Assembly (NCBI RefSeq): GCF_020164595.1
Contig: NZ_JAIQZE010000001.1
Location: forward strand, 496,001 to 560,000
Direction: 5' to 3'
DNA from: Psychroflexus longus
Lineage (GTDB): Bacteria; Bacteroidota; Bacteroidia; Flavobacteriales; Flavobacteriaceae
Length of the DNA: 64,000 bases
Shown: positions 1 through 64,000 of the stretch, one piece after another
Numbering within the stretch: position 1 is the first letter of the stretch
Layout of the letters: each line of letters begins with the position of its first letter
Program-made: the position numbers and the translations under genes
Notes under the pieces: generated by a model
The model's input: the letters and a program-made list of their open reading frames with translations, nothing else
Told to the model about the DNA's origin: nothing
Databases searched by the model: none

Positions 1-1874
1 TCAGGAAATACCCAGGATAGCCTGTGTTGGCAATGACCGATAATTCGAATTCCAATCGCTCTTTTATGGCATCGCTTAAATCGCCGTAACGCTCTTTGGC
101 GCCTTCAAAAGTGATATGTTTTAAATAGGCATTCTCCCCTCTTTTTCCATTATCGTCCTTGTCTTTTTCATCCAGAAACTGCTCTGGAATTTCAAAAGCA
201 GGGAGTAAGACTTCTCTGGCCAGTTCAAAAGCTTCTACTTTTTCGGCAATTTTTTCAGAATTGGAAATGGCTTCAGGTAAATCTTTAAACAAAGATTTCA
301 TCTCCTCCGCCGACTTGAAATAATATTGATCGTTTGGCAAACCATAGCGATAACCTCGGCCTCGCCCTATTGGCGTGGCTTGTTTTTCACCGTCCTTTAC
401 ACACAACAAAATATCGTGAGCATTGGCATCTTTCTGGTCGGCGTAATACGTATTGTTGGTCGCCACCAGATTAATATCGTGTTTTTGTGCAAGGCGAATC
501 AGAGCTTCGTTGGCCCGATCTTCATCCTCCTGCTGATGACGCATGATCTCCACATAGAAATCATCGCCAAAGGTTTCTCTCCACCATACTAAAGCTTCTT
601 CCGCCTGATTTTCACCAAGGTTCAACAACTTGCTGGCAATCTCACCGTACATGCTTCCCGAGAGCACAATCAGATCCTCTTTATAGGCTTCAATGACTTT
701 CTTATCGATTCGCGGTACATAGTAAAAACCTTTGGTAAAGCCAATCGATGACATTTTAGCCAGGTTATGATAGCCATTTTTATTTTTAGCTAAAATCACC
801 ATCTGGTAGCCATTGTCTTTGTGTGTGCGATCCAAGTGATCTTCACAAACAAAAAACTCACAGCCAATAATAGGTTTAATAGGCTGAGAGGAACTTTCAG
901 CATCTTCAGAAGCCACTGATGTATTGTGTTTTTTCACTGCATTGACAAAATGAAAAGCTCCCATCATATTCGCATGATCGGTAATCGCCACCGCCGGCAT
1001 ATTGTATTTTGCTGCTGCTGATACCAAATCTGGTACGGCCGTGGTCGATTGTAAGACCGAAAACTGGGTATGGTTATGCAGATGCACGAAGCTTGATTCC
1101 TGAAGCTGCTCCAAGTTTTCATCCAATTCTGCTTTAGAAGGCGCTTTTTCTTCTGATGTTGCCTCTTGCTTTTGCTTAAGTTTTTCAGAGGCTTTTTTAA
1201 GGTTGACGTGATTCAGTCCGACCTTTTCAATCGGCTGAGGATGTTTAGCTTTAAATTCTCTTAAGTACGTCGTCTCTACCTGAAGCTCTTTCTCCGAGTA
1301 GTTTCCAATTCGGATCAATTCCAAAAAACACCTTGTCGTCGCTTCCACATCGGCTGTGGCATTGTGCGCTTCTTTAAATGGCTCACCAAATAAATGCTCG
1401 TGCAATTCCGTAAGCGTTGGTAGTTTAAATTTACCACCACGCCCACCAGGAATCTGACAGAGTTTTGCTGTTTTCTCAGTACAGGTGTCCAGCACAGGCA
1501 TTGACGCCATCGGCGACTCCAATCGAGCCCGATGAAATTCTGCACCCATCACATTCACATCAAAACCAACGTTCTGCCCCACGACAAATTTTGACTTCAG
1601 CAAGGCCTCATTGAACTCTTCTAAAACAAAATCCAGCGACTCTCCTTTTTCCTGAGCCAATGCGGTCGAAATCCCGTGAATTCGTTCCGCATCGTAAGGA
1701 ATATCGAAACCATCAGGACGGATCAAGTAATCCTTGGCCTCCACCAAATTTCCCCACTCATCGTGCACCTGCCACGCGATCTGTATGGCTCTTGGCCAGT
1801 TGTCTGTATCGGTAATTGGTGCGTTCCAACGTTTAGGTAAGCCGGTAGTTTCGGTATCGAAAATGATATACATG
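1..1874 (-). CDS. dnaE: DNA polymerase III alpha subunit with fused N-terminal exonuclease (5' part)
   Basis: Replicative DNA polymerase catalytic chain; only the first 624 codons are inside the window, the rest lies beyond position 1. Residues 1-185 form a DnaQ-like DEDDh 3'-5' exonuclease (FDTETTG with D6 and E8, D105 in NVGFDVN, H170 and D175 in HNATADVEAT). A Lys/Glu-rich linker (about 200-260) leads to the PHP domain that begins FVHLHNHTQFSVL (262-274) and continues with AITDHANMMGAF and the FYYVPRIDK segment typical of DnaE. Proofreading and polymerisation are therefore on one chain, an arrangement I recall from other Bacteroidetes. The start at 1874 is the only ATG that includes the first exonuclease motif. 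Upstream lies the repeat array, not an operon partner. Confidence 0.93.
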
Positions 1875-1944
1875 AGCAGAATTTTGGATCATAAAATTAG
1901 CAAAAACCAGAGTTTAAAAAGGCTTTATTCTGAATTTATTCCTG

Positions 1945-2127
1945 CTAAATTAAGCGCTTTCCGATAGTGAGTTTTAAGCCTTTCGTCAACTTGATTTTAG
2001 CGTCAAGGGTTTTGAGAAAATTTTGAATAAATTCGACATCATGATGATATTGGAAACCTGAAATATCAAGATCTTTACTCGCCACAGTAATGTCAGGGCG
2101 ATGCCCCTCTTTACAAAAATCAATCAT
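1945..2127 (-). CDS. doubtful 60-residue ORF
   Basis: Open frame of 60 codons upstream of dnaE. Its first 15 codons run through one of the GGGC..GCCC palindromes of the neighbouring repeat array (2091-2110), so the proposed N-terminus is probably repeat DNA. The remainder (ASKDLDISGFQYHHDVEF and onward) is mildly protein-like and could be the 3' remnant of a lost gene. I recognise no family. It may well not be expressed. Confidence 0.2.
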   Translation of the reverse strand: MIDFCKEGHRPDITVASKDLDISGFQYHHDVEFIQNFLKTLDAKIKLTKGLKLTIGKRLI

Positions 2128-2580
2128 ACATCTATTACGAAGATTTCAGGGCTAAAGCCCCATCAAAAAAACACTTACTAAACATAAATCACATTCAATT
2201 CTACGAAGATCAAAAAGCTAAAACCCCTTTCTATCTGTATCACGTTACTTAAATTTAATCCAAAAATCTACATGATTGCAGAGTTAACGTCACTTTCAAA
2301 AAACGTTATTAAATCTACAAAGATTTCAGAGTTAAAGCCTATCTGTATCTGTATTATGTTAATCAAATTTGATTCTAAAATATACGAAAATTTCAGGGCG
2401 ATACCTCCTATCAAAAAAAACGTCTATAAAGTACAAATTGCATTCGATTCTACGAAGATTGCAAGGCGAACTCCCGTTTCGAATAGACACCTAAAATACA
2501 CATCGCATTCAGATCTAGGAATATTAAGGAGCTTAGCTCCTTAATAACTGTTCGGAGGGGCAGAGCCCTGATATCTTTTA
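2091..2580. repeat. array of degenerate REP-like palindromic repeats, left part
   Basis: This otherwise gene-free stretch is built from diverged copies of a unit that starts TCTACGAAGATTTCAGGGC, continues TAAAGCCC, and is followed by an A-rich spacer often ending in GCATTC. Copies begin near 2131, 2199, 2267, 2314, 2381, 2448 and 2513, so most are 65-69 bases apart. The core GGGCTAAAGCCC or GGGCGATGCCCC is a short imperfect hairpin. Copies at 2091-2110 and 2556-2571 are of the second, GGGGC-type palindrome. A clean palindrome AAGGAGCTTAGCTCCTT lies at 2526-2542. Confidence 0.7.
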
Positions 2581-3083
2581 TGAGATTAAATTAGCTCAAA
2601 TCATACCATTTAAATAAATACTTAGTCTCATAATCAACATCAAATTTCTCTAGAAGCGATAAATACTCTTCTCTAAAGGATTGCTTTTTATGATGTTGTG
2701 GCTGGTTCAGAATGTATTTCACTACCCTATCAATATGGGATTTGGAGTATATAAACGCTCCAAATCCCTTTTGCGAACTGAATTTTCCGTGGACCAATCC
2801 TTTGTCATTGATCCATTTAGATGAACCCGATTTTACTTGTTCCATCAACTTAGATGGAGATAAATCAGGATGCATCCCTACAAACATATGCGTGTGGTCT
2901 GGATTGCAATAAATCGCATAGGTTTTGCATTTATGATTATCCACAATACCACACATCACTTTTTCCAATTCTTTCCTGAAAGGTTCTCGGATGAGATTGC
3001 CTTCCTTTGACGGAAAACACAAATTGAATGTATAATTGCGTGTATGTATTTGCCATCGCTTTTTATGTCAGGGCGCTGCCCCT
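2556..3083. mobile_element. REP-type element: dead Y1 transposase bracketed by inverted palindromes
   Basis: AGGGGCAGAGCCCTGA at 2556-2571 and TCAGGGCGCTGCCCCT at 3068-3083 are inverted copies matching at 15 of 16 positions, and they bracket the transposase. REP-associated tyrosine transposases are known to be flanked by, and to act on, such inverted hairpins. The element's exact ends are inferred. The frameshift implies it can no longer move by itself. Confidence 0.6.
2591..3056 (-). pseudogene. REP-associated/IS200-like Y1 transposase, frameshifted
   Basis: Single-domain HUH transposase (Transposase_17/TnpA-REP type) that normally nicks and joins single-stranded palindromic repeat DNA. The longest frame (2591-3022) has the HUH pair in NPDHTHMFVGM, a GFGAFIYSKSHID stretch and the YILNQPQHHKKQSF region holding the nucleophilic Tyr, followed by the usual EEYLSLLEKF tail. 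It lacks a proper N-terminus: the family opening MANTYTQLYIQFVFSVKGRQ is encoded from an ATG at 3056 in a different frame. The two frames meet near 2997-3003, where two bases are missing or one is extra. The gene is therefore probably inactive unless frameshifting rescues it. It sits inside the repeat array and between an inverted pair of repeats. Confidence 0.85.
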
Positions 3084-3270
3084 TTTTAATAAAATCAATT
3101 GTTTTTCTACGAAGATATCAGGGCTAAAGCCCGTATCTAAAATATTACATTCAAAACACAAATTAAATTCAAATCTACTACAAAGATATTAGGGCACTGA
3201 ACCTATCAAATAGCACCTATAAACACAAACCGCATTCTAATCGAGGAAGTCGCTAGAGCTAACACCTCTT
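3065..3270. repeat. array of degenerate REP-like palindromic repeats, right part
   Basis: Continuation of the same array on the other side of the transposase. The palindrome at 3065-3087 is followed by unit starts near 3106 (TCTACGAAGATATCAGGGCTAAAGCCC split across 3106-3132), 3174 and 3241, again about 67 bases apart. The segment 3065-3133 is a diverged direct copy of 2091-2161, so the element has landed in, or generated, an already repeated region. No gene is visible between here and the aroG stop codon. Confidence 0.65.
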
Positions 3271-3293
3271 TTTTTTAATAAAACATCAATCTA

Positions 3294-4376
3294 CTACTCA
3301 CTAATGATCTTATGTTGATGGCTTATGGATTCTTCGTGAATCGCCTTTAAAATTTTAGTGATGAATTCTTCACTCAAATTATGTTCTCCCCCTGCTTCTA
3401 TCATAGAATCCAGCACAAAATTCCAGCGTTTGGCCTGAAGAATCGCTACATTGTTTTTCTTTTTGAGCCTACCTATATCATCTGCGATTTTCATTCGTTT
3501 TCCTAAGAGATCAATCAGCTGGTGATCGACCACATCAATCTGAGTTCTTAGCGTCTGTAGTTTATTTTGGAAAGCGGTTGCTTCCGTGAACTCCTTCCTC
3601 ATTTTTAGATCAATTGTCATTTGATCTAAAGCCTTTGGCGTAATTTGCTGCTTGGCATCGCTCCAAGCATTGTCCGGATCGAAGTGAGTCTCCACCATGA
3701 TTCCATCAAAATTCAAATCAAGCCCTGTTTGGCAGATATCAAAAATAATATCACGTCGTCCGGCAATATGAGAGGGATCCAGAATAATTGGTAAATCTGG
3801 AAATTCAGTTTGCAAGTCAATCGCAATTTGCCATTCAGGATTATTCCTGTACTTCGTTTTTTCGTAAGTAGAAAATCCTCTGTGAATCACTCCAAGATTT
3901 TTAATATCGGCATCATAAAGTCTTTCTACTGCACCCAACCAAAGCGCTAAATCTGGATTGACGGGGTTTTTGACCAGGACAGTTTTATCGGTTCCCTTTA
4001 AGGCATCCGCGATTTCCTGGACAATAAATGGACTCACGGTGCTTCGTGCTCCAATCCACAGCACATCAATGTCCGCTTTGAGAGCCAATTCGACATGATT
4101 CCTGTTGGCCACTTCGGTCGCTAGCTTGAGTCCTGTTTCCTTTTTTGCAGTTTTTAACCATTCCAGACCAATAGCACCTACGCCTTCAAAATTACCAGGT
4201 CGGGTTCTGGGTTTCCAGATGCCTGCACGCATTACGCTTGTGTCTGTATCTTTAAGCTGATGAGCAATTTTCACCACTTGCTCTTCGGTTTCTGCACTGC
4301 AGGGTCCTGCTATAACTAAAGGATGATCTAGATTGAAGGCATCTAACCATTTTCTCTGTGTGTTGTTAATTTCCAT
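3294..4376 (-). CDS. aroG: bifunctional DAHP synthase / chorismate mutase
   Basis: Enters the shikimate pathway by condensing phosphoenolpyruvate with erythrose 4-phosphate, and also converts chorismate to prephenate. Residues 1-265 are the DAHP synthase barrel of the KDO8P-synthase-like type (GPCSAE 24-29, KPRTRPGNFEG 55-65, RNNPEW, DPSHIAGRR 200-208). Residues 275-355 are an AroQ-type chorismate mutase (LRTQIDVVDHQLIDLLGKRM). The fusion places prephenate production directly beside its consumers. Last gene of a four-gene operon; its start overlaps the tyrA stop by 11 bases. It probably responds to the Phe/Tyr attenuator upstream of pheA. Which aromatic amino acid feeds back on the enzyme cannot be read from the sequence. 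Confidence 0.92.
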   Translation of the reverse strand: MEINNTQRKWLDAFNLDHPLVIAGPCSAETEEQVVKIAHQLKDTDTSVMRAGIWKPRTRPGNFEGVGAIGLEWLKTAKKETGLKLATEVANRNHVELALKADIDVLWIGARSTVSPFIVQEIADALKGTDKTVLVKNPVNPDLALWLGAVERLYDADIKNLGVIHRGFSTYEKTKYRNNPEWQIAIDLQTEFPDLPIILDPSHIAGRRDIIFDICQTGLDLNFDGIMVETHFDPDNAWSDAKQQITPKALDQMTIDLKMRKEFTEATAFQNKLQTLRTQIDVVDHQLIDLLGKRMKIADDIGRLKKKNNVAILQAKRWNFVLDSMIEAGGEHNLSEEFITKILKAIHEESISHQHKIISE

Positions 4377-5235
4377 GACTTTCTTTTTTTAATATTCCGT
4401 TTAAAATAGGTGTTAGGTTATTGACTTCTTGTAATTGTTGATTGATTTCTGAATAATGGCTTTGTTCAAGTTGACCTTTAAAAGCCTGTAGGTTATGAAT
4501 ATATTCTTCCAAAGCCCGTACAACTTCTTCTTGATTTTCTTTGAAAATTGCGGTCCAGGTCACCGGATTGGATTTCGCCAATCTTACCGTAGAAGCAAAT
4601 CCACTTCCTGCCAAATCGAAAATAGTCTTATCATTTTGCTCCACCTGCAGTACAGTTTTACCTAGCATAAATGAACTGATGTGCGACAAATGAGAAACAT
4701 AAGCCAAGTGTTTGTCGTGGTCCTCTGCTCCCATGTATTTGATGCTCATTTCCAAGGGGGCAATTAATGATAAGGCTAAATCTAAAAGCTCTGGACGTGA
4801 GGCCTCAACATCACAAAAAATCATTGTTTTCTTCTCAAAAAGCAAACTAAAAGCCGCTTCCGGTCCTGAAAACTCCGTTCCAGCAATTGGATGTGCTGCC
4901 AGAAATTGATCGCGTTTTGGGTGTTCGGCAATAGCTTTGCATAATTTACCTTTGGTCGAACCCATGTCCATCACCAAAGCCTTTGGATGAACCTTGTCCA
5001 GCACATCCAGAATCACTGAGTTTGCCTTATCTACAGGTATACTTACTACTACTAAGTCCATTTCAATTAGATCTTCATCACTCAAAGCTTGATCTATAAT
5101 ATTCAGCTCAAGAGCTTTTTGAAGATGTTTCGGATTCTTATCCATTCCATAAAGCTGTATTTCAGCAAAATTCTTTTTGAGAGATAATGCAAAGGAACCT
5201 CCTATGAGGCCTAGACCTATACTTGCTACTTTCAT
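4366..5235 (-). CDS. tyrA: prephenate dehydrogenase
   Basis: NAD(P)-dependent oxidative decarboxylation of prephenate to 4-hydroxyphenylpyruvate in tyrosine synthesis. The N-terminal Rossmann motif GLGLIGGS lies at residues 7-14. DMGSTKG and HPIAGTEFSGPEAA carry family active-site positions, and the helical C-terminal dimerisation domain includes HLSHISSF. I chose the ATG at 5235 rather than an in-frame start 33 bases upstream, because it puts the Rossmann motif near the N-terminus and gives the ATGA overlap with the aminotransferase stop that marks translational coupling. No C-terminal ACT domain is seen; the 289-residue length fits a stand-alone dehydrogenase. Confidence 0.92.
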   Translation of the reverse strand: MKVASIGLGLIGGSFALSLKKNFAEIQLYGMDKNPKHLQKALELNIIDQALSDEDLIEMDLVVVSIPVDKANSVILDVLDKVHPKALVMDMGSTKGKLCKAIAEHPKRDQFLAAHPIAGTEFSGPEAAFSLLFEKKTMIFCDVEASRPELLDLALSLIAPLEMSIKYMGAEDHDKHLAYVSHLSHISSFMLGKTVLQVEQNDKTIFDLAGSGFASTVRLAKSNPVTWTAIFKENQEEVVRALEEYIHNLQAFKGQLEQSHYSEINQQLQEVNNLTPILNGILKKESHGN

Positions 5236-6392
5236 ACGGCTTTTGGCTTTAAGATGCGTTCTTTGCACGTTTTTAGTTCATCTTCAGAAACACATAAGGA
5301 AAAGCGGACGTAGTTGGAGCCGTTTGTCCCAAACACGGTGCCTGGAGTGACAAACAAATTCCGGTCATACAGTAATTCATCAGCAAGATCTTCAGCGGTT
5401 TGGTTAGATTTGATTTTAGCCCAAACAAAAAGCCCAACAGCTGAAGGATTGACTTTCAAATCTAAAGCTTCACACATCTCCCAAATCAAAGCCCGGCGTT
5501 TTTTGTAAATGACATTTTGAGCTTCAAACCAAGCTAAGTCGAGTTGCAAAGCTTTGGTGGCTGCCTTTTGAATAGGAAAGAACATACCACTATCCATATT
5601 GCTTTTCACTTTTAAAACCGCTGAAATAAATTCAGCATTGCCCACCAAAAAACCAACTCTAAAGCCAGCCAGATTAAAAGATTTGCTCAAAGAATTCAAT
5701 TCTAGACATACTTCTTCCGCCCCTTCTAGTTGAAAAATTGAAAATTTTTCATCCGTCAAAACCATGCTGTAAGGATTATCATTGACCAATAGAATATCGT
5801 TGGCTTTTGCAAAACCAATCAATTCCTGAAGCTTTTCCTGATCTGCAGGCTGACCCGTAGGCATGTTAGGATAATTGATCCACATCAATTTCACCTTTGA
5901 AAGATCCAGTTGCTTCAATTCTTCCACGTCTGGATGCCAGGAGTTGTCTTCGGTTAAATTATAAGAAACGAGTTCTGCGTTGAGCAATTTGGTAGCCGCC
6001 TGGTAAGTAGGATAGCCAGGATTTGGTACCAAAACCTGATCACCTTCATTTAGAAAAGCCATAGAAATCAAAGCAATTCCTTCCTTGGATCCCATGAGCG
6101 GCAAGACTTGAGTTTCTGTATTGACATTTACATCATAATGATTTTTATAAAACCCAGACATGGCCTGCCTTAACTCATCTAAACCCTTATAGGCCTGATA
6201 TTGGTAAGCACCTTGTTGAGAAGTGGCCTTCACCAATTCCTCAACCACTTCTTCTGGCGGCGCTAAATCTGGACTCCCAATCCCTAAATTGATGATGGGT
6301 TTTCCCTCTTTTTTGAGCTGAGCAACTTCCCTCAATTTTTTACTGAAGTAGTACTCTTTGGTTTCCTGAAGTCTGTTGGATAACGAAATCAT
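5232..6392 (-). CDS. class I/II pyridoxal-phosphate aminotransferase, probably aromatic
   Basis: Fold-type I aminotransferase of 386 residues. Visible motifs are NLGIGSPDLAPP near the N-terminus, NPGYPTY (124-130), NYPNMPTG (173-180) with the PLP-ring asparagine, ND-PYS, the Schiff-base lysine K237 in SLSKSFNLAGFRVG, and a substrate-carboxylate arginine in NYVRFSLC. Sitting between pheA and tyrA, it most likely transaminates phenylpyruvate and 4-hydroxyphenylpyruvate to Phe and Tyr, or prephenate to arogenate. Family alone would also allow aspartate, LL-diaminopimelate or another amino acid, so the substrate is inferred from the operon. It overlaps the upstream pheA stop by 4 bases. Confidence 0.88.
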   Translation of the reverse strand: MISLSNRLQETKEYYFSKKLREVAQLKKEGKPIINLGIGSPDLAPPEEVVEELVKATSQQGAYQYQAYKGLDELRQAMSGFYKNHYDVNVNTETQVLPLMGSKEGIALISMAFLNEGDQVLVPNPGYPTYQAATKLLNAELVSYNLTEDNSWHPDVEELKQLDLSKVKLMWINYPNMPTGQPADQEKLQELIGFAKANDILLVNDNPYSMVLTDEKFSIFQLEGAEEVCLELNSLSKSFNLAGFRVGFLVGNAEFISAVLKVKSNMDSGMFFPIQKAATKALQLDLAWFEAQNVIYKKRRALIWEMCEALDLKVNPSAVGLFVWAKIKSNQTAEDLADELLYDRNLFVTPGTVFGTNGSNYVRFSLCVSEDELKTCKERILKPKAV

Positions 6393-7207
6393 GACTTTCC
6401 ATTTTTGTATTGACCTACACAGGTCGGGTTTATACTTATTGCTGAAATTGCTTTGAAAGCTTTTTGAAAATGCAGTTCATTTTGAAAACTAACATCTACT
6501 ATAAAAGCGTATTTCCATATATTATTTGGAATCGGAATGCTTTGGATTTTGGATAAATTCAAATGGTGATCTGCCATAAGATTAAGCACTCGCGCTAAAC
6601 TTCCAGACTCATGAGCAATTTCAAACTGAAGGGTCGCCTTATTGACATCATCGCTTAAGTTGGCTTGTTTTTCGATGACCACAAAACGAGTTTCATTGAG
6701 GCTATTGTTCTGAACATCTTCAGCAATTACATTTAAATTGAAGAGTTCTGCTGTGCCTTTGGGCACAAGTGCTCCAACGCCAGAGATTTGCTGCTGGGCA
6801 ATTACCTGAGCAGGTAAGGCCGTATCCACATCCTCTATAAGATGAATATGGGTTTGATCTGTAAAGAAATAACTGCATTGGTGCAACGCCATCTGATGCG
6901 ACTTAACCTGAACTAAATCTGCTAGCTCCTGACCTGGAAGCGCCACCAAATTATGACTGATGTTCAAGTAATATTCAGCTGTGATTTGCAGGTTATAATC
7001 CAGAATGAGTCGGTAGTTTGGCAAAATACTCCCTGCAATGGAATTTTCAATAGCCATAATGGCTTTTTGAGATTCGCCAGTAACGACGGAACTAACCAGT
7101 CTTTGGAAGGTTGAACACTCTTCAACCTCAACATGATCAACATCAAAAAGCTCGGTTAAAGCTTTGTAATGGTTGGATCCCTTTATTCCTTGTATGGCTA
7201 CTTTCAT
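6389..7207 (-). CDS. pheA: prephenate dehydratase
   Basis: Converts prephenate to phenylpyruvate, the committed step to phenylalanine. Residues 1-180 are the PDT domain (IENSIAGSI 53-61, SHQMALHQC 103-111, catalytic T173-R-F in NETRFVVIE). Residues 192-265 are an ACT domain with GSLARVL and a SKIQSIPIP segment in place of the usual KIESRP, the expected phenylalanine sensor. It is a stand-alone dehydratase because the mutase is fused to the DAHP synthase instead. First structural gene of the operon; its ATG lies 16 bases past the end of the attenuator hairpin and has no Shine-Dalgarno. Translationally coupled (4-base overlap) to the next gene. Confidence 0.93.
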   Translation of the reverse strand: MKVAIQGIKGSNHYKALTELFDVDHVEVEECSTFQRLVSSVVTGESQKAIMAIENSIAGSILPNYRLILDYNLQITAEYYLNISHNLVALPGQELADLVQVKSHQMALHQCSYFFTDQTHIHLIEDVDTALPAQVIAQQQISGVGALVPKGTAELFNLNVIAEDVQNNSLNETRFVVIEKQANLSDDVNKATLQFEIAHESGSLARVLNLMADHHLNLSKIQSIPIPNNIWKYAFIVDVSFQNELHFQKAFKAISAISINPTCVGQYKNGKS

Positions 7208-7213
7208 TTTTAT

Positions 7214-7246
7214 AAATAAAAAAAAGCCCCGTAAAAACGAGGCTTT
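7214..7246 (-). terminator. attenuator terminator in the pheA leader
   Basis: On the minus strand AAAGCCTCG (7246-7238) pairs with CGGGGCTTT (7231-7223), nine base pairs with one U-G wobble and a six-base loop, followed directly by eight T. This is a textbook intrinsic terminator lying upstream of pheA and downstream of the leader peptide, so it can only serve as a conditional, premature stop. Confidence 0.88.
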
Positions 7247-7285
7247 ATATATTAATAATGAATTTATTTCATATCAACCTCGTTT
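7235..7285 (-). promoter_or_regulatory. antiterminator pairing competing with the pheA attenuator
   Basis: AAACGAGG at 7285-7278 on the minus strand is a perfect complement of CCTCGTTT at 7242-7235, which contains most of the 5' arm of the terminator. The two structures cannot coexist. The first strand lies in codons 18-20 of the leader peptide, exactly where a ribosome finishing the peptide would cover it and one stalled on the Phe/Tyr codons would leave it free. Confidence 0.82.
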
Positions 7286-7336
7286 CGCCGAATTAGCAAA
7301 ATAAAAGTTGAAATAAAAATAAAAACGAGTTGTCAT
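7274..7336 (-). CDS. Phe/Tyr-rich leader peptide of the pheA operon
   Basis: Twenty-codon ORF beginning ATG at 7336 and ending TGA at 7276-7274. Residues 5-13 read FYFYFNFYF: five Phe and three Tyr in nine codons, a composition not expected by chance. It ends just before the terminator and its last three sense codons form the antiterminator strand. The peptide should be a sensor of charged tRNA-Phe and tRNA-Tyr: when either is scarce the ribosome stalls and the operon is read through. Function is inferred from the architecture shared with proteobacterial trp/phe/his leaders. Confidence 0.88.
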   Translation of the reverse strand: MTTRFYFYFNFYFANSAKRG

Positions 7337-7354
7337 TTGTCTTGTAATATATGA

Positions 7355-7383
7355 CTAAATTAAAATTTATTTTGAATAAACAA
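7355..7383 (-). promoter_or_regulatory. candidate promoter of the pheA operon
   Basis: On the minus strand TTG (7383-7381), an 18-base spacer and TAATTTAG (7362-7355) approximate the Bacteroidetes TTG / TAnnTTTG promoter with one mismatch in the -7 box. A start about six bases downstream would give a short leader ahead of the peptide ATG at 7336. Confidence 0.45.
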
Positions 7384-7410
7384 GCTTAAACCTAAATAAA
7401 ATTCAAGAAA

Positions 7411-7512
7411 TTAATCTTTATGATAAGTTTCTTGCCTTGGAAGGTTTAAAAATTCTTTCACTATAGCTAGTTCAGAATTGTCTTTTAACCAAAACAGATG
7501 GTAAATCTTTAG
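7411..7512 (-). pseudogene. short coding remnant, possibly the tail of an M24 peptidase copy
   Basis: Minus-strand frame ending TAA at 7413-7411 reads VKEFLNLPRQETYHKD. It resembles the C-terminus of the intact M24 peptidase nearby (RQKEFLTIPRQESYLKN), and the DNA matches at 28 of 34 positions (7427-7460 against 8257-8290). No start or further homologous sequence is visible upstream, so only a tail would remain. The match is short and could be coincidental. Confidence 0.3.
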
Positions 7513-7534
7513 TAATGATTTAAAAAATAGAGTT

Positions 7535-8127
7535 TTAATATTCAAACACAAGATCCATAGGAAACTGTAAATCTGGAAATAATTTGGAGGTTATAATTTC
7601 ATCTTTGTCTTCTTAGATCTGGAATTCCTGAAATTCTTCATTTTCTAAAGAGAATATTTGTAGTGACTTTCCTTCCGGATTCACAAGCCAATATTCTTTG
7701 ACACCGTTTTCCTGATAGAGATTAAACTTTTCGTTGTAATCTTTTTTCATTGTAGAACTTGAAAGCACTTCCATAATTAAATCTGGCGCTCCAACACATC
7801 CACAATCATCCAATTTGGAGGGGTCACAAATCACACAAATATCGGGCTGCACAACAGTAGTGATTTCTTTATCTTCTTCACCAATATTTTTCACTAAGCA
7901 TACATCAAACGGCGATTGGTAGACTTTACAATTCTTATTTTCTAAAAATTTCTATAGCTGTACGTGGGTAACACCTTCAATTCTTTTATGAAAAGCCTTG
8001 GCGCCGGACTTATTTTATAAATACGCCCTTTGATGAGCTCTACCCGTTCCTGAAACCTCCAGGTCAGATAATCAGTATATGTTTTGCTGAAAGCCAATTG
8101 CGATATATCGGTAATTTTTGGCTTCAT
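7535..8127 (-). pseudogene. Uma2-family (DUF820) putative endonuclease, decayed
   Basis: Uma2 proteins have a restriction-endonuclease-like fold and mostly unknown roles. The 5' part reads MKPKITDISQLAFSKTYTDYLTWRFQERVELIKGRIYKISPAP. The 3' part holds the conserved VVQPDICVICDP, APDLIMEVLSSST, FNLYQENGVKEYWLVNPEGKSLQIF and a typical tail EDKDEIITSKLFPDLQFP. Three lesions separate them: a frameshift just after ISPAP (about 7998-8003), an in-frame TAG near 7955 between HVQL and KFLENK, and an in-frame TAA at 7614-7612 before the tail. I placed the start at the ATG of MKPK (8127) and the end at the TAA at 7537-7535. Confidence 0.82.
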
Positions 8128-8240
8128 TACGAAATTAATTGTTTGTAAATCACCTATATAGAATATTTGTTTAGGTGTGTTTTTGGTCAAACTTAAATCA
8201 GGTTACAACAGCTGTTGCCTTCAAAAAATATAATCGAAAC

Positions 8241-9590
8241 TTAGTTTTTTAAATATGATTCTTGTCTTGGAATGGTTAAGAATTCTTTCTGTCTGCCATT
8301 CAAATAAATGACTTGTTCTCCCTCATAATGCGCTCCTTCTTCCAACATGACTCTGAAGGGTTTTTGCCATTCTTCAAGAAAAACTTCAGCATTCAATTCA
8401 ATAGCGTATACGGTATTTGGATATAAACTGTAATTTCCAGAACCAGGCACATCACCCTGATTATCCCACATGCCGATAGTTGGACCTGCAGCATGTCCAT
8501 GATAACCCATGGGGTGCGTATAAATCGTACCCTTGATATCTTCAGCTTTCATTTGTGTTCTAGCCTGCTTCAAAATTTCATTGCCTGTTCGTCCTGTTTT
8601 GAAATTGGAAGTTAAAATATCCTGCAAACGATTTCCAACAGCTAAAGCATCTACTAAATATTGGGGAACCTCTTTCTCATCCGGTTTTAAGACATAGGCC
8701 AATTCTTGGGTATCTGTGTTAAGTCTTAAGTAGGTAATCCCAAAATCCATATGTAAAACATCACCGGGCATAATGACTTCGGGATCTGGGTTGTTATCGA
8801 AGGTTCTTAAATGCTCCTTGCTTTCGTTACTTGCTCTTTGTATATCAACGGTCGGATGAAACCAGGTTTCTAGTCCCAAGTCTTTTATCCTGTCTCTATA
8901 CCACCACACCACATCTGTAGTTTTGGTAACCCCAGGAGTGATCACCTGTTCTGATAAACCCTCCTGAATAATGTCATGCGCAATGCTTTGAATGTGTTTG
9001 TAAGTCGCTAATTCTGAAGCAGTCCTTGTTTCTAACCAACCCACTGCTAAATCTTCAGCTGAAGTCAATTTCTTATGATACGATTTCGGTAAATTTTCCA
9101 AAAGTAATTTATATTCTGTATGATTTAATCCATCAGCATGTCCAAAATCATCTGAAGTATTGATGCCGATTTTATTCGGGTTTCTCTCTTTTATCAATTC
9201 TACCAATCGCTTCCACTGGTCTGGTTGTTGTTCGGGATCCCAGGCTTTTTTGAAATGTTCTCCCACATTATACCTTGCTACAGCAATGGTTTCTACTTTG
9301 TCACTAGATTTTGGCTTGTACATCAACAACATGGTTCTTCGCCTGGCTGCAAGCCAGGTGCTTGGTAATAGGGTTTTAATGATAGGATCTTCGTTGTACT
9401 CCCTGGAAATCACCAGCCACATGTCTATACCTGCTCTATCCATCACTTCTGGAAGGACCGTTTCCAGACGCTCACCAAGCCATTGGTCAATCACTTCAGA
9501 TTGCTCTTTTTGAGACAAAACAGCGAAATCCTGAGCTTGAAAGCTAATGGACATTATTAAAACAAGAAATAGAGTTAACAAGGTTTTCAT
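8241..9590 (-). CDS. secreted M24-family metallopeptidase (Xaa-Pro aminopeptidase type)
   Basis: Predicted dinuclear-metal aminopeptidase of 449 residues. A signal peptide (MKTLLTLFLVLIMSISFQAQ) sends it to the periplasm or beyond. Residues 30-190 resemble the creatinase N-terminal domain. The C-terminal pita-bread domain (195-435) shows metal-ligand candidates D282 in HMDFGI, D293, a histidine in HPMGYHGHAAGP (359-370), E398 in YAIELN and E417 in MLEEG. Substrate specificity cannot be read. No close operon partner: a 208-base gap with the clp terminator lies upstream, and the Uma2 pseudogene lies downstream. Confidence 0.85.
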   Translation of the reverse strand: MKTLLTLFLVLIMSISFQAQDFAVLSQKEQSEVIDQWLGERLETVLPEVMDRAGIDMWLVISREYNEDPIIKTLLPSTWLAARRRTMLLMYKPKSSDKVETIAVARYNVGEHFKKAWDPEQQPDQWKRLVELIKERNPNKIGINTSDDFGHADGLNHTEYKLLLENLPKSYHKKLTSAEDLAVGWLETRTASELATYKHIQSIAHDIIQEGLSEQVITPGVTKTTDVVWWYRDRIKDLGLETWFHPTVDIQRASNESKEHLRTFDNNPDPEVIMPGDVLHMDFGITYLRLNTDTQELAYVLKPDEKEVPQYLVDALAVGNRLQDILTSNFKTGRTGNEILKQARTQMKAEDIKGTIYTHPMGYHGHAAGPTIGMWDNQGDVPGSGNYSLYPNTVYAIELNAEVFLEEWQKPFRVMLEEGAHYEGEQVIYLNGRQKEFLTIPRQESYLKN

Positions 9591-9746
9591 GAGTTGAAGT
9601 TTTAAATTATAATTCTAAGTTAGAAATAATTTTAACGTTACTTCTTTATTGTGTCAAATTAAGTACAACATCAATTAAATTCCTTAGATATTTTAACCCA
9701 GTTCTTATGGCTCTGGAAAAATCCTATTCGAATAATTTCATAAAAA

Positions 9747-9774
9747 AACCTCATCAAAGTTAATTGATGAGGTT
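9747..9774 (-). terminator. terminator of the clpP-clpX unit
   Basis: Eleven-base-pair perfect stem AACCTCATCAA (9747-9757) / TTGATGAGGTT (9764-9774) with a six-base loop. Read on the minus strand it is followed by seven T and lies 25 bases after the clpX stop codon. Confidence 0.85.
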
Positions 9775-9798
9775 ATATAGTTACTTATTGAATTTAGT

Positions 9799-11031
9799 CT
9801 AACCCACTGCTTTCAATTTTCTAAGACTTGTTCTTTCTAAAGCTTTTTCAGCATAAGTTTTAGTGACTTTTAGTTCTGTTTCGTCACCTTCCGGCATGTC
9901 AAACATGGCATCAGTAAGAATAGCTTCACATAATGAACGCAAGCCTCTGGCACCTAATTTATACTCAAGAGCTTTCTCCACAATAAAATCTAAAGCACCG
10001 TCTGTAATTTGAAAATCGATATTATCCATTTCAAATAACTTCTGATACTGTTTTATAATTGCGTTTTTCGGTTGCGTCAGAATCAATCTCAAGGTGTCTT
10101 TATCCAGAGGATCCATGTAAGTTAGAACAGGTAAACGACCAATAATTTCTGGAATAAGTCCGTAATCTTTAAGATCTTTAGGGATAATATACTGTAAGAT
10201 GTTTTCTTTATCTACGCTTTCGCCCAACTTTGAGGCACCGTAACCAACAGCCTGCATATTCAGGCGCTTGGAAATGTTCTTTTCAATACCATCAAAAGCA
10301 CCACCTGCAATGAACAGAATGTTTTCAGTATTGACCTCAATAAACTTTTGGTCTGGATGTTTTCTACCGCCCTTTGGTGGTACATTCACTGTAGTTCCTT
10401 CCAAAAGTTTGAGCAACGCCTGTTGTACGCCTTCTCCACTAACGTCTCTGGTGATAGAAGGATTATCACTCTTTCTGGCTATTTTGTCAATTTCATCTAT
10501 GAACACGATACCGTGCTCGGCTTTTTCCACATTGTAATCTGCTGCAGCAAGGAGTTTGGTCAAAATAGTTTCAACATCTTCTCCAACGTATCCTGCTTCA
10601 GTAAGAACTGTTGCATCGACAATAGCTAAAGGTACATTCAGCATTCTAGCAATGGTCTTGGCAACTAATGTTTTACCAGTACCTGTTTGCCCTGCCATGA
10701 TGATATTACTCTTTTGGATTTCAATATCGTCATTTGAGTTTGGCTGTAACAATCGCTTGTAGTGGTTATAGACAGCAACGGACATTACCTTTTTAGTTTG
10801 GTCTTGTCCTATTACATATTGATCTAGAAAATCTTTAATCGCTTTAGGCTTTCTCAACTTCAATTCTGAAGTCAATTCCTCCGTACTATCCTGCTTAGAT
10901 TCTTCTAATACAATACCGTGAGCTTGTTCTATACATCGGTCGCAAATATGCGCATCCAGTCCTGCAATGAGCAAGCTGGTTTCTGCTTTTTTACGTCCGC
11001 AAAACGAACATTCTAACTCTTCTTTAGCCAT
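9799..11031 (-). CDS. clpX: ATP-dependent Clp protease ATP-binding subunit ClpX
   Basis: AAA+ unfoldase that delivers tagged proteins to ClpP. The N-terminal zinc-binding domain has C8-x2-C11 and C30-x2-C33. Further on are Walker A GQTGTGKT (114-121), pore loop GYVG (147-150), Walker B IVFIDE (175-180), an [23 protein letters not shown] segment, and a ClpP-contacting IGR-type loop in [11 protein letters not shown]. The 410-residue length is standard. It starts 3 bases after the clpP stop, so the two are co-transcribed. Confidence 0.97.
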
Positions 11032-11034
11032 AAT

Positions 11035-11709
11035 TTACTCTCTTGTCAATATTTCATCTATCATTCCGTACTCTTTGGCAGCGTCTGCCTTCATCCAGAA
11101 GTCTCTATCACCATCGTTGTATACATCATCATAAGATTTTCCGGAATGCTTGGAAATGATTTTGTAAAGTTCTTCTTTCAAAAGAACAATTTGTTTTGCA
11201 GTAATTTCTATATCATCTGCCTGTCCTTGAGCACCCCCCATTGGTTGGTGAATCATAACTCTTGAGTGTGGCAGACCGCTTCGTTTTCCTGCAGTTCCAG
11301 CACATAATAATACTGCTCCCATAGATGCTGCAATTCCTGTATTGATAGTCGCAACATCGGGTTTGATAAATTGCATGGTGTCGTAAATTCCAAGACCAGC
11401 ATAAACACTTCCTCCAGGAGAGTTGATGTAAATCTGGATATCTTTAGAAGAATCTGTACTTTCTAAAAATAACAATTGAGCCTGGATGATATTGGCTACC
11501 TGATCATTGATCGGTGTTCCTAAGAAGATGATTCTATCCATCATCAATCTTGAAAATACGTCCATAGCCACTGCATTCATTTGTCGCTCTTCGATGATAT
11601 TTGGAGTCATCGCAGTAGGAATCATACTTGTGATGACCTTGTCGTAATAATTGGCATTGACACCGTGATCTTTGGTGGCAAACTTTTTAAATTCTTTATC
11701 CATTTTCAT
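11035..11709 (-). CDS. clpP: ATP-dependent Clp protease proteolytic subunit ClpP
   Basis: Self-compartmentalising serine peptidase, partner of the adjacent ClpX. The catalytic triad is visible as S129 (GIAASMGAVLL), H154 (SRVMIHQPMGG) and D203 (DRDFWM). The first 35 or so residues precede the conserved core and probably include a propeptide. The start at 11709 (MKMDKEF) is the first ATG after the inverted repeat; the ATG two codons on is an alternative. Downstream of tig but separated from it by a long inverted repeat, so it may have its own promoter. Confidence 0.96.
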   Translation of the reverse strand: MKMDKEFKKFATKDHGVNANYYDKVITSMIPTAMTPNIIEERQMNAVAMDVFSRLMMDRIIFLGTPINDQVANIIQAQLLFLESTDSSKDIQIYINSPGGSVYAGLGIYDTMQFIKPDVATINTGIAASMGAVLLCAGTAGKRSGLPHSRVMIHQPMGGAQGQADDIEITAKQIVLLKEELYKIISKHSGKSYDDVYNDGDRDFWMKADAAKEYGMIDEILTRE

Positions 11710-11734
11710 AGTATCCTCTGTATTTTAAAACGAA

Positions 11735-11793
11735 TATAGCTTGAAGTTAAAGTCTAGCGTTGTTCTTTTACTAAATGTTAACTTCAAGCTATA
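11735..11793. repeat. 16-bp perfect inverted repeat between tig and clpP
   Basis: TATAGCTTGAAGTTAA (11735-11750) and TTAACTTCAAGCTATA (11778-11793) are exact inverse complements separated by 27 bases. In the direction of transcription this follows tig and precedes clpP by 26 bases. The T-run after it is poor (TTCGTTTT), so it is not a standard intrinsic terminator. It could be a weak terminator, an RNA stabiliser or an operator. Confidence 0.7.
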
Positions 11794-11822
11794 GGCTTAG
11801 TTTTTTATATGTTGAATATGAT

Positions 11823-13145
11823 TTACTTATAAATCTTGTCGACAAACTCTTTATAAGTTACATCTTTTTCTTCAACTTCCATTTTATCTTTATAAAGCTC
11901 AAGTAGTTTTTGAACCATAACTTCTTCAGAAAATTGTCTCACTTGTTCTTCGTTGGACATTAAGTTCTGAATGATAGGATCCATTTGGTCTTCTGGGAAA
12001 TCTTGCTGACCAAACTGCATCATTTGCATTCTGATTTTTTCCTTGGCTACTTTTTTAACATCTTCGACTTCGACTTTGATATCGTTGTCTTTAGCGATTT
12101 TAGCTTCGATCAATTGGTATTTAATCCCTTTTTCGCTTTTTGTGTATTCTTCTGTAGCCTCCTCTGGCGTCAATTGCTTTTCTCCCTGAGTTTGAAGCCA
12201 TTTCTGAAGAAATTCTGCTGGCAATTCCATGTCTGCTTTTTCGATTAAAAGCTCTGTGACATCATTGAAAAATTGTTGATCACCTTGTTGCTGAAAAGTT
12301 TGCTTAGACTGTTCTGCTATCTTTTCTTTAGCTTCTTTTTCTGAAGTTACCTCACCTTCACCAAATGCTTTGTCAAACAATTCCTGATTAAGTTCAGCTA
12401 AGATTTGTTCGTTGATTTCTTTGATCGTGAATGTCAAATCCACTTTAAGACCTTCAACTTTATCTTTTTCAAGACCTAAATGTCTTGCTAAAGTGTCGTC
12501 ATCTTTAAAAAGTTTATTGGATTTTAAAGTCACTTGATCTCCGACTTTAGCACCTAAAAGCGCTTTTTGATTAGTCTTACCTTCAATATCTTCAACCTTG
12601 AAAGTCGCTTCATTTTCGATGCTTTCCTCTTCATTATGGAAAGTACCAACAACTGTATAATTCTCTTTAACCTCTTCTTGAGTCACTAGTTTTCCATACT
12701 GACGCTGAATGGTTTTGATTTGATTATCAATCATCTCCTCGTCTGCAGAAATATTATAATAAGTTACAGGACCTTCACCCTCCAGAGTGACATCAAATTT
12801 TGGAGCTAGACCTAATTCAAATTCAAATGTGTAGTTGTCAGACTCCCAGTTAAGGTCATCCTGTGGTCTAGGAAGTGGATTTCCTAAAATATCGATCTTT
12901 TCTTCTGTGATGTAAGAATTTAAAGATTCTTGCAATAATTTGTTGACTTCATCTACCAAAACAGCCTGACCGTATTGTTTTTTAATCATCCCCATTGGAA
13001 CCATGCCTTTTCTAAAGCCTGGAATGTTGGCAGTTTTGCGATAGTCTTTAAGGATTTTATCCACCTTTGGACTATAATCGTCCTTTTCAATATTAATTTT
13101 GACTACAGAATTCAGTTGATCTTTGTCTTCTCTCGTTATATTCAT
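11823..13145 (-). CDS. tig: trigger factor, ribosome-associated chaperone and prolyl isomerase
   Basis: Binds nascent chains at the ribosome exit tunnel. The N-terminal ribosome-binding signature appears as GFRKGMVP (residues 43-50), close to the classical GFRxGKxP. It is followed by a degenerate FKBP-type region around 150-240, and a long helical, acidic C-terminal arm (260-440) rich in Glu, Lys and Gln. The 440-residue length is normal. Its linkage to clpP and clpX is the conserved bacterial order. A good promoter precedes it. Confidence 0.93.
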   Translation of the reverse strand: MNITREDKDQLNSVVKINIEKDDYSPKVDKILKDYRKTANIPGFRKGMVPMGMIKKQYGQAVLVDEVNKLLQESLNSYITEEKIDILGNPLPRPQDDLNWESDNYTFEFELGLAPKFDVTLEGEGPVTYYNISADEEMIDNQIKTIQRQYGKLVTQEEVKENYTVVGTFHNEEESIENEATFKVEDIEGKTNQKALLGAKVGDQVTLKSNKLFKDDDTLARHLGLEKDKVEGLKVDLTFTIKEINEQILAELNQELFDKAFGEGEVTSEKEAKEKIAEQSKQTFQQQGDQQFFNDVTELLIEKADMELPAEFLQKWLQTQGEKQLTPEEATEEYTKSEKGIKYQLIEAKIAKDNDIKVEVEDVKKVAKEKIRMQMMQFGQQDFPEDQMDPIIQNLMSNEEQVRQFSEEVMVQKLLELYKDKMEVEEKDVTYKEFVDKIYK

Positions 13146-13170
13146 TCTAAAGGATTATTTTTTGAAAGTG

Positions 13171-13201
13171 CAAAATTACAATTTATTTCACTGCTTACCA
13201 A
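13171..13201 (-). promoter_or_regulatory. promoter of tig
   Basis: Minus strand: TTG (13201-13199), 20-base spacer, TAATTTTG (13178-13171), an exact match to the TTG / TAnnTTTG consensus of Bacteroidetes, 25 bases before the tig ATG. Confidence 0.65.
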
Positions 13202-13251
13202 GTTTTTATAAATCGTGAGCGCTTTCTAAAGCTTAAAGTATTCCAAATAAA

Positions 13252-13836
13252 TCAATCCAATTCTGAAGATTCTGAAGCGATTGCTTTGGAATCTCTTTTC
13301 AGTTTGACGAACATAATGACATCAAAAATAAAATGAGCAGCCATCGCCGCATAGATATCAAAATACAGAACTAAATATCCAAAGCCAGCTGAAATGAAAA
13401 TCAGAAAAATTCCGTAAATAGATTTTTTCCAATCTTTGGTAGATATGTATCCATGAAGTATTACGAACAAAATCGCAGCAAACCACAATCCTAGCAAAGG
13501 CTGTAGAGCCCCTCTAAACAAAATTTCTTCACCTACCCCAGCACAAAACGAATAGAAAAGTATGTCTGGCCAATGTAGGTCCAAACTTTTAAAAAGGTTG
13601 GCATAAAAAGTATTCGTTTCTTTTAACGGTGGTAATTTCAACAGTAATACCCCAATGAAAGCAGCTACAGCACCAAATCCCAAACCTAAAGGAATTGACA
13701 AAAGCAAGTTGTTATAATTAAACATTTCAAAATACTGAACCTCATCTGAAAATGCTAGAATGAGATAAGCTATGCCACTAAATCCAAAGAGCGTAAATAC
13801 AGATAAAGTAAACATGGCTTTTTTGGTTAAAAGCAT
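13252..13836 (-). CDS. CPBP-family intramembrane glutamic endopeptidase
   Basis: Membrane protein of 194 residues with about six hydrophobic segments. The Rce1/CAAX-like motif is present as GEEILFRG (102-109: E103, E104, R108), with a second conserved histidine in LHGY (H128) and a third in AAHFIFDVIM (H168). The family cleaves proteins within membranes and has roles in protein maturation or peptide self-immunity in other bacteria. No candidate substrate lies nearby. It is monocistronic or weakly linked to tig. Confidence 0.85.
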   Translation of the reverse strand: MLLTKKAMFTLSVFTLFGFSGIAYLILAFSDEVQYFEMFNYNNLLLSIPLGLGFGAVAAFIGVLLLKLPPLKETNTFYANLFKSLDLHWPDILFYSFCAGVGEEILFRGALQPLLGLWFAAILFVILHGYISTKDWKKSIYGIFLIFISAGFGYLVLYFDIYAAMAAHFIFDVIMFVKLKRDSKAIASESSELD

Positions 13837-13946
13837 AAGTCGATAAATTTTAAAAATTCAATTCTTTAGTAGAATAAGTTGATGTGACGGTTCTAGTGAT
13901 AAGTGTGCAAGACTTACTTATTAAAAATATAAACTCTTACTCGAAG

Positions 13947-14297
13947 CTATCTTCTTCCTGAGCGTTCGGCAACTGAAAATATAATAGACTGGAGAAATGA
14001 AAGCAGGATACTAAACAACACTGCCCACCAGAATCCATCGACTCTAAAAGCATCTACGAGACCGTCTGCCATCAAAATAATAAGCGCATTGATTACTAAT
14101 AAAAAGAGACCAAAAGTTACTACTGTGACCGGCAGCGTTAATATAAGAAGAATGGGTTTTACAAATATATTGAGTAAGGCTAAAATCGCAGCAACTACAA
14201 TAGCAGTAAAAAAATCGGAGACATAAACTCCGCCGAGGATATTGGATAACACCAAGACAATTATTCCTGTGAGTATAATTTGTAATAAAACTTTCAT
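13947..14297 (-). CDS. phage holin family / four-TM membrane protein (PF04020 type)
   Basis: Small 116-residue hydrophobic protein with four predicted membrane segments (about 5-22, 30-48, 53-78, 90-108). It carries the family-typical VKPILLILTLPVTVVTFGLFLLVINALIILM pattern (given here in part: residues 45-75). Despite the family name such proteins are widespread chromosomal membrane proteins of unknown function and no prophage is present here. Flanked by a terminator upstream. Confidence 0.8.
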   Translation of the reverse strand: MKVLLQIILTGIIVLVLSNILGGVYVSDFFTAIVVAAILALLNIFVKPILLILTLPVTVVTFGLFLLVINALIILMADGLVDAFRVDGFWWAVLFSILLSFLQSIIFSVAERSGRR

Positions 14298-14329
14298 CGG
14301 TTAGGGTTTTGGTTGAATGTAAAAATAAA

Positions 14330-14363
14330 AAAACTGCTTCAATAAATCTATTGAAGCAGTTTT
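14330..14363 (-). terminator. terminator of the FadL-SGNH unit
   Basis: Perfect 15-base-pair stem AAAACTGCTTCAATA (14330-14344) / TATTGAAGCAGTTTT (14349-14363) with a four-base loop, 20 bases after the SGNH stop codon. Read on the minus strand it runs into a long T-rich tail. Confidence 0.9.
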
Positions 14364-14382
14364 TAAAGAATTTAAACCTTAA

Positions 14383-15939
14383 TTAATTGACGTTATCGCT
14401 TAATGTAACCGTTCCGTATTCACCAATATTGACTTCTGGCAAGTCAGAACCGTAAGTCATATTGATAGCTCGGAGAGTTTCATTGGCAACCAGGGCATAG
14501 CCACGTGGGGTTAAATGCACTCCATCCAAAGAAAAACCACCACCACTCACAAAATCTGAGGTCACAATACCTCCAGGAAAACTAATTCCTTGTGATACCT
14601 GCTGTAATAAACCGTCAGCATCTACAAATGCTAAATTATTGGCTTCTGCCAGACCTTGGATTGTAGAATTGTAAGCTGTTCTCGCATTTGAAATATTTTG
14701 TAATTCTGATGTATCTAGAGCATCCTTATCATCAATACCATTGACCGCATTCAAGACCAATTGTGCTTGCTCCGGACTTGGACTACCCCCTTGTTGAAGA
14801 AGACCTAAAACCTGAAGAACCTCTGGTGAAAGCGCTACAGAACCATAACCTTGAGCTAATGCGCCTTGGTCAATCGTAAGCAACAGCAATTCTTCGGGTT
14901 GCATTTGTCTAAATCCTAAAGGATTGGTTTGTGTGACAGGAACATCTATGATGAATCTATTAGGACCTTCATTAAATGTGATAGCATATTGACCCGCTAT
15001 TGCTTGTGCTTGTTGAGGGGGCACTCCTTGCTGAATAAGTCCTTGGGTAAAAATACCTGCAAGAGCTTGAAAAAAGCCTGTTAAGTTTCCTGCAGTTTGA
15101 GCATCCAAAACCAAGGCGTTGTTGGGCACAGTAGTAAAGAATGGAATATCTGTAATGTTTGGAATGTTGTAAACTACACCTCCAGAAGCTGACTCTGTTA
15201 GACCGCTTACCAATTGACTATAAACACTGGCAAACACGTTAGGATCCGTAATGTCATTGGGAGCATAAGTAGAAGGGTCTATATTTCCAGTTTGGTCTAC
15301 ACCTGTACCTCCACTTGTCGCATAGCCTAAAATATCATTGTTTCCAATCCATAAGGAAAAAAAGGAAGGATTTTGTGCTAAAGCATCACCAAGAACCGTA
15401 GCATTATCTGTTGAAGAAAATCTAACAAAATAAGGATTTGCCTGAGCAGGGAGACCTGCAGCATTTCCATATCCAGGAGCTAGCAGATGAAAACTTTTTG
15501 CACCAGGAACTCCCATGTTATTGAAAGGTCCAGAAAGTTTGTTTGTAATTTCAGTTTGTGGGTCTCCAGCTAAAGGAGCTGGGGGTATAACTGGTTGTCC
15601 AGCATTTGAAGACAACACCAATCTATTATTAGTTATTTGATTTCCATTCAATTTCAACCCACCAAGGTTGTCTGCCATAAGTGGCTGAGTGAATTCTCCT
15701 CCACCAACAAGCTCAAACTGACCTGACAAAATATTCGGAAAGGAGTTTTCTTGCCCCTCTACATAAAGAGCATTATCAGCATAACCGGCGGTAAGAGAAT
15801 TTCCTAGTGAAACGTAATTAGAAAAATCTGCTTCACCAGCTGTATAGATTTCGTTTTCTTCAATACCTTCTTCAAACTCAGGCTCACAAGCGAAGAGTCC
15901 GAAAGCTAAAAAGGGTAAAAATTTTATATAGTTTTTCAT
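14383..15939 (-). CDS. SGNH/GDSL-family esterase lipoprotein (second copy)
   Basis: Surface or periplasmic lipoprotein of 518 residues: signal peptide with lipobox ending at C18 (FGLFAC). SGNH blocks are visible as NYVSLGNSLTAGY with nucleophile S48, the mid-protein WIGNNDILGYA (block III Asn), and the C-terminal DGVHLTPRGYALVANE with catalytic Asp and His. The long interior (200-430) is an insertion typical of these large Bacteroidetes SGNH lipoproteins. It starts 10 bases after the FadL-type channel gene, suggesting ester or lipid hydrolysis linked to uptake. It is a paralogue of the gene at 17454-19118. Confidence 0.85.
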   Translation of the reverse strand: MKNYIKFLPFLAFGLFACEPEFEEGIEENEIYTAGEADFSNYVSLGNSLTAGYADNALYVEGQENSFPNILSGQFELVGGGEFTQPLMADNLGGLKLNGNQITNNRLVLSSNAGQPVIPPAPLAGDPQTEITNKLSGPFNNMGVPGAKSFHLLAPGYGNAAGLPAQANPYFVRFSSTDNATVLGDALAQNPSFFSLWIGNNDILGYATSGGTGVDQTGNIDPSTYAPNDITDPNVFASVYSQLVSGLTESASGGVVYNIPNITDIPFFTTVPNNALVLDAQTAGNLTGFFQALAGIFTQGLIQQGVPPQQAQAIAGQYAITFNEGPNRFIIDVPVTQTNPLGFRQMQPEELLLLTIDQGALAQGYGSVALSPEVLQVLGLLQQGGSPSPEQAQLVLNAVNGIDDKDALDTSELQNISNARTAYNSTIQGLAEANNLAFVDADGLLQQVSQGISFPGGIVTSDFVSGGGFSLDGVHLTPRGYALVANETLRAINMTYGSDLPEVNIGEYGTVTLSDNVN

Positions 15940-15948
15940 TATCTCTGA

Positions 15949-17205
15949 TTATAGTTTATAAGTTACTCCGATACCTGGCAGAAATGCATTGGACTTATAA
16001 GTCCCTTCGAAAGGCACGCTTTGCCCATTTTCTGTGTAAGAATCATAAGAAGCATCAATTTCTTTAAATCTTAAATAAAGAAAGGAAGCATCAACTGCGA
16101 ATTTTTCTGAAATTTGAAAAGATAGACCGGCAGTATATCCGTTTCCATCATTCCTTGGTGTTTCAGGAGCGAAGAACCCCTCCTGAACAGGAGAATCATC
16201 AAAGTAATATCCTGCTCTCAAAGTCAGATTATCTGTTGCTTTATACTGAGCACCAAACCTATAACTAGAAACATTTTTATAATTTCTTGGATTGATTGAA
16301 GTTGCAACGTTTGGGTTTGCAAAATCTATATCCAGTGAGTTATAAACCTCCCAGAATACTCTTTGATAATCGAATGCGAATAGCCACTTTTCATTCATTT
16401 CATAGGCAAAACCCATCGTTAACTCGGCAGGCATTGGAAGAGTAGCATCAAATTCAGTTGTTCCACTTTGTGGAGTAAGCGTAGAATTTGGGAAGTCGAC
16501 AAAGGTAGCCTCTCCACCTTCCGCGTTGAGTAGTATTTCTGATCTGTAATTGAACCCGATTCTAAGCTCTTCAACAGGGGTAAACATAAAACTCGCACTC
16601 CATCCGGTGTTGGTCACACCAGTATCGTCAATGGTAATGTTCGATCTGTTGCCCTGTTCATCTGTAAGTGTTCGGTTGGCATTTCTATTGAAATTTACGT
16701 TACCAGTCACGAAAATAGGTCCACCACCAATACTGAAATGTTTAGAAAGTTTTATAGAAGCTAGAGGTTGAATAAAAATAGCAGCAAGATTAATGTCATT
16801 AACCAAATGAGAACCTGGCCAATCCCTTTCCCATTCTACAGAACTACCAAAAGGAGTTGAAACAGATAAGCCTAAACTTATCCACTCATTAACTTTATAG
16901 GCGGCGTGAAAATAAAATGGGGTACCAGGATCCTGACGTGTTTCTGCAAATTGACCTGTAGATGTATTTTGCCACTTGACGTTTGAGAACACACCGGTTA
17001 TACCAGCTGAAACTGTGAATTTATCTTCAAGGTATACTAAACCTGAAGGGTTGAAAAAGGCTGTTTCTGCACTATTGACAACGCCTACGCCAGCATGACC
17101 CATCGCTAAAGCTCTCTGGCCTTGGGCTGCTACTCGATAGCCTCCTGCATAAGCTGAAGCAGATGCTAACATGAGAAGTAAACCTGAGATTAAAAAGTTC
17201 TTCAT
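15949..17205 (-). CDS. OmpP1/FadL-family outer-membrane channel
   Basis: Predicted 418-residue beta-barrel for hydrophobic substrates such as long-chain fatty acids. It has a signal peptide (MKNFLISGLLLMLASASAYAG), then the family opening YRVAAQGQRALAMGHAGVG and SAETAFFNPSG, equivalent to the FadL N-terminal hatch (NPA/NPS-G). Alternating amphipathic strands follow and the protein ends with an aromatic-poor but typical GIGVTYKL. Its neighbours are two SGNH esterases, which could release the fatty acids it would import. A consensus promoter lies upstream and a terminator after the next gene, so FadL plus SGNH form a two-gene operon. Confidence 0.88.
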   Translation of the reverse strand: MKNFLISGLLLMLASASAYAGGYRVAAQGQRALAMGHAGVGVVNSAETAFFNPSGLVYLEDKFTVSAGITGVFSNVKWQNTSTGQFAETRQDPGTPFYFHAAYKVNEWISLGLSVSTPFGSSVEWERDWPGSHLVNDINLAAIFIQPLASIKLSKHFSIGGGPIFVTGNVNFNRNANRTLTDEQGNRSNITIDDTGVTNTGWSASFMFTPVEELRIGFNYRSEILLNAEGGEATFVDFPNSTLTPQSGTTEFDATLPMPAELTMGFAYEMNEKWLFAFDYQRVFWEVYNSLDIDFANPNVATSINPRNYKNVSSYRFGAQYKATDNLTLRAGYYFDDSPVQEGFFAPETPRNDGNGYTAGLSFQISEKFAVDASFLYLRFKEIDASYDSYTENGQSVPFEGTYKSNAFLPGIGVTYKL

Positions 17206-17244
17206 ATTGAATTTATTTTATTATGAAATTCTAAAATTCGTATT

Positions 17245-17274
17245 CAAATTTATCATTTATTAATAATTTTACAA
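17245..17274 (-). promoter_or_regulatory. promoter of the FadL-SGNH unit
   Basis: Minus strand: TTG (17274-17272), 19-base spacer, TAAATTTG (17252-17245), matching the Bacteroidetes consensus exactly, 40 bases before the ATG at 17205. Confidence 0.65.
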
Positions 17275-17380
17275 CGCTGAGGCTGCTTTCTTTCAATGGT
17301 GAATGGTACACGGGCTTATAAGCATTTGATTTCCAGTGATGGGAAAACTTAAATTTTATTCATTATAAATGCTTAGAACT

Positions 17381-17414
17381 AAAAAAGCTTCGTTTACAAA
17401 AACGAAGCTTTTTT
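17381..17414 (-). terminator. terminator after the TonB receptor-SGNH unit
   Basis: Perfect 15-base-pair stem AAAAAAGCTTCGTTT (17381-17395) / AAACGAAGCTTTTTT (17400-17414) with a four-base loop and T-runs on both strands. It lies 40 bases after the stop of the SGNH gene at 17454 and separates it from the FadL promoter. Confidence 0.9.
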
Positions 17415-17453
17415 TAGCAATTTAAATGAATATTAGTAAGGTATGGTGTTTCT

Positions 17454-19118
17454 CTAATTCAGTAAGCTTGGTGAATAGGTCGTATTGAAATTTGATATGT
17501 CAATAAGGTTTCCGGAAGCTTCAAAGTTTGTCCCATAATTAGAATCAATAACTTTTAGAATTTCATTAGCTATTAAAGCATAGCCTCTGGAAGTTGGATG
17601 AACTCCGTCTAATGAAAAAGCTCCACCGGTTACTAAATTTGAAGTTAATATTAAGTCATTTTGTTCCACACCTACAGAAGCGATCTGATCTAACAGAGTG
17701 TTGGAATCAAATAACCCAAAACCATTCGCACTAGCAGTTTGTTCTATAATCTGATTAAATTCGATTGTAGCATTCAAAATATCTTCTTGTTCTTCAGGAA
17801 GTAATACCCACTTATCTTCCAAAGGAAGAGTAATTCCTTCAGCAGAAAATTGACCAGCCAAGGCTTGAGGAAGTCCTTGAGACACAAGGAACCCAACTCT
17901 AGCCGTGTTTACAGTTCCTATAATCGAACTGCTAGGCAAAACAAGCAAGTCATCGGGAGTAGCTTGTCTGGCTTGGCCATAAGTATTGCCAAGTAACTGT
18001 GCAACTTGTGGAGCTGCCTGCGGTGGCAATCCAAAGCTTGTTACCAGAGCTATAAACTGTGGATTTGGAGCTAAGGCGCCAGATATTTGAGCTGAAATGT
18101 TAGTTAGGTTTTCATCCTGAATAACTACGGCGTTAGCAGCATTTGGCGAAAATTCTATAATTCTTTCAGTTTCTCCTAAAGCCTGGAAAACTTGATTTAT
18201 CGCTCCAAAAATAGAATTCAATGTTGGAATCTGTGCTCCAAAATCTGGATTGGATGGATCCAAAGGATTATGAGGGACAGTTGTAAAATGTGGTATAGCT
18301 GCTACATTTGGAATATTGGCTAAAACGCCCTGAACATTAGGAACATTTCCAACAAGCGAACCTACTATAGCTTGGTAAGTCTGGCTAAAGCCAACTCCCG
18401 GAGGACCATCTACTGGTGTAATTGGGTTGGAACCATCTCCACCAGAAAGCGCATATCCTAATACATCGTTATTGCCAATCCATAAGGTGAAAAAAGAAGG
18501 TTGCTGTGAAATTGCATCTGCCAGAACCGAAGTTTGTGGCGAACTTGCCATCCTTACAAAATATGGATTGGCAGTTGGAGGATTCGAAACCACTCCGGAA
18601 AAGTCACCATAACCTGGAGCCAGCAAGTGGAAACTTTTTGCACCAGGAACCCCTAGGTTGTTAAAAGGTCCGGATGGATTATTTGCCAAGATGTCTGTTG
18701 TAGGCTGGACACCAGAAACAAGACTTGAAAGAGGCACAGGACCTGAACCATCAAAAACCAGCCTTGGCCCAAAACCTGGAAGCGGTGAGCCTCCTGCTAA
18801 AAGTCCACCTATATTATCGTTCATTAAAGGCTGTACAAAAGCACCGCCATTGGCAACCAAGGAAAATTGCCCTGCTAAAAGAGAAGGCATTGAGTTTTCC
18901 TGTGAAACCCGGTATAGAGCACCATCAGAAAATCCAGCTGTAAGAGAATTTCCTAAAGATACATAGGTTGAAAAATCAGCATTTCCAGCCGTAAATTCTT
19001 CAAAGTCCTGACCAGTGCTTTGAGATGCTCTTTCCTTATAATCCTCCAAAGCATCATTTTCACATGCCCATAAACTTATTATTAAAAAAGCGAGAATAAA
19101 ATATTTAGAATTTTTCAT
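17454..19118 (-). CDS. SGNH/GDSL-family esterase lipoprotein (first copy)
   Basis: Lipoprotein of 554 residues with lipobox cysteine C19 (ISLWAC). The catalytic blocks match its paralogue downstream: TYVSLGNSLTAGF with S58, GPFNNLGVPGAKSFHLLAPGYG, WIGNNDVLGYA, and DGVHPTSRGYALIANE near the C-terminus. It follows the TonB-dependent receptor by 18 bases and is probably co-transcribed with it, so this copy may act on the receptor's ligand. The two paralogues share their ends well and differ most in the central insertion. Confidence 0.85.
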   Translation of the reverse strand: MKNSKYFILAFLIISLWACENDALEDYKERASQSTGQDFEEFTAGNADFSTYVSLGNSLTAGFSDGALYRVSQENSMPSLLAGQFSLVANGGAFVQPLMNDNIGGLLAGGSPLPGFGPRLVFDGSGPVPLSSLVSGVQPTTDILANNPSGPFNNLGVPGAKSFHLLAPGYGDFSGVVSNPPTANPYFVRMASSPQTSVLADAISQQPSFFTLWIGNNDVLGYALSGGDGSNPITPVDGPPGVGFSQTYQAIVGSLVGNVPNVQGVLANIPNVAAIPHFTTVPHNPLDPSNPDFGAQIPTLNSIFGAINQVFQALGETERIIEFSPNAANAVVIQDENLTNISAQISGALAPNPQFIALVTSFGLPPQAAPQVAQLLGNTYGQARQATPDDLLVLPSSSIIGTVNTARVGFLVSQGLPQALAGQFSAEGITLPLEDKWVLLPEEQEDILNATIEFNQIIEQTASANGFGLFDSNTLLDQIASVGVEQNDLILTSNLVTGGAFSLDGVHPTSRGYALIANEILKVIDSNYGTNFEASGNLIDISNFNTTYSPSLLN

Positions 19119-19136
19119 TTAAAAAATTTTAGAAAA

Positions 19137-21935
19137 TTAAAAGTTATTTATGGTCAAAGAAATATAGTACTGAGAGCCAATAAAGCCTGTTCCAAATGCT
19201 GTGAAATATTCGTCTTGTAATATGTTGGCAGCACCAAGCTTGAGTGTAGACTTATATTTTGGGATTCTGTAATTCACTTGTGCATCGAAAACATTGAAAG
19301 AAGGAACAATTCCATCTCCAAAACTCGCTTCCCAGAAATAACTATCTCTCCATCTCCAGGCGACATTGAAACCAAAGTTTTCAAAAAGGTCTGTGTGACC
19401 AAATGAAGTTTTAACCTGATGTTCCGGAGTATTAAAGCCTAACCTTACGTTAGGATTTGCAGCGACATCGAAGTCGAGCAAGGCATAGGTATAATTTGAA
19501 CTTAAGTCAAAACCACCGAAAACTTTTGTAGATAAACCTATCGCACCTCCGTAAGATCTAACTTCTTCTTCTGTGTTGGTATAGGTTTGGAAGACCTGAA
19601 AGTCTCCATTAGCGATGGCAGCAACTGCCAAAGGAGTGTTTGTACCAGGGACTGTTTCTGTTAATTCCACATCACCATAAAAAGGAGCAAGAACATTTTC
19701 GTTGGATAAAAAGTCTTGATATATGTTGTGATAGACCGATGCATCAATTACAAAACCTTCGATCTTACCTCTGTAACCCAACTCAAATGAAGAAACCTGC
19801 TCAGGTGTCGCAAGACTTGAGTTTCCAATTTCAAGATCTGCTGGATTGCCTGACTGAGAGAAATCCTGACTAACAGAATTTGCCGTGAAAGAATTTTCGT
19901 AAGCTCCTGTTCCATCAAGATCTAAAGTTGGTGAACCCAAAACAGCAGCTCCAAAAGAACTCAAGTTTCCTTGAGCAACACTGAATTGCTTCGAATATCT
20001 TGCTGGGTTATCAAAGGCGCTACCTATTAAAACAGCTCTTCCTACATCAAGTCCGATATATAAATCCTGAGTGGTTGGATTTCTAAAACCTGTTTGGAAA
20101 GAGGCCCTAATATTGTGATCCTTGGCAATGGTAAATCCAGCGGAAAGTCTTGGCGAAAAGAAGCCGTCAAATAATTCTGATTTGTCATACCTCAATGAGC
20201 CTGTTAATTTCAATTTTACTAAATCTGATAATTCCACATCTTTTTGAATTTGCGTATAAAGTCCAAATTCAGAATATCCGATGCTTCCATCATTATCTGT
20301 ATAAATTGTTCCGCCTGAGTTGAGTTCATAAACTCTTAACGAACCACCAGCCTGTACCTCTGCAAAGTCCCATAAGTGTCCAAAGTTATAATTGGCATCA
20401 GAATGATAAAATCTTGAATTATCCTGAAATTTTGATCCCTGACTTAAATCTGGATTTTGTATCACCTGATCAAAAGCGTTTTGAAATTCTGGAGTCCCTG
20501 GAATTAGTCTACCTGTATCTGCGGCTGCTCTGGAAGCATCATGCTTTTGTTGTGTTGTCAAACCTTGTGGATTTCCTGATAATTCAATACCTGCAAAAGT
20601 TTGAATGTAATCTCCAAACCAGTCAGCATCACTTTTCCAACTTCTATTGATATTGATTCCAGTGAAGACCATATCATAGGAGTTTCCTGCGTCGTCAATG
20701 TTCACATAGGTTCTGAAAAAGAAATTATTGTTTTTCACCTCAATTTTATGCTGTTGAAGAACAAAATCTTTAATGTTATATCGGTTAGCTCCCTGATAGA
20801 TGGTGTTTCCACTTCCTATTTTACCAACATATTGTATCTCAAAATCATCTTCCCATGGTCTGTAATACAATCCCCAGTCTGCTTTCAAGCTCTCTGCATT
20901 GTAATTAGTAAGATCCACTTCATTGTAACCTGTTCTACTCACCTCAACATCTGGTATAATACCAAGCCCTGAAGCGCTTCTTATATTTGTGGAAACTTCG
21001 TCTCCGTAAATATTTATTCCATCATAATCTGTATCTGCTCTTGTCAGTCCTCTACCCAATTTATCTTCCTGGTTTGTTGCCCACCAATCAGTCCCTTTGA
21101 GATAACCCAAATTGACTTTAGCCGCAAATTTATCGCTGAATTTATGAGCTAATCTTATCCCAACGTCTGTGAAAGAGTTATCACCAGCAGCTTCCTGTGA
21201 AGTAATCCCTTGTTTCACATAACCACTTATACCCGAAAATTCGAATGGGTTTTTACTTCTCATGAATAAAATACCGTTGAAAGCATTGGCGCCATATAAT
21301 CCGGACGATGCCCCTGGTAAAATTTCCACACTTTGCACATCAGTTTCAATCATCCCAATCAAATTACCAAGAGGGAAATTAAGTGCTGGAGCTGAGTTGT
21401 CCATTCCATCTACAAGCTGCATAAATCTTGCATTGGCAAATCCAGCAAAACCTCTGGTGTTGACAGAACTAAAGGTTAAACTATTTTTATTGATATCTAC
21501 TCCTTTCAGGTTTTCGAGTCCTCCATAAAAATCTGCGGAAGCTGTGTTTCTTACCTCATTGATTCCAAATCGCTCAATGGTAACTGGAGATTCAAAAACA
21601 CGTTCTGGTGTTCTTGAAGCTGAAATAACAACTTCATCGAGCTGACTGCTCAATTCTAACTCCACCTCAATCGTTTGAGTTTTACTAGAAATATTTACCG
21701 TTGAGTTTTCAAATCCCGTAAAAGAAATTACAATATCAAAAGGAGGGATCCGATCTGTTTTTAATTCAAATTTACCATCAAAATTCGAAGTTGTTCCTTC
21801 ATCAGAACCCATTACTATCACATTAGCACCGGGCAAAGGAATTCCTGAATTATCTTTTACTGTTCCTGTAATTACAGTTTGAGAAAAAGAGGACAAACAA
21901 AACATCAAGAAAAGAAAAGAGAATACTTTTTTCAT
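19137..21935 (-). CDS. TonB-dependent outer-membrane receptor with carboxypeptidase-regulatory-like domain
   Basis: Active-transport beta-barrel of 932 residues. Signal peptide MKKVFSFLFLMFCLSSFSQ. A CarboxypepD_reg-like beta-sandwich occupies about 20-105 (ITGTVKDNSGIPLPGANVIV). The plug domain follows (VVISASRTPERVFESPVTIERFG, then VDGMDNSAPALNFPLGN and VEILPGASSGLYGANAFNGIL). The 22-strand barrel ends in F (SLTINNF). No SusD partner is present, so it is not a classical polysaccharide locus. The adjacent SGNH lipoprotein suggests an ester-containing ligand, but the substrate is unknown. Confidence 0.9.
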   Translation of the reverse strand: MKKVFSFLFLMFCLSSFSQTVITGTVKDNSGIPLPGANVIVMGSDEGTTSNFDGKFELKTDRIPPFDIVISFTGFENSTVNISSKTQTIEVELELSSQLDEVVISASRTPERVFESPVTIERFGINEVRNTASADFYGGLENLKGVDINKNSLTFSSVNTRGFAGFANARFMQLVDGMDNSAPALNFPLGNLIGMIETDVQSVEILPGASSGLYGANAFNGILFMRSKNPFEFSGISGYVKQGITSQEAAGDNSFTDVGIRLAHKFSDKFAAKVNLGYLKGTDWWATNQEDKLGRGLTRADTDYDGINIYGDEVSTNIRSASGLGIIPDVEVSRTGYNEVDLTNYNAESLKADWGLYYRPWEDDFEIQYVGKIGSGNTIYQGANRYNIKDFVLQQHKIEVKNNNFFFRTYVNIDDAGNSYDMVFTGININRSWKSDADWFGDYIQTFAGIELSGNPQGLTTQQKHDASRAAADTGRLIPGTPEFQNAFDQVIQNPDLSQGSKFQDNSRFYHSDANYNFGHLWDFAEVQAGGSLRVYELNSGGTIYTDNDGSIGYSEFGLYTQIQKDVELSDLVKLKLTGSLRYDKSELFDGFFSPRLSAGFTIAKDHNIRASFQTGFRNPTTQDLYIGLDVGRAVLIGSAFDNPARYSKQFSVAQGNLSSFGAAVLGSPTLDLDGTGAYENSFTANSVSQDFSQSGNPADLEIGNSSLATPEQVSSFELGYRGKIEGFVIDASVYHNIYQDFLSNENVLAPFYGDVELTETVPGTNTPLAVAAIANGDFQVFQTYTNTEEEVRSYGGAIGLSTKVFGGFDLSSNYTYALLDFDVAANPNVRLGFNTPEHQVKTSFGHTDLFENFGFNVAWRWRDSYFWEASFGDGIVPSFNVFDAQVNYRIPKYKSTLKLGAANILQDEYFTAFGTGFIGSQYYISLTINNF

Positions 21936-22407
21936 AATTATATTTTAAAATTCGTTAAAGCGAATCTAAATAATTAAAATTTAATTCGCCAAATTTAATT
22001 TGATAAAAAAATAATTTATGTCCAAAATTTTTATTGATCTACTATTTTATTTGTCAAATAATTCCTTTTGTGATTATCTACAAATTGTTTTTTGACTTTT
22101 GAAAGAATTAGATGCTTTGAATATCAAGCTGAATTGATCTTGTCTATTAACAAACTCATATTTCATTGGCAGTTGACATTGAATAAGTACTCAGATGTTT
22201 TGACAATTTGTATTGGATGTTCTTGAACAAGAAAAATGACGTATACTCTATTCAGTTAATTCATTGAATAAGATATTTCTCACTTTTTATTACTTTGAAA
22301 ATAAACCTTGAACTATGAAGATAAAAAACTCCTCAATTCCTAAAAACAACTTACCAGGAATAGATGAGTCAACAAATTGAATTTGTAAGATTTATTTTTT
22401 TAAAAGT
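21936..22407. other. gene-poor intergenic region
   Basis: About 470 AT-rich bases between the divergently unlinked TonB receptor and hydrolase genes, both on the minus strand. A TAAATTTG box on the minus strand (21997-21990) may belong to the receptor promoter, but its nearest TTG is 25 bases away. A 21-codon plus-strand frame at 22315-22380 has no recognisable product. I see nothing else. Confidence 0.5.
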
Positions 22408-23175
22408 TTAAGACTTAAGATATTTTAAGCTCATCTTGAAGAACTCTTCTCTTTTCTCTGCATGAATCCAATGTCCAGCACTTTCAATGGATTTAATTTC
22501 AAAATTATTAAAATGAGCACTTATATCCGATTCGTCGCTAGTTGTGATATAATTGGATTTGCCTCCTTTAATAAATAAAATTTCACCCGTGTATTTTGCA
22601 TTTTGAGGAAGTCCTTTGCCTACTTCTTCAATATTTTGACTCAATGCTTTTAGATTCAATCTTAAGTTAAGTTCATCCTGAGTTTTCCAGTACAGATTCT
22701 TTAGAAGAAACTGCCTGATAGGTTTTTCTGAAATATAGTTGGACAAAAGCTCGTCAGCATCAGATCTTGAAGTGAGTTTCGCTTCAGAAATTTTGGTTAA
22801 GCCTTCTAATATTTGTTGATGATGGGGAGCATAGTATTTTGGAGCTATATCTACAATAATGAGTTTATCAACTTGTTCGGGGAAAAGGGTTGCAAACCTC
22901 ATTGCTGTTTTACCGCCCATAGAGTGGCCGATAATTGAAGCAGACTCAATGCTTTTTCCTTTTAAATACTGCTTTAAATCTTCAGCCAAAAGATCGTAAC
23001 TGAAAGCATCGTCATGAGGACTCCTTCCGTGATTCCTTTGGTCGACAAGATGCACTTCAAATCCTTCTTTAGCATAAGAATTGGCAAGTGTTTTCCAATT
23101 GTCACCCATACCCAAAAACCCATGCAGGATAATAAGAGGTTGACCTTCGCCTTTTACTTTGGAATGCAATTTCAT
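22408..23175 (-). CDS. alpha/beta-fold hydrolase (YbfF-like esterase)
   Basis: Cytoplasmic 255-residue hydrolase. The oxyanion-hole strand ILHGFLGMGDNW begins at 16, the nucleophile elbow is GHSMGG (83-88, S85), VDIAPKYYAPHH follows the next strand, and the catalytic His is in SAGHWIHAEK near the C-terminus. The whole resembles the YbfF acyl-CoA/ester hydrolases more than haloalkane dehalogenases. It begins exactly one base after the pdxJ stop, so the two share a transcript. The natural substrate is not evident. Confidence 0.85.
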   Translation of the reverse strand: MKLHSKVKGEGQPLIILHGFLGMGDNWKTLANSYAKEGFEVHLVDQRNHGRSPHDDAFSYDLLAEDLKQYLKGKSIESASIIGHSMGGKTAMRFATLFPEQVDKLIIVDIAPKYYAPHHQQILEGLTKISEAKLTSRSDADELLSNYISEKPIRQFLLKNLYWKTQDELNLRLNLKALSQNIEEVGKGLPQNAKYTGEILFIKGGKSNYITTSDESDISAHFNNFEIKSIESAGHWIHAEKREEFFKMSLKYLKS

Positions 23176-23889
23176 TTAGCTTAATTTTTTAAGGTAGGCT
23201 TTCACAACTGGCTCTAAACCATCGTAAAGCGCTTCAGAGATAAGAGCATGACCAATAGACACTTCATCTAAAAATGGAATCTTTTCAGCAAAATATTTAA
23301 TGTTATCCAGAGATAAATCATGTCCTGCATTAATACCTAAACCCAAACGTTTTGCTTCTTCGGCACATTCTACATAAGGCTTTACGGCTTGCTCTTTATT
23401 CTGTGTGAATCCTTGAGCATAAGCTTCAGTATAAAGTTCAATACGGTCTGTCCCAACCTCTGCTGCACCCTGTACCATAGCAACATCTGGATCTACAAAA
23501 ATAGATGTTCTTATTCCGTGAGCTTTGAATTTTGCAATCACTGTTTTCAAGAATTCTTTATGCTCGACAGTGTCCCAACCTGCATTGGACGTCAAAACGT
23601 CTACAGCATCGGGAACCAATGTGACTTGTGCAGGTTTAGTTTCAAGAACGAGATCAATAAACTTTGGATTGGGATTGCCTTCAATATTAAACTCTGTAGT
23701 AAGAACTTTGGTTAATTCTCTCACGTCTGTGTAACGAATATGACGCTCGTCCGGTCTGGGGTGGACTGTAATTCCTTGAGCTCCAAAAGACTCCAGACGC
23801 TTTGCGGCTTCAACTACATTGGGAGTATTCCCTCCTCTTGCATTTCTTAAGGTTGCGATTTTATTAATGTTAACACTTAATCTTATCAT
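23176..23889 (-). CDS. pdxJ: pyridoxine 5'-phosphate synthase
   Basis: Closes the pyridine ring of vitamin B6 from 1-deoxyxylulose 5-phosphate and 3-amino-2-oxopropyl phosphate. TIM barrel of 237 residues with hallmark segments: [18 protein letters not shown] (2-19), [13 protein letters not shown] (phosphate/substrate His and Arg), FNIEGNP, VTLVPDA, and [12 protein letters not shown] near the C-terminus. It is divergent from the CBS-domain gene, 79 bases away. A TATTTTTG box on the minus strand provides its promoter. Confidence 0.95.
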
Positions 23890-23903
23890 TGTTAGTTTTT
23901 AGA

Positions 23904-23911
23904 CAAAAATA
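23904..23911 (-). promoter_or_regulatory. -7 box upstream of pdxJ
   Basis: TATTTTTG on the minus strand fits TAnnTTTG and lies 15 bases before the pdxJ ATG. No convincing TTG element is found at the usual distance. Confidence 0.4.
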
Positions 23912-23968
23912 CAATCAAAAGAAAGACTTTGCTTGTATTTTATGTATTTTGCAAGAAAACATGACCTT

Positions 23969-24625
23969 ATGATTTGGCAGAATTTTATAGACCAAACTTT
24001 AAAACCTATACAGGTTTCAGACACGATTTCAGATATTAAATTAGCTTTTAAAGCTTCAAAGTTTAATCACCTGCCTGTTTTCAAAAAAGGAGTTTTTAAA
24101 GGAAGTGTAAATGTTAGTGACCTTTTGGAACTAGAGCAAACCTCTATGCTTTCAGAATTCAAATATTTAGTAGAAGTATTTTATGCAGAAAGTCATAAAA
24201 CCACCTTAGATCTTATTCATGAATTCGCCAATCATCAAACCAACTTGTTGCCAATATTGGACACTGACAAAAACTACATAGGGGTTGTAAAGCTCGAAGA
24301 TGTGTTGGATCTTTTTGGCGAAACTCCCTTTGTAGCCAATGAAGGCGAGGTCATGATCTTAAGAAAGGAAAGAACTAAATTTGCCTTTAGTGAAGTTGCC
24401 CAGCTTATTGAAACTTTGAATGCCAGAGTTTCCGGGATGTATGTCAGTAAACTTACAGAAGAATATGTTGAAGTTACCGTGAAAGTAGAACATCAAGGCA
24501 TTAATGAAATCTTACAAACTTTCCGTAGGTATGAATACCAAATCGCAAGTGAGCATCCTGAAGACTTATTTGCTGAAGATTTGAAAGAACATTCAGATTA
24601 TCTCAATAAATATCTTGATATATAA
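23969..24625 (+). CDS. CBS-domain protein
   Basis: Tandem CBS pair, a ligand-sensing module usually binding adenine nucleotides, in about 218 residues. The first CBS lies around 8-60 (PIQVSDTISDIKLAFKASKF, HLPVFKKGVFKGSVNVSDLL) and the second around 70-120 (HQTNLLPILDTDKNYIGVVKLEDVL). The C-terminal third (130-218) looks like an ACT-like fold (VSGMYVSKLTEEYVEVTVKV). I chose ATG 23969 (MIWQNFID) over 23933 because the longer start lies in promoter-like sequence. It is 3 bases upstream of nadK and conserved there in flavobacteria as I recall; a role in sensing energy state is only inference. Confidence 0.8.
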   Translation: MIWQNFIDQTLKPIQVSDTISDIKLAFKASKFNHLPVFKKGVFKGSVNVSDLLELEQTSMLSEFKYLVEVFYAESHKTTLDLIHEFANHQTNLLPILDTDKNYIGVVKLEDVLDLFGETPFVANEGEVMILRKERTKFAFSEVAQLIETLNARVSGMYVSKLTEEYVEVTVKVEHQGINEILQTFRRYEYQIASEHPEDLFAEDLKEHSDYLNKYLDI

Positions 24626-24628
24626 ATC

Positions 24629-25516
24629 ATGGTAAAATCTGTCGCAATTTTCGGCCAGTCATTCTATCCTGAAACTGAAAAGTATCTCATACAGCTTCTA
24701 GAAGTTTTAGAGAAAAATCAGATCGATATTACTATAGAAGAGGATTACTACAGAATGTTGGTTGAAGAAAAACCAGTAAGGAATTTAGAAAAATATTCCA
24801 CTTTCGAAACTTTAGACAAATCTGTAGATTTATTTTTTACTATTGGTGGTGACGGAACCATTTTATCTGCGACAAAATTTGTAAAAAACCTAGATATACC
24901 TATTGTAGGTATTAATACCGGGAGGCTCGGGTTTTTAGCAACAATTCATAAAGACGAAATTAAAAAGAGTATTGAAGAAATACTTTCTGGGAATTATAAG
25001 GTTTCTGAGCGCTCACTATTAGAGGTGAATCTTGAAACCAAAGAAAAAATTCTAGGTAATTTTCCGTTTGCGCTCAATGATGTAGCCATTAGCAGAAAAG
25101 AAACCACGTCAATGATCACTATTGAAACCTGGCTTAATGGTGAATTTTTAAATTCATATTGGTCTGACGGGATCATAATTTCTACTCCTACGGGCTCTAC
25201 CGGTTACTCCTTAAGTTGCGGAGGACCTATTGTCACTCCACAAACCAAAAGTTTCATTATAACGCCTATTGCGCCCCACAACCTAAACGCCAGACCTCTG
25301 ATTATACAGGATGACTTAGAAATAAAATTGAAAATTTCCGGGAGGGAAGATCAATATTTGATTTCTCTAGACTCAAGACTGGCTAGTCTAGAGAAAAACA
25401 CTATAGTCCGTATAAAAAAAGCAGATTTCAAAATCAAACTCGTCTGGCTAGAAAATGACAGCTTTATTACTACACTTCGGAAAAAGCTATTGTGGGGACA
25501 AGATAAGCGGAACTAA
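24629..25516 (+). CDS. nadK: NAD kinase
   Basis: Phosphorylates NAD to NADP. The diagnostic GGDGT motif is at residues 73-77 (FTIGGDGTILS), with NTGRLGFLA and the second signature TPTGSTGYSLSCGGPIV, then a TPIAPHNLNARPLI segment. Length of 295 residues is standard. It follows the CBS protein by 3 bases and precedes porG with a promoter between. Confidence 0.96.
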   Translation: MVKSVAIFGQSFYPETEKYLIQLLEVLEKNQIDITIEEDYYRMLVEEKPVRNLEKYSTFETLDKSVDLFFTIGGDGTILSATKFVKNLDIPIVGINTGRLGFLATIHKDEIKKSIEEILSGNYKVSERSLLEVNLETKEKILGNFPFALNDVAISRKETTSMITIETWLNGEFLNSYWSDGIIISTPTGSTGYSLSCGGPIVTPQTKSFIITPIAPHNLNARPLIIQDDLEIKLKISGREDQYLISLDSRLASLEKNTIVRIKKADFKIKLVWLENDSFITTLRKKLLWGQDKRN

Positions 25517-25589
25517 AGCAATAAATTCCATTCAAAAGTGTTTTTAGAGACAAAAGAATAAAAACACAAGTCATTGAATCCGTTATTTT

Positions 25590-25597
25590 TATATTTG
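25590..25597 (+). promoter_or_regulatory. -7 box upstream of porG
   Basis: TATATTTG fits TAnnTTTG exactly and lies 17 bases before the porG ATG. It probably drives the porG-uppS-bamA-skp-skp run. The -33 TTG is not at standard spacing. Confidence 0.45.
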
Positions 25598-25614
25598 CAA
25601 ACTTTTGGAACTCT

Positions 25615-26331
25615 ATGAGATATATCCTGTTAAGCATTTATTTATGTTTCAGTATCAGCTTGACTAAAGCACAAACCTATGAAGCAGGGTTGGTCATTGG
25701 AGGTACAAATTTTGTAGGAGATGTAGGTTCATCCTCTTTCACTCGTCCTGAAGATTACTTTAGTCAGGATAAAGTTTCTTATGGAGCTATTTTAAAATGG
25801 AACCGAAGTCCAAGACATGCCTTCCGCTTTACCATAATGAGGATGAATACGTTTGGTAATGACCTTAGATCGGACGAACCAAAAAAGCTAGCTCGAGGAT
25901 ATGCTTTTGAAACTGATATTACTGAATTGTCTTTGGGCCTTGAATTTAATTTTTTTGAATGGGATCTTCATGAACTGAAAAGACCTCTTTTTACTCCATA
26001 TATCTACTCAGGACCGACCTATTTTTTCACCAACGATTTTTATTTAGATCCGGCAACCAACGAACTTACAGAAGGAGAATCAACCTCTAATTTTGCAATA
26101 CCTTTGGTATTTGGAGTAAAAGGAACCTTAAGCAGGCATTGGATATTGGCAGCAGAGTTTGGGGCCAGATATACCTTTACAGATAATTTGGATGGAAGTG
26201 CACCAGATGAAATAGTTAGTCCTCCAATTTATCCTACCTTTGGAAATTCAAATATGAACGATTGGTACATGTTTACAGGAATAACGCTTACTTACACCTT
26301 TGGTCGTAAGCCTTGTTACTGCAATTTTTAG
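25615..26331 (+). CDS. porG: type IX secretion outer-membrane protein PorG (DUF6089 family)
   Basis: Outer-membrane beta-barrel of 238 residues with signal peptide MRYILLSIYLCFSISLTKAQ. Family features include YEAGLVIGGTNFVGDVG, a KWNRSPRHAFRFT segment, and the conserved C-terminal YTFGRKPCYCNF. PorG is a component of the type IX secretion/gliding apparatus that works with PorK and PorN. The gene order porG-uppS-bamA-skp-skp is the same as in Porphyromonas gingivalis, which supports the name beyond the family match. The uppS ATG comes 3 bases after its stop. Confidence 0.82.
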   Translation: MRYILLSIYLCFSISLTKAQTYEAGLVIGGTNFVGDVGSSSFTRPEDYFSQDKVSYGAILKWNRSPRHAFRFTIMRMNTFGNDLRSDEPKKLARGYAFETDITELSLGLEFNFFEWDLHELKRPLFTPYIYSGPTYFFTNDFYLDPATNELTEGESTSNFAIPLVFGVKGTLSRHWILAAEFGARYTFTDNLDGSAPDEIVSPPIYPTFGNSNMNDWYMFTGITLTYTFGRKPCYCNF

Positions 26332-26334
26332 TGA

Positions 26335-27072
26335 ATGGATTATAAATCAAATATAATAGTAGAACGATTGCCAAAACACATCGCCATCATTATGGATGGC
26401 AATGGACGTTGGGCAAAGAAACAAGGCTTAATGCGAGTCCGAGGTCACGAAAAAGGGACTAAAGCCGTGAGAGAAACGGTTGAAAGTTGTGCAGAGTTAG
26501 GTATTCAAAATTTAACTCTTTACGCATTTTCTACAGAAAACTGGAACCGACCAAAACTTGAAGTTCAAACCCTCATGAAACTTCTTGTATCCTCTTTAAA
26601 GGAGGAAATCAAAACTTTGCAAGAGAACAAAATAAAGCTTCAAGCCATAGGCTGTATAACTAATTTACCTTCTAAGGCTAGGAAAGAGCTCAATGAGGTT
26701 ATTGATAAAACCGCGCATAATGATCACATGACTCTCACACTTGCTTTGAGTTATGGCTCTAGAGAAGAACTTACCCAAGCTGTGAAGTTGATTAGTGAAA
26801 AGGTAAAAAATAACATAATAGATTTAGAAAGTATTGATGAATCTACAATAAATAAGCATCTTTACACCCAAAATTTACCAGACGTAGATATGATGATTCG
26901 CACGAGCGGTGAGCAGCGGATCAGTAATTTTTTACTCTGGCAAATGGCCTACGCAGAATTATATTTTACAGATGTTCTTTGGCCAGATTTCAGAAAAGAT
27001 AACCTTTTTGAAGCAATTTACGAATATCAAAAAAGAGAAAGAAGATTTGGAAAAACAAGTGAACAACTCTAA
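26335..27072 (+). CDS. uppS: isoprenyl (undecaprenyl diphosphate) synthase
   Basis: Adds cis-isoprene units to farnesyl diphosphate to make the lipid carrier for peptidoglycan, LPS and O-antigen. Active-site motif IIMDGNGRWAKKQG has D21; further on are RGHEKGTKAVRE, LTLYAFSTENWNRP and the C-terminal MIRTSGEQRISNFLLWQMAYAELYF. At 245 residues it is full length. It overlaps the start of bamA by 14 bases. Confidence 0.95.
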   Translation: MDYKSNIIVERLPKHIAIIMDGNGRWAKKQGLMRVRGHEKGTKAVRETVESCAELGIQNLTLYAFSTENWNRPKLEVQTLMKLLVSSLKEEIKTLQENKIKLQAIGCITNLPSKARKELNEVIDKTAHNDHMTLTLALSYGSREELTQAVKLISEKVKNNIIDLESIDESTINKHLYTQNLPDVDMMIRTSGEQRISNFLLWQMAYAELYFTDVLWPDFRKDNLFEAIYEYQKRERRFGKTSEQL

Positions 27073-29665
27073 GTGCTCCATATTGTTTGCTAGAACAACA
27101 CGATACATATCCGTTCTGGCCATTATATTATTTAGCGTAATTATAAACGCTCAGAATTCACCTTTAGAATCTGCCGGCAAGAAATATACTCTTGGAGAAA
27201 TAGAAGTCATTGGTTCTTCGAGCTATAACGAGCAAACTGTAATCGCTTTTACAGGTCTTAAAAAAGGAGATGAAATTTATATTCCTGGTGATAAGATAAG
27301 TAAGGTGTTGAAGAAGCTTTGGGATCTTGGCTTGTTTAGCGATATCAACTTCTATCTGAAAAATGTAGATGGTGATACTGCGGATCTGCAACTTGAAATT
27401 GTTGAGGTTCCAAAATTAAATGACGTCAAAATAAGAGGTGTAAAAAAGCGTAAACGCTCTGAAATTGTAAAAGACAATAAATTACAGAAAAACACAAAGG
27501 TCACAGAGAATTTTATAGTCAATCTGCGCAATAACCTCGAGGATAAATATAAAGAAAAAGGCTTTCTGAACGCTAAAGCAAAAATCACTACAACCCCTGT
27601 TGTAGATACCACATCCACAGATAACCTAGTGGATATGACCGTGAATATTGAACAGGGAGACAAGGTAAAAATAAGCTCTATCAATATAGAAGGTAATGAG
27701 CAATTTTCAGATTGGAAGGTAAAACGAATGATGAAGAAGACTAAGGAAAAGTTTTTCTTAAGATTCTGGAAACGTTCCAAGTTCATTGAAGATGAATATG
27801 AAGCGGATAAAGAAAGAATCATCAAAAAGTTCAAGGAAAAAGGCTATCGTGATGCGAGAGTTGTAAGTGACTCCGTGGTCGTGAATTCTGATACAGACAT
27901 AGCTGTTAATATTGAAGTGAAGGAAGGAGACCGGTATTATTTTGGAAATATTGAATTTCTAGGAAATTCTGCTTACACTGACGCCCAGCTAAATCAATTA
28001 ATGGGAATTCGTAAAGGTGATCCTTACAATGGTACCATTCTACAAAATAAGATTGCAAATAATGAAAAACCAGATGCTGATGATCTAACAAACTTGTATC
28101 AAAACAATGGATATTTGTTCTCGAACATCACTCCAGTCGAAACAAGAATATACAACGATACCATTGACTTTGAAATAAGGATTAACGAAGGGAAGATTGC
28201 TTATTTCAATGAAATTTTGGTCACTGGAAACGACAAAACCAATGATAATGTCATCTTCCGAAATTTAAGAACGCGTCCAGGACAACAATATAGCAAGCAG
28301 GATGTCATGAACACCATTCGTGAGCTTGGGCAACTTGGATTCTTTAATGCTGAAAATTTAGAGCCTAAGTTTGAAAGCGTGGATCCACAGTCGGGAACTT
28401 TAGACTTACATTACATTGTAGAGGAACAAGGCAGTAGCCAGATAGAACTACAAGGTGGTTATGGTGGTGGTGGTTTCATTGGAACGCTTGGTTTAAGGTT
28501 CAATAACTTCTCTATTAAAAATCTTTTCAATAAAGAGGCTTACAAACCTGTACCTATGGGAGACGGACAATCACTTTCGCTGAGGGCTCAGGCAAGTATC
28601 GCTTTCCAAAATTATAGCTTGTCGTTCGTTGAGCCTTGGCTTGGTGGTAAAAAACCGGTACAACTCTCGGTGTCTTTATCTCAAACCATTCAGTTTTTAT
28701 TTAATCCGTTAACGAGAAGAGCAGATAACGACAGAAGTTTTACTATTTCTGGAATAAATGTAGGTTTTGCAAAACGTCTGAGAGAACCGGATCAAAACTT
28801 TACTTTGTCCACCAGTGTAGGTTATCAAAATTTTCAGTTGAACAACTACAACATAGGATTATTCAATTTTCCAAATGGATTTTCAAATAACCTATCTTTT
28901 ACTGTAGGACTCAACAGAAACAATACGTTTACCAACCCAATTTTCCCAATGGGTGGTTCTGAGTTTGACTTTTCTGTCAAATTCACTTTACCTTACTCTG
29001 CATTCAACGATGTAGATTATGGACAACTTAGAGCTGAAAGAGATGAAGCTCTTGCAACGAATGATAATGAAGCCCTAGCAAGAATTGATCAGCAGAGATT
29101 TAATTGGCTGGAATTTTATAAAGTTAAGTTTAGTGGGGACTGGTACAATAATCTGTTTGATAAATTAGTTTTAAGAACACGATTTGAATACGGTTTCCTT
29201 GGAGCTTATAACAATGACAGAGGTATCCCTCCATTTGAGCGTTTCTTCTTGGGAGGTGATGGCCTTGCAGGTTTTGCTCTGGATGGTCGTGAAATTGTGG
29301 CTTTGAGAGGTTATCCTAACCAATCTATATTGCCAAGAACAAGAACTGTTGGCGGAGAAGAAAGTTTCAACGACGGTGCTTCCATCTATAACAAATACAC
29401 AATGGAATTGAGATACCCTATCACTTTAAAGCCAACGGCATCCATTTATGGTCTTGCCTTTTTGGAAGGTGGTGCTACGTTCGATCAGTTTAAAGATTTT
29501 ACGCCATTTGAAATGAGTCGTTCTGCTGGTGCAGGTTTACGAATTTTCATGCCTGCTTTTGGTCTTTTAGGTATTGACTTTGGATATGGATTTGACCCAA
29601 TACCAGGATCGAACACCGGTGCAAATGGATGGGAAACGCATTTTATTATTGGGCAACAATTTTAA
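27059..29665 (+). CDS. bamA: outer-membrane protein assembly factor BamA
   Basis: Omp85 protein that folds and inserts outer-membrane beta-barrels. After a signal peptide (ISVLAIILFSVIINAQ) come five POTRA repeats (to about residue 420; repeated G-N-x(4)-D/K patterns such as INIEGNEQFSDWKVKRMM and IEFLGNSAYTDAQL). A C-terminal 16-strand barrel carries the L6 motif region FLGGDGLAGF.LDGRE..ALRGY and ends in an aromatic residue (FIIGQQF). The frame is open from 26909, but that part is out-of-frame uppS sequence. No ATG precedes the signal peptide, so I take the GTG at 27059; TTG at 27047 is possible. Confidence 0.92.
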   Translation: MNNSKCSILFARTTRYISVLAIILFSVIINAQNSPLESAGKKYTLGEIEVIGSSSYNEQTVIAFTGLKKGDEIYIPGDKISKVLKKLWDLGLFSDINFYLKNVDGDTADLQLEIVEVPKLNDVKIRGVKKRKRSEIVKDNKLQKNTKVTENFIVNLRNNLEDKYKEKGFLNAKAKITTTPVVDTTSTDNLVDMTVNIEQGDKVKISSINIEGNEQFSDWKVKRMMKKTKEKFFLRFWKRSKFIEDEYEADKERIIKKFKEKGYRDARVVSDSVVVNSDTDIAVNIEVKEGDRYYFGNIEFLGNSAYTDAQLNQLMGIRKGDPYNGTILQNKIANNEKPDADDLTNLYQNNGYLFSNITPVETRIYNDTIDFEIRINEGKIAYFNEILVTGNDKTNDNVIFRNLRTRPGQQYSKQDVMNTIRELGQLGFFNAENLEPKFESVDPQSGTLDLHYIVEEQGSSQIELQGGYGGGGFIGTLGLRFNNFSIKNLFNKEAYKPVPMGDGQSLSLRAQASIAFQNYSLSFVEPWLGGKKPVQLSVSLSQTIQFLFNPLTRRADNDRSFTISGINVGFAKRLREPDQNFTLSTSVGYQNFQLNNYNIGLFNFPNGFSNNLSFTVGLNRNNTFTNPIFPMGGSEFDFSVKFTLPYSAFNDVDYGQLRAERDEALATNDNEALARIDQQRFNWLEFYKVKFSGDWYNNLFDKLVLRTRFEYGFLGAYNNDRGIPPFERFFLGGDGLAGFALDGREIVALRGYPNQSILPRTRTVGGEESFNDGASIYNKYTMELRYPITLKPTASIYGLAFLEGGATFDQFKDFTPFEMSRSAGAGLRIFMPAFGLLGIDFGYGFDPIPGSNTGANGWETHFIIGQQF

Positions 29666-29696
29666 AAGATGGCACAGTTTTTAATACATTAGAGAT

Positions 29697-30500
29697 ATGA
29701 AGTTTTTGAAATACCTTTTATTCTTAAGTATATTTTCTTTCTCCATGTCTGGTCAAGGTGGCTTGAAAATAGCTTATGTTGATATGGATTACGTATTGGA
29801 AAAACTTCCAGAATATAAGCAAGCTTCAAATCAACTGGACATGAAAGCTCAGCAATGGAGAACTGAGATTGAAGGCAAGCAAAATGAAATCAATAAACTA
29901 AAAGCTGAACTCGAAAATGAAAGACCTCTTCTTACTTCTGAACTTATTCAGGACATGGAAGATGAAATCAGTTTTTTAGAAAATAAATTACTTGAGTACC
30001 GCAACAAACGCTTTGGCGTTTCTGGCGATTTTATTGTTCAGAAAAGACAATTAATTCAACCCATTCAAGATCAGGTTTTTAATGCCATTCAAGAAATTGG
30101 AGATAGTAGAGATTATGATTTTATTTTTGAAAACTCTGCAGATGCTTTACTTTTGTTTTCAGCTAGGAGACATGATTTAAGTGAAGTCATTTTAAAACTG
30201 ATCAACAGGAATTCCAGAGGTGCAGGTGCAGAAACTGCAGATGTAATAGAAGAGCTAGAGGACTATAAATCTGTTGAGAAGGCAGAAGAAGACGAAATTA
30301 AAAAAGAAGAACAGGCGCTTAAAGAAGAGGAGCGTAAAAGCGAAAGAGAAGCTCTTATTGATGAACGCCAAAGAAAAAGAGATTCCTTAAGAGATGCTAG
30401 ACAACGTGAGTTTGAAAAACGAAGAGCTAGAATATTAAAAGAACGAGAAGAAAGACAAAGAGAAAGAGACTCTATAAAAAACGCAAGAGAAAATAATTAA
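29697..30500 (+). CDS. OmpH/Skp-family periplasmic chaperone, long form
   Basis: Skp-like holdase that escorts outer-membrane proteins to BamA. Signal peptide MKFLKYLLFLSIFSFSMSGQ, then the family start GLKIAYVDMDYVLEKLPEYK and a coiled-coil body to about 165. The C-terminal 75 residues extend beyond the usual Skp length and are a highly charged Glu/Arg/Lys helix (EEERKSEREALIDERQRKRD). The gene lies 31 bases after bamA and is followed by a second, shorter skp, as in other Bacteroidetes. Confidence 0.88.
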   Translation: MKFLKYLLFLSIFSFSMSGQGGLKIAYVDMDYVLEKLPEYKQASNQLDMKAQQWRTEIEGKQNEINKLKAELENERPLLTSELIQDMEDEISFLENKLLEYRNKRFGVSGDFIVQKRQLIQPIQDQVFNAIQEIGDSRDYDFIFENSADALLLFSARRHDLSEVILKLINRNSRGAGAETADVIEELEDYKSVEKAEEDEIKKEEQALKEEERKSEREALIDERQRKRDSLRDARQREFEKRRARILKEREERQRERDSIKNARENN

Positions 30501-30528
30501 TTATAATCACTAAACTAAAAATTAAGAA

Positions 30529-31038
30529 ATGAGAACATTAAAAACAATTGTAATAGCCTTGGTATTGTCTTTTGGATTGATGGCAAGCACAAATGCACAG
30601 TCTAAAATTGCACACATTAACTCTCAGGAATTTGTTCAAAACTTACCAAGCTACAAATCTGCAATGTCAGAACTCGATCAACGCGAGAAAACTTACCGTA
30701 AGGAGATAGACGACTTGCTAAAAGAAGCGCAAAAAACTAATGAGCGTTACCAAAGAGAAGCAAGTACTAAAACTGAAGAAGAGAATCAAAAAAGAGCTAT
30801 GGAGCTTCAGGAAATGCAACAGTCTATTCAGGAGTACAGACAAACTGCCTCTGAGGACCTTCAGAAAAAACAGGAGGAATTGATGAGACCTGTTCTTGAG
30901 AGAGCAAGAGAAGTCATTCAGAATGTGGCTAGAGAAAAGGGATACGATTATGTATTGGATTCTTCACTAGGTTCTGGCGTATTGATGGCAGATGGTTACG
31001 ACTTGATGCAGGACGCTAAAGTTGCTATAGGAGAGTAA
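30529..31038 (+). CDS. OmpH/Skp-family periplasmic chaperone, short form
   Basis: Standard-length 169-residue Skp homologue. Signal peptide ends at ASTNAQ, followed by SKIAHINSQEFVQNLPSYKSAM and a long coiled coil, then the hydrophobic C-terminal strand KGYDYVLDSSLGSGVLMADG. Probably forms the trimeric jellyfish-shaped holdase. It closes the porG-bamA cluster and is followed by a strong terminator. Confidence 0.92.
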   Translation: MRTLKTIVIALVLSFGLMASTNAQSKIAHINSQEFVQNLPSYKSAMSELDQREKTYRKEIDDLLKEAQKTNERYQREASTKTEEENQKRAMELQEMQQSIQEYRQTASEDLQKKQEELMRPVLERAREVIQNVAREKGYDYVLDSSLGSGVLMADGYDLMQDAKVAIGE

Positions 31039-31062
31039 TTCAATTTACTTTATAATTCATAC

Positions 31063-31091
31063 AAAAAGACCATCTTTGTGATGGTCTTTTT
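31063..31091 (+). terminator. terminator of the porG-bamA-skp cluster
   Basis: Twelve-base-pair stem AAAAAGACCATC (31063-31074) / GATGGTCTTTTT (31080-31091) with a five-base loop and a T-rich tail that runs to within a few bases of the murI ATG. Confidence 0.9.
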
Positions 31092-31099
31092 ATTTTAAT

Positions 31100-31888
31100 A
31101 TGTCTCAACAACCCATTATTTTATTTGATTCTGGCGTAGGAGGAACTTCTATTCTAAAGGAATTAGTAGAGCTTTTACCCCAAGAAAATTTCATCTATCT
31201 GGCCGATAGTAAAAATGCTCCCTACGGAGAACGAACAACCCGAGACATCATAAATCTGAGTGTAAAAAACACAGAGCTTGCATTGAGCATGCAGGCAAAA
31301 CTAATTGTGGTCGCCTGCAATACAGCTACTACCAATGCCATCTCTCACTTAAGATTAAATTATCAACTCCCTTTCATAGGAATAGAACCCGCTATAAAAC
31401 CTGCAGCCCTACATTCTGAAGTCAGAAGAATCGGAGTATTGGCTACCAAAGGAACTTTAAGTAGCGAGCTGTTTAAACAAACCTCAGAAGCCTTTACACA
31501 GGGAATAGATGTTATTGAAGTCATTGGAAAGGGTATTGTTGAAGCTGTTGAAGGAGGCTGGACTAAAGATGAAAAGTTTATAAAACAATTGGAAAAACAA
31601 TTACAGCCTTTTATACACCAAAGTATTGATTACCTGGTTTTAGGCTGCACTCATTTCCCATACATCATCCCTCAACTAAAACATCTTCTACCTTCTCATG
31701 TTAAAATTATTGATTCTGGTAGAGCAGTCGCAAAACAGACTGAAGCCGTGTTGAGAAAAAACAAGCTTAAAACCTCTTCAAAAACAGAAGGACAAGTTCA
31801 GGTGTATACCAATGCAGATAATGTTTATCATGTTAAGGAGCTCGTCAAAGAAATTCACAATGTGGAAGTAAAACAGATGGATTTTTAA
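31100..31888 (+). CDS. murI: glutamate racemase
   Basis: Makes D-glutamate for peptidoglycan. The two catalytic cysteines are C73 in VVACNTATTNA and C183 in LGCTHFPYI; the N-terminal FDSGVGGTSI (9-18) supplies the Asp-Ser pair. At 262 residues it is complete. It begins only nine bases after the preceding terminator hairpin. Its stop codon interlocks tail-to-tail (4 bases) with the convergent porP/sprF gene. Confidence 0.95.
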   Translation: MSQQPIILFDSGVGGTSILKELVELLPQENFIYLADSKNAPYGERTTRDIINLSVKNTELALSMQAKLIVVACNTATTNAISHLRLNYQLPFIGIEPAIKPAALHSEVRRIGVLATKGTLSSELFKQTSEAFTQGIDVIEVIGKGIVEAVEGGWTKDEKFIKQLEKQLQPFIHQSIDYLVLGCTHFPYIIPQLKHLLPSHVKIIDSGRAVAKQTEAVLRKNKLKTSSKTEGQVQVYTNADNVYHVKELVKEIHNVEVKQMDF

Positions 31889-32961
31889 TAGTTTACTGCT
31901 GGACAAACACAGGTTTGGCGTTTTCTGTTTTCTCCAAAATCGTAACCAATAGTGATCTGGTGAAAACCAGAAGTTGAGATAACTTCAGAAAATGCCTGAT
32001 GAGAATAGGTGTAAGCCACCATGAACCGATTGTAATTGAACCCAACAAATGGCGAAATATATTGTAAGTTTTGTGATTCTGCTTGATTTCCTGGTGCTGT
32101 AAAATCGATACCGTCCAGAGCTCTTCTATATGAAACTCCACCCCAAACCTGGCCTACATTAAGTTGATAGTAAGCTTTTGCGTTTATATCCACATTAGAC
32201 TGATTTATCGCTTCTCTATGCTGGAAAAACAGGGAAGGTTCAAAAATCCACCGAGACTGAAGGGACGAAATAGTGTAGCCTACTGAAGCCAAATATTGAC
32301 GCTGATTTTCAGACTCAAATACTTCAGAAAAGACCCTTCGCTGTTGAGGGAGAATGTTTTTCAAGGTGAGGTGTGCAAAAAAATCTAAAAAGAAATAAGA
32401 AACTCCAAAGTCAACATTAAAAATTGTTTCAGACTGTTGAGAACCATCAATTGCTGGATCTGGAGTTCCTATTAAATTGAGACCCCTTTGGTCCAGGCGG
32501 TCCTGAACCACACCAGCACTCAAACCAAAAGAAAGTTGATTGATGTCTGCAGTAGACCTTGAAAACATGAGATGGTAAGCAAAGGTAGCGTAAGCGGCTT
32601 GTTGCGAAAATCGACCATTGGAATCGTTATAAAATATACCACCTAAACCCACTTTATCGTTTATTCTTCCATTTACACTCATGGTTTGTAAGCTCGGAGC
32701 ATCATCAACATCAAACCATTGTTGCCTTGCCGTAAGTCTTATCTTATTAAAATTAGAGGCCCCTGCCATTGATGGATGGACCAAATAATAATTGTCCGTC
32801 AGATAATCGGAATATATTGGCAAACTCAAGTTTTGAGAATATGCAACATTAGGAGTCATTGCAACAATTAATAAAAAAATTGCTGCAGATAATTTTTGAA
32901 GTAGAAATGAGAAATTTATCAAGTTCAAAAATGATTTTCTAGAAGATGATCTAATAACCAA
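31885..32961 (-). CDS. PorP/SprF-family type IX secretion membrane protein
   Basis: Outer-membrane barrel of 358 residues, family of SprF and PorP, which anchor or assist export of large type IX cargo such as adhesins. A signal segment lies near residues 24-43 (AAIFLLIVAMTPNVAYSQ). It is followed by the hallmark opening LPIYSDYLTDNYYLVHPSMAGASNFNKIRLTARQQW (residues 47 onward, in part) and the repeated strand pattern GLGGIFYND / YATFAYHLMFS. The C-terminus has a CxCP-type ending (TCVCPAVNY). Usually such genes follow a giant cargo gene; here none is adjacent, so this copy is an orphan. Confidence 0.85.
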   Translation of the reverse strand: MVIRSSSRKSFLNLINFSFLLQKLSAAIFLLIVAMTPNVAYSQNLSLPIYSDYLTDNYYLVHPSMAGASNFNKIRLTARQQWFDVDDAPSLQTMSVNGRINDKVGLGGIFYNDSNGRFSQQAAYATFAYHLMFSRSTADINQLSFGLSAGVVQDRLDQRGLNLIGTPDPAIDGSQQSETIFNVDFGVSYFFLDFFAHLTLKNILPQQRRVFSEVFESENQRQYLASVGYTISSLQSRWIFEPSLFFQHREAINQSNVDINAKAYYQLNVGQVWGGVSYRRALDGIDFTAPGNQAESQNLQYISPFVGFNYNRFMVAYTYSHQAFSEVISTSGFHQITIGYDFGENRKRQTCVCPAVNY

Positions 32962-33087
32962 ATATATATTTTATTGTTCTTCATCTATAATATTTGCTTT
33001 CAATCCTAAAAAGTTTAAAACTTCACAATTAGATAGTTTTAACTGCTAATAGAAACTAAATTAGATCAATTCGAAACTATTGTTTTG

Positions 33088-33095
33088 TAATTTTG
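33088..33095 (+). promoter_or_regulatory. -7 box upstream of the NifU-like gene
   Basis: TAATTTTG fits TAnnTTTG and lies 15 bases before the ATG at 33111. A TTG at the correct spacing is not evident. Confidence 0.4.
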
Positions 33096-33110
33096 TAGAA
33101 AATTAGGATT

Positions 33111-34022
33111 ATGTCAAATTATACAGTAGAAATAAAGCCAACCAACAAGCCTTCCATACTAAAGTTTGAGTTCAATGAATTTCTGACTAAGCAAAAAGGC
33201 TACGAATATCATAATATTGAAGAGGCCATCAAGTCACCTATAGCTTCGCAACTGTTTTACCTTCCATTTGTAAAGACCGTTTACATTTCTCAAAATTTTA
33301 TTGCTATTGAGAAATTCAATATTGTTGAATGGGAAGACGTACAAGATGAAGTCGCAGAACAGCTATTAAAGCACCTCAATGAAGGTGGAGAAATAGTTAA
33401 GGAAGAAGAAGCAGAGTCTACCAAAAAAGTTCCGGTTACGGTTTATGCCGAAAGCACACCAAATCCTTCGGTGATGAAGTTTGTAGCCAACAAAAAACTA
33501 GTATTGGAATCTGCAGAATTCAAAACAATTGATGATGCCGACCGTTCCCCTTTGGCCCAGAAATTATTTCACTTCCCCTTCGTAAAAGAGGTGTTTATGG
33601 ATGAGAATTACATTTCCATCAACAAATACGACATGGCCGAGTGGGACATGATCACTAATGAGCTCCGAGGGTTTATAAAAGATTATATTGAAGAAGGCGG
33701 AACCATTTTAAAAACTGGATCTGTTTCAAAAGAGAAATCTGAAGAATCTTCTTCACCAAAAATTGACACTTCCAACCTGGACGACGTATCTAAAGAAATC
33801 GTTCAGATTTTAGAAGAATATGTAAAACCAGCTGTAGCGAGTGATGGTGGGAATATCGTATTTAAGTCTTACAACAAAGAATCCAAAGACGTAGAAGTCA
33901 TCCTGCAAGGCGCTTGTAGTGGATGCCCTTCCTCGACAATCACTTTGAAAAACGGAATTGAAACCATGCTTAAGGAAATGCTTCAAGGTAAAATCAATAA
34001 TGTTGTGGCTTTTAACGGCTAG
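33111..34022 (+). CDS. NifU/Nfu-family iron-sulfur scaffold with duplicated N-domain
   Basis: Iron-sulfur cluster carrier of 303 residues. Two Nfu N-terminal domains stand in tandem, about 5-95 and 108-198, each with the pattern E.TPNPS.xKF or its relative TNKPSILKF, followed by SPxAxxLFxxPFVKxVxxxxNxIxIxKxxxxEW. The C-terminal NifU domain (225-303) has the cluster-binding pair C269-x2-C272 in [18 protein letters not shown]. It is thus the Nfu type with an extra N-domain. Its 3' end interlocks by 4 bases with convergent lpxB. Confidence 0.9.
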
Positions 34023-35134
34023 TCAAAACTATTTACAATCAACTCGGCGGTTCGGCGACTTGCGCCTACACCGCCGAGTTTAGTTTTTAACTCTTTATAA
34101 TCGCTTAACATTTTTTCTCTGCCTTTTGAGTCGAGTATTTTATCCAATTCTAATTTGAGTTGTTTTGATGTCAATTCAGTTTGAATCAATTCTTTCACCA
34201 CTTCCCGATTCATAATCAAGTTCACAAGTGAGATATAATCCAATTTCACAATTTGTTTAGCGATCCAGTAAGAAATCAGGTTTCCTTTGTAGCAAACTAC
34301 TTCCGGCACTTCAAACAAGGCTGTCTCGAGGGTCGCTGTCCCCGAAGTCACCAATGCCGCATGAGATTTGCTCAATAAATTATAGGTGTCATTAGTAATG
34401 AATTTTACTTCGGAATTTGATACTACTGACTTATAAAATTCTTCATCTTGGCTTGGTGCTCCTGCGATGATAAATTGATACTTCGGGTAATCGCGAACTA
34501 CTGAAAGCATTACTGAAAGCATTACAGATATCTCCTGTTTGCGGCTTCCTGGAAGCAAAGCGATAATTGGTTTATCGTCCAGGTCGTGCTTATTTTTAAA
34601 CTCTTCAAAACTGATTTCCTTACGCTTTTCAATTTGATCTAAAAGCGGATGTCCTACAAAGTGGACATCAAAATCATGCTTTCCTTCATAAAATTCTTTT
34701 TCAAAAGGAAGAATGACATACATGTGGTCTACGTCTCTTTTGATGTCTTTAATCCTACTTTCTTTCCAGGCCCAAATTTGAGGGGACACATAGTAATGTG
34801 TCGCAATACCTTGCTGCTTTGCCCATTTTGCAATCCTCATGTTAAAGCCAGGATAGTCGACAAAAATGATAGCATCGGGCTGATTTTTAGAAATATCAGC
34901 TTTACAGAGCTTGATGTTGCTTAGTATGGTTTTCAAGTTCGTGATCACTTCCCAGAAACCCATAAAAGCCAAATCTCGATAATGTTTTACCAATATCCCT
35001 CCTACTTCAGCCATAAGGTCGCCTCCCCAGAATCTAAATTCTGCAGAACTATCTTTTTCCAGTAAAGCTTGCATCAAATTTGAGGCGTGAAGGTCACCTG
35101 AAGCTTCACCAGCTATAATATAATATTTCATCAA
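34019..35134 (-). CDS. lpxB: lipid-A-disaccharide synthase
   Basis: GT-B glycosyltransferase (family 19) joining UDP-diacylglucosamine to lipid X in lipid A synthesis, at the inner membrane. Recognisable segments are [18 protein letters not shown] (4-21), [36 protein letters not shown] and [15 protein letters not shown]. At 371 residues it is full length. The mature enzyme indicates a lipid A-bearing outer membrane. The last 20 codons contain the convergent gene's terminator hairpin. Confidence 0.94.
34041..34080 (+). terminator. GC-rich hairpin inside the lpxB 3' end, likely terminator of the Nfu gene
   Basis: Eleven-base-pair stem AACTCGGCGGT (34041-34051) / ACCGCCGAGTT (34070-34080), with a further inner GGCG/CGCC pairing, followed on the plus strand by TTAGTTTTTAA. 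It begins 18 bases after the Nfu stop codon, within lpxB coding sequence on the other strand. Confidence 0.65.
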
Positions 35135-35209
35135 GTTTTGTAATAAGATCGATTAACGAAATTACAATAAAATAAGCAGTAGACCTTAAGCTAAGGGTCA
35201 AGTTCATAC

Positions 35210-35238
35210 TTGAGTTCCTGTGGGATTTGCTACATTTG
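35210..35238 (+). promoter_or_regulatory. promoter of yicC-gmk-nadD
   Basis: TTG (35210-35212), 18-base spacer, TACATTTG (35231-35238): an exact Bacteroidetes consensus 26 bases before the yicC ATG. Confidence 0.65.
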
Positions 35239-35264
35239 CAAAATCTTTTTAAGACAAAGAATTT

Positions 35265-36131
35265 ATGATTCAATCCATGACCGGTTACGGTAAAAGCAAG
35301 CTGGAAGAAACTGGCAAAACATTTACCGTTGAGATAAAATCTCTCAACAGCAAAAGCTTAGATGCCAACGTAAGAATTCCCTCAGAATTTAGAGAACTGG
35401 AGCTCCCCATCAGAAATAAGCTTTCTCAAAGCCTGGGCCGAGGAAAAGTTGATTTTTCTCTTCAGGTTGAAAAACATGATGAGGAAAGTACAGCTAGAAT
35501 CAATACTAAGGTCGTTGAAAATTATCTGAAACAACTTAAAACGCTTCCAGTATCGACCTTGAAAGACGACAGTCGCCTACTTCAAATCGCAATGACATTA
35601 CCAAATGCTTTGAGTTCAGAGAAAAATGAATTGGAAAAGGAGGATTCTAAAGCGGTTTACCAGGTTTTGGACCTGGCTTTGGAGCAAATCAACACCTTTA
35701 GAACTGATGAGGGGAAAGTCTTGAAAGAAGATTTCGAACTCAGAATTCAAAATCTTACTGAATTACTTTCAGAAGTAAAATCGATAGACCCGGAACGTAT
35801 CGAGCACGTAAAAACGAGATTGAGAAAGGGCATCGAAGACCTTAAGGAAAAAATTGACGAAAACCGATTTGAGCAAGAATTGATTTACTATATCGAAAAA
35901 TACGACATTACCGAGGAGAAGACGAGACTCGATAATCACTTATCGTATTTCTTAAAAGCTCTGAATTCTTCTGATTCCAATGGTAAAAAACTCAATTTCA
36001 TTTGCCAGGAAATCGGCAGAGAAATCAATACCATAGGAAGTAAATCCAACTTTGCTCCAATGCAAAAAACCGTGGTGCAAATGAAGGATGAACTTGAGAA
36101 GATAAAAGAACAACTGCTTAACGTACTTTAA
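35265..36131 (+). CDS. YicC-family endoribonuclease
   Basis: Protein of 288 residues with the family opening MIQSMTGYGKSKLEETGKTFTVEIKSLNSKSLD, given here from residue 1 in part (MTGYG at 5-9). The conserved C-terminal block is KKLNFICQEIGREINTIGSKSNF. YicC homologues have been described as RNases that act on small RNAs. It lies 2 bases before gmk, the widespread yicC-gmk pairing. Confidence 0.9.
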   Translation: MIQSMTGYGKSKLEETGKTFTVEIKSLNSKSLDANVRIPSEFRELELPIRNKLSQSLGRGKVDFSLQVEKHDEESTARINTKVVENYLKQLKTLPVSTLKDDSRLLQIAMTLPNALSSEKNELEKEDSKAVYQVLDLALEQINTFRTDEGKVLKEDFELRIQNLTELLSEVKSIDPERIEHVKTRLRKGIEDLKEKIDENRFEQELIYYIEKYDITEEKTRLDNHLSYFLKALNSSDSNGKKLNFICQEIGREINTIGSKSNFAPMQKTVVQMKDELEKIKEQLLNVL

Positions 36132-36133
36132 GT

Positions 36134-36712
36134 ATGGATGATAAAAAACAAGGAAAGCTTATTGTGTTTTCTGCTCCTTCAGGTTCTGGAAAAACAACTA
36201 TAGTAAGACATCTGTTAGCACAAGAGGATTTGGGTCTGGAGTTCTCTATCTCAGCAACCTCACGATCTCCAAGAGAAAATGAAGTGGATGGTGAGGATTA
36301 TTATTTCATGGACTTGAAAGAGTTCAAATCCCACATCAAAAATGATGATTTTCTGGAATGGGAAGAAGTCTATAGGGATAATTTCTATGGCACCTTAAAT
36401 TCTGAAGTGGAACGTATTTGGGCAATGGGAAAGCACGTCGTTTTTGATATTGACGTTGTTGGAGGCCTTGACATTAAGCGAATTTATCCTGAACAAACAC
36501 TTGCTGTTTTTGTGGAACCGCCAAGTATTGAAGAACTCAAAATCAGACTTAAAAAGAGAAAGACAGAGTCAGATGATCGTATCGCCATGAGAGTTGCTAA
36601 AGCGTCTATTGAAATGGCAACTGCTCCGCAATTTGACCACATTATCGTGAATGAAGATTTGGACACGGCGCTTGATGAAGCCTATCATTTGGTCAAAGAT
36701 TTTATTAAATGA
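36134..36712 (+). CDS. gmk: guanylate kinase
   Basis: Phosphorylates GMP to GDP. P-loop SAPSGSGKTT (13-22); GMP-binding TSRSPRENEVDGEDYYF with the family's Ser-Arg-Arg/Glu residues; lid arginines in RLKKRKTESDDRIAMRVAKA. The 192-residue length is typical. It overlaps nadD by 4 bases. Confidence 0.96.
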   Translation: MDDKKQGKLIVFSAPSGSGKTTIVRHLLAQEDLGLEFSISATSRSPRENEVDGEDYYFMDLKEFKSHIKNDDFLEWEEVYRDNFYGTLNSEVERIWAMGKHVVFDIDVVGGLDIKRIYPEQTLAVFVEPPSIEELKIRLKKRKTESDDRIAMRVAKASIEMATAPQFDHIIVNEDLDTALDEAYHLVKDFIK

Positions 36713-37290
36713 AAAAAGTAGGTTTATATTTTGGGACATTCAATCCCTTTCATATTGGGCATTTGATCATAGCCAATCATTTGACTGAACACACAGATTT
36801 GGAAGAGGTTTGGCTTGTGATTACTCCTCAAAGCCCTTTTAAAAAGAAAAATAGTCTTTTGGAAAACCATCATAGGTTTGAGCTAGTGTACCGGGCAACC
36901 GAGGAGTACGAGAAACTAAAACCATGCGATGTGGAATTCAAATTACCACAGCCCAATTATACTTCCAAGACATTAGCAGAGCTGAGGGATTCGCATCCAG
37001 ATTTAAGCTTCACATTAATCATGGGGGAAGATAATCTGGTGAATTTTCATAAGTGGAAAAATTATGAAACGATCCTGGAGCATCATGAAATCTATGTTTG
37101 CCCCAGAACTACAAAATCTGAAATTCCAGAACAATTTCAAGATCATCCAAAAATATTTGCCACCGATACTCCAATAATGGAAATCTCATCGACACTTATA
37201 AGAAAAATGATAAAATCTGGCAAAAATGTAACGCCTTTACTTCAACACAGGGTTTGGGAATATATTGATCAGATGAATTTTTACAGATAA
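36709..37290 (+). CDS. nadD: nicotinate-nucleotide adenylyltransferase
   Basis: Adenylates nicotinate mononucleotide in NAD synthesis. Nucleotidyltransferase motif GTFNPFHIGHL (9-19) with both histidines, the FTLIMGEDNLVNFHKWKNYE segment that binds the nicotinate part, and the C-terminal ISSTLIRKMIKSGKNV. Length is 193 residues. With nadK in the same window two steps of NADP synthesis are encoded here. Confidence 0.95.
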   Translation: MKKVGLYFGTFNPFHIGHLIIANHLTEHTDLEEVWLVITPQSPFKKKNSLLENHHRFELVYRATEEYEKLKPCDVEFKLPQPNYTSKTLAELRDSHPDLSFTLIMGEDNLVNFHKWKNYETILEHHEIYVCPRTTKSEIPEQFQDHPKIFATDTPIMEISSTLIRKMIKSGKNVTPLLQHRVWEYIDQMNFYR

Positions 37291-37413
37291 AGGAATCACA
37301 TTAGCAGATTAAAAATTTGTTAATCTGAAATATAATGTATTAATATTTATCAAGTTCAAAGAAAATCAGATAAGCACATGTGTTGTGCAAAAGAAAACTG
37401 AAAAACAAAACAT

Positions 37414-38421
37414 ATGACAAATCCTAATCCCAATTTTGGTGTCATCGGCAGTGGAAGCTGGGCAACAGCAATTGTTAAAATGCTATGCGAAAATGTACCA
37501 GAAGTGAATTGGTATGTAAGAAAACCGGAAGTCATAGCCCATATTGAGAAGGAGCATCATAACCCTAATTACCTCAGTGCTGTTGAGTTTGATCCAAAAC
37601 AGGTAAGATTGTCCAGCGACATCAACAAAGTCATTCAGGAATCAGACTTTTTAATTTTTGTGGTGCCCTCAGCTTTTTTAAAAAAGGAACTGGACAAAAT
37701 CACTGTAGATATTTCCGACAAAATCATCTTTAGTGCAATTAAGGGGATTGTACCGGAATCTCAACAATTGGTTGGAGAGCATTTTCATACAGAATACAAT
37801 ATTCCATTTGAGAGAATTGGCGTCATTACTGGCCCCTGTCACGCAGAAGAAGTAGCGCTGGAGCGCTTGTCTTACCTTACCATTGCCTGCGCCAATGAGG
37901 ACCATGCCACAACACTGGCTCAATTTCTTAGCAGTGATTATATAAAATGCAATGTTTCTGAAGACGTCATAGGAACTGAATATGCCGCTGTACTTAAAAA
38001 TATTTATGCGATTGCTGCAGGAATCGCACATGGTCTGGGCTACGGAGACAATTTCCAAAGTGTCCTTATGAGTAACGCTATAAGAGAAATGAAACGCTTT
38101 ATCAAAAAGCGCTACAAGATGAAACGAAACATCAACGATTCTGCTTATTTAGGAGATTTGCTGGTGACTGGTTACTCTGTCTTTAGCCGTAATCGCTATT
38201 TTGGAAATATGATCGGTAAAGGCTATACCGTAAAAAGTGCCCAGATGGAAATGAGTATGGTGGCAGAAGGCTACTATGCTACGAATTCCGCTTACGAAAT
38301 TAGCAAGACCTTTGGAAATAAGAAAGCACGAACCCCGATCATAAATGCGGTTTACAAAGTCTTATACGAAGGAAAGAATCCAAAAAAAATCTTCGAAAAA
38401 TTAGCTGACAAGCTTAATTAA
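37414..38421 (+). CDS. gpsA: glycerol-3-phosphate dehydrogenase [NAD(P)+]
   Basis: Reduces dihydroxyacetone phosphate to sn-glycerol 3-phosphate for phospholipid synthesis. Rossmann motif GVIGSGSWATAI (9-20), IFSAIKGI, GVITGPCHAEEVA, catalytic lysine in EYAAVLKNIYAIAAGIAHGLG, and SAYLGDLLVTGYSVFSRNRYFG near the C-terminal substrate site. 335 residues. It follows nadD after 123 bases and precedes an EamA transporter by 12. Confidence 0.95.
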   Translation: MTNPNPNFGVIGSGSWATAIVKMLCENVPEVNWYVRKPEVIAHIEKEHHNPNYLSAVEFDPKQVRLSSDINKVIQESDFLIFVVPSAFLKKELDKITVDISDKIIFSAIKGIVPESQQLVGEHFHTEYNIPFERIGVITGPCHAEEVALERLSYLTIACANEDHATTLAQFLSSDYIKCNVSEDVIGTEYAAVLKNIYAIAAGIAHGLGYGDNFQSVLMSNAIREMKRFIKKRYKMKRNINDSAYLGDLLVTGYSVFSRNRYFGNMIGKGYTVKSAQMEMSMVAEGYYATNSAYEISKTFGNKKARTPIINAVYKVLYEGKNPKKIFEKLADKLN

Positions 38422-38433
38422 TACAACATCCTA

Positions 38434-39333
38434 ATGAATTCAGTTTTAAAAGGTGGCATCCTGGTTGCTCTGGGTGCTTCATGCTATGGTTTGCTCACAA
38501 CTTTTGTGAAGCTCGCCTACGATGAGCATTATACCGCTTATGAAGTAACATTTTCACAAATCCTGATTGGTTTTGTAGCTTTGGTTATTTTGAATCTCTT
38601 TTTGAAAAAGAAAAAGCCACCCATTACAGATCCAGCTTTGAGGCGTAAGACAATCTTTTATCTTATTCTTGCCGGAAGCTCATTGGGTTTTACAAGTATC
38701 TTCTACTATTTAGCAATGCAATATATCACAGTTTCGGTAGGAATTGTGCTATTGATGCAAAGCGTGTGGATAGGTGTGGTTCTGGATAGTATCATCAATA
38801 AAATAAAACCCACCAAAATCAAGATCATCTCCGTTATTCTTATTTTGATAGGAACGGTTTTGGCCGCGGATCTACTCATCGAAGAACAAGACGTAGAACT
38901 CGCAGGTATAGGTTTCGGTATTCTAGCTGCACTTTCCTACACAGTCACCATTATGACGTCCAACAGTGTGGGAACTCAATATCATCCTATTACCAGGAGC
39001 AAATGGATGATGCTTGGTGGACTCATAGTCGTTTCGATCATCACCCTGCCTGAATTAATTGAGTACATGGATTTTGGCATTTTTACACTATGGGGTCCTA
39101 TTTTGGCTCTATTTGGAACCATTTTACCACCTTTATTCTTTACCGCTGGCATGCCTAAGATAAATGTAGGGCTTGGCGCTATTATCTCTTCAATCGAGCT
39201 TCCAGTTGCAGTTTTGATGGGATATTTCGTTTTACATGAAGATCAAAACATCTTCAAATGGATAGGAATTCTTCTGATTTTGTCTTCGATAGTCCTTATG
39301 AATTTAAAGAAAGTCAAAAAGGAGCCTTTGTAA
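38434..39333 (+). CDS. EamA/DMT-superfamily transporter
   Basis: Inner-membrane protein of 299 residues with ten predicted helices arranged as two EamA repeats (about 5-140 and 155-290; GGILVALGASCYGLLTTFVKL opens the first repeat and VELAGIGFGILAALSYTVTI the second). Family members export metabolites or amino acids, or import purines; the substrate is not predictable. Twelve bases downstream of gpsA, probably co-transcribed. Confidence 0.88.
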   Translation: MNSVLKGGILVALGASCYGLLTTFVKLAYDEHYTAYEVTFSQILIGFVALVILNLFLKKKKPPITDPALRRKTIFYLILAGSSLGFTSIFYYLAMQYITVSVGIVLLMQSVWIGVVLDSIINKIKPTKIKIISVILILIGTVLAADLLIEEQDVELAGIGFGILAALSYTVTIMTSNSVGTQYHPITRSKWMMLGGLIVVSIITLPELIEYMDFGIFTLWGPILALFGTILPPLFFTAGMPKINVGLGAIISSIELPVAVLMGYFVLHEDQNIFKWIGILLILSSIVLMNLKKVKKEPL

Positions 39334-39342
39334 GATTTGAGG

Positions 39343-39744
39343 CTAATCTGCTATAATTCCTTTTGAAGATAATAATGGTAGATTTTTTATGTCTTTGGAC
39401 TTTAAGCTGTGTTTTGGAAATTTAAAATCCTTGTGCATCAATTTTCCATCGAGAAAATAAGTCACTTGAAAAATATTGTCTACTTCCAACACATCTTCAT
39501 GAAGAAACTCAAGCTTGGCAAAAGATTTGCCAGGTAAGACTTCTAATTTCTTTCTAAGCACAGAAGTTGTTTTAGTTCTGCTTTCACCTTTAGAGACAAT
39601 TAAAACCGTTTCAATCGCTTCAGAATTATCATTTACCAGATAAATAGTCCACTCTTCAACTTTGAATATCTTGTTGTATTCAAATGAAGCGACGACATAA
39701 ACATTTTGTACTTCGGGAATATTTCTTTCTATATCCTTCTTCAT
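39343..39744 (-). CDS. conserved hypothetical protein
   Basis: 133 residues, no signal peptide or membrane segment, mixed alpha/beta by eye (EVQNVYVVASFEYNKIFKVEEWTIYLVND). I do not recognise a named family. It follows pheS by 6 bases on the minus strand, suggesting co-transcription, and it converges on the EamA gene. Confidence 0.75.
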   Translation of the reverse strand: MKKDIERNIPEVQNVYVVASFEYNKIFKVEEWTIYLVNDNSEAIETVLIVSKGESRTKTTSVLRKKLEVLPGKSFAKLEFLHEDVLEVDNIFQVTYFLDGKLMHKDFKFPKHSLKSKDIKNLPLLSSKGIIAD

Positions 39745-39750
39745 TTGAGT

Positions 39751-40773
39751 TTAAAATGAAGATTTGAATTGCTCCAGAAAACGCACATCGTTTTCATAAA
39801 ACATACGGATATCTCCTATCTGATAAAGCAGCATTGCTATACGTTCTATACCCATGCCAAAAGCAAAACCGCTGTACTCTTTTGGATCGATGTTACAATT
39901 TTTCAAGACATTTGGATCGACCATTCCACAGCCCATGATTTCCAACCAGCCAGTACCCTTGGTAATTCTGTAGTCAGTTTCCGTTTCCAAACCCCAGTAG
40001 ATATCCACCTCTGCGCTTGGTTCTGTAAACGGAAAATAAGAAGGTCTGAGTCTGATTTTAGACTTTCCAAAAAGCTCTTTGGTGAAGTAAATCAAAGTCT
40101 GTTTCAAGTCTTTAAAAGACACATTCTTATCAATGTATAAACCTTCTACCTGATGAAAGATACAGTGAGATCTAGAGGATATATCCTCATTTCTAAACAC
40201 TCTCCCAGGAGAAATCGTCCTAATAGGAGGTTCGTTATTCTCCATATAACGAACTTGGACGCTAGATGTATGTGTTCTCAACAAAATATCTTTAGGATCG
40301 GTTTGAATGAAAAACGTATCCTGCATATCTCTCGCCGGATGGTATTCAGGTAAGTTAAGAGCAGTGAAATTATGCCAGTCATCTTCGATTTCCGGGCCTT
40401 CGGATACATTGAAACCAATGTTTGAAAAAATTTCTGTAATTCTATTTTTAACCAGAGATATAGGATGCCTTGCTCCAATTTCCATGGGCTCACCTGGCCT
40501 TGTAAGGTCGCCATAAATTCCTTTATCTTCCACTTTTGAAGCGATTTCTCGCTTCAATTGGTCCACTTTTTCCTGGGCAGTAACCTTTAACTCGTTGATC
40601 GTTTTACCAAATTCCTTTTTCTGCTCATTAGGAACGTTTTTGAATTCAGCAAAAAACTCATTCAGAATTCCTTTTTTCCCTAGATATTGTATTCTGAATT
40701 GTTCAACATCCTCAGCTTTATCAGCTGTAAACTGCTCAACTTCATCTATATATCCTTTTATCTTATCTATCAT
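39751..40773 (-). CDS. pheS: phenylalanine--tRNA ligase alpha subunit
   Basis: Catalytic subunit of the alpha2-beta2 enzyme. An N-terminal coiled coil (1-85) precedes the class II core: motif 1 region [19 protein letters not shown], motif 2 around [28 protein letters not shown], and motif 3 [22 protein letters not shown] near the C-terminus; [13 protein letters not shown] and [11 protein letters not shown] line the Phe pocket. 340 residues. No pheT is adjacent in this window. Confidence 0.96.
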
Positions 40774-40854
40774 CGTAATTGGTAAAATGAATTGGTAAAT
40801 TTAGAAAAAATAGACCGTTTCTTACCTAGAAAACTTATTATTTAAAGTCTTATG

Positions 40855-41208
40855 CTATTCTATGTAATTGCGTTTAAGAAAATAGCTGACCAATGCTTCC
40901 TTCATCAATACTGTTTGTTCTCCGGCTTTAAGAGCAGGCAGTTTTGAAATATTATTAAAATGTGGCCATCCGTCTTCGTCTACAAAATCAAATTCATAGA
41001 ACCCGTAAGGTTCCAGGACTGTACAAATAGCGATATGCATCAAGTTGACTTTATCGTCTTTTTTGAATTTACCCTGTGGTTGACCAAGTTCTTGTACCCC
41101 GACTAAATAGATTATTGCATCTATATCCATTTGTTCGCCATCTGCAAATTGATTGGACAACTTATTCTGAAGGGTTTCCCATCGTGTTTTTAGTAACTCA
41201 TCTCTCAT
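40855..41208 (-). CDS. conserved hypothetical protein
   Basis: 117-residue acidic cytoplasmic protein with no recognised domain. Features visible: DAIIYLVGVQELGQPQGKFKKDDKVNLMHIAICTVLEPYGFYEF, given as residues 30-73, and a DEDGWPHF turn. I recall similar short proteins in other flavobacteria without assigned function. It is divergent from cvpA, and its -7 box ends only five bases before the ATG. Confidence 0.75.
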   Translation of the reverse strand: MRDELLKTRWETLQNKLSNQFADGEQMDIDAIIYLVGVQELGQPQGKFKKDDKVNLMHIAICTVLEPYGFYEFDFVDEDGWPHFNNISKLPALKAGEQTVLMKEALVSYFLKRNYIE

Positions 41209-41212
41209 ATTA

Positions 41213-41248
41213 CAAAGGTACTCGCTTTAACCGAATTGCTTATATTTG
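41213..41248. promoter_or_regulatory. divergent promoter pair, possibly leaderless
   Basis: Minus strand TACCTTTG (41220-41213) precedes the ATG at 41208; plus strand TATATTTG (41241-41248) precedes the ATG at 41254. Both match TAnnTTTG. In both cases the expected start of transcription falls on or next to the ATG, so both genes would lack a 5' leader. No clear -33 TTG is present for either. Confidence 0.5.
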
Positions 41249-41253
41249 GCGTT

Positions 41254-41775
41254 ATGAATATGATAGATATTGTCCTGGGGATTTTCCTTTTACTCGGTTT
41301 TATAAGGGGTTTTCAAAAGGGATTCATTGTAGAACTTGCAGGAATAGTAGCTTTACTGGCAGGAATCTTTGGAGGTATAAAATACGGCTATTTTGCTGAA
41401 GGTTATCTTGAAAATTGGACGGACTGGACTGTCTCTAGTATTGAGATTGCTAGTTTTTTTATCGTGTTTATTGGTATAGTAGTTTTAGTATCAATTCTTG
41501 CCAAAATTCTAACTACCATTGTTCATAGCATTGCCCTAGGCTTAATCAATAGAATATTTGGAGCACTGTTTGGCGTTATCAAAATGGGGTTATTCATCTT
41601 GATTATTCTTTTAATATTTGATTATATAAATGGTGAAGGTAGATTCATCAGTGGAACCAAACTTCAAGAATCTGTGATTGTCTCTACCATAAGAGAATTA
41701 AGTTCAACACTGCTTCCCTCTTTAGAACAATTGCTAAATGAAAGCAAGCTCTTGGAAAACCAACAGGCTAAATAA
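41254..41775 (+). CDS. CvpA-family membrane protein
   Basis: Integral membrane protein of about 173 residues with four hydrophobic segments. The family opening is MIDIVLGIFLLLGFIRGFQKGFIVEL, visible from residue 3, followed by AGIVALLAGIFGGIKYGYFAEG. CvpA is linked to colicin V production and envelope stress in Enterobacteria; its biochemical role is unresolved. I chose ATG 41254 because an upstream TTG start would sit inside the -7 box; ATG 41260 is an alternative. Confidence 0.88.
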   Translation: MNMIDIVLGIFLLLGFIRGFQKGFIVELAGIVALLAGIFGGIKYGYFAEGYLENWTDWTVSSIEIASFFIVFIGIVVLVSILAKILTTIVHSIALGLINRIFGALFGVIKMGLFILIILLIFDYINGEGRFISGTKLQESVIVSTIRELSSTLLPSLEQLLNESKLLENQQAK

Positions 41776-41801
41776 AAACCCCGGGCTTTCACTCGAGGTT
41801 T
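41774..41801 (-). terminator. terminator of the SulP-carbonic anhydrase unit
   Basis: On the minus strand AAACCTCG (41801-41794) pairs with CGGGGTTT (41783-41776), eight base pairs with one U-G wobble, followed by TTATTT. It lies 24 bases past the carbonic anhydrase stop and, with one mismatch, may also stop cvpA. Confidence 0.7.
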
Positions 41802-41824
41802 AAATTCTTCAGAAAAAATAAATT

Positions 41825-42454
41825 TTAAGACAGCAGTTCTACTTCACCCGTTTGAAGTGAATAGACACCGCCAACTATTTTTATTTCTTCTTTTTCTTCC
41901 ATACTCTTTAAGATTGAGCTTTTTTCTCTAACTCTGTCCATAGTTAGCTCTACATTTTTTTGAACAACATCATGAACAAATTCCTTATTGGTAGAATCTC
42001 TTTTCCCGTCAGTTTCTACTGCCTCAACTGCTGGTTTTAAATTTTTAAGAAGATGTGTTATATTCCCTAATTCAACACCATCACAGGCTGCACTCACAGC
42101 ACCACAACTCTCATGACCAAGTACAAAGACAAGTTTACTACCCGCTACTTTACAGGCATACTCCATGCTTCCCAAAATGTCAGTATTTTCAAAATTTCCA
42201 GCAACTCGTGCTACAAAAACATCACCAATGCCCTGATCAAAAACAGTTTCTACAGGCACACGACTGTCTACACATGATAAAATAATAGCTTTTGGGTATT
42301 GTCCACCTGTGGCACTTACTTTCATTGCATTGTAATCTCTTGAATGAAATTCATCTGAAGTGAATCTTTTATTTCCTTCTAGAAGGTCTTTTAAAACTCT
42401 ATCTGGCGTTAATGCTTCCTGCTCTTGTTTCGTTATAATTTTATTTAAACCCAT
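41825..42454 (-). CDS. beta-class carbonic anhydrase
   Basis: Interconverts CO2 and bicarbonate. Zinc site residues C61, D63 and R65 are in SCVDSRVP, with H114 and C117 in LGHESCGAVSAA; the 209-residue length is standard for the beta class. It starts 2 bases after a SulP transporter gene, a pairing known from marine bacteria where SulP imports bicarbonate. A role in inorganic carbon supply is inferred from that pairing. Confidence 0.94.
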   Translation of the reverse strand: MGLNKIITKQEQEALTPDRVLKDLLEGNKRFTSDEFHSRDYNAMKVSATGGQYPKAIILSCVDSRVPVETVFDQGIGDVFVARVAGNFENTDILGSMEYACKVAGSKLVFVLGHESCGAVSAACDGVELGNITHLLKNLKPAVEAVETDGKRDSTNKEFVHDVVQKNVELTMDRVREKSSILKSMEEKEEIKIVGGVYSLQTGEVELLS

Positions 42455-42456
42455 AA

Positions 42457-44022
42457 TTAGTAGTTTGATTTTAAATTGAAGAATTTTTTATAGCTAGGAG
42501 GATTTTTAAATTCTCCCAACTCTGAAATAATGGTAATATCTATGTTTCTGTTCTTTGCCTTGATAGAAAAATCATTTAAGATTTCTAAAATGTCATAATC
42601 TATAAATTTAGATTTTCTAATGTCAATTTTTAAATCCGAATCAGACTCTATAGTATTTAAGGAGTTCAGTATAGCGCCTTTATTGAAAAAAGTTACTTCT
42701 TCAGCTAAAGTCATTTCAACAATTTTGCCATCGCCTTCTTTATCTTCCTGATGTAAAAAATGAGAGTTTTTTAAACTGTTGTATAAAACCGTAATCAAGC
42801 CTGAAGCCAATCCCAAACCAATACCTATAAGTAAATCTGTAAATACAATTCCCAAAACAGTAATGATAAAAGGGATAAACTGAGATTTACCTATTTTAAA
42901 CATTTCTATAAATAAAGCAGGTTTGGCTAACTTATAACCTACAATAAACAGAACAGCTGCCAATACAGCCAACGGTATAAGATTGAGCAAATCTGGGATA
43001 AAAACAACCGCTAAAAGCAACCAGACGGCATGTAAAATTGCTGACATTTTTGTGCGACCGCCAGATTGAATATTTGCAGAACTTCTTACGATGACCTGAG
43101 TTATCGGCAACCCACCGATAAAACCAGAAATCATATTTCCTGTACCTTGAGCAAATAACTCACGGTTAGTTGGAGTTACGCGCTTTCTTGGGTCGAGTTT
43201 GTCAGTTGCTTCTACGCTCAGAAGGGTTTCCAAACTTGCAACAACAGCAATTGTAAAACCAATAACCCATACTTCTGAACTTCCAATGATTGAAAAGTCA
43301 GGAAATGTAAATTGATTTATAAAATCTGTAAAGTTTTCAGGTACCGGGACAACAACTAAATTGCTATCTGATACTCCCAATAAACTAGCATCATCGATAA
43401 AAAGTTTATAAGACACCCCTACGATCACAGCTACTAAGGGCCCTGGGATAATTTTAAATATCTGATGTTTTTTTTCCAAAACATTCGACCAGAATAACAT
43501 GATCGCTATACTTACTATGGTGATGGTTAATGTTCCATAAGAAAGGGTTTCCCAAGCTAAGATAATGTTCTCAACCATTGCTTTTAGGTTGTAATCAAAG
43601 AACTCAAAATCATCAGGCAAGCCAAATGCAATAGAGAATTGTTTCAAAAATATAATGATACCAATACCAGCCAGCATACCTTTAATGACGGAAGATGGAA
43701 AGTAGTAGCCGATAACTCCTGCTTTTAGAAAACCCAAAATGATTTGTAAAGCTCCACCGATAACTACAGCTACTAAAAAGTATTCGTAATTTCCTAGACT
43801 GGAAATAGCACTTAATACAATAACCGCGAGTCCGGCAGCAGGACCACTCACTCCTAATGGTGATCCACTAATAGATCCTACAACGATACCACCTATGATT
43901 CCTGCTATTACCCCCGAAAAGAGTGGTGCTCCACTCGCTAACGCAATACCAAGGCATAATGGTAAAGCGACAAAAAACACAACTACACTGGCCGGTAGAT
44001 CTTTATTTAAATGTTTGAACAT
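42457..44022 (-). CDS. SulP-family inorganic anion transporter
   Basis: Inner-membrane transporter of 521 residues. The first segment DLPASVVVFFVALPLCLGIALASGAPLFSGVIAGIIGG is family-typical (residues 7-44), followed by GSPLGVSGPAAGLAVIV and about eleven further helices. A short C-terminal STAS-like domain (about 425-521; IDIRKSKFIDYDILEILNDF) follows. Family substrates are sulfate or bicarbonate; adjacency to carbonic anhydrase favours bicarbonate. The first gene of a two-gene operon ending at 41774. Confidence 0.9.
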   Translation of the reverse strand: MFKHLNKDLPASVVVFFVALPLCLGIALASGAPLFSGVIAGIIGGIVVGSISGSPLGVSGPAAGLAVIVLSAISSLGNYEYFLVAVVIGGALQIILGFLKAGVIGYYFPSSVIKGMLAGIGIIIFLKQFSIAFGLPDDFEFFDYNLKAMVENIILAWETLSYGTLTITIVSIAIMLFWSNVLEKKHQIFKIIPGPLVAVIVGVSYKLFIDDASLLGVSDSNLVVVPVPENFTDFINQFTFPDFSIIGSSEVWVIGFTIAVVASLETLLSVEATDKLDPRKRVTPTNRELFAQGTGNMISGFIGGLPITQVIVRSSANIQSGGRTKMSAILHAVWLLLAVVFIPDLLNLIPLAVLAAVLFIVGYKLAKPALFIEMFKIGKSQFIPFIITVLGIVFTDLLIGIGLGLASGLITVLYNSLKNSHFLHQEDKEGDGKIVEMTLAEEVTFFNKGAILNSLNTIESDSDLKIDIRKSKFIDYDILEILNDFSIKAKNRNIDITIISELGEFKNPPSYKKFFNLKSNY

Positions 44023-44084
44023 AATTGAATTGATACGGTACTTCTATTTTAGAAGCTTGAATTTTTAAATTGAAATCGAAATAA

Positions 44085-44390
44085 TTAACTGAAGTAATTC
44101 AATTTAAAATCCGGGGGAGGAGAAACTATTTTTTGATAAACACTTTTATAATGAGATATAAATTGTGAAAATGAATCTAAAAAATAAAAGTCTTGAGAGA
44201 AAACTACATGACTTGATTCATCAGCGATGATCTCACCAAAAGAAATGCTGCTTTTTTCTGAATTTTCTTCTTCATTTAAGTTGATAAAAAAAGAAACATC
44301 ACTATCTGCACCCGGTTGTATTAACATAATTGTGGGTGTAATCAAAAGATTAGCAAATGAAATAATAAGTATAAAAAGTTTTAATCTCAT
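44085..44390 (-). CDS. small exported protein of unknown function
   Basis: 101 residues with an N-terminal hydrophobic segment (about 4-24) that could be a signal peptide or single anchor, then an acidic middle (NLNEEENSEKSSISFGE) and a PPP-containing tail (VSPPPDFKLNYF). I recognise no family. A TATATTTG -7 box on the minus strand (44406-44399) ends nine bases before the ATG, which supports expression. It is upstream of the SulP gene by 62 bases. Confidence 0.65.
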   Translation of the reverse strand: MRLKLFILIISFANLLITPTIMLIQPGADSDVSFFINLNEEENSEKSSISFGEIIADESSHVVFSQDFYFLDSFSQFISHYKSVYQKIVSPPPDFKLNYFS

Positions 44391-44435
44391 ATATTAAACA
44401 AATATATGGATTAGTTAAAGAGTGGTTGTTGATTT

Positions 44436-45185
44436 TTATAATTTTTTAAAGGATGAGGTTTTTACCCAACCTTTGGATCCATCGGGGAGTTCTATCTGGG
44501 TATACTCTCTAAATGTTGATCCCAAGCTGACTTTCGTACCTTGATTCAATTCAAAATTGATATCACTTCTAGGATTTGGCTCTACATAAGCAGGTAATTG
44601 ATTTTCGAAAATAATAGCATAGGATTGTTCTTCCTGTAGCTCATTCTGAAAACGGCCAAAAAGTAAACTTGCAACAGTTAATACAACAAGAAGTATGGCA
44701 ACCGAGAAATTCCTTCGTTTTCCCTTAGTTGTGGTACTTCTGAAATAAAGGACAATAAATAATCCAAAAATCACTGACAAAATTATACTTAACCATGCCC
44801 AGGAGTTCAATGTCATTGCATGGGTAATATTAAAGATAAGAGAATTAAGATTAGACTCTGGAATATCTTCAATTTTATCTATGGTTTGTGTATTTGCTAT
44901 TTCAAGATTTTCCTGGATGTCCTGGTCCGATGGGTTGTACTGAAGCGCTTTTTCGTAATGATAAATAGCATTGGCTAAATCATTCTGCTTAAAATAAGCA
45001 TTACCCAGGTTAAAATACAATTCGGCAGAGACAAATCCATCTGTTAAAACACTGTCATACAACTCCACTGCCTGTTCAAACTCATCGTCTGCATAAGCCG
45101 AATTTGCTCTCTCAAAAGTATCTTCTCCCTGAGCCAATACAGAACAACTGAATAAGACTATTAATAAGTAATTATAAAACTTCAT
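44436..45185 (-). CDS. batE: BatE: TPR and SH3-like domain membrane protein
   Basis: Last gene of the Bat operon. Signal peptide MKFYNYLLIVLFSCSVLAQG, three TPR units (about 22-105, including FVSAELYFNLGNAYFKQNDL), two membrane helices (about 128-165), and a C-terminal bacterial SH3-like domain (AYVEPNPRSDINFELNQGTKV...GWVKTSSFKKL). I chose ATG 45185, which follows the batD stop by one base, over a longer in-frame start inside batD. Bat proteins are linked to aerotolerance and stress resistance in Bacteroides and Leptospira; the molecular mechanism is unknown. Confidence 0.85.
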   Translation of the reverse strand: MKFYNYLLIVLFSCSVLAQGEDTFERANSAYADDEFEQAVELYDSVLTDGFVSAELYFNLGNAYFKQNDLANAIYHYEKALQYNPSDQDIQENLEIANTQTIDKIEDIPESNLNSLIFNITHAMTLNSWAWLSIILSVIFGLFIVLYFRSTTTKGKRRNFSVAILLVVLTVASLLFGRFQNELQEEQSYAIIFENQLPAYVEPNPRSDINFELNQGTKVSLGSTFREYTQIELPDGSKGWVKTSSFKKL

Positions 45186-45186
45186 C

Positions 45187-46944
45187 TTAAACTTCTTTAT
45201 CAATTTCAGAAATAACTTTCGCGGCTTTGTCAAAATCGTTTTTCATGTCTTCGGTGACTGATGGTGTATATCTGGCAAGTTCGCAACTTTCAAGAATTTT
45301 CAAAAAGCTTTTTGTTGTTTCCTGAGAAACTCCTTTTGTAGAGAGTAGTTCCTGGATTTTATCTTTTTGCATATCTAAAGTCTGAATCTTCAGTCTTGCC
45401 TTCATGTAATTATGAAGCGCTCTCTCTAAAGATTCATAAAAAGCTTTTGAATCACCAATATTCTTTTTCGCTTCAGACAAATAGCGTTTAACCAATTTAT
45501 TTGCGCGTTTAAGTTGTGCTTGATTTTGATCAATCTCTCTATTTTTCACCTTGCCAAAAATCAGCATCAATGGAATACTTAAAAATGGTATGAAAAACAG
45601 AGTCCAATACAATGGAGACTGGAAGAATTGAGTTTCATTTTTTTCCTTCAAGTTGGTTTTTAATTTGATGTAATTGAAATTACTTTTAGAAGAAATAATA
45701 TTTTGAGGTCTATTGGAGTCGCTACCTGAAGCTACCTGGCTTTCTTCTGGTCGTTGCGGACCAGAATTTACCTGAATGGTAATTGGAGTAGATTTCAAGG
45801 TTTCGTAAGATTCTGTATTTGGATTGAAATATGAAAAGGAAGTAGGCTGAATCACATATTCTCCCTTAAACTCAGGAATTACCGTATATTTTTCTGAAAT
45901 ACTTCCTCGCATTCCAAGGCTAGTCGTTCTCACATTTTCATTTCGTTCTGGCTCGTATACTTCAAAAGATGAAGGTGATTGGATTTTTGGTAAGTTGAAT
46001 AACTTTAAGTTACCTTTTCCGCTGACTTCTGAAGTTAACTCAAGTGACGTTTGAGCATCGAGTTCTTTTTTATTGGCTTTCAATTTAAAATCAAATTCAC
46101 CAACTGCACCAGAAAAACCCTCAGGCTTATTTTCTTCCGGTAAAGGCTTTACATCTATGGTTTTGGTGTTGGCAGAAAAGTTTTTTTCCACTACATCATA
46201 CATACGTCTGCCAAAAAAATCTCTTTTATCTGTTGGCACCTCTACAGAGACAGCCAAGGATAAGGGTTCAATTTTAAGTTCACCAGTTTTCTGAGGATAA
46301 AGAACCGTTTTGCGAAGTTCTACATAGCGATAAGGTTGACCGCCAAATTCACCTTCTTTTAATTCAAGCTGATCTATATTGATATTTTGACTCCAGAATC
46401 CTTCAAACTTTGGATCATCCAAAGGCCTCCAATTTCTAATATTTACTGTTGGACTCAAAAACAGTTTGTAGACCACATAAATTCCTTCATTCAAATAAGG
46501 CTTAGATTTGCTTACTTCTGCGATTAAATGAATGCCACTTCCTGCTTCTGCAACAGCTCTTGATTGATTGGGCGTATCGACCGCTGCTGTGACTTCTACC
46601 TCAATTGGTGAAGTTTTATACACTTGCCCCTCTACAGTAATTTCTGCCTGACCAATAGTTATTTTTCCGCGTTTTTCTGGCTGAAAGAAGTAAGTATATG
46701 TTTTTATAAACGTACTTTTTCCATTTTCATAATGCTGTGAGTAAAATTGGTTAGGCCCACCGATTTTATTCAAACCGTCAAAACTTGGAGGCCTGAAATT
46801 ATCACCATTAGCATCTATTTTAAATTCAACTTTTAAGCGTTCGTTGATACCTAATTTCGACCTACTTGCTTCAGCTGTAAACGAAACTTGAGCCAATGAA
46901 GTTAGGCTATATAAGAAAACCAATAAAATTGTAATCTGTTTCAT
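45187..46944 (-). CDS. batD: BatD family protein
   Basis: About 585 residues. Signal peptide MKQITILLVFLYSLTSLAQ, then several Ig-like beta-sandwich repeats of the BatD/oxygen tolerance type (VSFTAEASRSKLGINERLKVEF; GLNKIGGPNQFYSQ; YVVYKLFLSP). One membrane helix lies around 455-475 (LYWTLFFIPFLSIPLMLIFG), with a cytoplasmic alpha-helical tail. Start ATG 46944 chosen because it opens the signal peptide and lies one base after the batC stop. Confidence 0.88.
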   Translation of the reverse strand: MKQITILLVFLYSLTSLAQVSFTAEASRSKLGINERLKVEFKIDANGDNFRPPSFDGLNKIGGPNQFYSQHYENGKSTFIKTYTYFFQPEKRGKITIGQAEITVEGQVYKTSPIEVEVTAAVDTPNQSRAVAEAGSGIHLIAEVSKSKPYLNEGIYVVYKLFLSPTVNIRNWRPLDDPKFEGFWSQNINIDQLELKEGEFGGQPYRYVELRKTVLYPQKTGELKIEPLSLAVSVEVPTDKRDFFGRRMYDVVEKNFSANTKTIDVKPLPEENKPEGFSGAVGEFDFKLKANKKELDAQTSLELTSEVSGKGNLKLFNLPKIQSPSSFEVYEPERNENVRTTSLGMRGSISEKYTVIPEFKGEYVIQPTSFSYFNPNTESYETLKSTPITIQVNSGPQRPEESQVASGSDSNRPQNIISSKSNFNYIKLKTNLKEKNETQFFQSPLYWTLFFIPFLSIPLMLIFGKVKNREIDQNQAQLKRANKLVKRYLSEAKKNIGDSKAFYESLERALHNYMKARLKIQTLDMQKDKIQELLSTKGVSQETTKSFLKILESCELARYTPSVTEDMKNDFDKAAKVISEIDKEV

Positions 46945-46945
46945 T

Positions 46946-47800
46946 TTACCAGTCTTTGCCTGTTTTAGATTTTTGACCTTTAGCCTTTTGTGCATTCAAT
47001 TTTTCCTGAACGTCTTTTTCCTGATTTTCAATAGCTTCTAGCAGACGCTGAATTTGCTCTGGAGAGATTTGTCCCTTTTGGTTTTGAGGCTGCTGAGGCT
47101 GCTCTTTCTCCTTATCTCCTCCATCACCTTCCTTCTCCTTCTCTTGCTTGTCTTTATTGCCTTCATCATCTTTTTGATCGTCCTCACTTTCATTTTCATC
47201 TCCTTTGTCCTCATCCTGATCTTTGTTTTGATCATCTTTATCCTTGTCCTCGTTTTCTCCCTTGTCTTTGTTGTCTTTGCTTTCGTCTTCGTTTTTATCC
47301 TGGTTTTTGTCTTTATTATCGTCACCACCTTTGTTGTCGTCATTCTTCTCGTCTTTCAATTTGGACTTAGCATAAGCCAAATTGTAACGAGTTTCTTCAT
47401 CTGTAGGATCATTTCTCAAAGCGTCTTTATAAGCATCAATTGCCATTTGGTATTGTTTTTCTTCCATAAGAACATTACCTAGGTTGTGATAGCTTTTATG
47501 CTTTAAAGATTTATTTTCTGTGCTTTCAATAGATTCAACGAGTCTCAGTCTTGCAGATTCTAGCTCATTGTTCTTAATGTAAAGATTCCCGAAATTATAA
47601 CTGATATCTGAGTTGTTTTTATCTATGGCTTTTGCTTTTCTGATTTTGGCTTCAGAAAGAGGGAAGCTAAGATCGCTTGATTCAGCTTCAGCTAATAAAG
47701 TTTTAGCTTCCTTGGGCGCATTCAAAGAACTTTGAGACTGCGTCGAAATCGCAGTAAGTAAACTTATTGCGATAAATAAAAATATAGTCTTAGTCTTCAT
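46946..47800 (-). CDS. batC: BatC: TPR protein with a highly charged low-complexity tail
   Basis: About 284 residues. Signal peptide ends near TQSQ, then three or four TPRs (about 30-145: DISYNFGNLYIKNNELESARL, SYHNLGNVLMEEKQYQMAIDAY, EETRYNLAYAKSKL). Residues about 150-235 are almost entirely Asp, Glu, Lys, Asn and Gly. A Gln/Pro-rich stretch and a short amphipathic end (SPEQIQRLLEAIENQEKDVQEKL) follow. The start at 47800 overlaps batB by 11 bases. Confidence 0.87.
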   Translation of the reverse strand: MKTKTIFLFIAISLLTAISTQSQSSLNAPKEAKTLLAEAESSDLSFPLSEAKIRKAKAIDKNNSDISYNFGNLYIKNNELESARLRLVESIESTENKSLKHKSYHNLGNVLMEEKQYQMAIDAYKDALRNDPTDEETRYNLAYAKSKLKDEKNDDNKGGDDNKDKNQDKNEDESKDNKDKGENEDKDKDDQNKDQDEDKGDENESEDDQKDDEGNKDKQEKEKEGDGGDKEKEQPQQPQNQKGQISPEQIQRLLEAIENQEKDVQEKLNAQKAKGQKSKTGKDW

Positions 47801-48839
47801 CTTTCGTTCTCTCATTAAATAAATTTAATCGTTTAATCCATGCTGTTTTTCTTTCCAGCAAGAGTATATCGAAAAGTACCAAAAATATACCAAACCCTAA
47901 AAACCATTGATATTTACTCTTAAAATCAGCAAATTGTTTAGCTTCAAATTCTGTTTTTTCAATCTTTTGCAATTCGTCAAGTATCTCGTCTACTGCTTCA
48001 GAGGTACTAGTCCCGTCAATATAACTACCGTTTCCTATTTTTGCAATTTTTCGCAAAGTCTCCGTATCTTTTTTGGTGATCACCGTTTCACCGGCATCAT
48101 TTTTCAAATAAGATTGTATCCTTCCATTTTCTTTAATGGGAATTGGATCTCCGCGCTCAGTTCCTACTCCTATCGTATAAATTCTTATTCCTTCTTCTGC
48201 GGCTTGCTCTGCCATACTTTCAGCGTTACCGTCATGATCTTCACCTTCAGACAATATCACCAGGACTTTATTGGTCTGGTCATCATCATTGTAATATGAC
48301 CTTGCCAAATCCAGGGCCTGAGAAATAGCAGTTCCCTGACTAGAAACCATCTCGGTGTTCATGCTTTGCAGGAATGTTTTTGTACTCGCATAATCTGTAG
48401 TAATGGGAACCTGAGGAAAAGCACTTCCCGCATAACCTACGAGTCCAACACGGTCTGAGGTCAAATTATTTATAATTTCAGTAATAATACGTTTAGACTT
48501 TTCAAGTCTATTTGGAGCAATGTCTTCTGCCAGCATACTTTTGGAAACATCCAAGGCAAAGACAATATCAACACCTTCACGCTTTACTGTTTCCAGCTTT
48601 GTACCGAGTTTTGGATTGACAAGTGCCATGACAAAACAGGCAAAGGCTAAAGTAAGCACAATGAATTTCAAGTTTGACTTAAAGCTGGACTGCTCTGGTG
48701 CTAATTTCTTGAACAGCCTGATCTCGGCAAATCTCTTTTGCGTTTTCTTTTTCCAATACACATAACTTAGAAACATGAGCAGTAAGACTGGCAAGACCAG
48801 AAAACCCCAAAAATAAATATGTTCTTCTATTATAAACAT
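47790..48839 (-). CDS. batB: BatB: von Willebrand factor A domain membrane protein
   Basis: 349 residues. Two N-terminal membrane helices (10-27, 57-75), then a VWA domain with an intact metal-ion-dependent adhesion site DVSKSM in FALDVSKSMLAEDIAPNRLEKS, and a C-terminal helix (about 312-330) anchoring it to the inner membrane. A close relative of batA, one base downstream of it. VWA modules of this type are thought to form a complex controlled by the MoxR ATPase encoded at the head of the operon. Confidence 0.9.
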   Translation of the reverse strand: MFIIEEHIYFWGFLVLPVLLLMFLSYVYWKKKTQKRFAEIRLFKKLAPEQSSFKSNLKFIVLTLAFACFVMALVNPKLGTKLETVKREGVDIVFALDVSKSMLAEDIAPNRLEKSKRIITEIINNLTSDRVGLVGYAGSAFPQVPITTDYASTKTFLQSMNTEMVSSQGTAISQALDLARSYYNDDDQTNKVLVILSEGEDHDGNAESMAEQAAEEGIRIYTIGVGTERGDPIPIKENGRIQSYLKNDAGETVITKKDTETLRKIAKIGNGSYIDGTSTSEAVDEILDELQKIEKTEFEAKQFADFKSKYQWFLGFGIFLVLFDILLLERKTAWIKRLNLFNERTKDED

Positions 48840-49841
48840 TTATACAAAACTTCTAAAAAATGTGTGTTTCAATAAAAATTCCAGGAATAACAAAGCTCCA
48901 GCAATGATCAAGAAAAATCTGTACTTCTCATCATAATTATAGAACTTAAATTCTTCAATTTCTGTTTTTTCCAAGGCATCAATTTCTTCATAGATGGCTT
49001 GAAATTTTTCGTTGTCTGTCGCTCTAAAGTATTTTCCACCAGTGCTTTCTGCTATGGTTTTCATCAAGGCTTCGTCAATTTTCACCTCCACATTTCTATA
49101 TTCAAACTGTCCGTTAGGTTTTATTCCTACTGGAGATAAGGCCATTCCATTACTCCCAACGCCAATTGTGTAGGTTTTTATGTCATACTCTGTTGCCAGT
49201 TGTGTTGCGGTAATAGGATCTATAAAACCTGCGTTGTTTTCTCCATCTGTCAATAAGATGATGACCTTGCTTTCTGCTTTGCTGTCTTTCAGTTTATTTA
49301 CAGAAGTAGCAAGCCCCATACCTATGGCTGTTCCGCCCTCAATGTTTTGTGTGTAATCAAGATCGTTTAACGCATTTATGATAATTGACTTGTCACTTGT
49401 AAGTGGAGTTTTGGTATAACTTTCTCCTGCATAGATGACGAGACCTATTCTATCATTTGGTCTGCCGTTTACAAAGTTGTTTGCTACTTTTTTCAAAGCT
49501 TCCAGACGGTTTGGTTCCAGGTCTCTGGCAAGCATACTTGCAGAAATATCCACAGCCATGATGATATCAATACCTTCTGTTTTTTTCACTTTGGTAGTTA
49601 CATCAACTGTCCTTGGTCTCGCCATGGCGATGGTTAAAAAGACAAGAGCCAGCATCTTAAGAATAAACAATAGAGGGCGAAGCTGTGCTAAAGTACTTTT
49701 AGTAAATCCCTGTGTGCTGGAAATTTTGAGAGTAGCGGTTTGTTGCTGACGCTTTTTAAAATACCAGAACACTGCCAACGGAATAGACAGTAGTAACCAA
49801 AACCAGTTTGGATTTTCAAACGTGAAGTTTTCAAAAATCAT
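48840..49841 (-). CDS. batA: BatA: von Willebrand factor A domain membrane protein
   Basis: 333 residues with the same layout as BatB: N-terminal helices (about 12-25 and 57-73), VWA domain with DISASM adhesion-site motif (IIMAVDISASMLARDLEPNR), TPLTSD and the ILLTDGENNAG strand, then a final helix near the C-terminus. Overlaps the preceding 546-residue protein's gene by 4 bases and directly abuts batB. Confidence 0.92.
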   Translation of the reverse strand: MIFENFTFENPNWFWLLLSIPLAVFWYFKKRQQQTATLKISSTQGFTKSTLAQLRPLLFILKMLALVFLTIAMARPRTVDVTTKVKKTEGIDIIMAVDISASMLARDLEPNRLEALKKVANNFVNGRPNDRIGLVIYAGESYTKTPLTSDKSIIINALNDLDYTQNIEGGTAIGMGLATSVNKLKDSKAESKVIILLTDGENNAGFIDPITATQLATEYDIKTYTIGVGSNGMALSPVGIKPNGQFEYRNVEVKIDEALMKTIAESTGGKYFRATDNEKFQAIYEEIDALEKTEIEEFKFYNYDEKYRFFLIIAGALLFLEFLLKHTFFRSFV

Positions 49842-51478
49842 TGACCTAAGTTTTTAAATTCCACTGCATTTAGTATTCTATTGGAAATCTTCTCACCAAA
49901 CTCATCATCCCGATCATAAAAAATAATGACTTGCTGAAAACCACCTCTTCCAAAATTCACGATCTTGTATTCCTTCTTGATGTCTTTCTTGGTGATAGGA
50001 TTTTCGATAGAAAAACTTCCAAACACCTTTTTACCTTTTACTCCTCCCAAAGTTTCAAAATCTTCTGATTTTGTAATGATATTATAGGCACCACGCTCTT
50101 CAAGATTGCTATAAATTCTATCTACAATCACATCTAAGTCGATGTCCTGAGAGTCTTTAAATCTTACTTTATTCAGTGTCACGTATAGGTTTTGATACAA
50201 GGTGCCAAAGCTGTAGGTTTCTTTGTTAGCGACATTCTCTAAAATTTCTTCGGGAAGATCCAACTCTCCTCTTACTAATACATCTGGAGTTGTCATGCTT
50301 ATCGGCGGCACACCATAATCACTGGTCACCCAATCTCCTTCGAGCAATTCTTTAGACGGATTCCCAACAACTGTGTCCCTCAAGTACTCATAACCTTTTG
50401 TAGCCACTACCGCAGACACGGTAACTATTATTAATATGAGTCCAAGTACAATGCCAACGATCCACTTCTGCTTTTTACGTTTTTTGGCCAAGGCTTTTTG
50501 GAAAGCTTCGTCTTTCTTTTTCTCCTCTTCCGTAATTTGAGGAATAGAACTTTGGACTTGTTTTAGAAATTTTTCTATTTGCTTTCTGTCTGACTTTAAA
50601 GTAATAAGATCTGGTCTGCTATTGGCAAATTTAGCAAGATCAGCACGCTTCAATATCTTTTCGTACTCTAAAATCAGGTCCTCTTTGAGCGCTAGCTTTT
50701 TCTTTTCTTTTTTGAATTTTAATTCAGATATAAGTTCGTTGGTCGTGAATTCCAAAGCGCGTATCTCCAATTTTTCTTCTAAATACCGTCTCGTGATATA
50801 AGTGAGTTCAGATATGTACTCCTTAAAGTTTCTGTTTTCCAGGACTGATGATTTATCAAGCTCCTTTAGAGAGATCATTGCCTGTTCGTAAGGAGGAATT
50901 CTGCGTTTGGCCTCATCTCTTTTTTTCTTCAGTTTAAAAACTAAGAAGGCAATTCCTGCTAAAATCAAGAGCGTAATCAAAGTCCACCAGAACCAGGATG
51001 GCAAAGCAAAAGGTTTGTCAACACCTATTGAAGGTTTGATGGGATACAGTTTTTGCTTCGTAGTATCCAATACGACATCGTTAACTCTCACCTTTAACGT
51101 ATCCGTATAAAAGGCTTTTTCATTGATTTTGACCAACTGTGGAGGAACAGAATAAGTGCCAGAATCAAACTGAGTTAACTTATAAAGCTTAGTAAGAGTG
51201 AAGGTCTTGGCTTGAGGGTTTAGAGTATCAATTTTATAGTCTTCCACCATTTCCAAGGGCACAAAGGTTTGGTCTTTTGGAAATACGACCAGGTCCTCTT
51301 CATTGACCTCATCTACTTTGATAAGATAATCTATTTGTTCGCCAATCTGAATGGTATCCTTGTCGGTTTCGAAACTTACCTCCTGAGCATGGCTGATGCT
51401 ACAAACCAAAAGCAACATCAAAATCATTACTGATTTTGATTTTAAACTATCGATTGTAAAAAGTCGTTTTCTACTCAT
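49838..51478 (-). CDS. Bat-operon protein with BatD-like N-domain and DUF4381-like middle
   Basis: 546 residues. Signal segment (MILMLLLVCSISHAQ), an Ig-like beta domain (VSFETDKDTIQIGEQIDYLIKV), membrane helix WFWWTLITLLILAGIAFLVF (about 168-187), then a helical cytoplasmic region (YEQAMISLKELDKSSVL...YITRRYLEEKLEIRALEFTTNEL) like that in DUF4381/BatF-type proteins. A second helix (about 335-355) is followed by a C-terminal domain of about 190 residues (370-546) that I do not recognise. It sits between the DUF58 gene and batA, the normal place for this member. Confidence 0.8.
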   Translation of the reverse strand: MSRKRLFTIDSLKSKSVMILMLLLVCSISHAQEVSFETDKDTIQIGEQIDYLIKVDEVNEEDLVVFPKDQTFVPLEMVEDYKIDTLNPQAKTFTLTKLYKLTQFDSGTYSVPPQLVKINEKAFYTDTLKVRVNDVVLDTTKQKLYPIKPSIGVDKPFALPSWFWWTLITLLILAGIAFLVFKLKKKRDEAKRRIPPYEQAMISLKELDKSSVLENRNFKEYISELTYITRRYLEEKLEIRALEFTTNELISELKFKKEKKKLALKEDLILEYEKILKRADLAKFANSRPDLITLKSDRKQIEKFLKQVQSSIPQITEEEKKKDEAFQKALAKKRKKQKWIVGIVLGLILIIVTVSAVVATKGYEYLRDTVVGNPSKELLEGDWVTSDYGVPPISMTTPDVLVRGELDLPEEILENVANKETYSFGTLYQNLYVTLNKVRFKDSQDIDLDVIVDRIYSNLEERGAYNIITKSEDFETLGGVKGKKVFGSFSIENPITKKDIKKEYKIVNFGRGGFQQVIIFYDRDDEFGEKISNRILNAVEFKNLGQ

Positions 51479-51484
51479 ATATAA

Positions 51485-52348
51485 TTATCTGGATTTGAAA
51501 TATCCAAGAAGTTTAATAACATAATTCTGATCCACACGGGTACTCAAAAATCCTAAACCACTCAACTTGAAAGCTCTCTGAAAATAATCTACTCTATCCC
51601 TGTAATACTTTGTATATCCTTTTCTGGTTGATTTACTCGAGGTATTCACCCACATGGCTTTACCGGATTCTGCATCTTTCATTTGTACCATTCCGAGATT
51701 GGGTAATTCCTCCTCCCGCTCATCATAAATCCTAATGCCTGTGACATCATGCTTTTGTCCTAGTATTTTTAGAGTATGTTCATATTCATCTGTCAAGAAA
51801 TCTGAGAGTACAAATACAATCGCCTTCTTCTTCATCATATCAATGAGGTATTTAAAGGCTTTGGAAAGATTGGTTGTTTTGTTTGAGGGCTCAAATTCTA
51901 TGAGCTCTCGAATAATTCTCAACACGTGCATCCTCCCTTTTTTTGGTGGAATATACAGTTCTATTTGGTCTGAAAATAGCATAAGACCAATCTTATCGTT
52001 ATTTTTGGTTGCAGAAAAAGCAAGCGTCGCAGCCATTTCTGTAATGATATCTTTTTTGAAAGTTTCCCGGGTTCCAAAGGCTGTCGATTCCGATATATCT
52101 ACAAGAAGCATCATCGTTAATTCCCGTTCTTCTTCGAATACCTTCACGAATGGCTCATTATACCTCGCAGTAACATTCCAATCTATAGATCTTACATCAT
52201 CACCAAATTGGTAAGCACGCACTTCACTAAAGGTCATTCCCCGACCTTTGAATGTGGAATGGTATTCTCCACCAAACACGTGGTCACTCAACCGACGTGT
52301 TTTGATTTCAATTTTTCTTACCTTTTTTAAAAGAGATTTGGTATCCAT
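51485..52348 (-). CDS. DUF58-domain protein of the Bat operon
   Basis: 287-residue cytoplasmic protein. The DUF58 signature FGDDVRSIDWNVTARYNEPFVK lies near 48-70 (GDDVRSIDWNVTAR), followed by a VWA-like fold with a DISEST metal-site variant (LLVDISESTAFGT). Together with MoxR and the Bat proteins it is assumed to form a chaperone-like assembly. Six bases separate it from the next gene. Confidence 0.9.
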   Translation of the reverse strand: MDTKSLLKKVRKIEIKTRRLSDHVFGGEYHSTFKGRGMTFSEVRAYQFGDDVRSIDWNVTARYNEPFVKVFEEERELTMMLLVDISESTAFGTRETFKKDIITEMAATLAFSATKNNDKIGLMLFSDQIELYIPPKKGRMHVLRIIRELIEFEPSNKTTNLSKAFKYLIDMMKKKAIVFVLSDFLTDEYEHTLKILGQKHDVTGIRIYDEREEELPNLGMVQMKDAESGKAMWVNTSSKSTRKGYTKYYRDRVDYFQRAFKLSGLGFLSTRVDQNYVIKLLGYFKSR

Positions 52349-52445
52349 GCAGTGTGATTACTTTTTGTTTGATTTAGAATTCAATCAAATAAGTATAATT
52401 TCTAGAATCTTATAATCGTGTTCTGAACACATTCAGAAGGAAATA

Positions 52446-53450
<1,005 letters not shown>

Positions 53451-53596
53451 ATTCTTGTTCTTATAGTGTTATAACCTATTCTTATATGTGCACGCAAATT
53501 GAAAATTTAATCTATTTTCTGTTGTTAATTCTTGGTTAAAAATCAGCTATTTACGATAAGCTTATGATTAACCGGATAATGGAAAGATTTCTATAA

Positions 53597-54805
53597 TTAC
53601 ATTTTGTAAATCCATTGCTCTGGATTTAGCTTATTGGTGTTTTTAAATAGCTGGAAAATAAGAGTTGTTTTACCTGATGAGGAATTGATTCCCACTTCAC
53701 CGATTTCTTCGCCCCTGTTTATTTTATCTCCAGACTTCACAAAAACTTTTTGCAAATTGTTATAAACGGATAAGTAATCTCCATGACGTATCATCACAAC
53801 CACGTTCGCCCCTGGAATTTTACTGACCTGGCTAACTTCTCCGTCAAAAATAGCACGGGCTTTACCGTTCTTTTCAGTATCTATTCTCACGCCGTTACTC
53901 ATCACCTTAATGGTTTTCACAATAGGATGCGGACGCTCACCAAAACGCATAGAAACAACTCCAGACTTGACAGGCCATGGAAGTTTACCTTTGTTTTGAG
54001 CAAAATCTTTGGCCAAAGCTTGTGCTTCAGGGGATAACTTAAAAGTTGCTTTGGAGTCTGAGCCCACTTTTTTATTTTCTTTGGCAATGGCCTCTCGAAT
54101 TAACCGATCGATTTCCCGATCTATCCTGCTTACTTCCTGTTGTTTTTGCTTAAGCTCCTGAGCGTATTTTTTCTTCTGTTTGTTGATGCTAACAAGCAAT
54201 TGCTCAAGATTATTTTTATCACTTACCAGACTGGATTTTGTTTTACGATTTTGTGCGAGTATTTTTTCCTGATCTCGGCGCTGTTCAAATAAAGTGGAAT
54301 TTAATTCCTGGAGAGTTTTAGTTTGTTGCATTACCTCTTCACCCTGCTTTTTTCTGTACTGGGCAAATTGTTTCATGTATTGAATTCGCTTATAAGCTTG
54401 CAAAAAAGATTCTGAAGAAAACAAAAACATGATTCTGCTTTTACTGGATTTACTTCTGTAAGACTTTTGGATCATCTTCTCATAGTCGGTCTTCAGCTGT
54501 TCCAGTTCATTTCTAAGTCTGTCTATTTTATTGGCATTGGTATTGATTTCTCTGGTCAGTAAATTGGCTTCCTGATTGTTTACCTGAATCAATCGTTCGG
54601 TTGCTTTAATTCTTTTCTGAAGATCTTCATACTCACCCAATGCAGATTTCCCCTTAGATTCTGTGGTTTTGATGATACTATTTATCTCATCGATTTCCTG
54701 CTGAATTTCCTGTCGCTTAGCTTCAAGCTCTTCTCTTGTTTGAGACATGCCCGTTAAGCTAAAGCTTAGCATTACAATTAAAAGTATGTACTGAAAGTTT
54801 TTCAT
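53597..54805 (-). CDS. EnvC-type murein hydrolase activator (degenerate LytM/M23)
   Basis: 402 residues: signal peptide (to GMSQ), a long coiled coil (about 22-250; LEAKRQEIQQEIDEINSII), then a C-terminal LytM/M23 domain (about 275-402). The zinc-binding residues of active M23 peptidases appear lost: the HxxxD-type site reads NGVRID and the HxH site reads YNNL. That matches EnvC-like activators, which switch on amidases at the septum rather than cut peptidoglycan themselves. It starts within the TAATG overlap of the DUF4292 stop. Confidence 0.88.
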   Translation of the reverse strand: MKNFQYILLIVMLSFSLTGMSQTREELEAKRQEIQQEIDEINSIIKTTESKGKSALGEYEDLQKRIKATERLIQVNNQEANLLTREINTNANKIDRLRNELEQLKTDYEKMIQKSYRSKSSKSRIMFLFSSESFLQAYKRIQYMKQFAQYRKKQGEEVMQQTKTLQELNSTLFEQRRDQEKILAQNRKTKSSLVSDKNNLEQLLVSINKQKKKYAQELKQKQQEVSRIDREIDRLIREAIAKENKKVGSDSKATFKLSPEAQALAKDFAQNKGKLPWPVKSGVVSMRFGERPHPIVKTIKVMSNGVRIDTEKNGKARAIFDGEVSQVSKIPGANVVVMIRHGDYLSVYNNLQKVFVKSGDKINRGEEIGEVGINSSSGKTTLIFQLFKNTNKLNPEQWIYKM

Positions 54806-55575
54806 TAAAGTTCTAAACGTTCGTAGTTACTGGGTATTGTAAAGGGAAAACTTAGCTCTTCACCAAAAATGACTGAGCGGTAATCGATATCTATAAGGAC
54901 CACTTCGTCGTCTTTTTTGGCCGTCATTAATAATTTGGAAGGGAACTTTTTTTGATCTACAGATTGAAATTTGAAGTAATCCACCTTCAGGCTTTCATTT
55001 TTGACGTTGACCAGAGACTGAGATTTCATTTCAAATTTCCCGCTATCGATGATTGCAGAGAAGGCTAAAATAGATTTAATATTCTGTAAGAACACATAAG
55101 CATTATCATCAAAAAGCATTTGATTCCTTTTAAGTTCATACATTGGTCTTCCAATCAATAAGTTCTGGAGATTCTCAAAGTTGACTTCTACACCAAGAAA
55201 TTCTTTAGCCATCGAAAAGTCCCCATCAAAATAAGTTCTGTTTATTTTTTCGTAATACTGAAATCGGTCTGGAGTAATATAAACTTTGGCTACCGGCAGC
55301 AATCCCATCACTTTGGCACTCATCCATATCGCCTTGTCTTTTTCTATCCTGTAAGTTATGCTGATGGATTGTGAGCTGCTTTCAGTTTCATATCCCGCTT
55401 TTATTTTACCATTAACGGTTTTAAATTCAGCAAGATTGTTTTCAAAAGATCTTATGACAGCTCTGGCAGATTTTTCCTTCAAATCTTCTCCAGCTCCAGC
55501 TTTGGAAGATTTACAACCCGTCAAGGATATAAAGATGATTAAAATAAGACTTATACTTTTTAAACTTTTCTGCAT
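54805..55575 (-). CDS. DUF4292 lipoprotein
   Basis: 256 residues with a lipoprotein signal ending FISLTGC. The body has the LolA/LolB-like pattern of DUF4292 (VNGKIKAGYETESSSQSISITYRIEKDKAIWMSAKV...LLPVAKVYITPDRFQYYEKINRTYFDG, cited as about 42-115), suggesting a periplasmic lipid- or lipoprotein-binding role. The start is the ATG at 55575, which overlaps the TPR gene's TGA by one base; the TTG one codon earlier is less likely. Confidence 0.85.
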   Translation of the reverse strand: MQKSLKSISLILIIFISLTGCKSSKAGAGEDLKEKSARAVIRSFENNLAEFKTVNGKIKAGYETESSSQSISITYRIEKDKAIWMSAKVMGLLPVAKVYITPDRFQYYEKINRTYFDGDFSMAKEFLGVEVNFENLQNLLIGRPMYELKRNQMLFDDNAYVFLQNIKSILAFSAIIDSGKFEMKSQSLVNVKNESLKVDYFKFQSVDQKKFPSKLLMTAKKDDEVVLIDIDYRSVIFGEELSFPFTIPSNYERLEL

Positions 55576-56939
55576 CAATTGGAGATTGTTATTAGTTTTT
55601 GCTTGTAAACATTTGCCTTTTCCTGATTTCCCAAAGCAAGATAGGATTCTTTCAATGCACTGTAAACTTTTTGCTTTAGTGCTTCATCGTCAAAAATATA
55701 ATCCAAAGCAGTTTCCAAAAATTTAACGGCCTGATTATGATCTCCCAGCTGTCCCAAAGCAAAGCCTTTTATATAATACAACAAAGGCTGAGAAGGAAAA
55801 CTTTCCAGAGCATTTTCACTTGTTTTCACTGCGTCTTGGTATTTATTCAATTCCAACTCAAGTTCAAGGATATTCTTAATCAACTTAAAATCATTGGGCT
55901 TATTGCGCAAGGCTGACTTATAGTTCTCCAAGGCTTTGTCCTTGTCTCTGGATTTATAAAATTCTCCCAGCTCCGCTTTGCTGGAAGAATTTTTTTCTGA
56001 AGACAATGCAGAATCCAAAACACTCACAAAAGCGTCCTGAGCTTCTGGATTTTGCATAGCCAAAGCCTTAAACGTATTAATGACTTTCACCTTATCCTCT
56101 TCTTCAAGGGTGAGGCTTTCCACCACCTTTTTACTATAAATTTTAGCTTCAGAGATGTTTCTGTTGACAAGATAAGCCAAGGCCATTTCAACGTAAAGCT
56201 GAGGATCATTAACTGAATACTGTTCCAATTCTTTACCGATTTCAATAGCTTTTTTAGGTAAATTGTTTAGTCTATAAAGCTCCATCAACAAAGTTGCTGC
56301 TCTTGTATCTTGTTTAGAATTCTGAAATCGTGTTTTGAAAAATTCAACACCTTCATCTAGCATTGAACCTTCTTTGTAAATAATCATTCTGAATTCGTCC
56401 CGAAATTCAACAATGCCTTTCACCGCATCATAGTTGTCTAAAGCTTTTAAAGCTAACTTGTATTCTTTGCGAATTAAATGAAGATTGGCTAATTCCTGAT
56501 AATAGACTGGATCAGTCTTAGAAATAAATTCTGCTTCAGTAATAGCTCCATCATAGCGTTTCTGCATATTAAAGACATAAAACAGCTGTTTGTGAATATT
56601 CACATCGTTCTGATATTTGGGATCTTCCATGGTTTTCTTGAGAAAATCCTCAGCTTCTTTATAATCTTTTAGATCTATATAATTTTTGGCTAGCTCATAG
56701 AAAACTGCTGTATTTTCTGGTTGTAGTTCCAGGCATTTTTCCAGTTCTTCAATAGCTTTTTCTGGATTTTCTACTGCTCTTTGAGCGATCGCTTTAAAGA
56801 ACACCTCCTGAAATTCGTCTGTGTTATTACCAAGCTCATCAATGTTGATGTCTTCGGTTAGGTTGTCTTTGTCCTGAGCATAACCAAACAGACTTATCGC
56901 AAAACAACAAACAAAAAAAAGACGAATGCTTTGAGACAT
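55575..56939 (-). CDS. TPR-repeat protein
   Basis: 454 residues: signal peptide (FFVCCFAISLFGYAQ), then about ten TPRs spread over 45-450 (for example NTAVFYELAKNYIDLKDYKEAEDFL and PLLYYIKGFALGQLGDHNQAVKFLETAL, cited by their ends). Presumably a periplasmic or outer-membrane scaffold. Located between the nucleotidyltransferase and DUF4292 genes with one-base to six-base junctions, so part of the envelope operon 59-53.6 kb. Confidence 0.82.
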   Translation of the reverse strand: MSQSIRLFFVCCFAISLFGYAQDKDNLTEDINIDELGNNTDEFQEVFFKAIAQRAVENPEKAIEELEKCLELQPENTAVFYELAKNYIDLKDYKEAEDFLKKTMEDPKYQNDVNIHKQLFYVFNMQKRYDGAITEAEFISKTDPVYYQELANLHLIRKEYKLALKALDNYDAVKGIVEFRDEFRMIIYKEGSMLDEGVEFFKTRFQNSKQDTRAATLLMELYRLNNLPKKAIEIGKELEQYSVNDPQLYVEMALAYLVNRNISEAKIYSKKVVESLTLEEEDKVKVINTFKALAMQNPEAQDAFVSVLDSALSSEKNSSSKAELGEFYKSRDKDKALENYKSALRNKPNDFKLIKNILELELELNKYQDAVKTSENALESFPSQPLLYYIKGFALGQLGDHNQAVKFLETALDYIFDDEALKQKVYSALKESYLALGNQEKANVYKQKLITISN

Positions 56940-56945
56940 ATTTTT

Positions 56946-57959
56946 TTATTCTAAAACGGAATAATCACCAATACTCAATGAGGTGAAGTTACCGTTAAAT
57001 TTAGCGAAATTCCCAATCATGGCTTTGTCTAATTTGGCATTGGTGATTTCAGCATTTTCTTGTATCAAGGAGTTTTTAATGGAGCAATTATCCACAACCG
57101 TGCCATCTCCAATAGAAACGTTGGGTCCGATTTTAGCATTTTTCAAAAACACATTTTCTCCAATAAAGCAAGGTTCTATAATTTCAGAATCTTCAATTTT
57201 GACAGTAGAAGAAATCAACTTCTCTTTATTGTCTTCATGAATGAATTTCAGCATTCTTGAATTTGTTTCAACGGTGACATGCTTGTTGCCACAATCCATC
57301 CATTCATCCACTTTCCCTGGCTTAAAGATAGCGCCATTGGCTCTCATTTTTTTGATCCCATCATTGATTTGGTATTCACCACCATGCATGATATTTTCTT
57401 CGATGACTTTCTCTAGCTGAGTTTTCAGCACAGAAACATCTTTGAAGTAGTAAATCCCTATCACCGCCAAATCTGAAACAAATTCTTTAGGTTTCTCCAC
57501 CAGTTCGGTAATGTGTCCTTTATCATTGAGATTCACCACACCAAAGGCTTCAGGATTATCTACCTGTTTCACCCACATCACGGCATCAGCATCTTTATCC
57601 AATTTAAAGTCAGCTTTGAACAAAGTATCAGCATAAGCGATCACCGCCGGACCTTGCAAGGATCGTTTAGCGCACATTATGGCATGACCTGTACCCAAAG
57701 GCTTATCCTGATAATAAATTGACGACTTGGCACCAAGTCCTTTCGCAATATCTTTCAGCTTTGCTTCAATTTCCGCCCCAAAATCTTCAGAAATGATAAA
57801 AGCGATTTCGTCGATTTTTTCTTCCAATACGTTAGCAATGCCTTCAACAAGACGTTGAACTATAGGTTTTCCAGCAATTGGAATAAGTGGTTTAGGAATG
57901 GTGAGTGTATGTGGTCTAAGTCTTGAGCCTCTTCCGGCCATGGGAACTATTATCTTCAT
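56946..57959 (-). CDS. sugar-1-phosphate nucleotidyltransferase with left-handed beta-helix tail
   Basis: 337 residues. The N-terminal nucleotidyltransferase domain (1-235) has the signature PMAGRGSRLRPHTLTIPKP (6-24) and the uridine/sugar pocket DKPLGTGHA and GGEYQINDGIK. The C-terminal 85 residues are hexapeptide repeats (ENVFLKNAKIGPNVSIGDGTVVDNCSIKN). It is shorter than GlmU and lacks an obvious acetyltransferase site, so it most resembles RfbA/GlmU-like or mannose-1-phosphate guanylyltransferase-like enzymes. Operon context points to envelope glycan precursors. Confidence 0.85.
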   Translation of the reverse strand: MKIIVPMAGRGSRLRPHTLTIPKPLIPIAGKPIVQRLVEGIANVLEEKIDEIAFIISEDFGAEIEAKLKDIAKGLGAKSSIYYQDKPLGTGHAIMCAKRSLQGPAVIAYADTLFKADFKLDKDADAVMWVKQVDNPEAFGVVNLNDKGHITELVEKPKEFVSDLAVIGIYYFKDVSVLKTQLEKVIEENIMHGGEYQINDGIKKMRANGAIFKPGKVDEWMDCGNKHVTVETNSRMLKFIHEDNKEKLISSTVKIEDSEIIEPCFIGENVFLKNAKIGPNVSIGDGTVVDNCSIKNSLIQENAEITNAKLDKAMIGNFAKFNGNFTSLSIGDYSVLE

Positions 57960-58038
57960 GTATATTAAATTTAGTAATCAATGATTTATTTTAATAGGTA
58001 CTTTATGTGATGTCTTCTGTAAACTTTATTAAATTGTT

Positions 58039-58683
58039 TCAATAATTTCTTGCGCTTAAGTAGCCTTCAGCTCTTGCGTACTTGTAGTGTTCTGGAATAT
58101 CCTCAGGAATATTTCCTTGTATCAGCCAATTGATATCCAAACCTGTGGAAATACACATTTTCATCAGCCGTGGATTATCTTCAATGAGCAAACCTAAATC
58201 TTTCAAGTGGTCTTCAAACTCTATGAAATAATCCTGATCCAGTTTTTCAATGAGGATCAAAATTCTATAGACTCTGGCAACAAGCGCAACGCCAAGTTTT
58301 GAAAATTGACGAGAAGAACCAGTATTGATGATATTTTTGTTGTTATGTTTTAGCACTTCTTTCATGAGCAGGAGGTTCAAGCTGGCTTCACCGAACTTAT
58401 CTTTGGTCACCTTCACATGTTCGGTAATTTCTCCACTCAGGTACCGAATGTCCATGTTCAAATATCCCAAAGAGTAAAATCTATCGCTAAAATGTTTGAC
58501 TTTTTCTTCAACTTTTTGCTCCATCTCTGCCCGTTGATCTTCAACTGTCGAAGGGCTAATAAGTTCGAATTCCAAACGTTTAGACAGAATTTTATCTTTT
58601 TTCAGCAAACGAAAAAGCAGCTTATCTTTCTCCTTATCGGGAAGACAGCTCAAAGCTTCTTTAAATTCCTTGCTGAAGGTCAT
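58039..58683 (-). CDS. conserved hypothetical protein
   Basis: 214 residues, mainly helical, without signal peptide. It starts FSKEFKEALSCLPDKEKDKLLFRLLKKDKILSKRLEFEL (residues 3-41) and has a HFSDRFYSLGYLNMDIRYLSGEITEHVKVTKDKFGEASLNLLLMKEVL middle (about 63-110). I recall this type of protein next to dut in flavobacteria, but no function. Ten bases after dut, so co-transcribed. Confidence 0.78.
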   Translation of the reverse strand: MTFSKEFKEALSCLPDKEKDKLLFRLLKKDKILSKRLEFELISPSTVEDQRAEMEQKVEEKVKHFSDRFYSLGYLNMDIRYLSGEITEHVKVTKDKFGEASLNLLLMKEVLKHNNKNIINTGSSRQFSKLGVALVARVYRILILIEKLDQDYFIEFEDHLKDLGLLIEDNPRLMKMCISTGLDINWLIQGNIPEDIPEHYKYARAEGYLSARNY

Positions 58684-58693
58684 TTGGATTCAA

Positions 58694-59128
58694 TTAGTTG
58701 TTTCCCGTACTCCCAAATCCGCCTTCACCTCTATCGGTTTCAGAAAGCACTTCAACTTCCTGGAAATTGGCTTGCTCGTGTTTGGCAAACACCAATTGCG
58801 CGATGCGGTCGCCTGGATTTATACTGAATTTGTCTTTAGACAAATTGATGAGGATGACTCCCACTTCGCCTCTGTAATCTGCGTCGATAGTGCCTGGAGA
58901 ATTAAGAACCGTAATTCCTTTTTTGAGAGCCAGACCGCTTCTTGGTCTTACCTGAGCTTCTACTCCAGCCGGCAATTCCAGGAATAATCCTGTTTTGACC
59001 AAGCAACGCTCCAGACTTTCCAGATGGATGGCAACGTCAATATTGGCTTTAAGATCTACACCAGCAGAAAGTTTGGTTTCGTAAGTTGGAAGTTCAAATG
59101 CTGAACGGTTAATGATGTTTAATTTCAT
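58694..59128 (-). CDS. dut: dUTP diphosphatase
   Basis: Hydrolyses dUTP to keep uracil out of DNA and to supply dUMP. All five trimeric-dUTPase motifs are present in 144 residues: [39 protein letters not shown] and the flexible C-terminal [10 protein letters not shown]. Placed 3 bases after the flippase gene. Confidence 0.97.
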
Positions 59129-59131
59129 GAA

Positions 59132-60586
59132 TTAGTTACTTTTTATAAGCCTGAAAATCTCTTTCTTTTCAGAGATAAATACACTGAAACAGAAAATTAA
59201 AATAAGTGATACTCCTACAACATAATTTTCTCTGAAATAGTAAAACGAAATTAGAGAAAATAGAACGGATATAGATAAGTAAATTAGCATTTTACCATAT
59301 TTATAGGGAATCGCGTAATGCTTTTGTCCAAGAAAAAAGGAGATCAACATCATGCTGCCGTAAGCAACAAGTGTTGCAATGGCCGAACCTACATAACCAA
59401 TAGTCGGGATGAGCCAAATATTGATCCCTATAGTGAATATAGCTCCCAGTGAGGAAATGTAAGCGCCGTACTGGGTTTTATCAGTGACTTTGTACCACAC
59501 GGAGAGATTGTGATAAATCCCTAAAAACAAGTTGGCAAGCAGGATAATCGGCACAATTTTCATCGCCTCCCAGTAGCTTTCATTTTGGATGAAAAGCACT
59601 TTGAAAAGATCTGCAAATACAATCACGACCAATAGAATAACAGTACCGATAATGACAAAGTATTTGGTAATCATGGCATAAGCCGTTTTTGGATTTTTAC
59701 TGGAGGCATGGCTAAAAAAGAACGGCTCAATCCCCAAGCGAAACGCGGTTGCAAATAACGTCATGAACATGCCTAATTTGTAACAGGCTGAGTAAATTCC
59801 AACTTGTTCTTTAGCGATGTTTTCTGGCAGCATACGTTCCAAAAACAAACGGTCGATGACTTCATTAATTGAAAAAGCAACTCCAGCTACCAAAACCGGC
59901 AGCGCGTACTTCATCATGGATTTCCAGAGTTTCCAATCAAATTGAAATTGAATTTTAGAATAAAATGGAATAAGTAACAAAAGCGTAATTGCACTGGCTA
60001 TAATCAAGGAAATGAAGATATAACTGACTTCAAAATTCGGGATGTAAATGGATTTAAAGAAATCACTTGATTCTGCTAGGTCTTTTAGATATAACAAGAA
60101 AAAAACGTTTAACCCAAGATTGATTGCCACATTCAGAGTTTTTATAATAGCAAATTTTACAGGCTTACTGTTGGCGCGTAGCCATGAAAAAGGAATAATC
60201 GCCAGCGCGTCTAAAGCTAAAATCCAAATGATCAATTTAAGATTTTGTGTGCTTATCCTTGTAAAACTTTGGATTTCAGAAATGGATAAGTAAGCTAAAA
60301 TGACAAACACTAAAGTGGTTGTTATAATGGACCAGGTCGATGTATAAACAACCTGAGATTTATCCTTTTCTTTATTATAAAACCTGAAAAAAGCAGTCTC
60401 CATTCCGTAAGCCAGAATGACATTAAAAATCACAAAATAGGAAAAGATAATCGAGTAATCTCCAAAGGAGGTATTCTCCAAAACTCCCGTGTAAAGCGGC
60501 ACCAAGATCACTGAAAGCATTCTAGGGATCACCGTAGCCACTCCATAGATGAAGGTGTTCTGAAAAAGCTTTTTGTAGATACTCAC
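59132..60586 (-). CDS. Wzx-type polysaccharide flippase (MATE/MOP superfamily)
   Basis: 484 residues with about 12-14 membrane helices. The opening KKLFQNTFIYGVATVIPRMLSVILVPLYTGVL (4-35) is characteristic of oligosaccharide flippases, and ALPVLVAGVAFSINEVIDRLFL mid-protein is typical of the second half. It would move lipid-linked glycan across the inner membrane. First gene of the envelope operon that continues through dut to EnvC. No glycosyltransferases are adjacent. Confidence 0.88.
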   Translation of the reverse strand: MSIYKKLFQNTFIYGVATVIPRMLSVILVPLYTGVLENTSFGDYSIIFSYFVIFNVILAYGMETAFFRFYNKEKDKSQVVYTSTWSIITTTLVFVILAYLSISEIQSFTRISTQNLKLIIWILALDALAIIPFSWLRANSKPVKFAIIKTLNVAINLGLNVFFLLYLKDLAESSDFFKSIYIPNFEVSYIFISLIIASAITLLLLIPFYSKIQFQFDWKLWKSMMKYALPVLVAGVAFSINEVIDRLFLERMLPENIAKEQVGIYSACYKLGMFMTLFATAFRLGIEPFFFSHASSKNPKTAYAMITKYFVIIGTVILLVVIVFADLFKVLFIQNESYWEAMKIVPIILLANLFLGIYHNLSVWYKVTDKTQYGAYISSLGAIFTIGINIWLIPTIGYVGSAIATLVAYGSMMLISFFLGQKHYAIPYKYGKMLIYLSISVLFSLISFYYFRENYVVGVSLILIFCFSVFISEKKEIFRLIKSN

Positions 60587-60841
60587 TAGTTAATTTTGAT
60601 CTTTCAAATGTAGTAAAATATGAGGTTAAATAAAGTGACCGCTCGATCGCTTACTTTGAGCTGATATCGAGGGGTTTTTATAATTTATAAAAACCGACAC
60701 TTATTCAAATACAGCAGTATTGATGTCTTTTGTTTCCTAAAAAAGTTAAGGTTATTCCAATGCATAGCCGGACTTAGTTAGACGCTTACGATCTTTATAT
60801 CTTTCAGTTTTTAAATTTCAAAACAGAAAGCATCTTACTGA
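60587..60841. other. divergent intergenic region with an 11-bp palindrome
   Basis: Between the flippase and UvrA-like genes. GGTTTTTATAA (60673-60683) and TTATAAAAACC (60685-60695) form a perfect palindrome around one base, which could be an operator or a weak bidirectional structure. No clear promoter of the TAnnTTTG type was found. Confidence 0.4.
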
Positions 60842-63800
60842 ATGAAGATAAAAAACGCCCATCAAAATAACCTCAAGAATATAAATTTAGAGATTCCAGA
60901 GAATCAACTTATTGTAGTCACTGGCTTGTCTGGATCTGGAAAATCTTCACTGGCGATGAATGTGATTGCCAATGAAGGCTATCGCTATTTCCTGGAAAGT
61001 TTGCCAGCTTATAACCAACAAAACGGGCAAGCGATCCCAACCGCTGAAGTAGATGACATTCAGGATTTGCCGCCGGTCATCAAAGTAGAACAATCCAAAC
61101 GCTTCCAATCCATCAACACTACTTTTGGAACGCTGTCTGAATTGACTTCAGTTTTCAGAATTCTGTTTGCCCGCTATTCTGCTGAAGAAACCATGAGTAA
61201 GTCGTTCTTTTCCTTCAATCATCCGAAAGGCGCCTGTGAAGTTTGCCGTGGAATCGGAGAAGAAGAATACATCGATCTGGATAAAGTGATCGGTGACGAG
61301 AACAAAACGCTGAGAGAAGGCGCTATCACGACCACCTTACCTAACGGCTACATTGTGTATTCACAAATCACCGTGGAAGAATTGAATAAAGTTTGCAGAG
61401 CTCACGGTTTTCATGTGGATATTCCCTGGAAAGAACTTTCAGAAGAACAACAGGACGTAGTATTGAATGGGAGTGATCGTCTTAAAGTGTTTTATGGTAA
61501 ACACGGCTTAGAATCTCGCCTGCGCTGGCAAGGCATCAAAGCCAAGCCTCGGGAAGAAGGCTATTACAAAGGCATGTTGCCGATTATGCAAAACATCTTG
61601 AGAGTAGACCGAAACCCAAATATTTTGAAATTTGCGAGTTCCAGAGTTTGTCCAAGTTGTAATGGTGGTCGCATTAAAGCGGAGCATTTGAAGCATAAAT
61701 GGAAAGGACAAAACTTTCAAGCCTGGCTGGATTTGTCTTTAGATGATTTATACCACCAATTGAATCAGTTGAAACTTTCATCTGGTGAACAACAATTGGT
61801 AGACAAAATAATTATTCAGTTGTTGGACCTGATCCGATTGGGCATGGGTGACTATCGACTCAGTACGCCGAGCATGGACATTTCCTCTGGGGATGGACAA
61901 CGCATCAAACTTATTAATCAGGTAAATTCGAAGTTACAGGGCATTTTATATATTTTTGACGAACCTTCTATAGGTCTTTCGGCCGATTATCAGAATTACT
62001 TACTGCATATCTTGGATCGGTTGATCCAACGGGGAAACACGGTTATGGTGGTGGAACATGATTTAGATTTTATACAAGCCGCCGACTGGATCATTGAATT
62101 AGGACCTGAAGCAGGAGTAAATGGTGGTGACGTCATTTTTAATGGTTCCAGAGAGAAATTCTTGAAGACTGAAGATCTAAACAGTCCAACTCTAGCTGCC
62201 CTGCAGTCAAATAAAATTCCAATAGCTGATGCTTCAGAAAAACCATCTAAAAAAGTAACGGCTGATGATTTTCAACCCCAGGCCAATGCGCTAACGGTCA
62301 TCAGTCGGAAAACGCCAGAGTTAATTAAACGCATTTCTGATTTTTGCGAACACCAAAATTTCAATCTTCTCACGGTCACTGACCAGCCTATTGGCAAAAC
62401 ACCACGGAGTAATCCAGCAACTTATACAGGCTTGGCCGATAAAATTCGGGATCTACTGGGTAAAACAACCGAGGCAAAATCTTCAAATCTTAGCAAGAGT
62501 GCCTTTTCATTCAATAATAGAAAAGGGCGTTGCGAGACTTGCGAAGGCGCTGGAGTTATCACCCTTTCCATGAGTGTGATGGGAAACATCAATCAGGTTT
62601 GTCCAACTTGTAATGGAAAGCGTTTTAAGCCAGAAGTACTAAATGTGAATTGGAATGGAAAGAATATTTCAGAAATCTATAATCTTAGTATTGAAGAGGC
62701 CTTTGACTTCTTTTCTGGTGAAAAAAAAATCACCGACATCCTGTCGTTGATGATTCAGCTGGGTTTAGATTACATCAAATTAGGTCAACCTTCCAATACA
62801 TTATCTGGAGGAGAAGCCCAGAGGATTAAGCTCACCAAGCACTTTGCCAAGAGATCCAAACAAACACTTTTGGTCTTGGAAGAGCCCAGCATTGGCTTAC
62901 ACCATCAGAATGTGATTCAATTACTTGAAGCACTCAATCAGCTGAAATATCAAACTGCAGGCATTCTTTGTTTTGAAAATCACCAGCTGTTTCAGAAGAA
63001 GTGTGATGTTTGGGTTGACAATGCTTTGAAGGTCAAATTTATTGAATTGAAATCTGAAAAACCTCAGCAGCGGGATTCAATTTCCATACGTGGAGCTCGA
63101 ACGCATTCTCTAAAGGATTTAGCCCTGAATTTACCGAAGCATCAGCTTTCTGTGGTGACAGGCATTTCAGGCTCAGGGAAATCTTCATTGGTTATTGACA
63201 CTTTACACGGTTTTGGCCTTCAGGAAATGACCAAACAGTTTTCGGCGTATCAGCAATCCAGAGTGGGTGTGAATTTTCAGTTTGACGTGAATCATATTGA
63301 AGGACTAACTCCCAGCATTTGCATCACAAGAAAGCAAAAAAACTATTCTCAGCGATCGGATATTGCCAAGCAAACGGGAATTGACAAAATCCTGAGGTTT
63401 GCTTTTTCCAGAAAAGCTCAATACGAAGGTGAAGACTTATCGGCTAGTCATTTTTCCAAAAACCACGAATTAGGAAAATGCAGCGTTTGCCAGGGTATTG
63501 GAGAGGAATTGCTTCCAGACCTGAACAAGCTTGTGCTGGATAAAAATAAAAGCATTGTTGGTGGATTATTTGCTCACAATAAAGCCATCGGCTATTATGG
63601 CGATCCTGCCGGGCAACATATGGCGATTTTAAAAAGCGTGGGGAATGCATACGATTTTACACTACAAACCCCTTTTAAGGAGTTAACTGAAAAACAAAAA
63701 GAAGTTTTATTGTACGGAACTGGAGATCAAGTTTGGGAAGCCAACTGGGTTTATCAGACCAAAACACGCGAGGGAACACAAGCTTTGGAAATGACATGGG

Positions 63801-64000
63801 ATGGTCTTTTCAGTTACTTGAAAGAGGAATATTACAAGACTCGCAAAAATAAGAATATAAGTCAGTTGACGGCTTTATTTTCCTACAACCAATGCAGCAA
63901 TTGCGAGGGAAGCGGATTGAAACCTGAGCGTTTGAAATTTAAACTTGCTGGCGAGTCGATTCACGAAATTAAATCGATGAATTTTAAAAGTTTAGAAAAG
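60842..64000 (+). CDS. oversized UvrA-like ABC ATPase (5' part, at least three ABC halves)
   Basis: 1053 codons without a stop. Module 1 (about 1-455): Walker A GLSGSGKSS (28-36), zinc pairs C132/C135 and C270/C273, a degenerate signature SSGDGQR (348-354) instead of LSGGEAQR, Walker B FDEPS (372-376), H-loop EHD (405-407). Module 2 (about 470-730): no Walker A, but IGKTPRSNPATYTG (517-530), C564/C567 and C587/C590, a canonical LSGGEAQR (654-661), and EEP (680-682) with Glu replacing the Walker B Asp. Module 3 (from 755): Walker A GISGSGKSS (774-782), C880/C883 and C1018/C1021. So a whole UvrA-like unit is followed by the start of another. It resembles UvrA but is not the standard about 940-residue repair protein. 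Confidence 0.85.
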   Translation, partial: MKIKNAHQNNLKNINLEIPENQLIVVTGLSGSGKSSLAMNVIANEGYRYFLESLPAYNQQNGQAIPTAEVDDIQDLPPVIKVEQSKRFQSINTTFGTLSELTSVFRILFARYSAEETMSKSFFSFNHPKGACEVCRGIGEEEYIDLDKVIGDENKTLREGAITTTLPNGYIVYSQITVEELNKVCRAHGFHVDIPWKELSEEQQDVVLNGSDRLKVFYGKHGLESRLRWQGIKAKPREEGYYKGMLPIMQNILRVDRNPNILKFASSRVCPSCNGGRIKAEHLKHKWKGQNFQAWLDLSLDDLYHQLNQLKLSSGEQQLVDKIIIQLLDLIRLGMGDYRLSTPSMDISSGDGQRIKLINQVNSKLQGILYIFDEPSIGLSADYQNYLLHILDRLIQRGNTVMVVEHDLDFIQAADWIIELGPEAGVNGGDVIFNGSREKFLKTEDLNSPTLAALQSNKIPIADASEKPSKKVTADDFQPQANALTVISRKTPELIKRISDFCEHQNFNLLTVTDQPIGKTPRSNPATYTGLADKIRDLLGKTTEAKSSNLSKSAFSFNNRKGRCETCEGAGVITLSMSVMGNINQVCPTCNGKRFKPEVLNVNWNGKNISEIYNLSIEEAFDFFSGEKKITDILSLMIQLGLDYIKLGQPSNTLSGGEAQRIKLTKHFAKRSKQTLLVLEEPSIGLHHQNVIQLLEALNQLKYQTAGILCFENHQLFQKKCDVWVDNALKVKFIELKSEKPQQRDSISIRGARTHSLKDLALNLPKHQLSVVTGISGSGKSSLVIDTLHGFGLQEMTKQFSAYQQSRVGVNFQFDVNHIEGLTPSICITRKQKNYSQRSDIAKQTGIDKILRFAFSRKAQYEGEDLSASHFSKNHELGKCSVCQGIGEELLPDLNKLVLDKNKSIVGGLFAHNKAIGYYGDPAGQHMAILKSVGNAYDFTLQTPFKELTEKQKEVLLYGTGDQVWEANWVYQTKTREGTQALEMTWDGLFSYLKEEYYKTRKNKNISQLTALFSYNQCSNCEGSGLKPERLKFKLAGESIHEIKSMNFKSLEK

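Follow-up and report, generated by a model that had tools for sequence, protein, structure and literature searches.

How is transcription of the pheA operon of Psychroflexus longus controlled? In the stretch of 64,000 nucleotides analysed here (the window), pheA, an aminotransferase gene, tyrA, and a gene for DAHP synthase fused to chorismate mutase (CM) lie on one strand with overlapping ORF ends (Table 1). A preliminary description of this DNA proposed ribosome-mediated attenuation from a 20-codon ORF with eight Phe/Tyr codons in nine directly upstream of pheA and a terminator immediately behind it. Translation of 7336-7274 on the minus strand confirms the ORF (MTTRFYFYFNFYFANSAKRG*, 20 codons plus stop), and the predicted terminator (AAAGCCTCGTTTTTACGGGGCTTT), with its 10-bp stem and U-rich tail, starts 27 nt after the leader stop. 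The leader ATG is 129 nt from the pheA ATG (7207), and the ORF ends 66 nt upstream of the latter. As judged from the sequence, the locus probably contains a classical ribosome-mediated transcription attenuator, to which we give a probability of roughly nine in ten. The proposal draws support from the regulatory codons, the terminator, competing hairpins with compensatory changes, and the behavior of a ribosome placed on the RNA in silico.

Table 1. Features of the pheA leader region and operon in the window.
Feature	Position	Strand	Remarks
Bacteroidetes-type candidate promoter	7355..7384	-	CTTG (7384-7381), 18 nt, TAATTTAG (7362-7355); 8/10 consensus positions
Leader peptide ORF (putative)	7274..7336	-	translates to MTTRFYFYFNFYFANSAKRG*; relatives found in other genomes
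Regulatory codons FYFYFNFYF (8/9 Phe/Tyr)	7298..7324	-	few nonsynonymous changes in 10 close relatives
Segment 1 (protector) TCAACTTT	7304..7311	-	pairs with 7281-7274; consensus fold; both-sides changes at 4/8 pairs
Segment 2 CGAGGTTGA	7274..7282	-	overlaps leader end and stop codon; pairs with segment 1 or 3
Segment 3 AGCCTCG	7238..7244	-	pairs with 7282-7276 (antiterminator) or within terminator
Intrinsic terminator (predicted)	7223..7246	-	10-bp stem, U-rich tract at 7222-7213; -13.7 kcal/mol; AAAGCCTCGTTTTTACGGGGCTTT
pheA, prephenate dehydratase with ACT domain	6389..7207	-	PF00800 2.1e-44, PF01842 1.2e-06
Class I/II aminotransferase	5232..6392	-	PF00155 7.2e-66
tyrA, prephenate dehydrogenase	4366..5268	-	PF02153 3.5e-33, PF20463 2.9e-22
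DAHP synthase fused to CM	3294..4376	-	PF00793 1.3e-37, PF01817 1.5e-23

A run of Phe and Tyr codons proves little by itself because five-codon runs of this kind are common in the genome. The looser 5-codon pattern has 156 matches versus 296 for the reversed pattern, which is unremarkable and uninformative. The full 27-base pattern (five F/Y codons, then a free one, then three more F/Y codons) has a single match in the 2.95-Mb genome, and its reversed control has none.

The predicted RNA structure offers two mutually exclusive partners for the end of the leader. Part of segment 2 (CGAGGTT, 7282-7276) is complementary to segment 3 (7244-7238) in the 5' arm of the terminator, and the antiterminator that these strands would form excludes the terminator. 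Positions 7281-7274 of segment 2 are also complementary to segment 1 (7311-7304) inside the F/Y codons, giving a putative protector hairpin that uses the regulatory codons themselves. The nonaromatic AAC (Asn) codon in the middle of the block may have been kept because it belongs to segment 1. The 143-nt leader RNA folds with a predicted energy of -34.8 kcal/mol (z = -6.1 versus shuffled sequence).

An alignment of 21 leaders (20 from Psychroflexus, including the window, and one from another genus) contains compensatory changes in the protector, the antiterminator, and the terminator, and its consensus fold recovers the 1:2 hairpin and the terminator. In the antiterminator 88.4% of cells are paired and 13 are changed on both sides; none of 500 shuffles was as high on either measure, and slid controls reached at most 59.2% paired. 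For the protector and terminator together, the paired share is 93.8% and 39 cells are changed on both sides; again, none of the 500 shuffles came as high, and slid controls reached at most 63.5% paired. The count of pairs with a both-sides change is unexceptional, being matched by 151 of 500 shuffles for the antiterminator and 76 of 500 for the other two helices. Across the larger set of leaders described below, the leader tail pairs with the terminator arm better than dinucleotide shuffles do in 79 of 109 cases (p <= 0.05; mean z -3.1). It pairs better than the tails of other genomes at this level in only 31 of 109, because the terminator arms resemble each other.

We modeled a translating ribosome by masking everything up to a point 12 nt downstream of where the A-site codon starts, then folding the remainder when segment 3 is complete. 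For the window, with no ribosome and segment 3 just emerged, the 1:2 pairing has a probability of 0.75 and the 2:3 pairing one of 0.25. With codons numbered from Met = 0, an A site anywhere from index 3 to index 14 brings the 2:3 probability to 1.00; the value is 0.28 at index 15 and 0.00 from 16 on. The F/Y codons occupy index 4-8 and 10-12, and every position from 3 to 14, beyond these codons alone, frees the antiterminator in the model; specificity for Phe and Tyr would therefore rest on which codons stall. At equilibrium the completed terminator wins wherever the ribosome stands (0.81-1.00). The choice between the two folds must therefore be made kinetically, as it usually is in attenuators.

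The same masking was applied to 106 leaders, a set that leaves out three loci (L163, L026, and L106) in which the picked leader or terminator looked wrong. Pairing of arm 3 with upstream RNA averages 0.74 when the ribosome is stalled, 0.10 when it is at the stop codon, and 0.58 without a ribosome. The stalled value exceeds 0.5 in 105 of 106 leaders and exceeds the value without a ribosome in 96; at the stop codon, pairing falls below 0.2 in 88 leaders and does not in 18. Shuffled segments in the stalled state give a mean of 0.44, with 23 of 106 shuffle means above 0.5. In the modeled co-transcriptional state, a stall is predicted to free the antiterminator and a ribosome at the stop to mask it.

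From the leader, the terminator, the mutually exclusive pairings, the conservation, and the operon content we infer the following course of events. Transcription would start just upstream of the leader ORF. If charged tRNA-Phe and tRNA-Tyr are plentiful, then the ribosome would reach the leader end and cover segment 2, segment 3 would be free to form the terminator, and RNA polymerase would stop before pheA. If either Phe or Tyr is short, then the ribosome would stall in FYFYFNFYF, where it would block segment 1 and leave segment 2 free. Segment 2 could then capture segment 3 as it emerges, and polymerase would run into pheA-aminotransferase-tyrA-DAHP synthase/chorismate mutase. Without translation, the 1:2 protector hairpin would favor termination.

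A candidate promoter fits such a start. The Bacteroidetes consensus is TTTG-N18-21-TAnnTTTG, and the best match in the window, CTTG-18-TAATTTAG, ends 18 nt before the leader ATG. If it is used, then the leader 5' UTR would be about a dozen bases long. At least 9 of 10 promoter positions are matched in the 70 nt upstream of the leader ATG in 69 of 109 leaders, whereas base shuffles would give about 3.3. We rejected a sigma-70 promoter of the E. coli type (5 sites found versus 3.7 expected).

Of the named relatives found, Psychroflexus species are closest (10 loci), and codon differences among 10 close leaders from this genus follow the proposed division of the ORF. Of the differences in the F/Y block (405 codon comparisons), 29 are synonymous and 27 nonsynonymous, and all 27 of the latter trace to three single-species changes. 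Codons 2-4 have 23 synonymous and 47 nonsynonymous differences in 135 comparisons, and codons 14-17 have 6 and 69 in 180. Codons 18-20, which are part of segment 2, have 21 synonymous and no nonsynonymous differences in 135. In this pattern the regulatory codons are conserved, the flanks drift, and the tail appears to be held by RNA pairing. Conserved Phe/Tyr codons between variable flanks are what the preliminary description had expected of an alignment of relatives.

We located the start of the prephenate dehydratase (PDT) gene and read the upstream DNA in 149 Bacteroidia genomes, which are not a fair sample of the class. A leader was scored as an ATG ORF of 8-45 codons within 400 nt upstream of the PDT start with at least five Phe/Tyr in 9 codons. 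Such an ORF is present in 110 of the 149 genomes and missing from 39, and a terminator follows it in 109 of the 110. Leader-positive genomes span 53 genera, with two loci (L163 and L026) set aside. Among the first 138 genomes, at least five F/Y in 9 codons occur in 107, at least six in 101, and at least eight in 33. The corresponding figures are 5.7%, 1.3%, and 0 for 1380 dinucleotide shuffles and 4, 0, and 0 for 138 reverse complements.

The genomes came from three samples. PDT matches were found in 40 of 60 genomes in the first sample, all 40 of which were read; in 72 of 247 in the second (G177 left out); and in 119 of 196 in the third, from which 30 loci were taken automatically and 20 were chosen by hand, with 12 already in the set. 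Left out of the third were 57 PDT-matching genomes (32 from f16, the family with 0.6-Mb genomes, 21 from family f5, and 4 others). The leader share of 110/149 is inflated because these are mostly from two families that largely lack the leader. Two loci (L101 and L114) were dropped since no PDT start was found. The strict rule counts as negative three genomes with four F/Y codons, or five with W (G227, G114, and G061), and one with a GTG start (G300).

No strict leader is present in five of the six genomes read from family f16, which are endosymbiont-like in size; in the remaining one (L151), no terminator follows the F/Y ORF. All four genes remain in G307, the only f16 genome whose operon was read; loss of the leader with retention of the operon is expected if relaxed selection removes regulation first. 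In family f5, 11 of 12 genomes read have no leader and a distant dehydratase (~26-31% identity); the dehydratase of the twelfth (G409) is closer, and its ORF is doubtful. Within the window's own genus, 7 of 26 other genomes gave no PDT match (G002, G016, G018, G019, G020, G022, and G023). The pheA operon may have been lost in part of the genus, or these assemblies may be incomplete.

Four of the 149 genomes have tandem leader-terminator modules before pheA: three modules in G059 (L039) and two each in G226 (L100), G113 (L106), and G161 (L120). They belong to three families (f13, f62, and f50), and every module carries aromatic codons. Those of G059 lie ~64-429 bases upstream of pheA and are Phe-rich without Tyr when read from the nearer ATG. 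The window itself has one module.

Two explanations would deny the leader a regulatory role. T-rich DNA readily yields F/Y runs, as the five-codon counts illustrate, and the ORF could be a chance product of AT-rich sequence beside the terminator of an upstream gene. However, the ORF recurs in 53 genera, and the 27-base genome pattern and the shuffle and reverse-complement controls led us to reject a chance ORF. An ordinary terminator of an upstream gene was rejected because the terminator arm covaries with the leader tail, and we assign the combination a negligible probability. It is also conceivable that the ORF is incidental and that another ligand or a protein controls the terminator, through a T-box, a riboswitch, or an RNA-binding protein, since 5' UTR terminators can serve other sensors. 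Against this, the aromatic codons are kept while their flanks vary, no T-box or riboswitch family is among the 8 Rfam matches at E <= 5 for window positions 6000-8500, and 11 relatives gave 3 unrelated sub-threshold Rfam matches at E <= 0.1; we consider such a sensor very improbable. Known Rfam families were rejected for the window and these 11 relatives.

If the attenuator reading is right, then the operon content should indicate what the leader serves. The downstream genes had been taken to be exactly those for Phe and Tyr, and pheA and tyrA are indeed present. However, the fourth gene encodes DAHP synthase-CM, the entry step shared by the Phe, Tyr, and Trp pathways, whose product also feeds Trp. 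We read the downstream DNA (3.2-6.5 kb, tblastn) of 60 loci outside Psychroflexus that were chosen for spread; 34 of the 89 non-Psychroflexus genomes with leader and terminator are represented among them. A search for DAHP synthase-CM succeeded in all 34 of these leader loci, as it did in 10 of 10 Psychroflexus loci. Among 25 leader-negative loci, 9 gave a hit for this gene and 16 did not; G114 is excluded because its contig ends there (Fisher p ~2e-8 for the association, kinship uncorrected). Two of the 16 (G040 and G270) gave no PDT hit either, which makes the absence uninformative in those cases. That some strict leader-negative genomes carry the DAHP synthase operon counts against the attenuator reading; of these nine, G227, G061, and G300 would score as leader-positive if the rule were relaxed (F/Y/W count or GTG start), and G307, G298, and G082 have genomes of 0.5-1.2 Mb. 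PDT-aminotransferase-TyrA operons without DAHP synthase were also found without a leader (L187 in G146, L190 in G147, L193-L195, L197, L198, L200-L202, and L205).

The mixture of Phe and Tyr codons had been explained by a joint operon for the two amino acids, and this explanation is incomplete. In twelve leader-positive operons, PDT and DAHP synthase were the only genes detected. Three of these genomes have a strong TyrA match elsewhere (G071, G283, and G096), and the other nine yielded either no match or one that is partial and marginal; Phe and Tyr codons are nonetheless mixed in the leaders of these nine. All 9 genomes without a clear TyrA have a gene of the phenylalanine hydroxylase family, versus 5 of 14 other genomes searched, and the enzyme could supply Tyr from Phe in the nine. 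In another five operons where TyrA gave no hit, a divergent match to the TyrA family lies nearby. Mixed codons thus persist without a linked tyrA and appear independent of a pheA-tyrA operon, and they fit control of the common entry step, with DAHP synthase-CM as the constant gene. The genome of the window has a phenylalanine hydroxylase family gene as well (G000:C1:255830-256528, PF00351 1.5e-42), and Tyr may be made by two routes there.

Which amino acids the leader senses can be argued in two directions. Stalling at Phe codons might be all that matters, with Tyr codons as tolerated neighbors: TTY and TAY are one base apart and a T-rich tract suits the RNA, known proteobacterial pheA leaders hold Phe alone, the G059 modules lack Tyr by the nearer ATG, and one F-to-Y swap occurs, in L005. 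However, Tyr is present in 108 of 109 leaders and makes up 19.7% of genus-weighted control-region residues, and the Tyr positions are kept in the 10 close relatives despite silent TAT/TAC changes, which makes sensing of Phe alone unlikely. Conversely, relatives of the leader might track Phe, Tyr, and, where TGG is present, Trp, because the constant operon gene is the entry to all three pathways. Its presence in every leader locus examined downstream favors this extension, as does the occurrence of Trp codons, which are present in 43 of 107 leaders and in 23 of 53 genera. With weighting by genus, Trp makes up 23 of 494 non-F/Y control-region residues (4.7%), versus ~1.2% of residues in ordinary proteins. 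Counts of W are favored by the definition of this region, whose end was set at the last F/Y/W codon, and the genera are not independent; as the weaker line of evidence, these codons agree with entry-step control. The window's own leader has no Trp codon, and of the 46 Trp codons counted, 33 are 7-16 codons upstream of the last F/Y codon, a position at which stalling may have less effect. Tracking of all three amino acids is accordingly a tentative reading, with the odds somewhat against it.

Leader relatives in many Bacteroidia look tuned to the aromatic family as a whole. Comparison of the operons gives good support to a refined logic for the attenuator, which would be a gate at the aromatic entry step rather than a switch for a Phe/Tyr gene pair, with a reach far beyond one genome. 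An old, Bacteroidia-wide control of aromatic entry might underlie it. One leader would read Phe, Tyr, and in many genera Trp; DAHP synthase-chorismate mutase would be the invariant target; some lineages would have two or three tandem modules; and Tyr codons would be kept where TyrA was not found because phenylalanine hydroxylase makes Tyr from Phe. We regard this composite as possible and speculative, with perhaps one chance in three of being correct in full.

Leader-peptide attenuation is a textbook device of Proteobacteria, and the window leader appears to be a new example of this known type. Its 1:2 / 2:3 / 3:4 architecture is common to pheL. The gamma-proteobacterial pheL/pheA attenuator (RF01859, Phe_leader) also has a short leader with Phe codons before pheA and a U-tract terminator, whereas the leaders described here mix Phe and Tyr (elsewhere Trp) codons and the operon ends in DAHP synthase-CM. 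In a cmscan search the window aligns to the full RF01859 model (1-125) with 30.9 bits, which is below the gathering score of 55 and does not place it in that family; Leu_leader (24.8 bits) and Trp_leader (20 bits) are further weak matches. In Escherichia coli, ilvL and thrL are likewise single leaders with codons of several related amino acids from a shared pathway, but they serve the branched-chain and threonine pathways and the leader here is aromatic.

A comparative paper by Lopatovskaya et al. (2010) may cover Bacteroidetes. For Bacteroides thetaiotaomicron, Table 7 of PMC1173090 (Song et al. 2005) gives a putative attenuator, taken by its authors from the Merino website, ahead of pheA > hisHb > aroAI-beta-aroQ > tyrA. 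It resembles ours in operon type and phylum; the main text of that paper does not use the word 'leader' and so gives no leader peptide or codon content. For Flavobacterium psychrophilum, PMC9723704 (2021) describes a transcribed structured 5' element before pheA that occurs in other Flavobacteriaceae without an Rfam hit, and it mentions 'strong clues' for leader-peptide attenuation before amino acid operons; its section 19 contains no leader sequence, codon logic, or DAHP synthase link. According to the available text of PMC2965389 (2010), leader peptide systems were known only in Proteobacteria and Actinobacteria besides its own Firmicutes finding. The judgment that attenuation is little studied in Bacteroidetes is therefore fair, but the subject is not untouched, and there were earlier, partial predictions of attenuators before pheA in Bacteroidota (PMC1173090, PMC9723704). 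The accessible parts of the open-licence literature yielded nothing on leaders that mix Phe and Tyr codons or on a link to DAHP synthase. For tandem modules, the available text on Salmonella mgtCBR (PMC3641672) offers a parallel, with more than one attenuator and short ORF per leader mRNA as in the four genomes above; its two attenuators answer different signals (ATP and proline), whereas the modules of all four genomes carry aromatic codons.

The leader set from 53 Bacteroidia genera makes it possible to test whether the proximity of ribosome and RNA polymerase in Bacteroidota suffices for attenuation and whether one leader can integrate several end products of a branched pathway at their shared entry step. 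If the Bacteroidia-wide aromatic-entry reading is true, then it would imply close coupling of transcription and translation in Bacteroidota, a phylum that, to our knowledge, hardly uses Shine-Dalgarno initiation. The set also supplies many small leader genes and predicted switchable terminators, unrecognised by Rfam in the window and 11 relatives, and a natural series of none to three leader modules.

The surroundings of the operon hold some minor features. On the minus strand, an IS200-like transposase ORF (PF01797) lies at 2591-3022, downstream of the DAHP synthase gene, and remnants of a broken Uma2-like gene lie upstream of the leader at 7613-8202 (piece 7613-7951, PF05685 7.8e-22; piece 7942-8202, no Pfam match). 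A tRNA search of the 64-kb window found none. Elsewhere in the same genome, an HHH leader (MKTLNLHHHLSISLNAVVM) precedes hisG (locus L169, G000:C40) and a WWW leader (MFNNQNNSWWWSLLRQTS) precedes trpE (locus L170, G000:C4), each followed by a terminator-like hairpin. With these two leaders present, attenuation seems routine in Psychroflexus longus.
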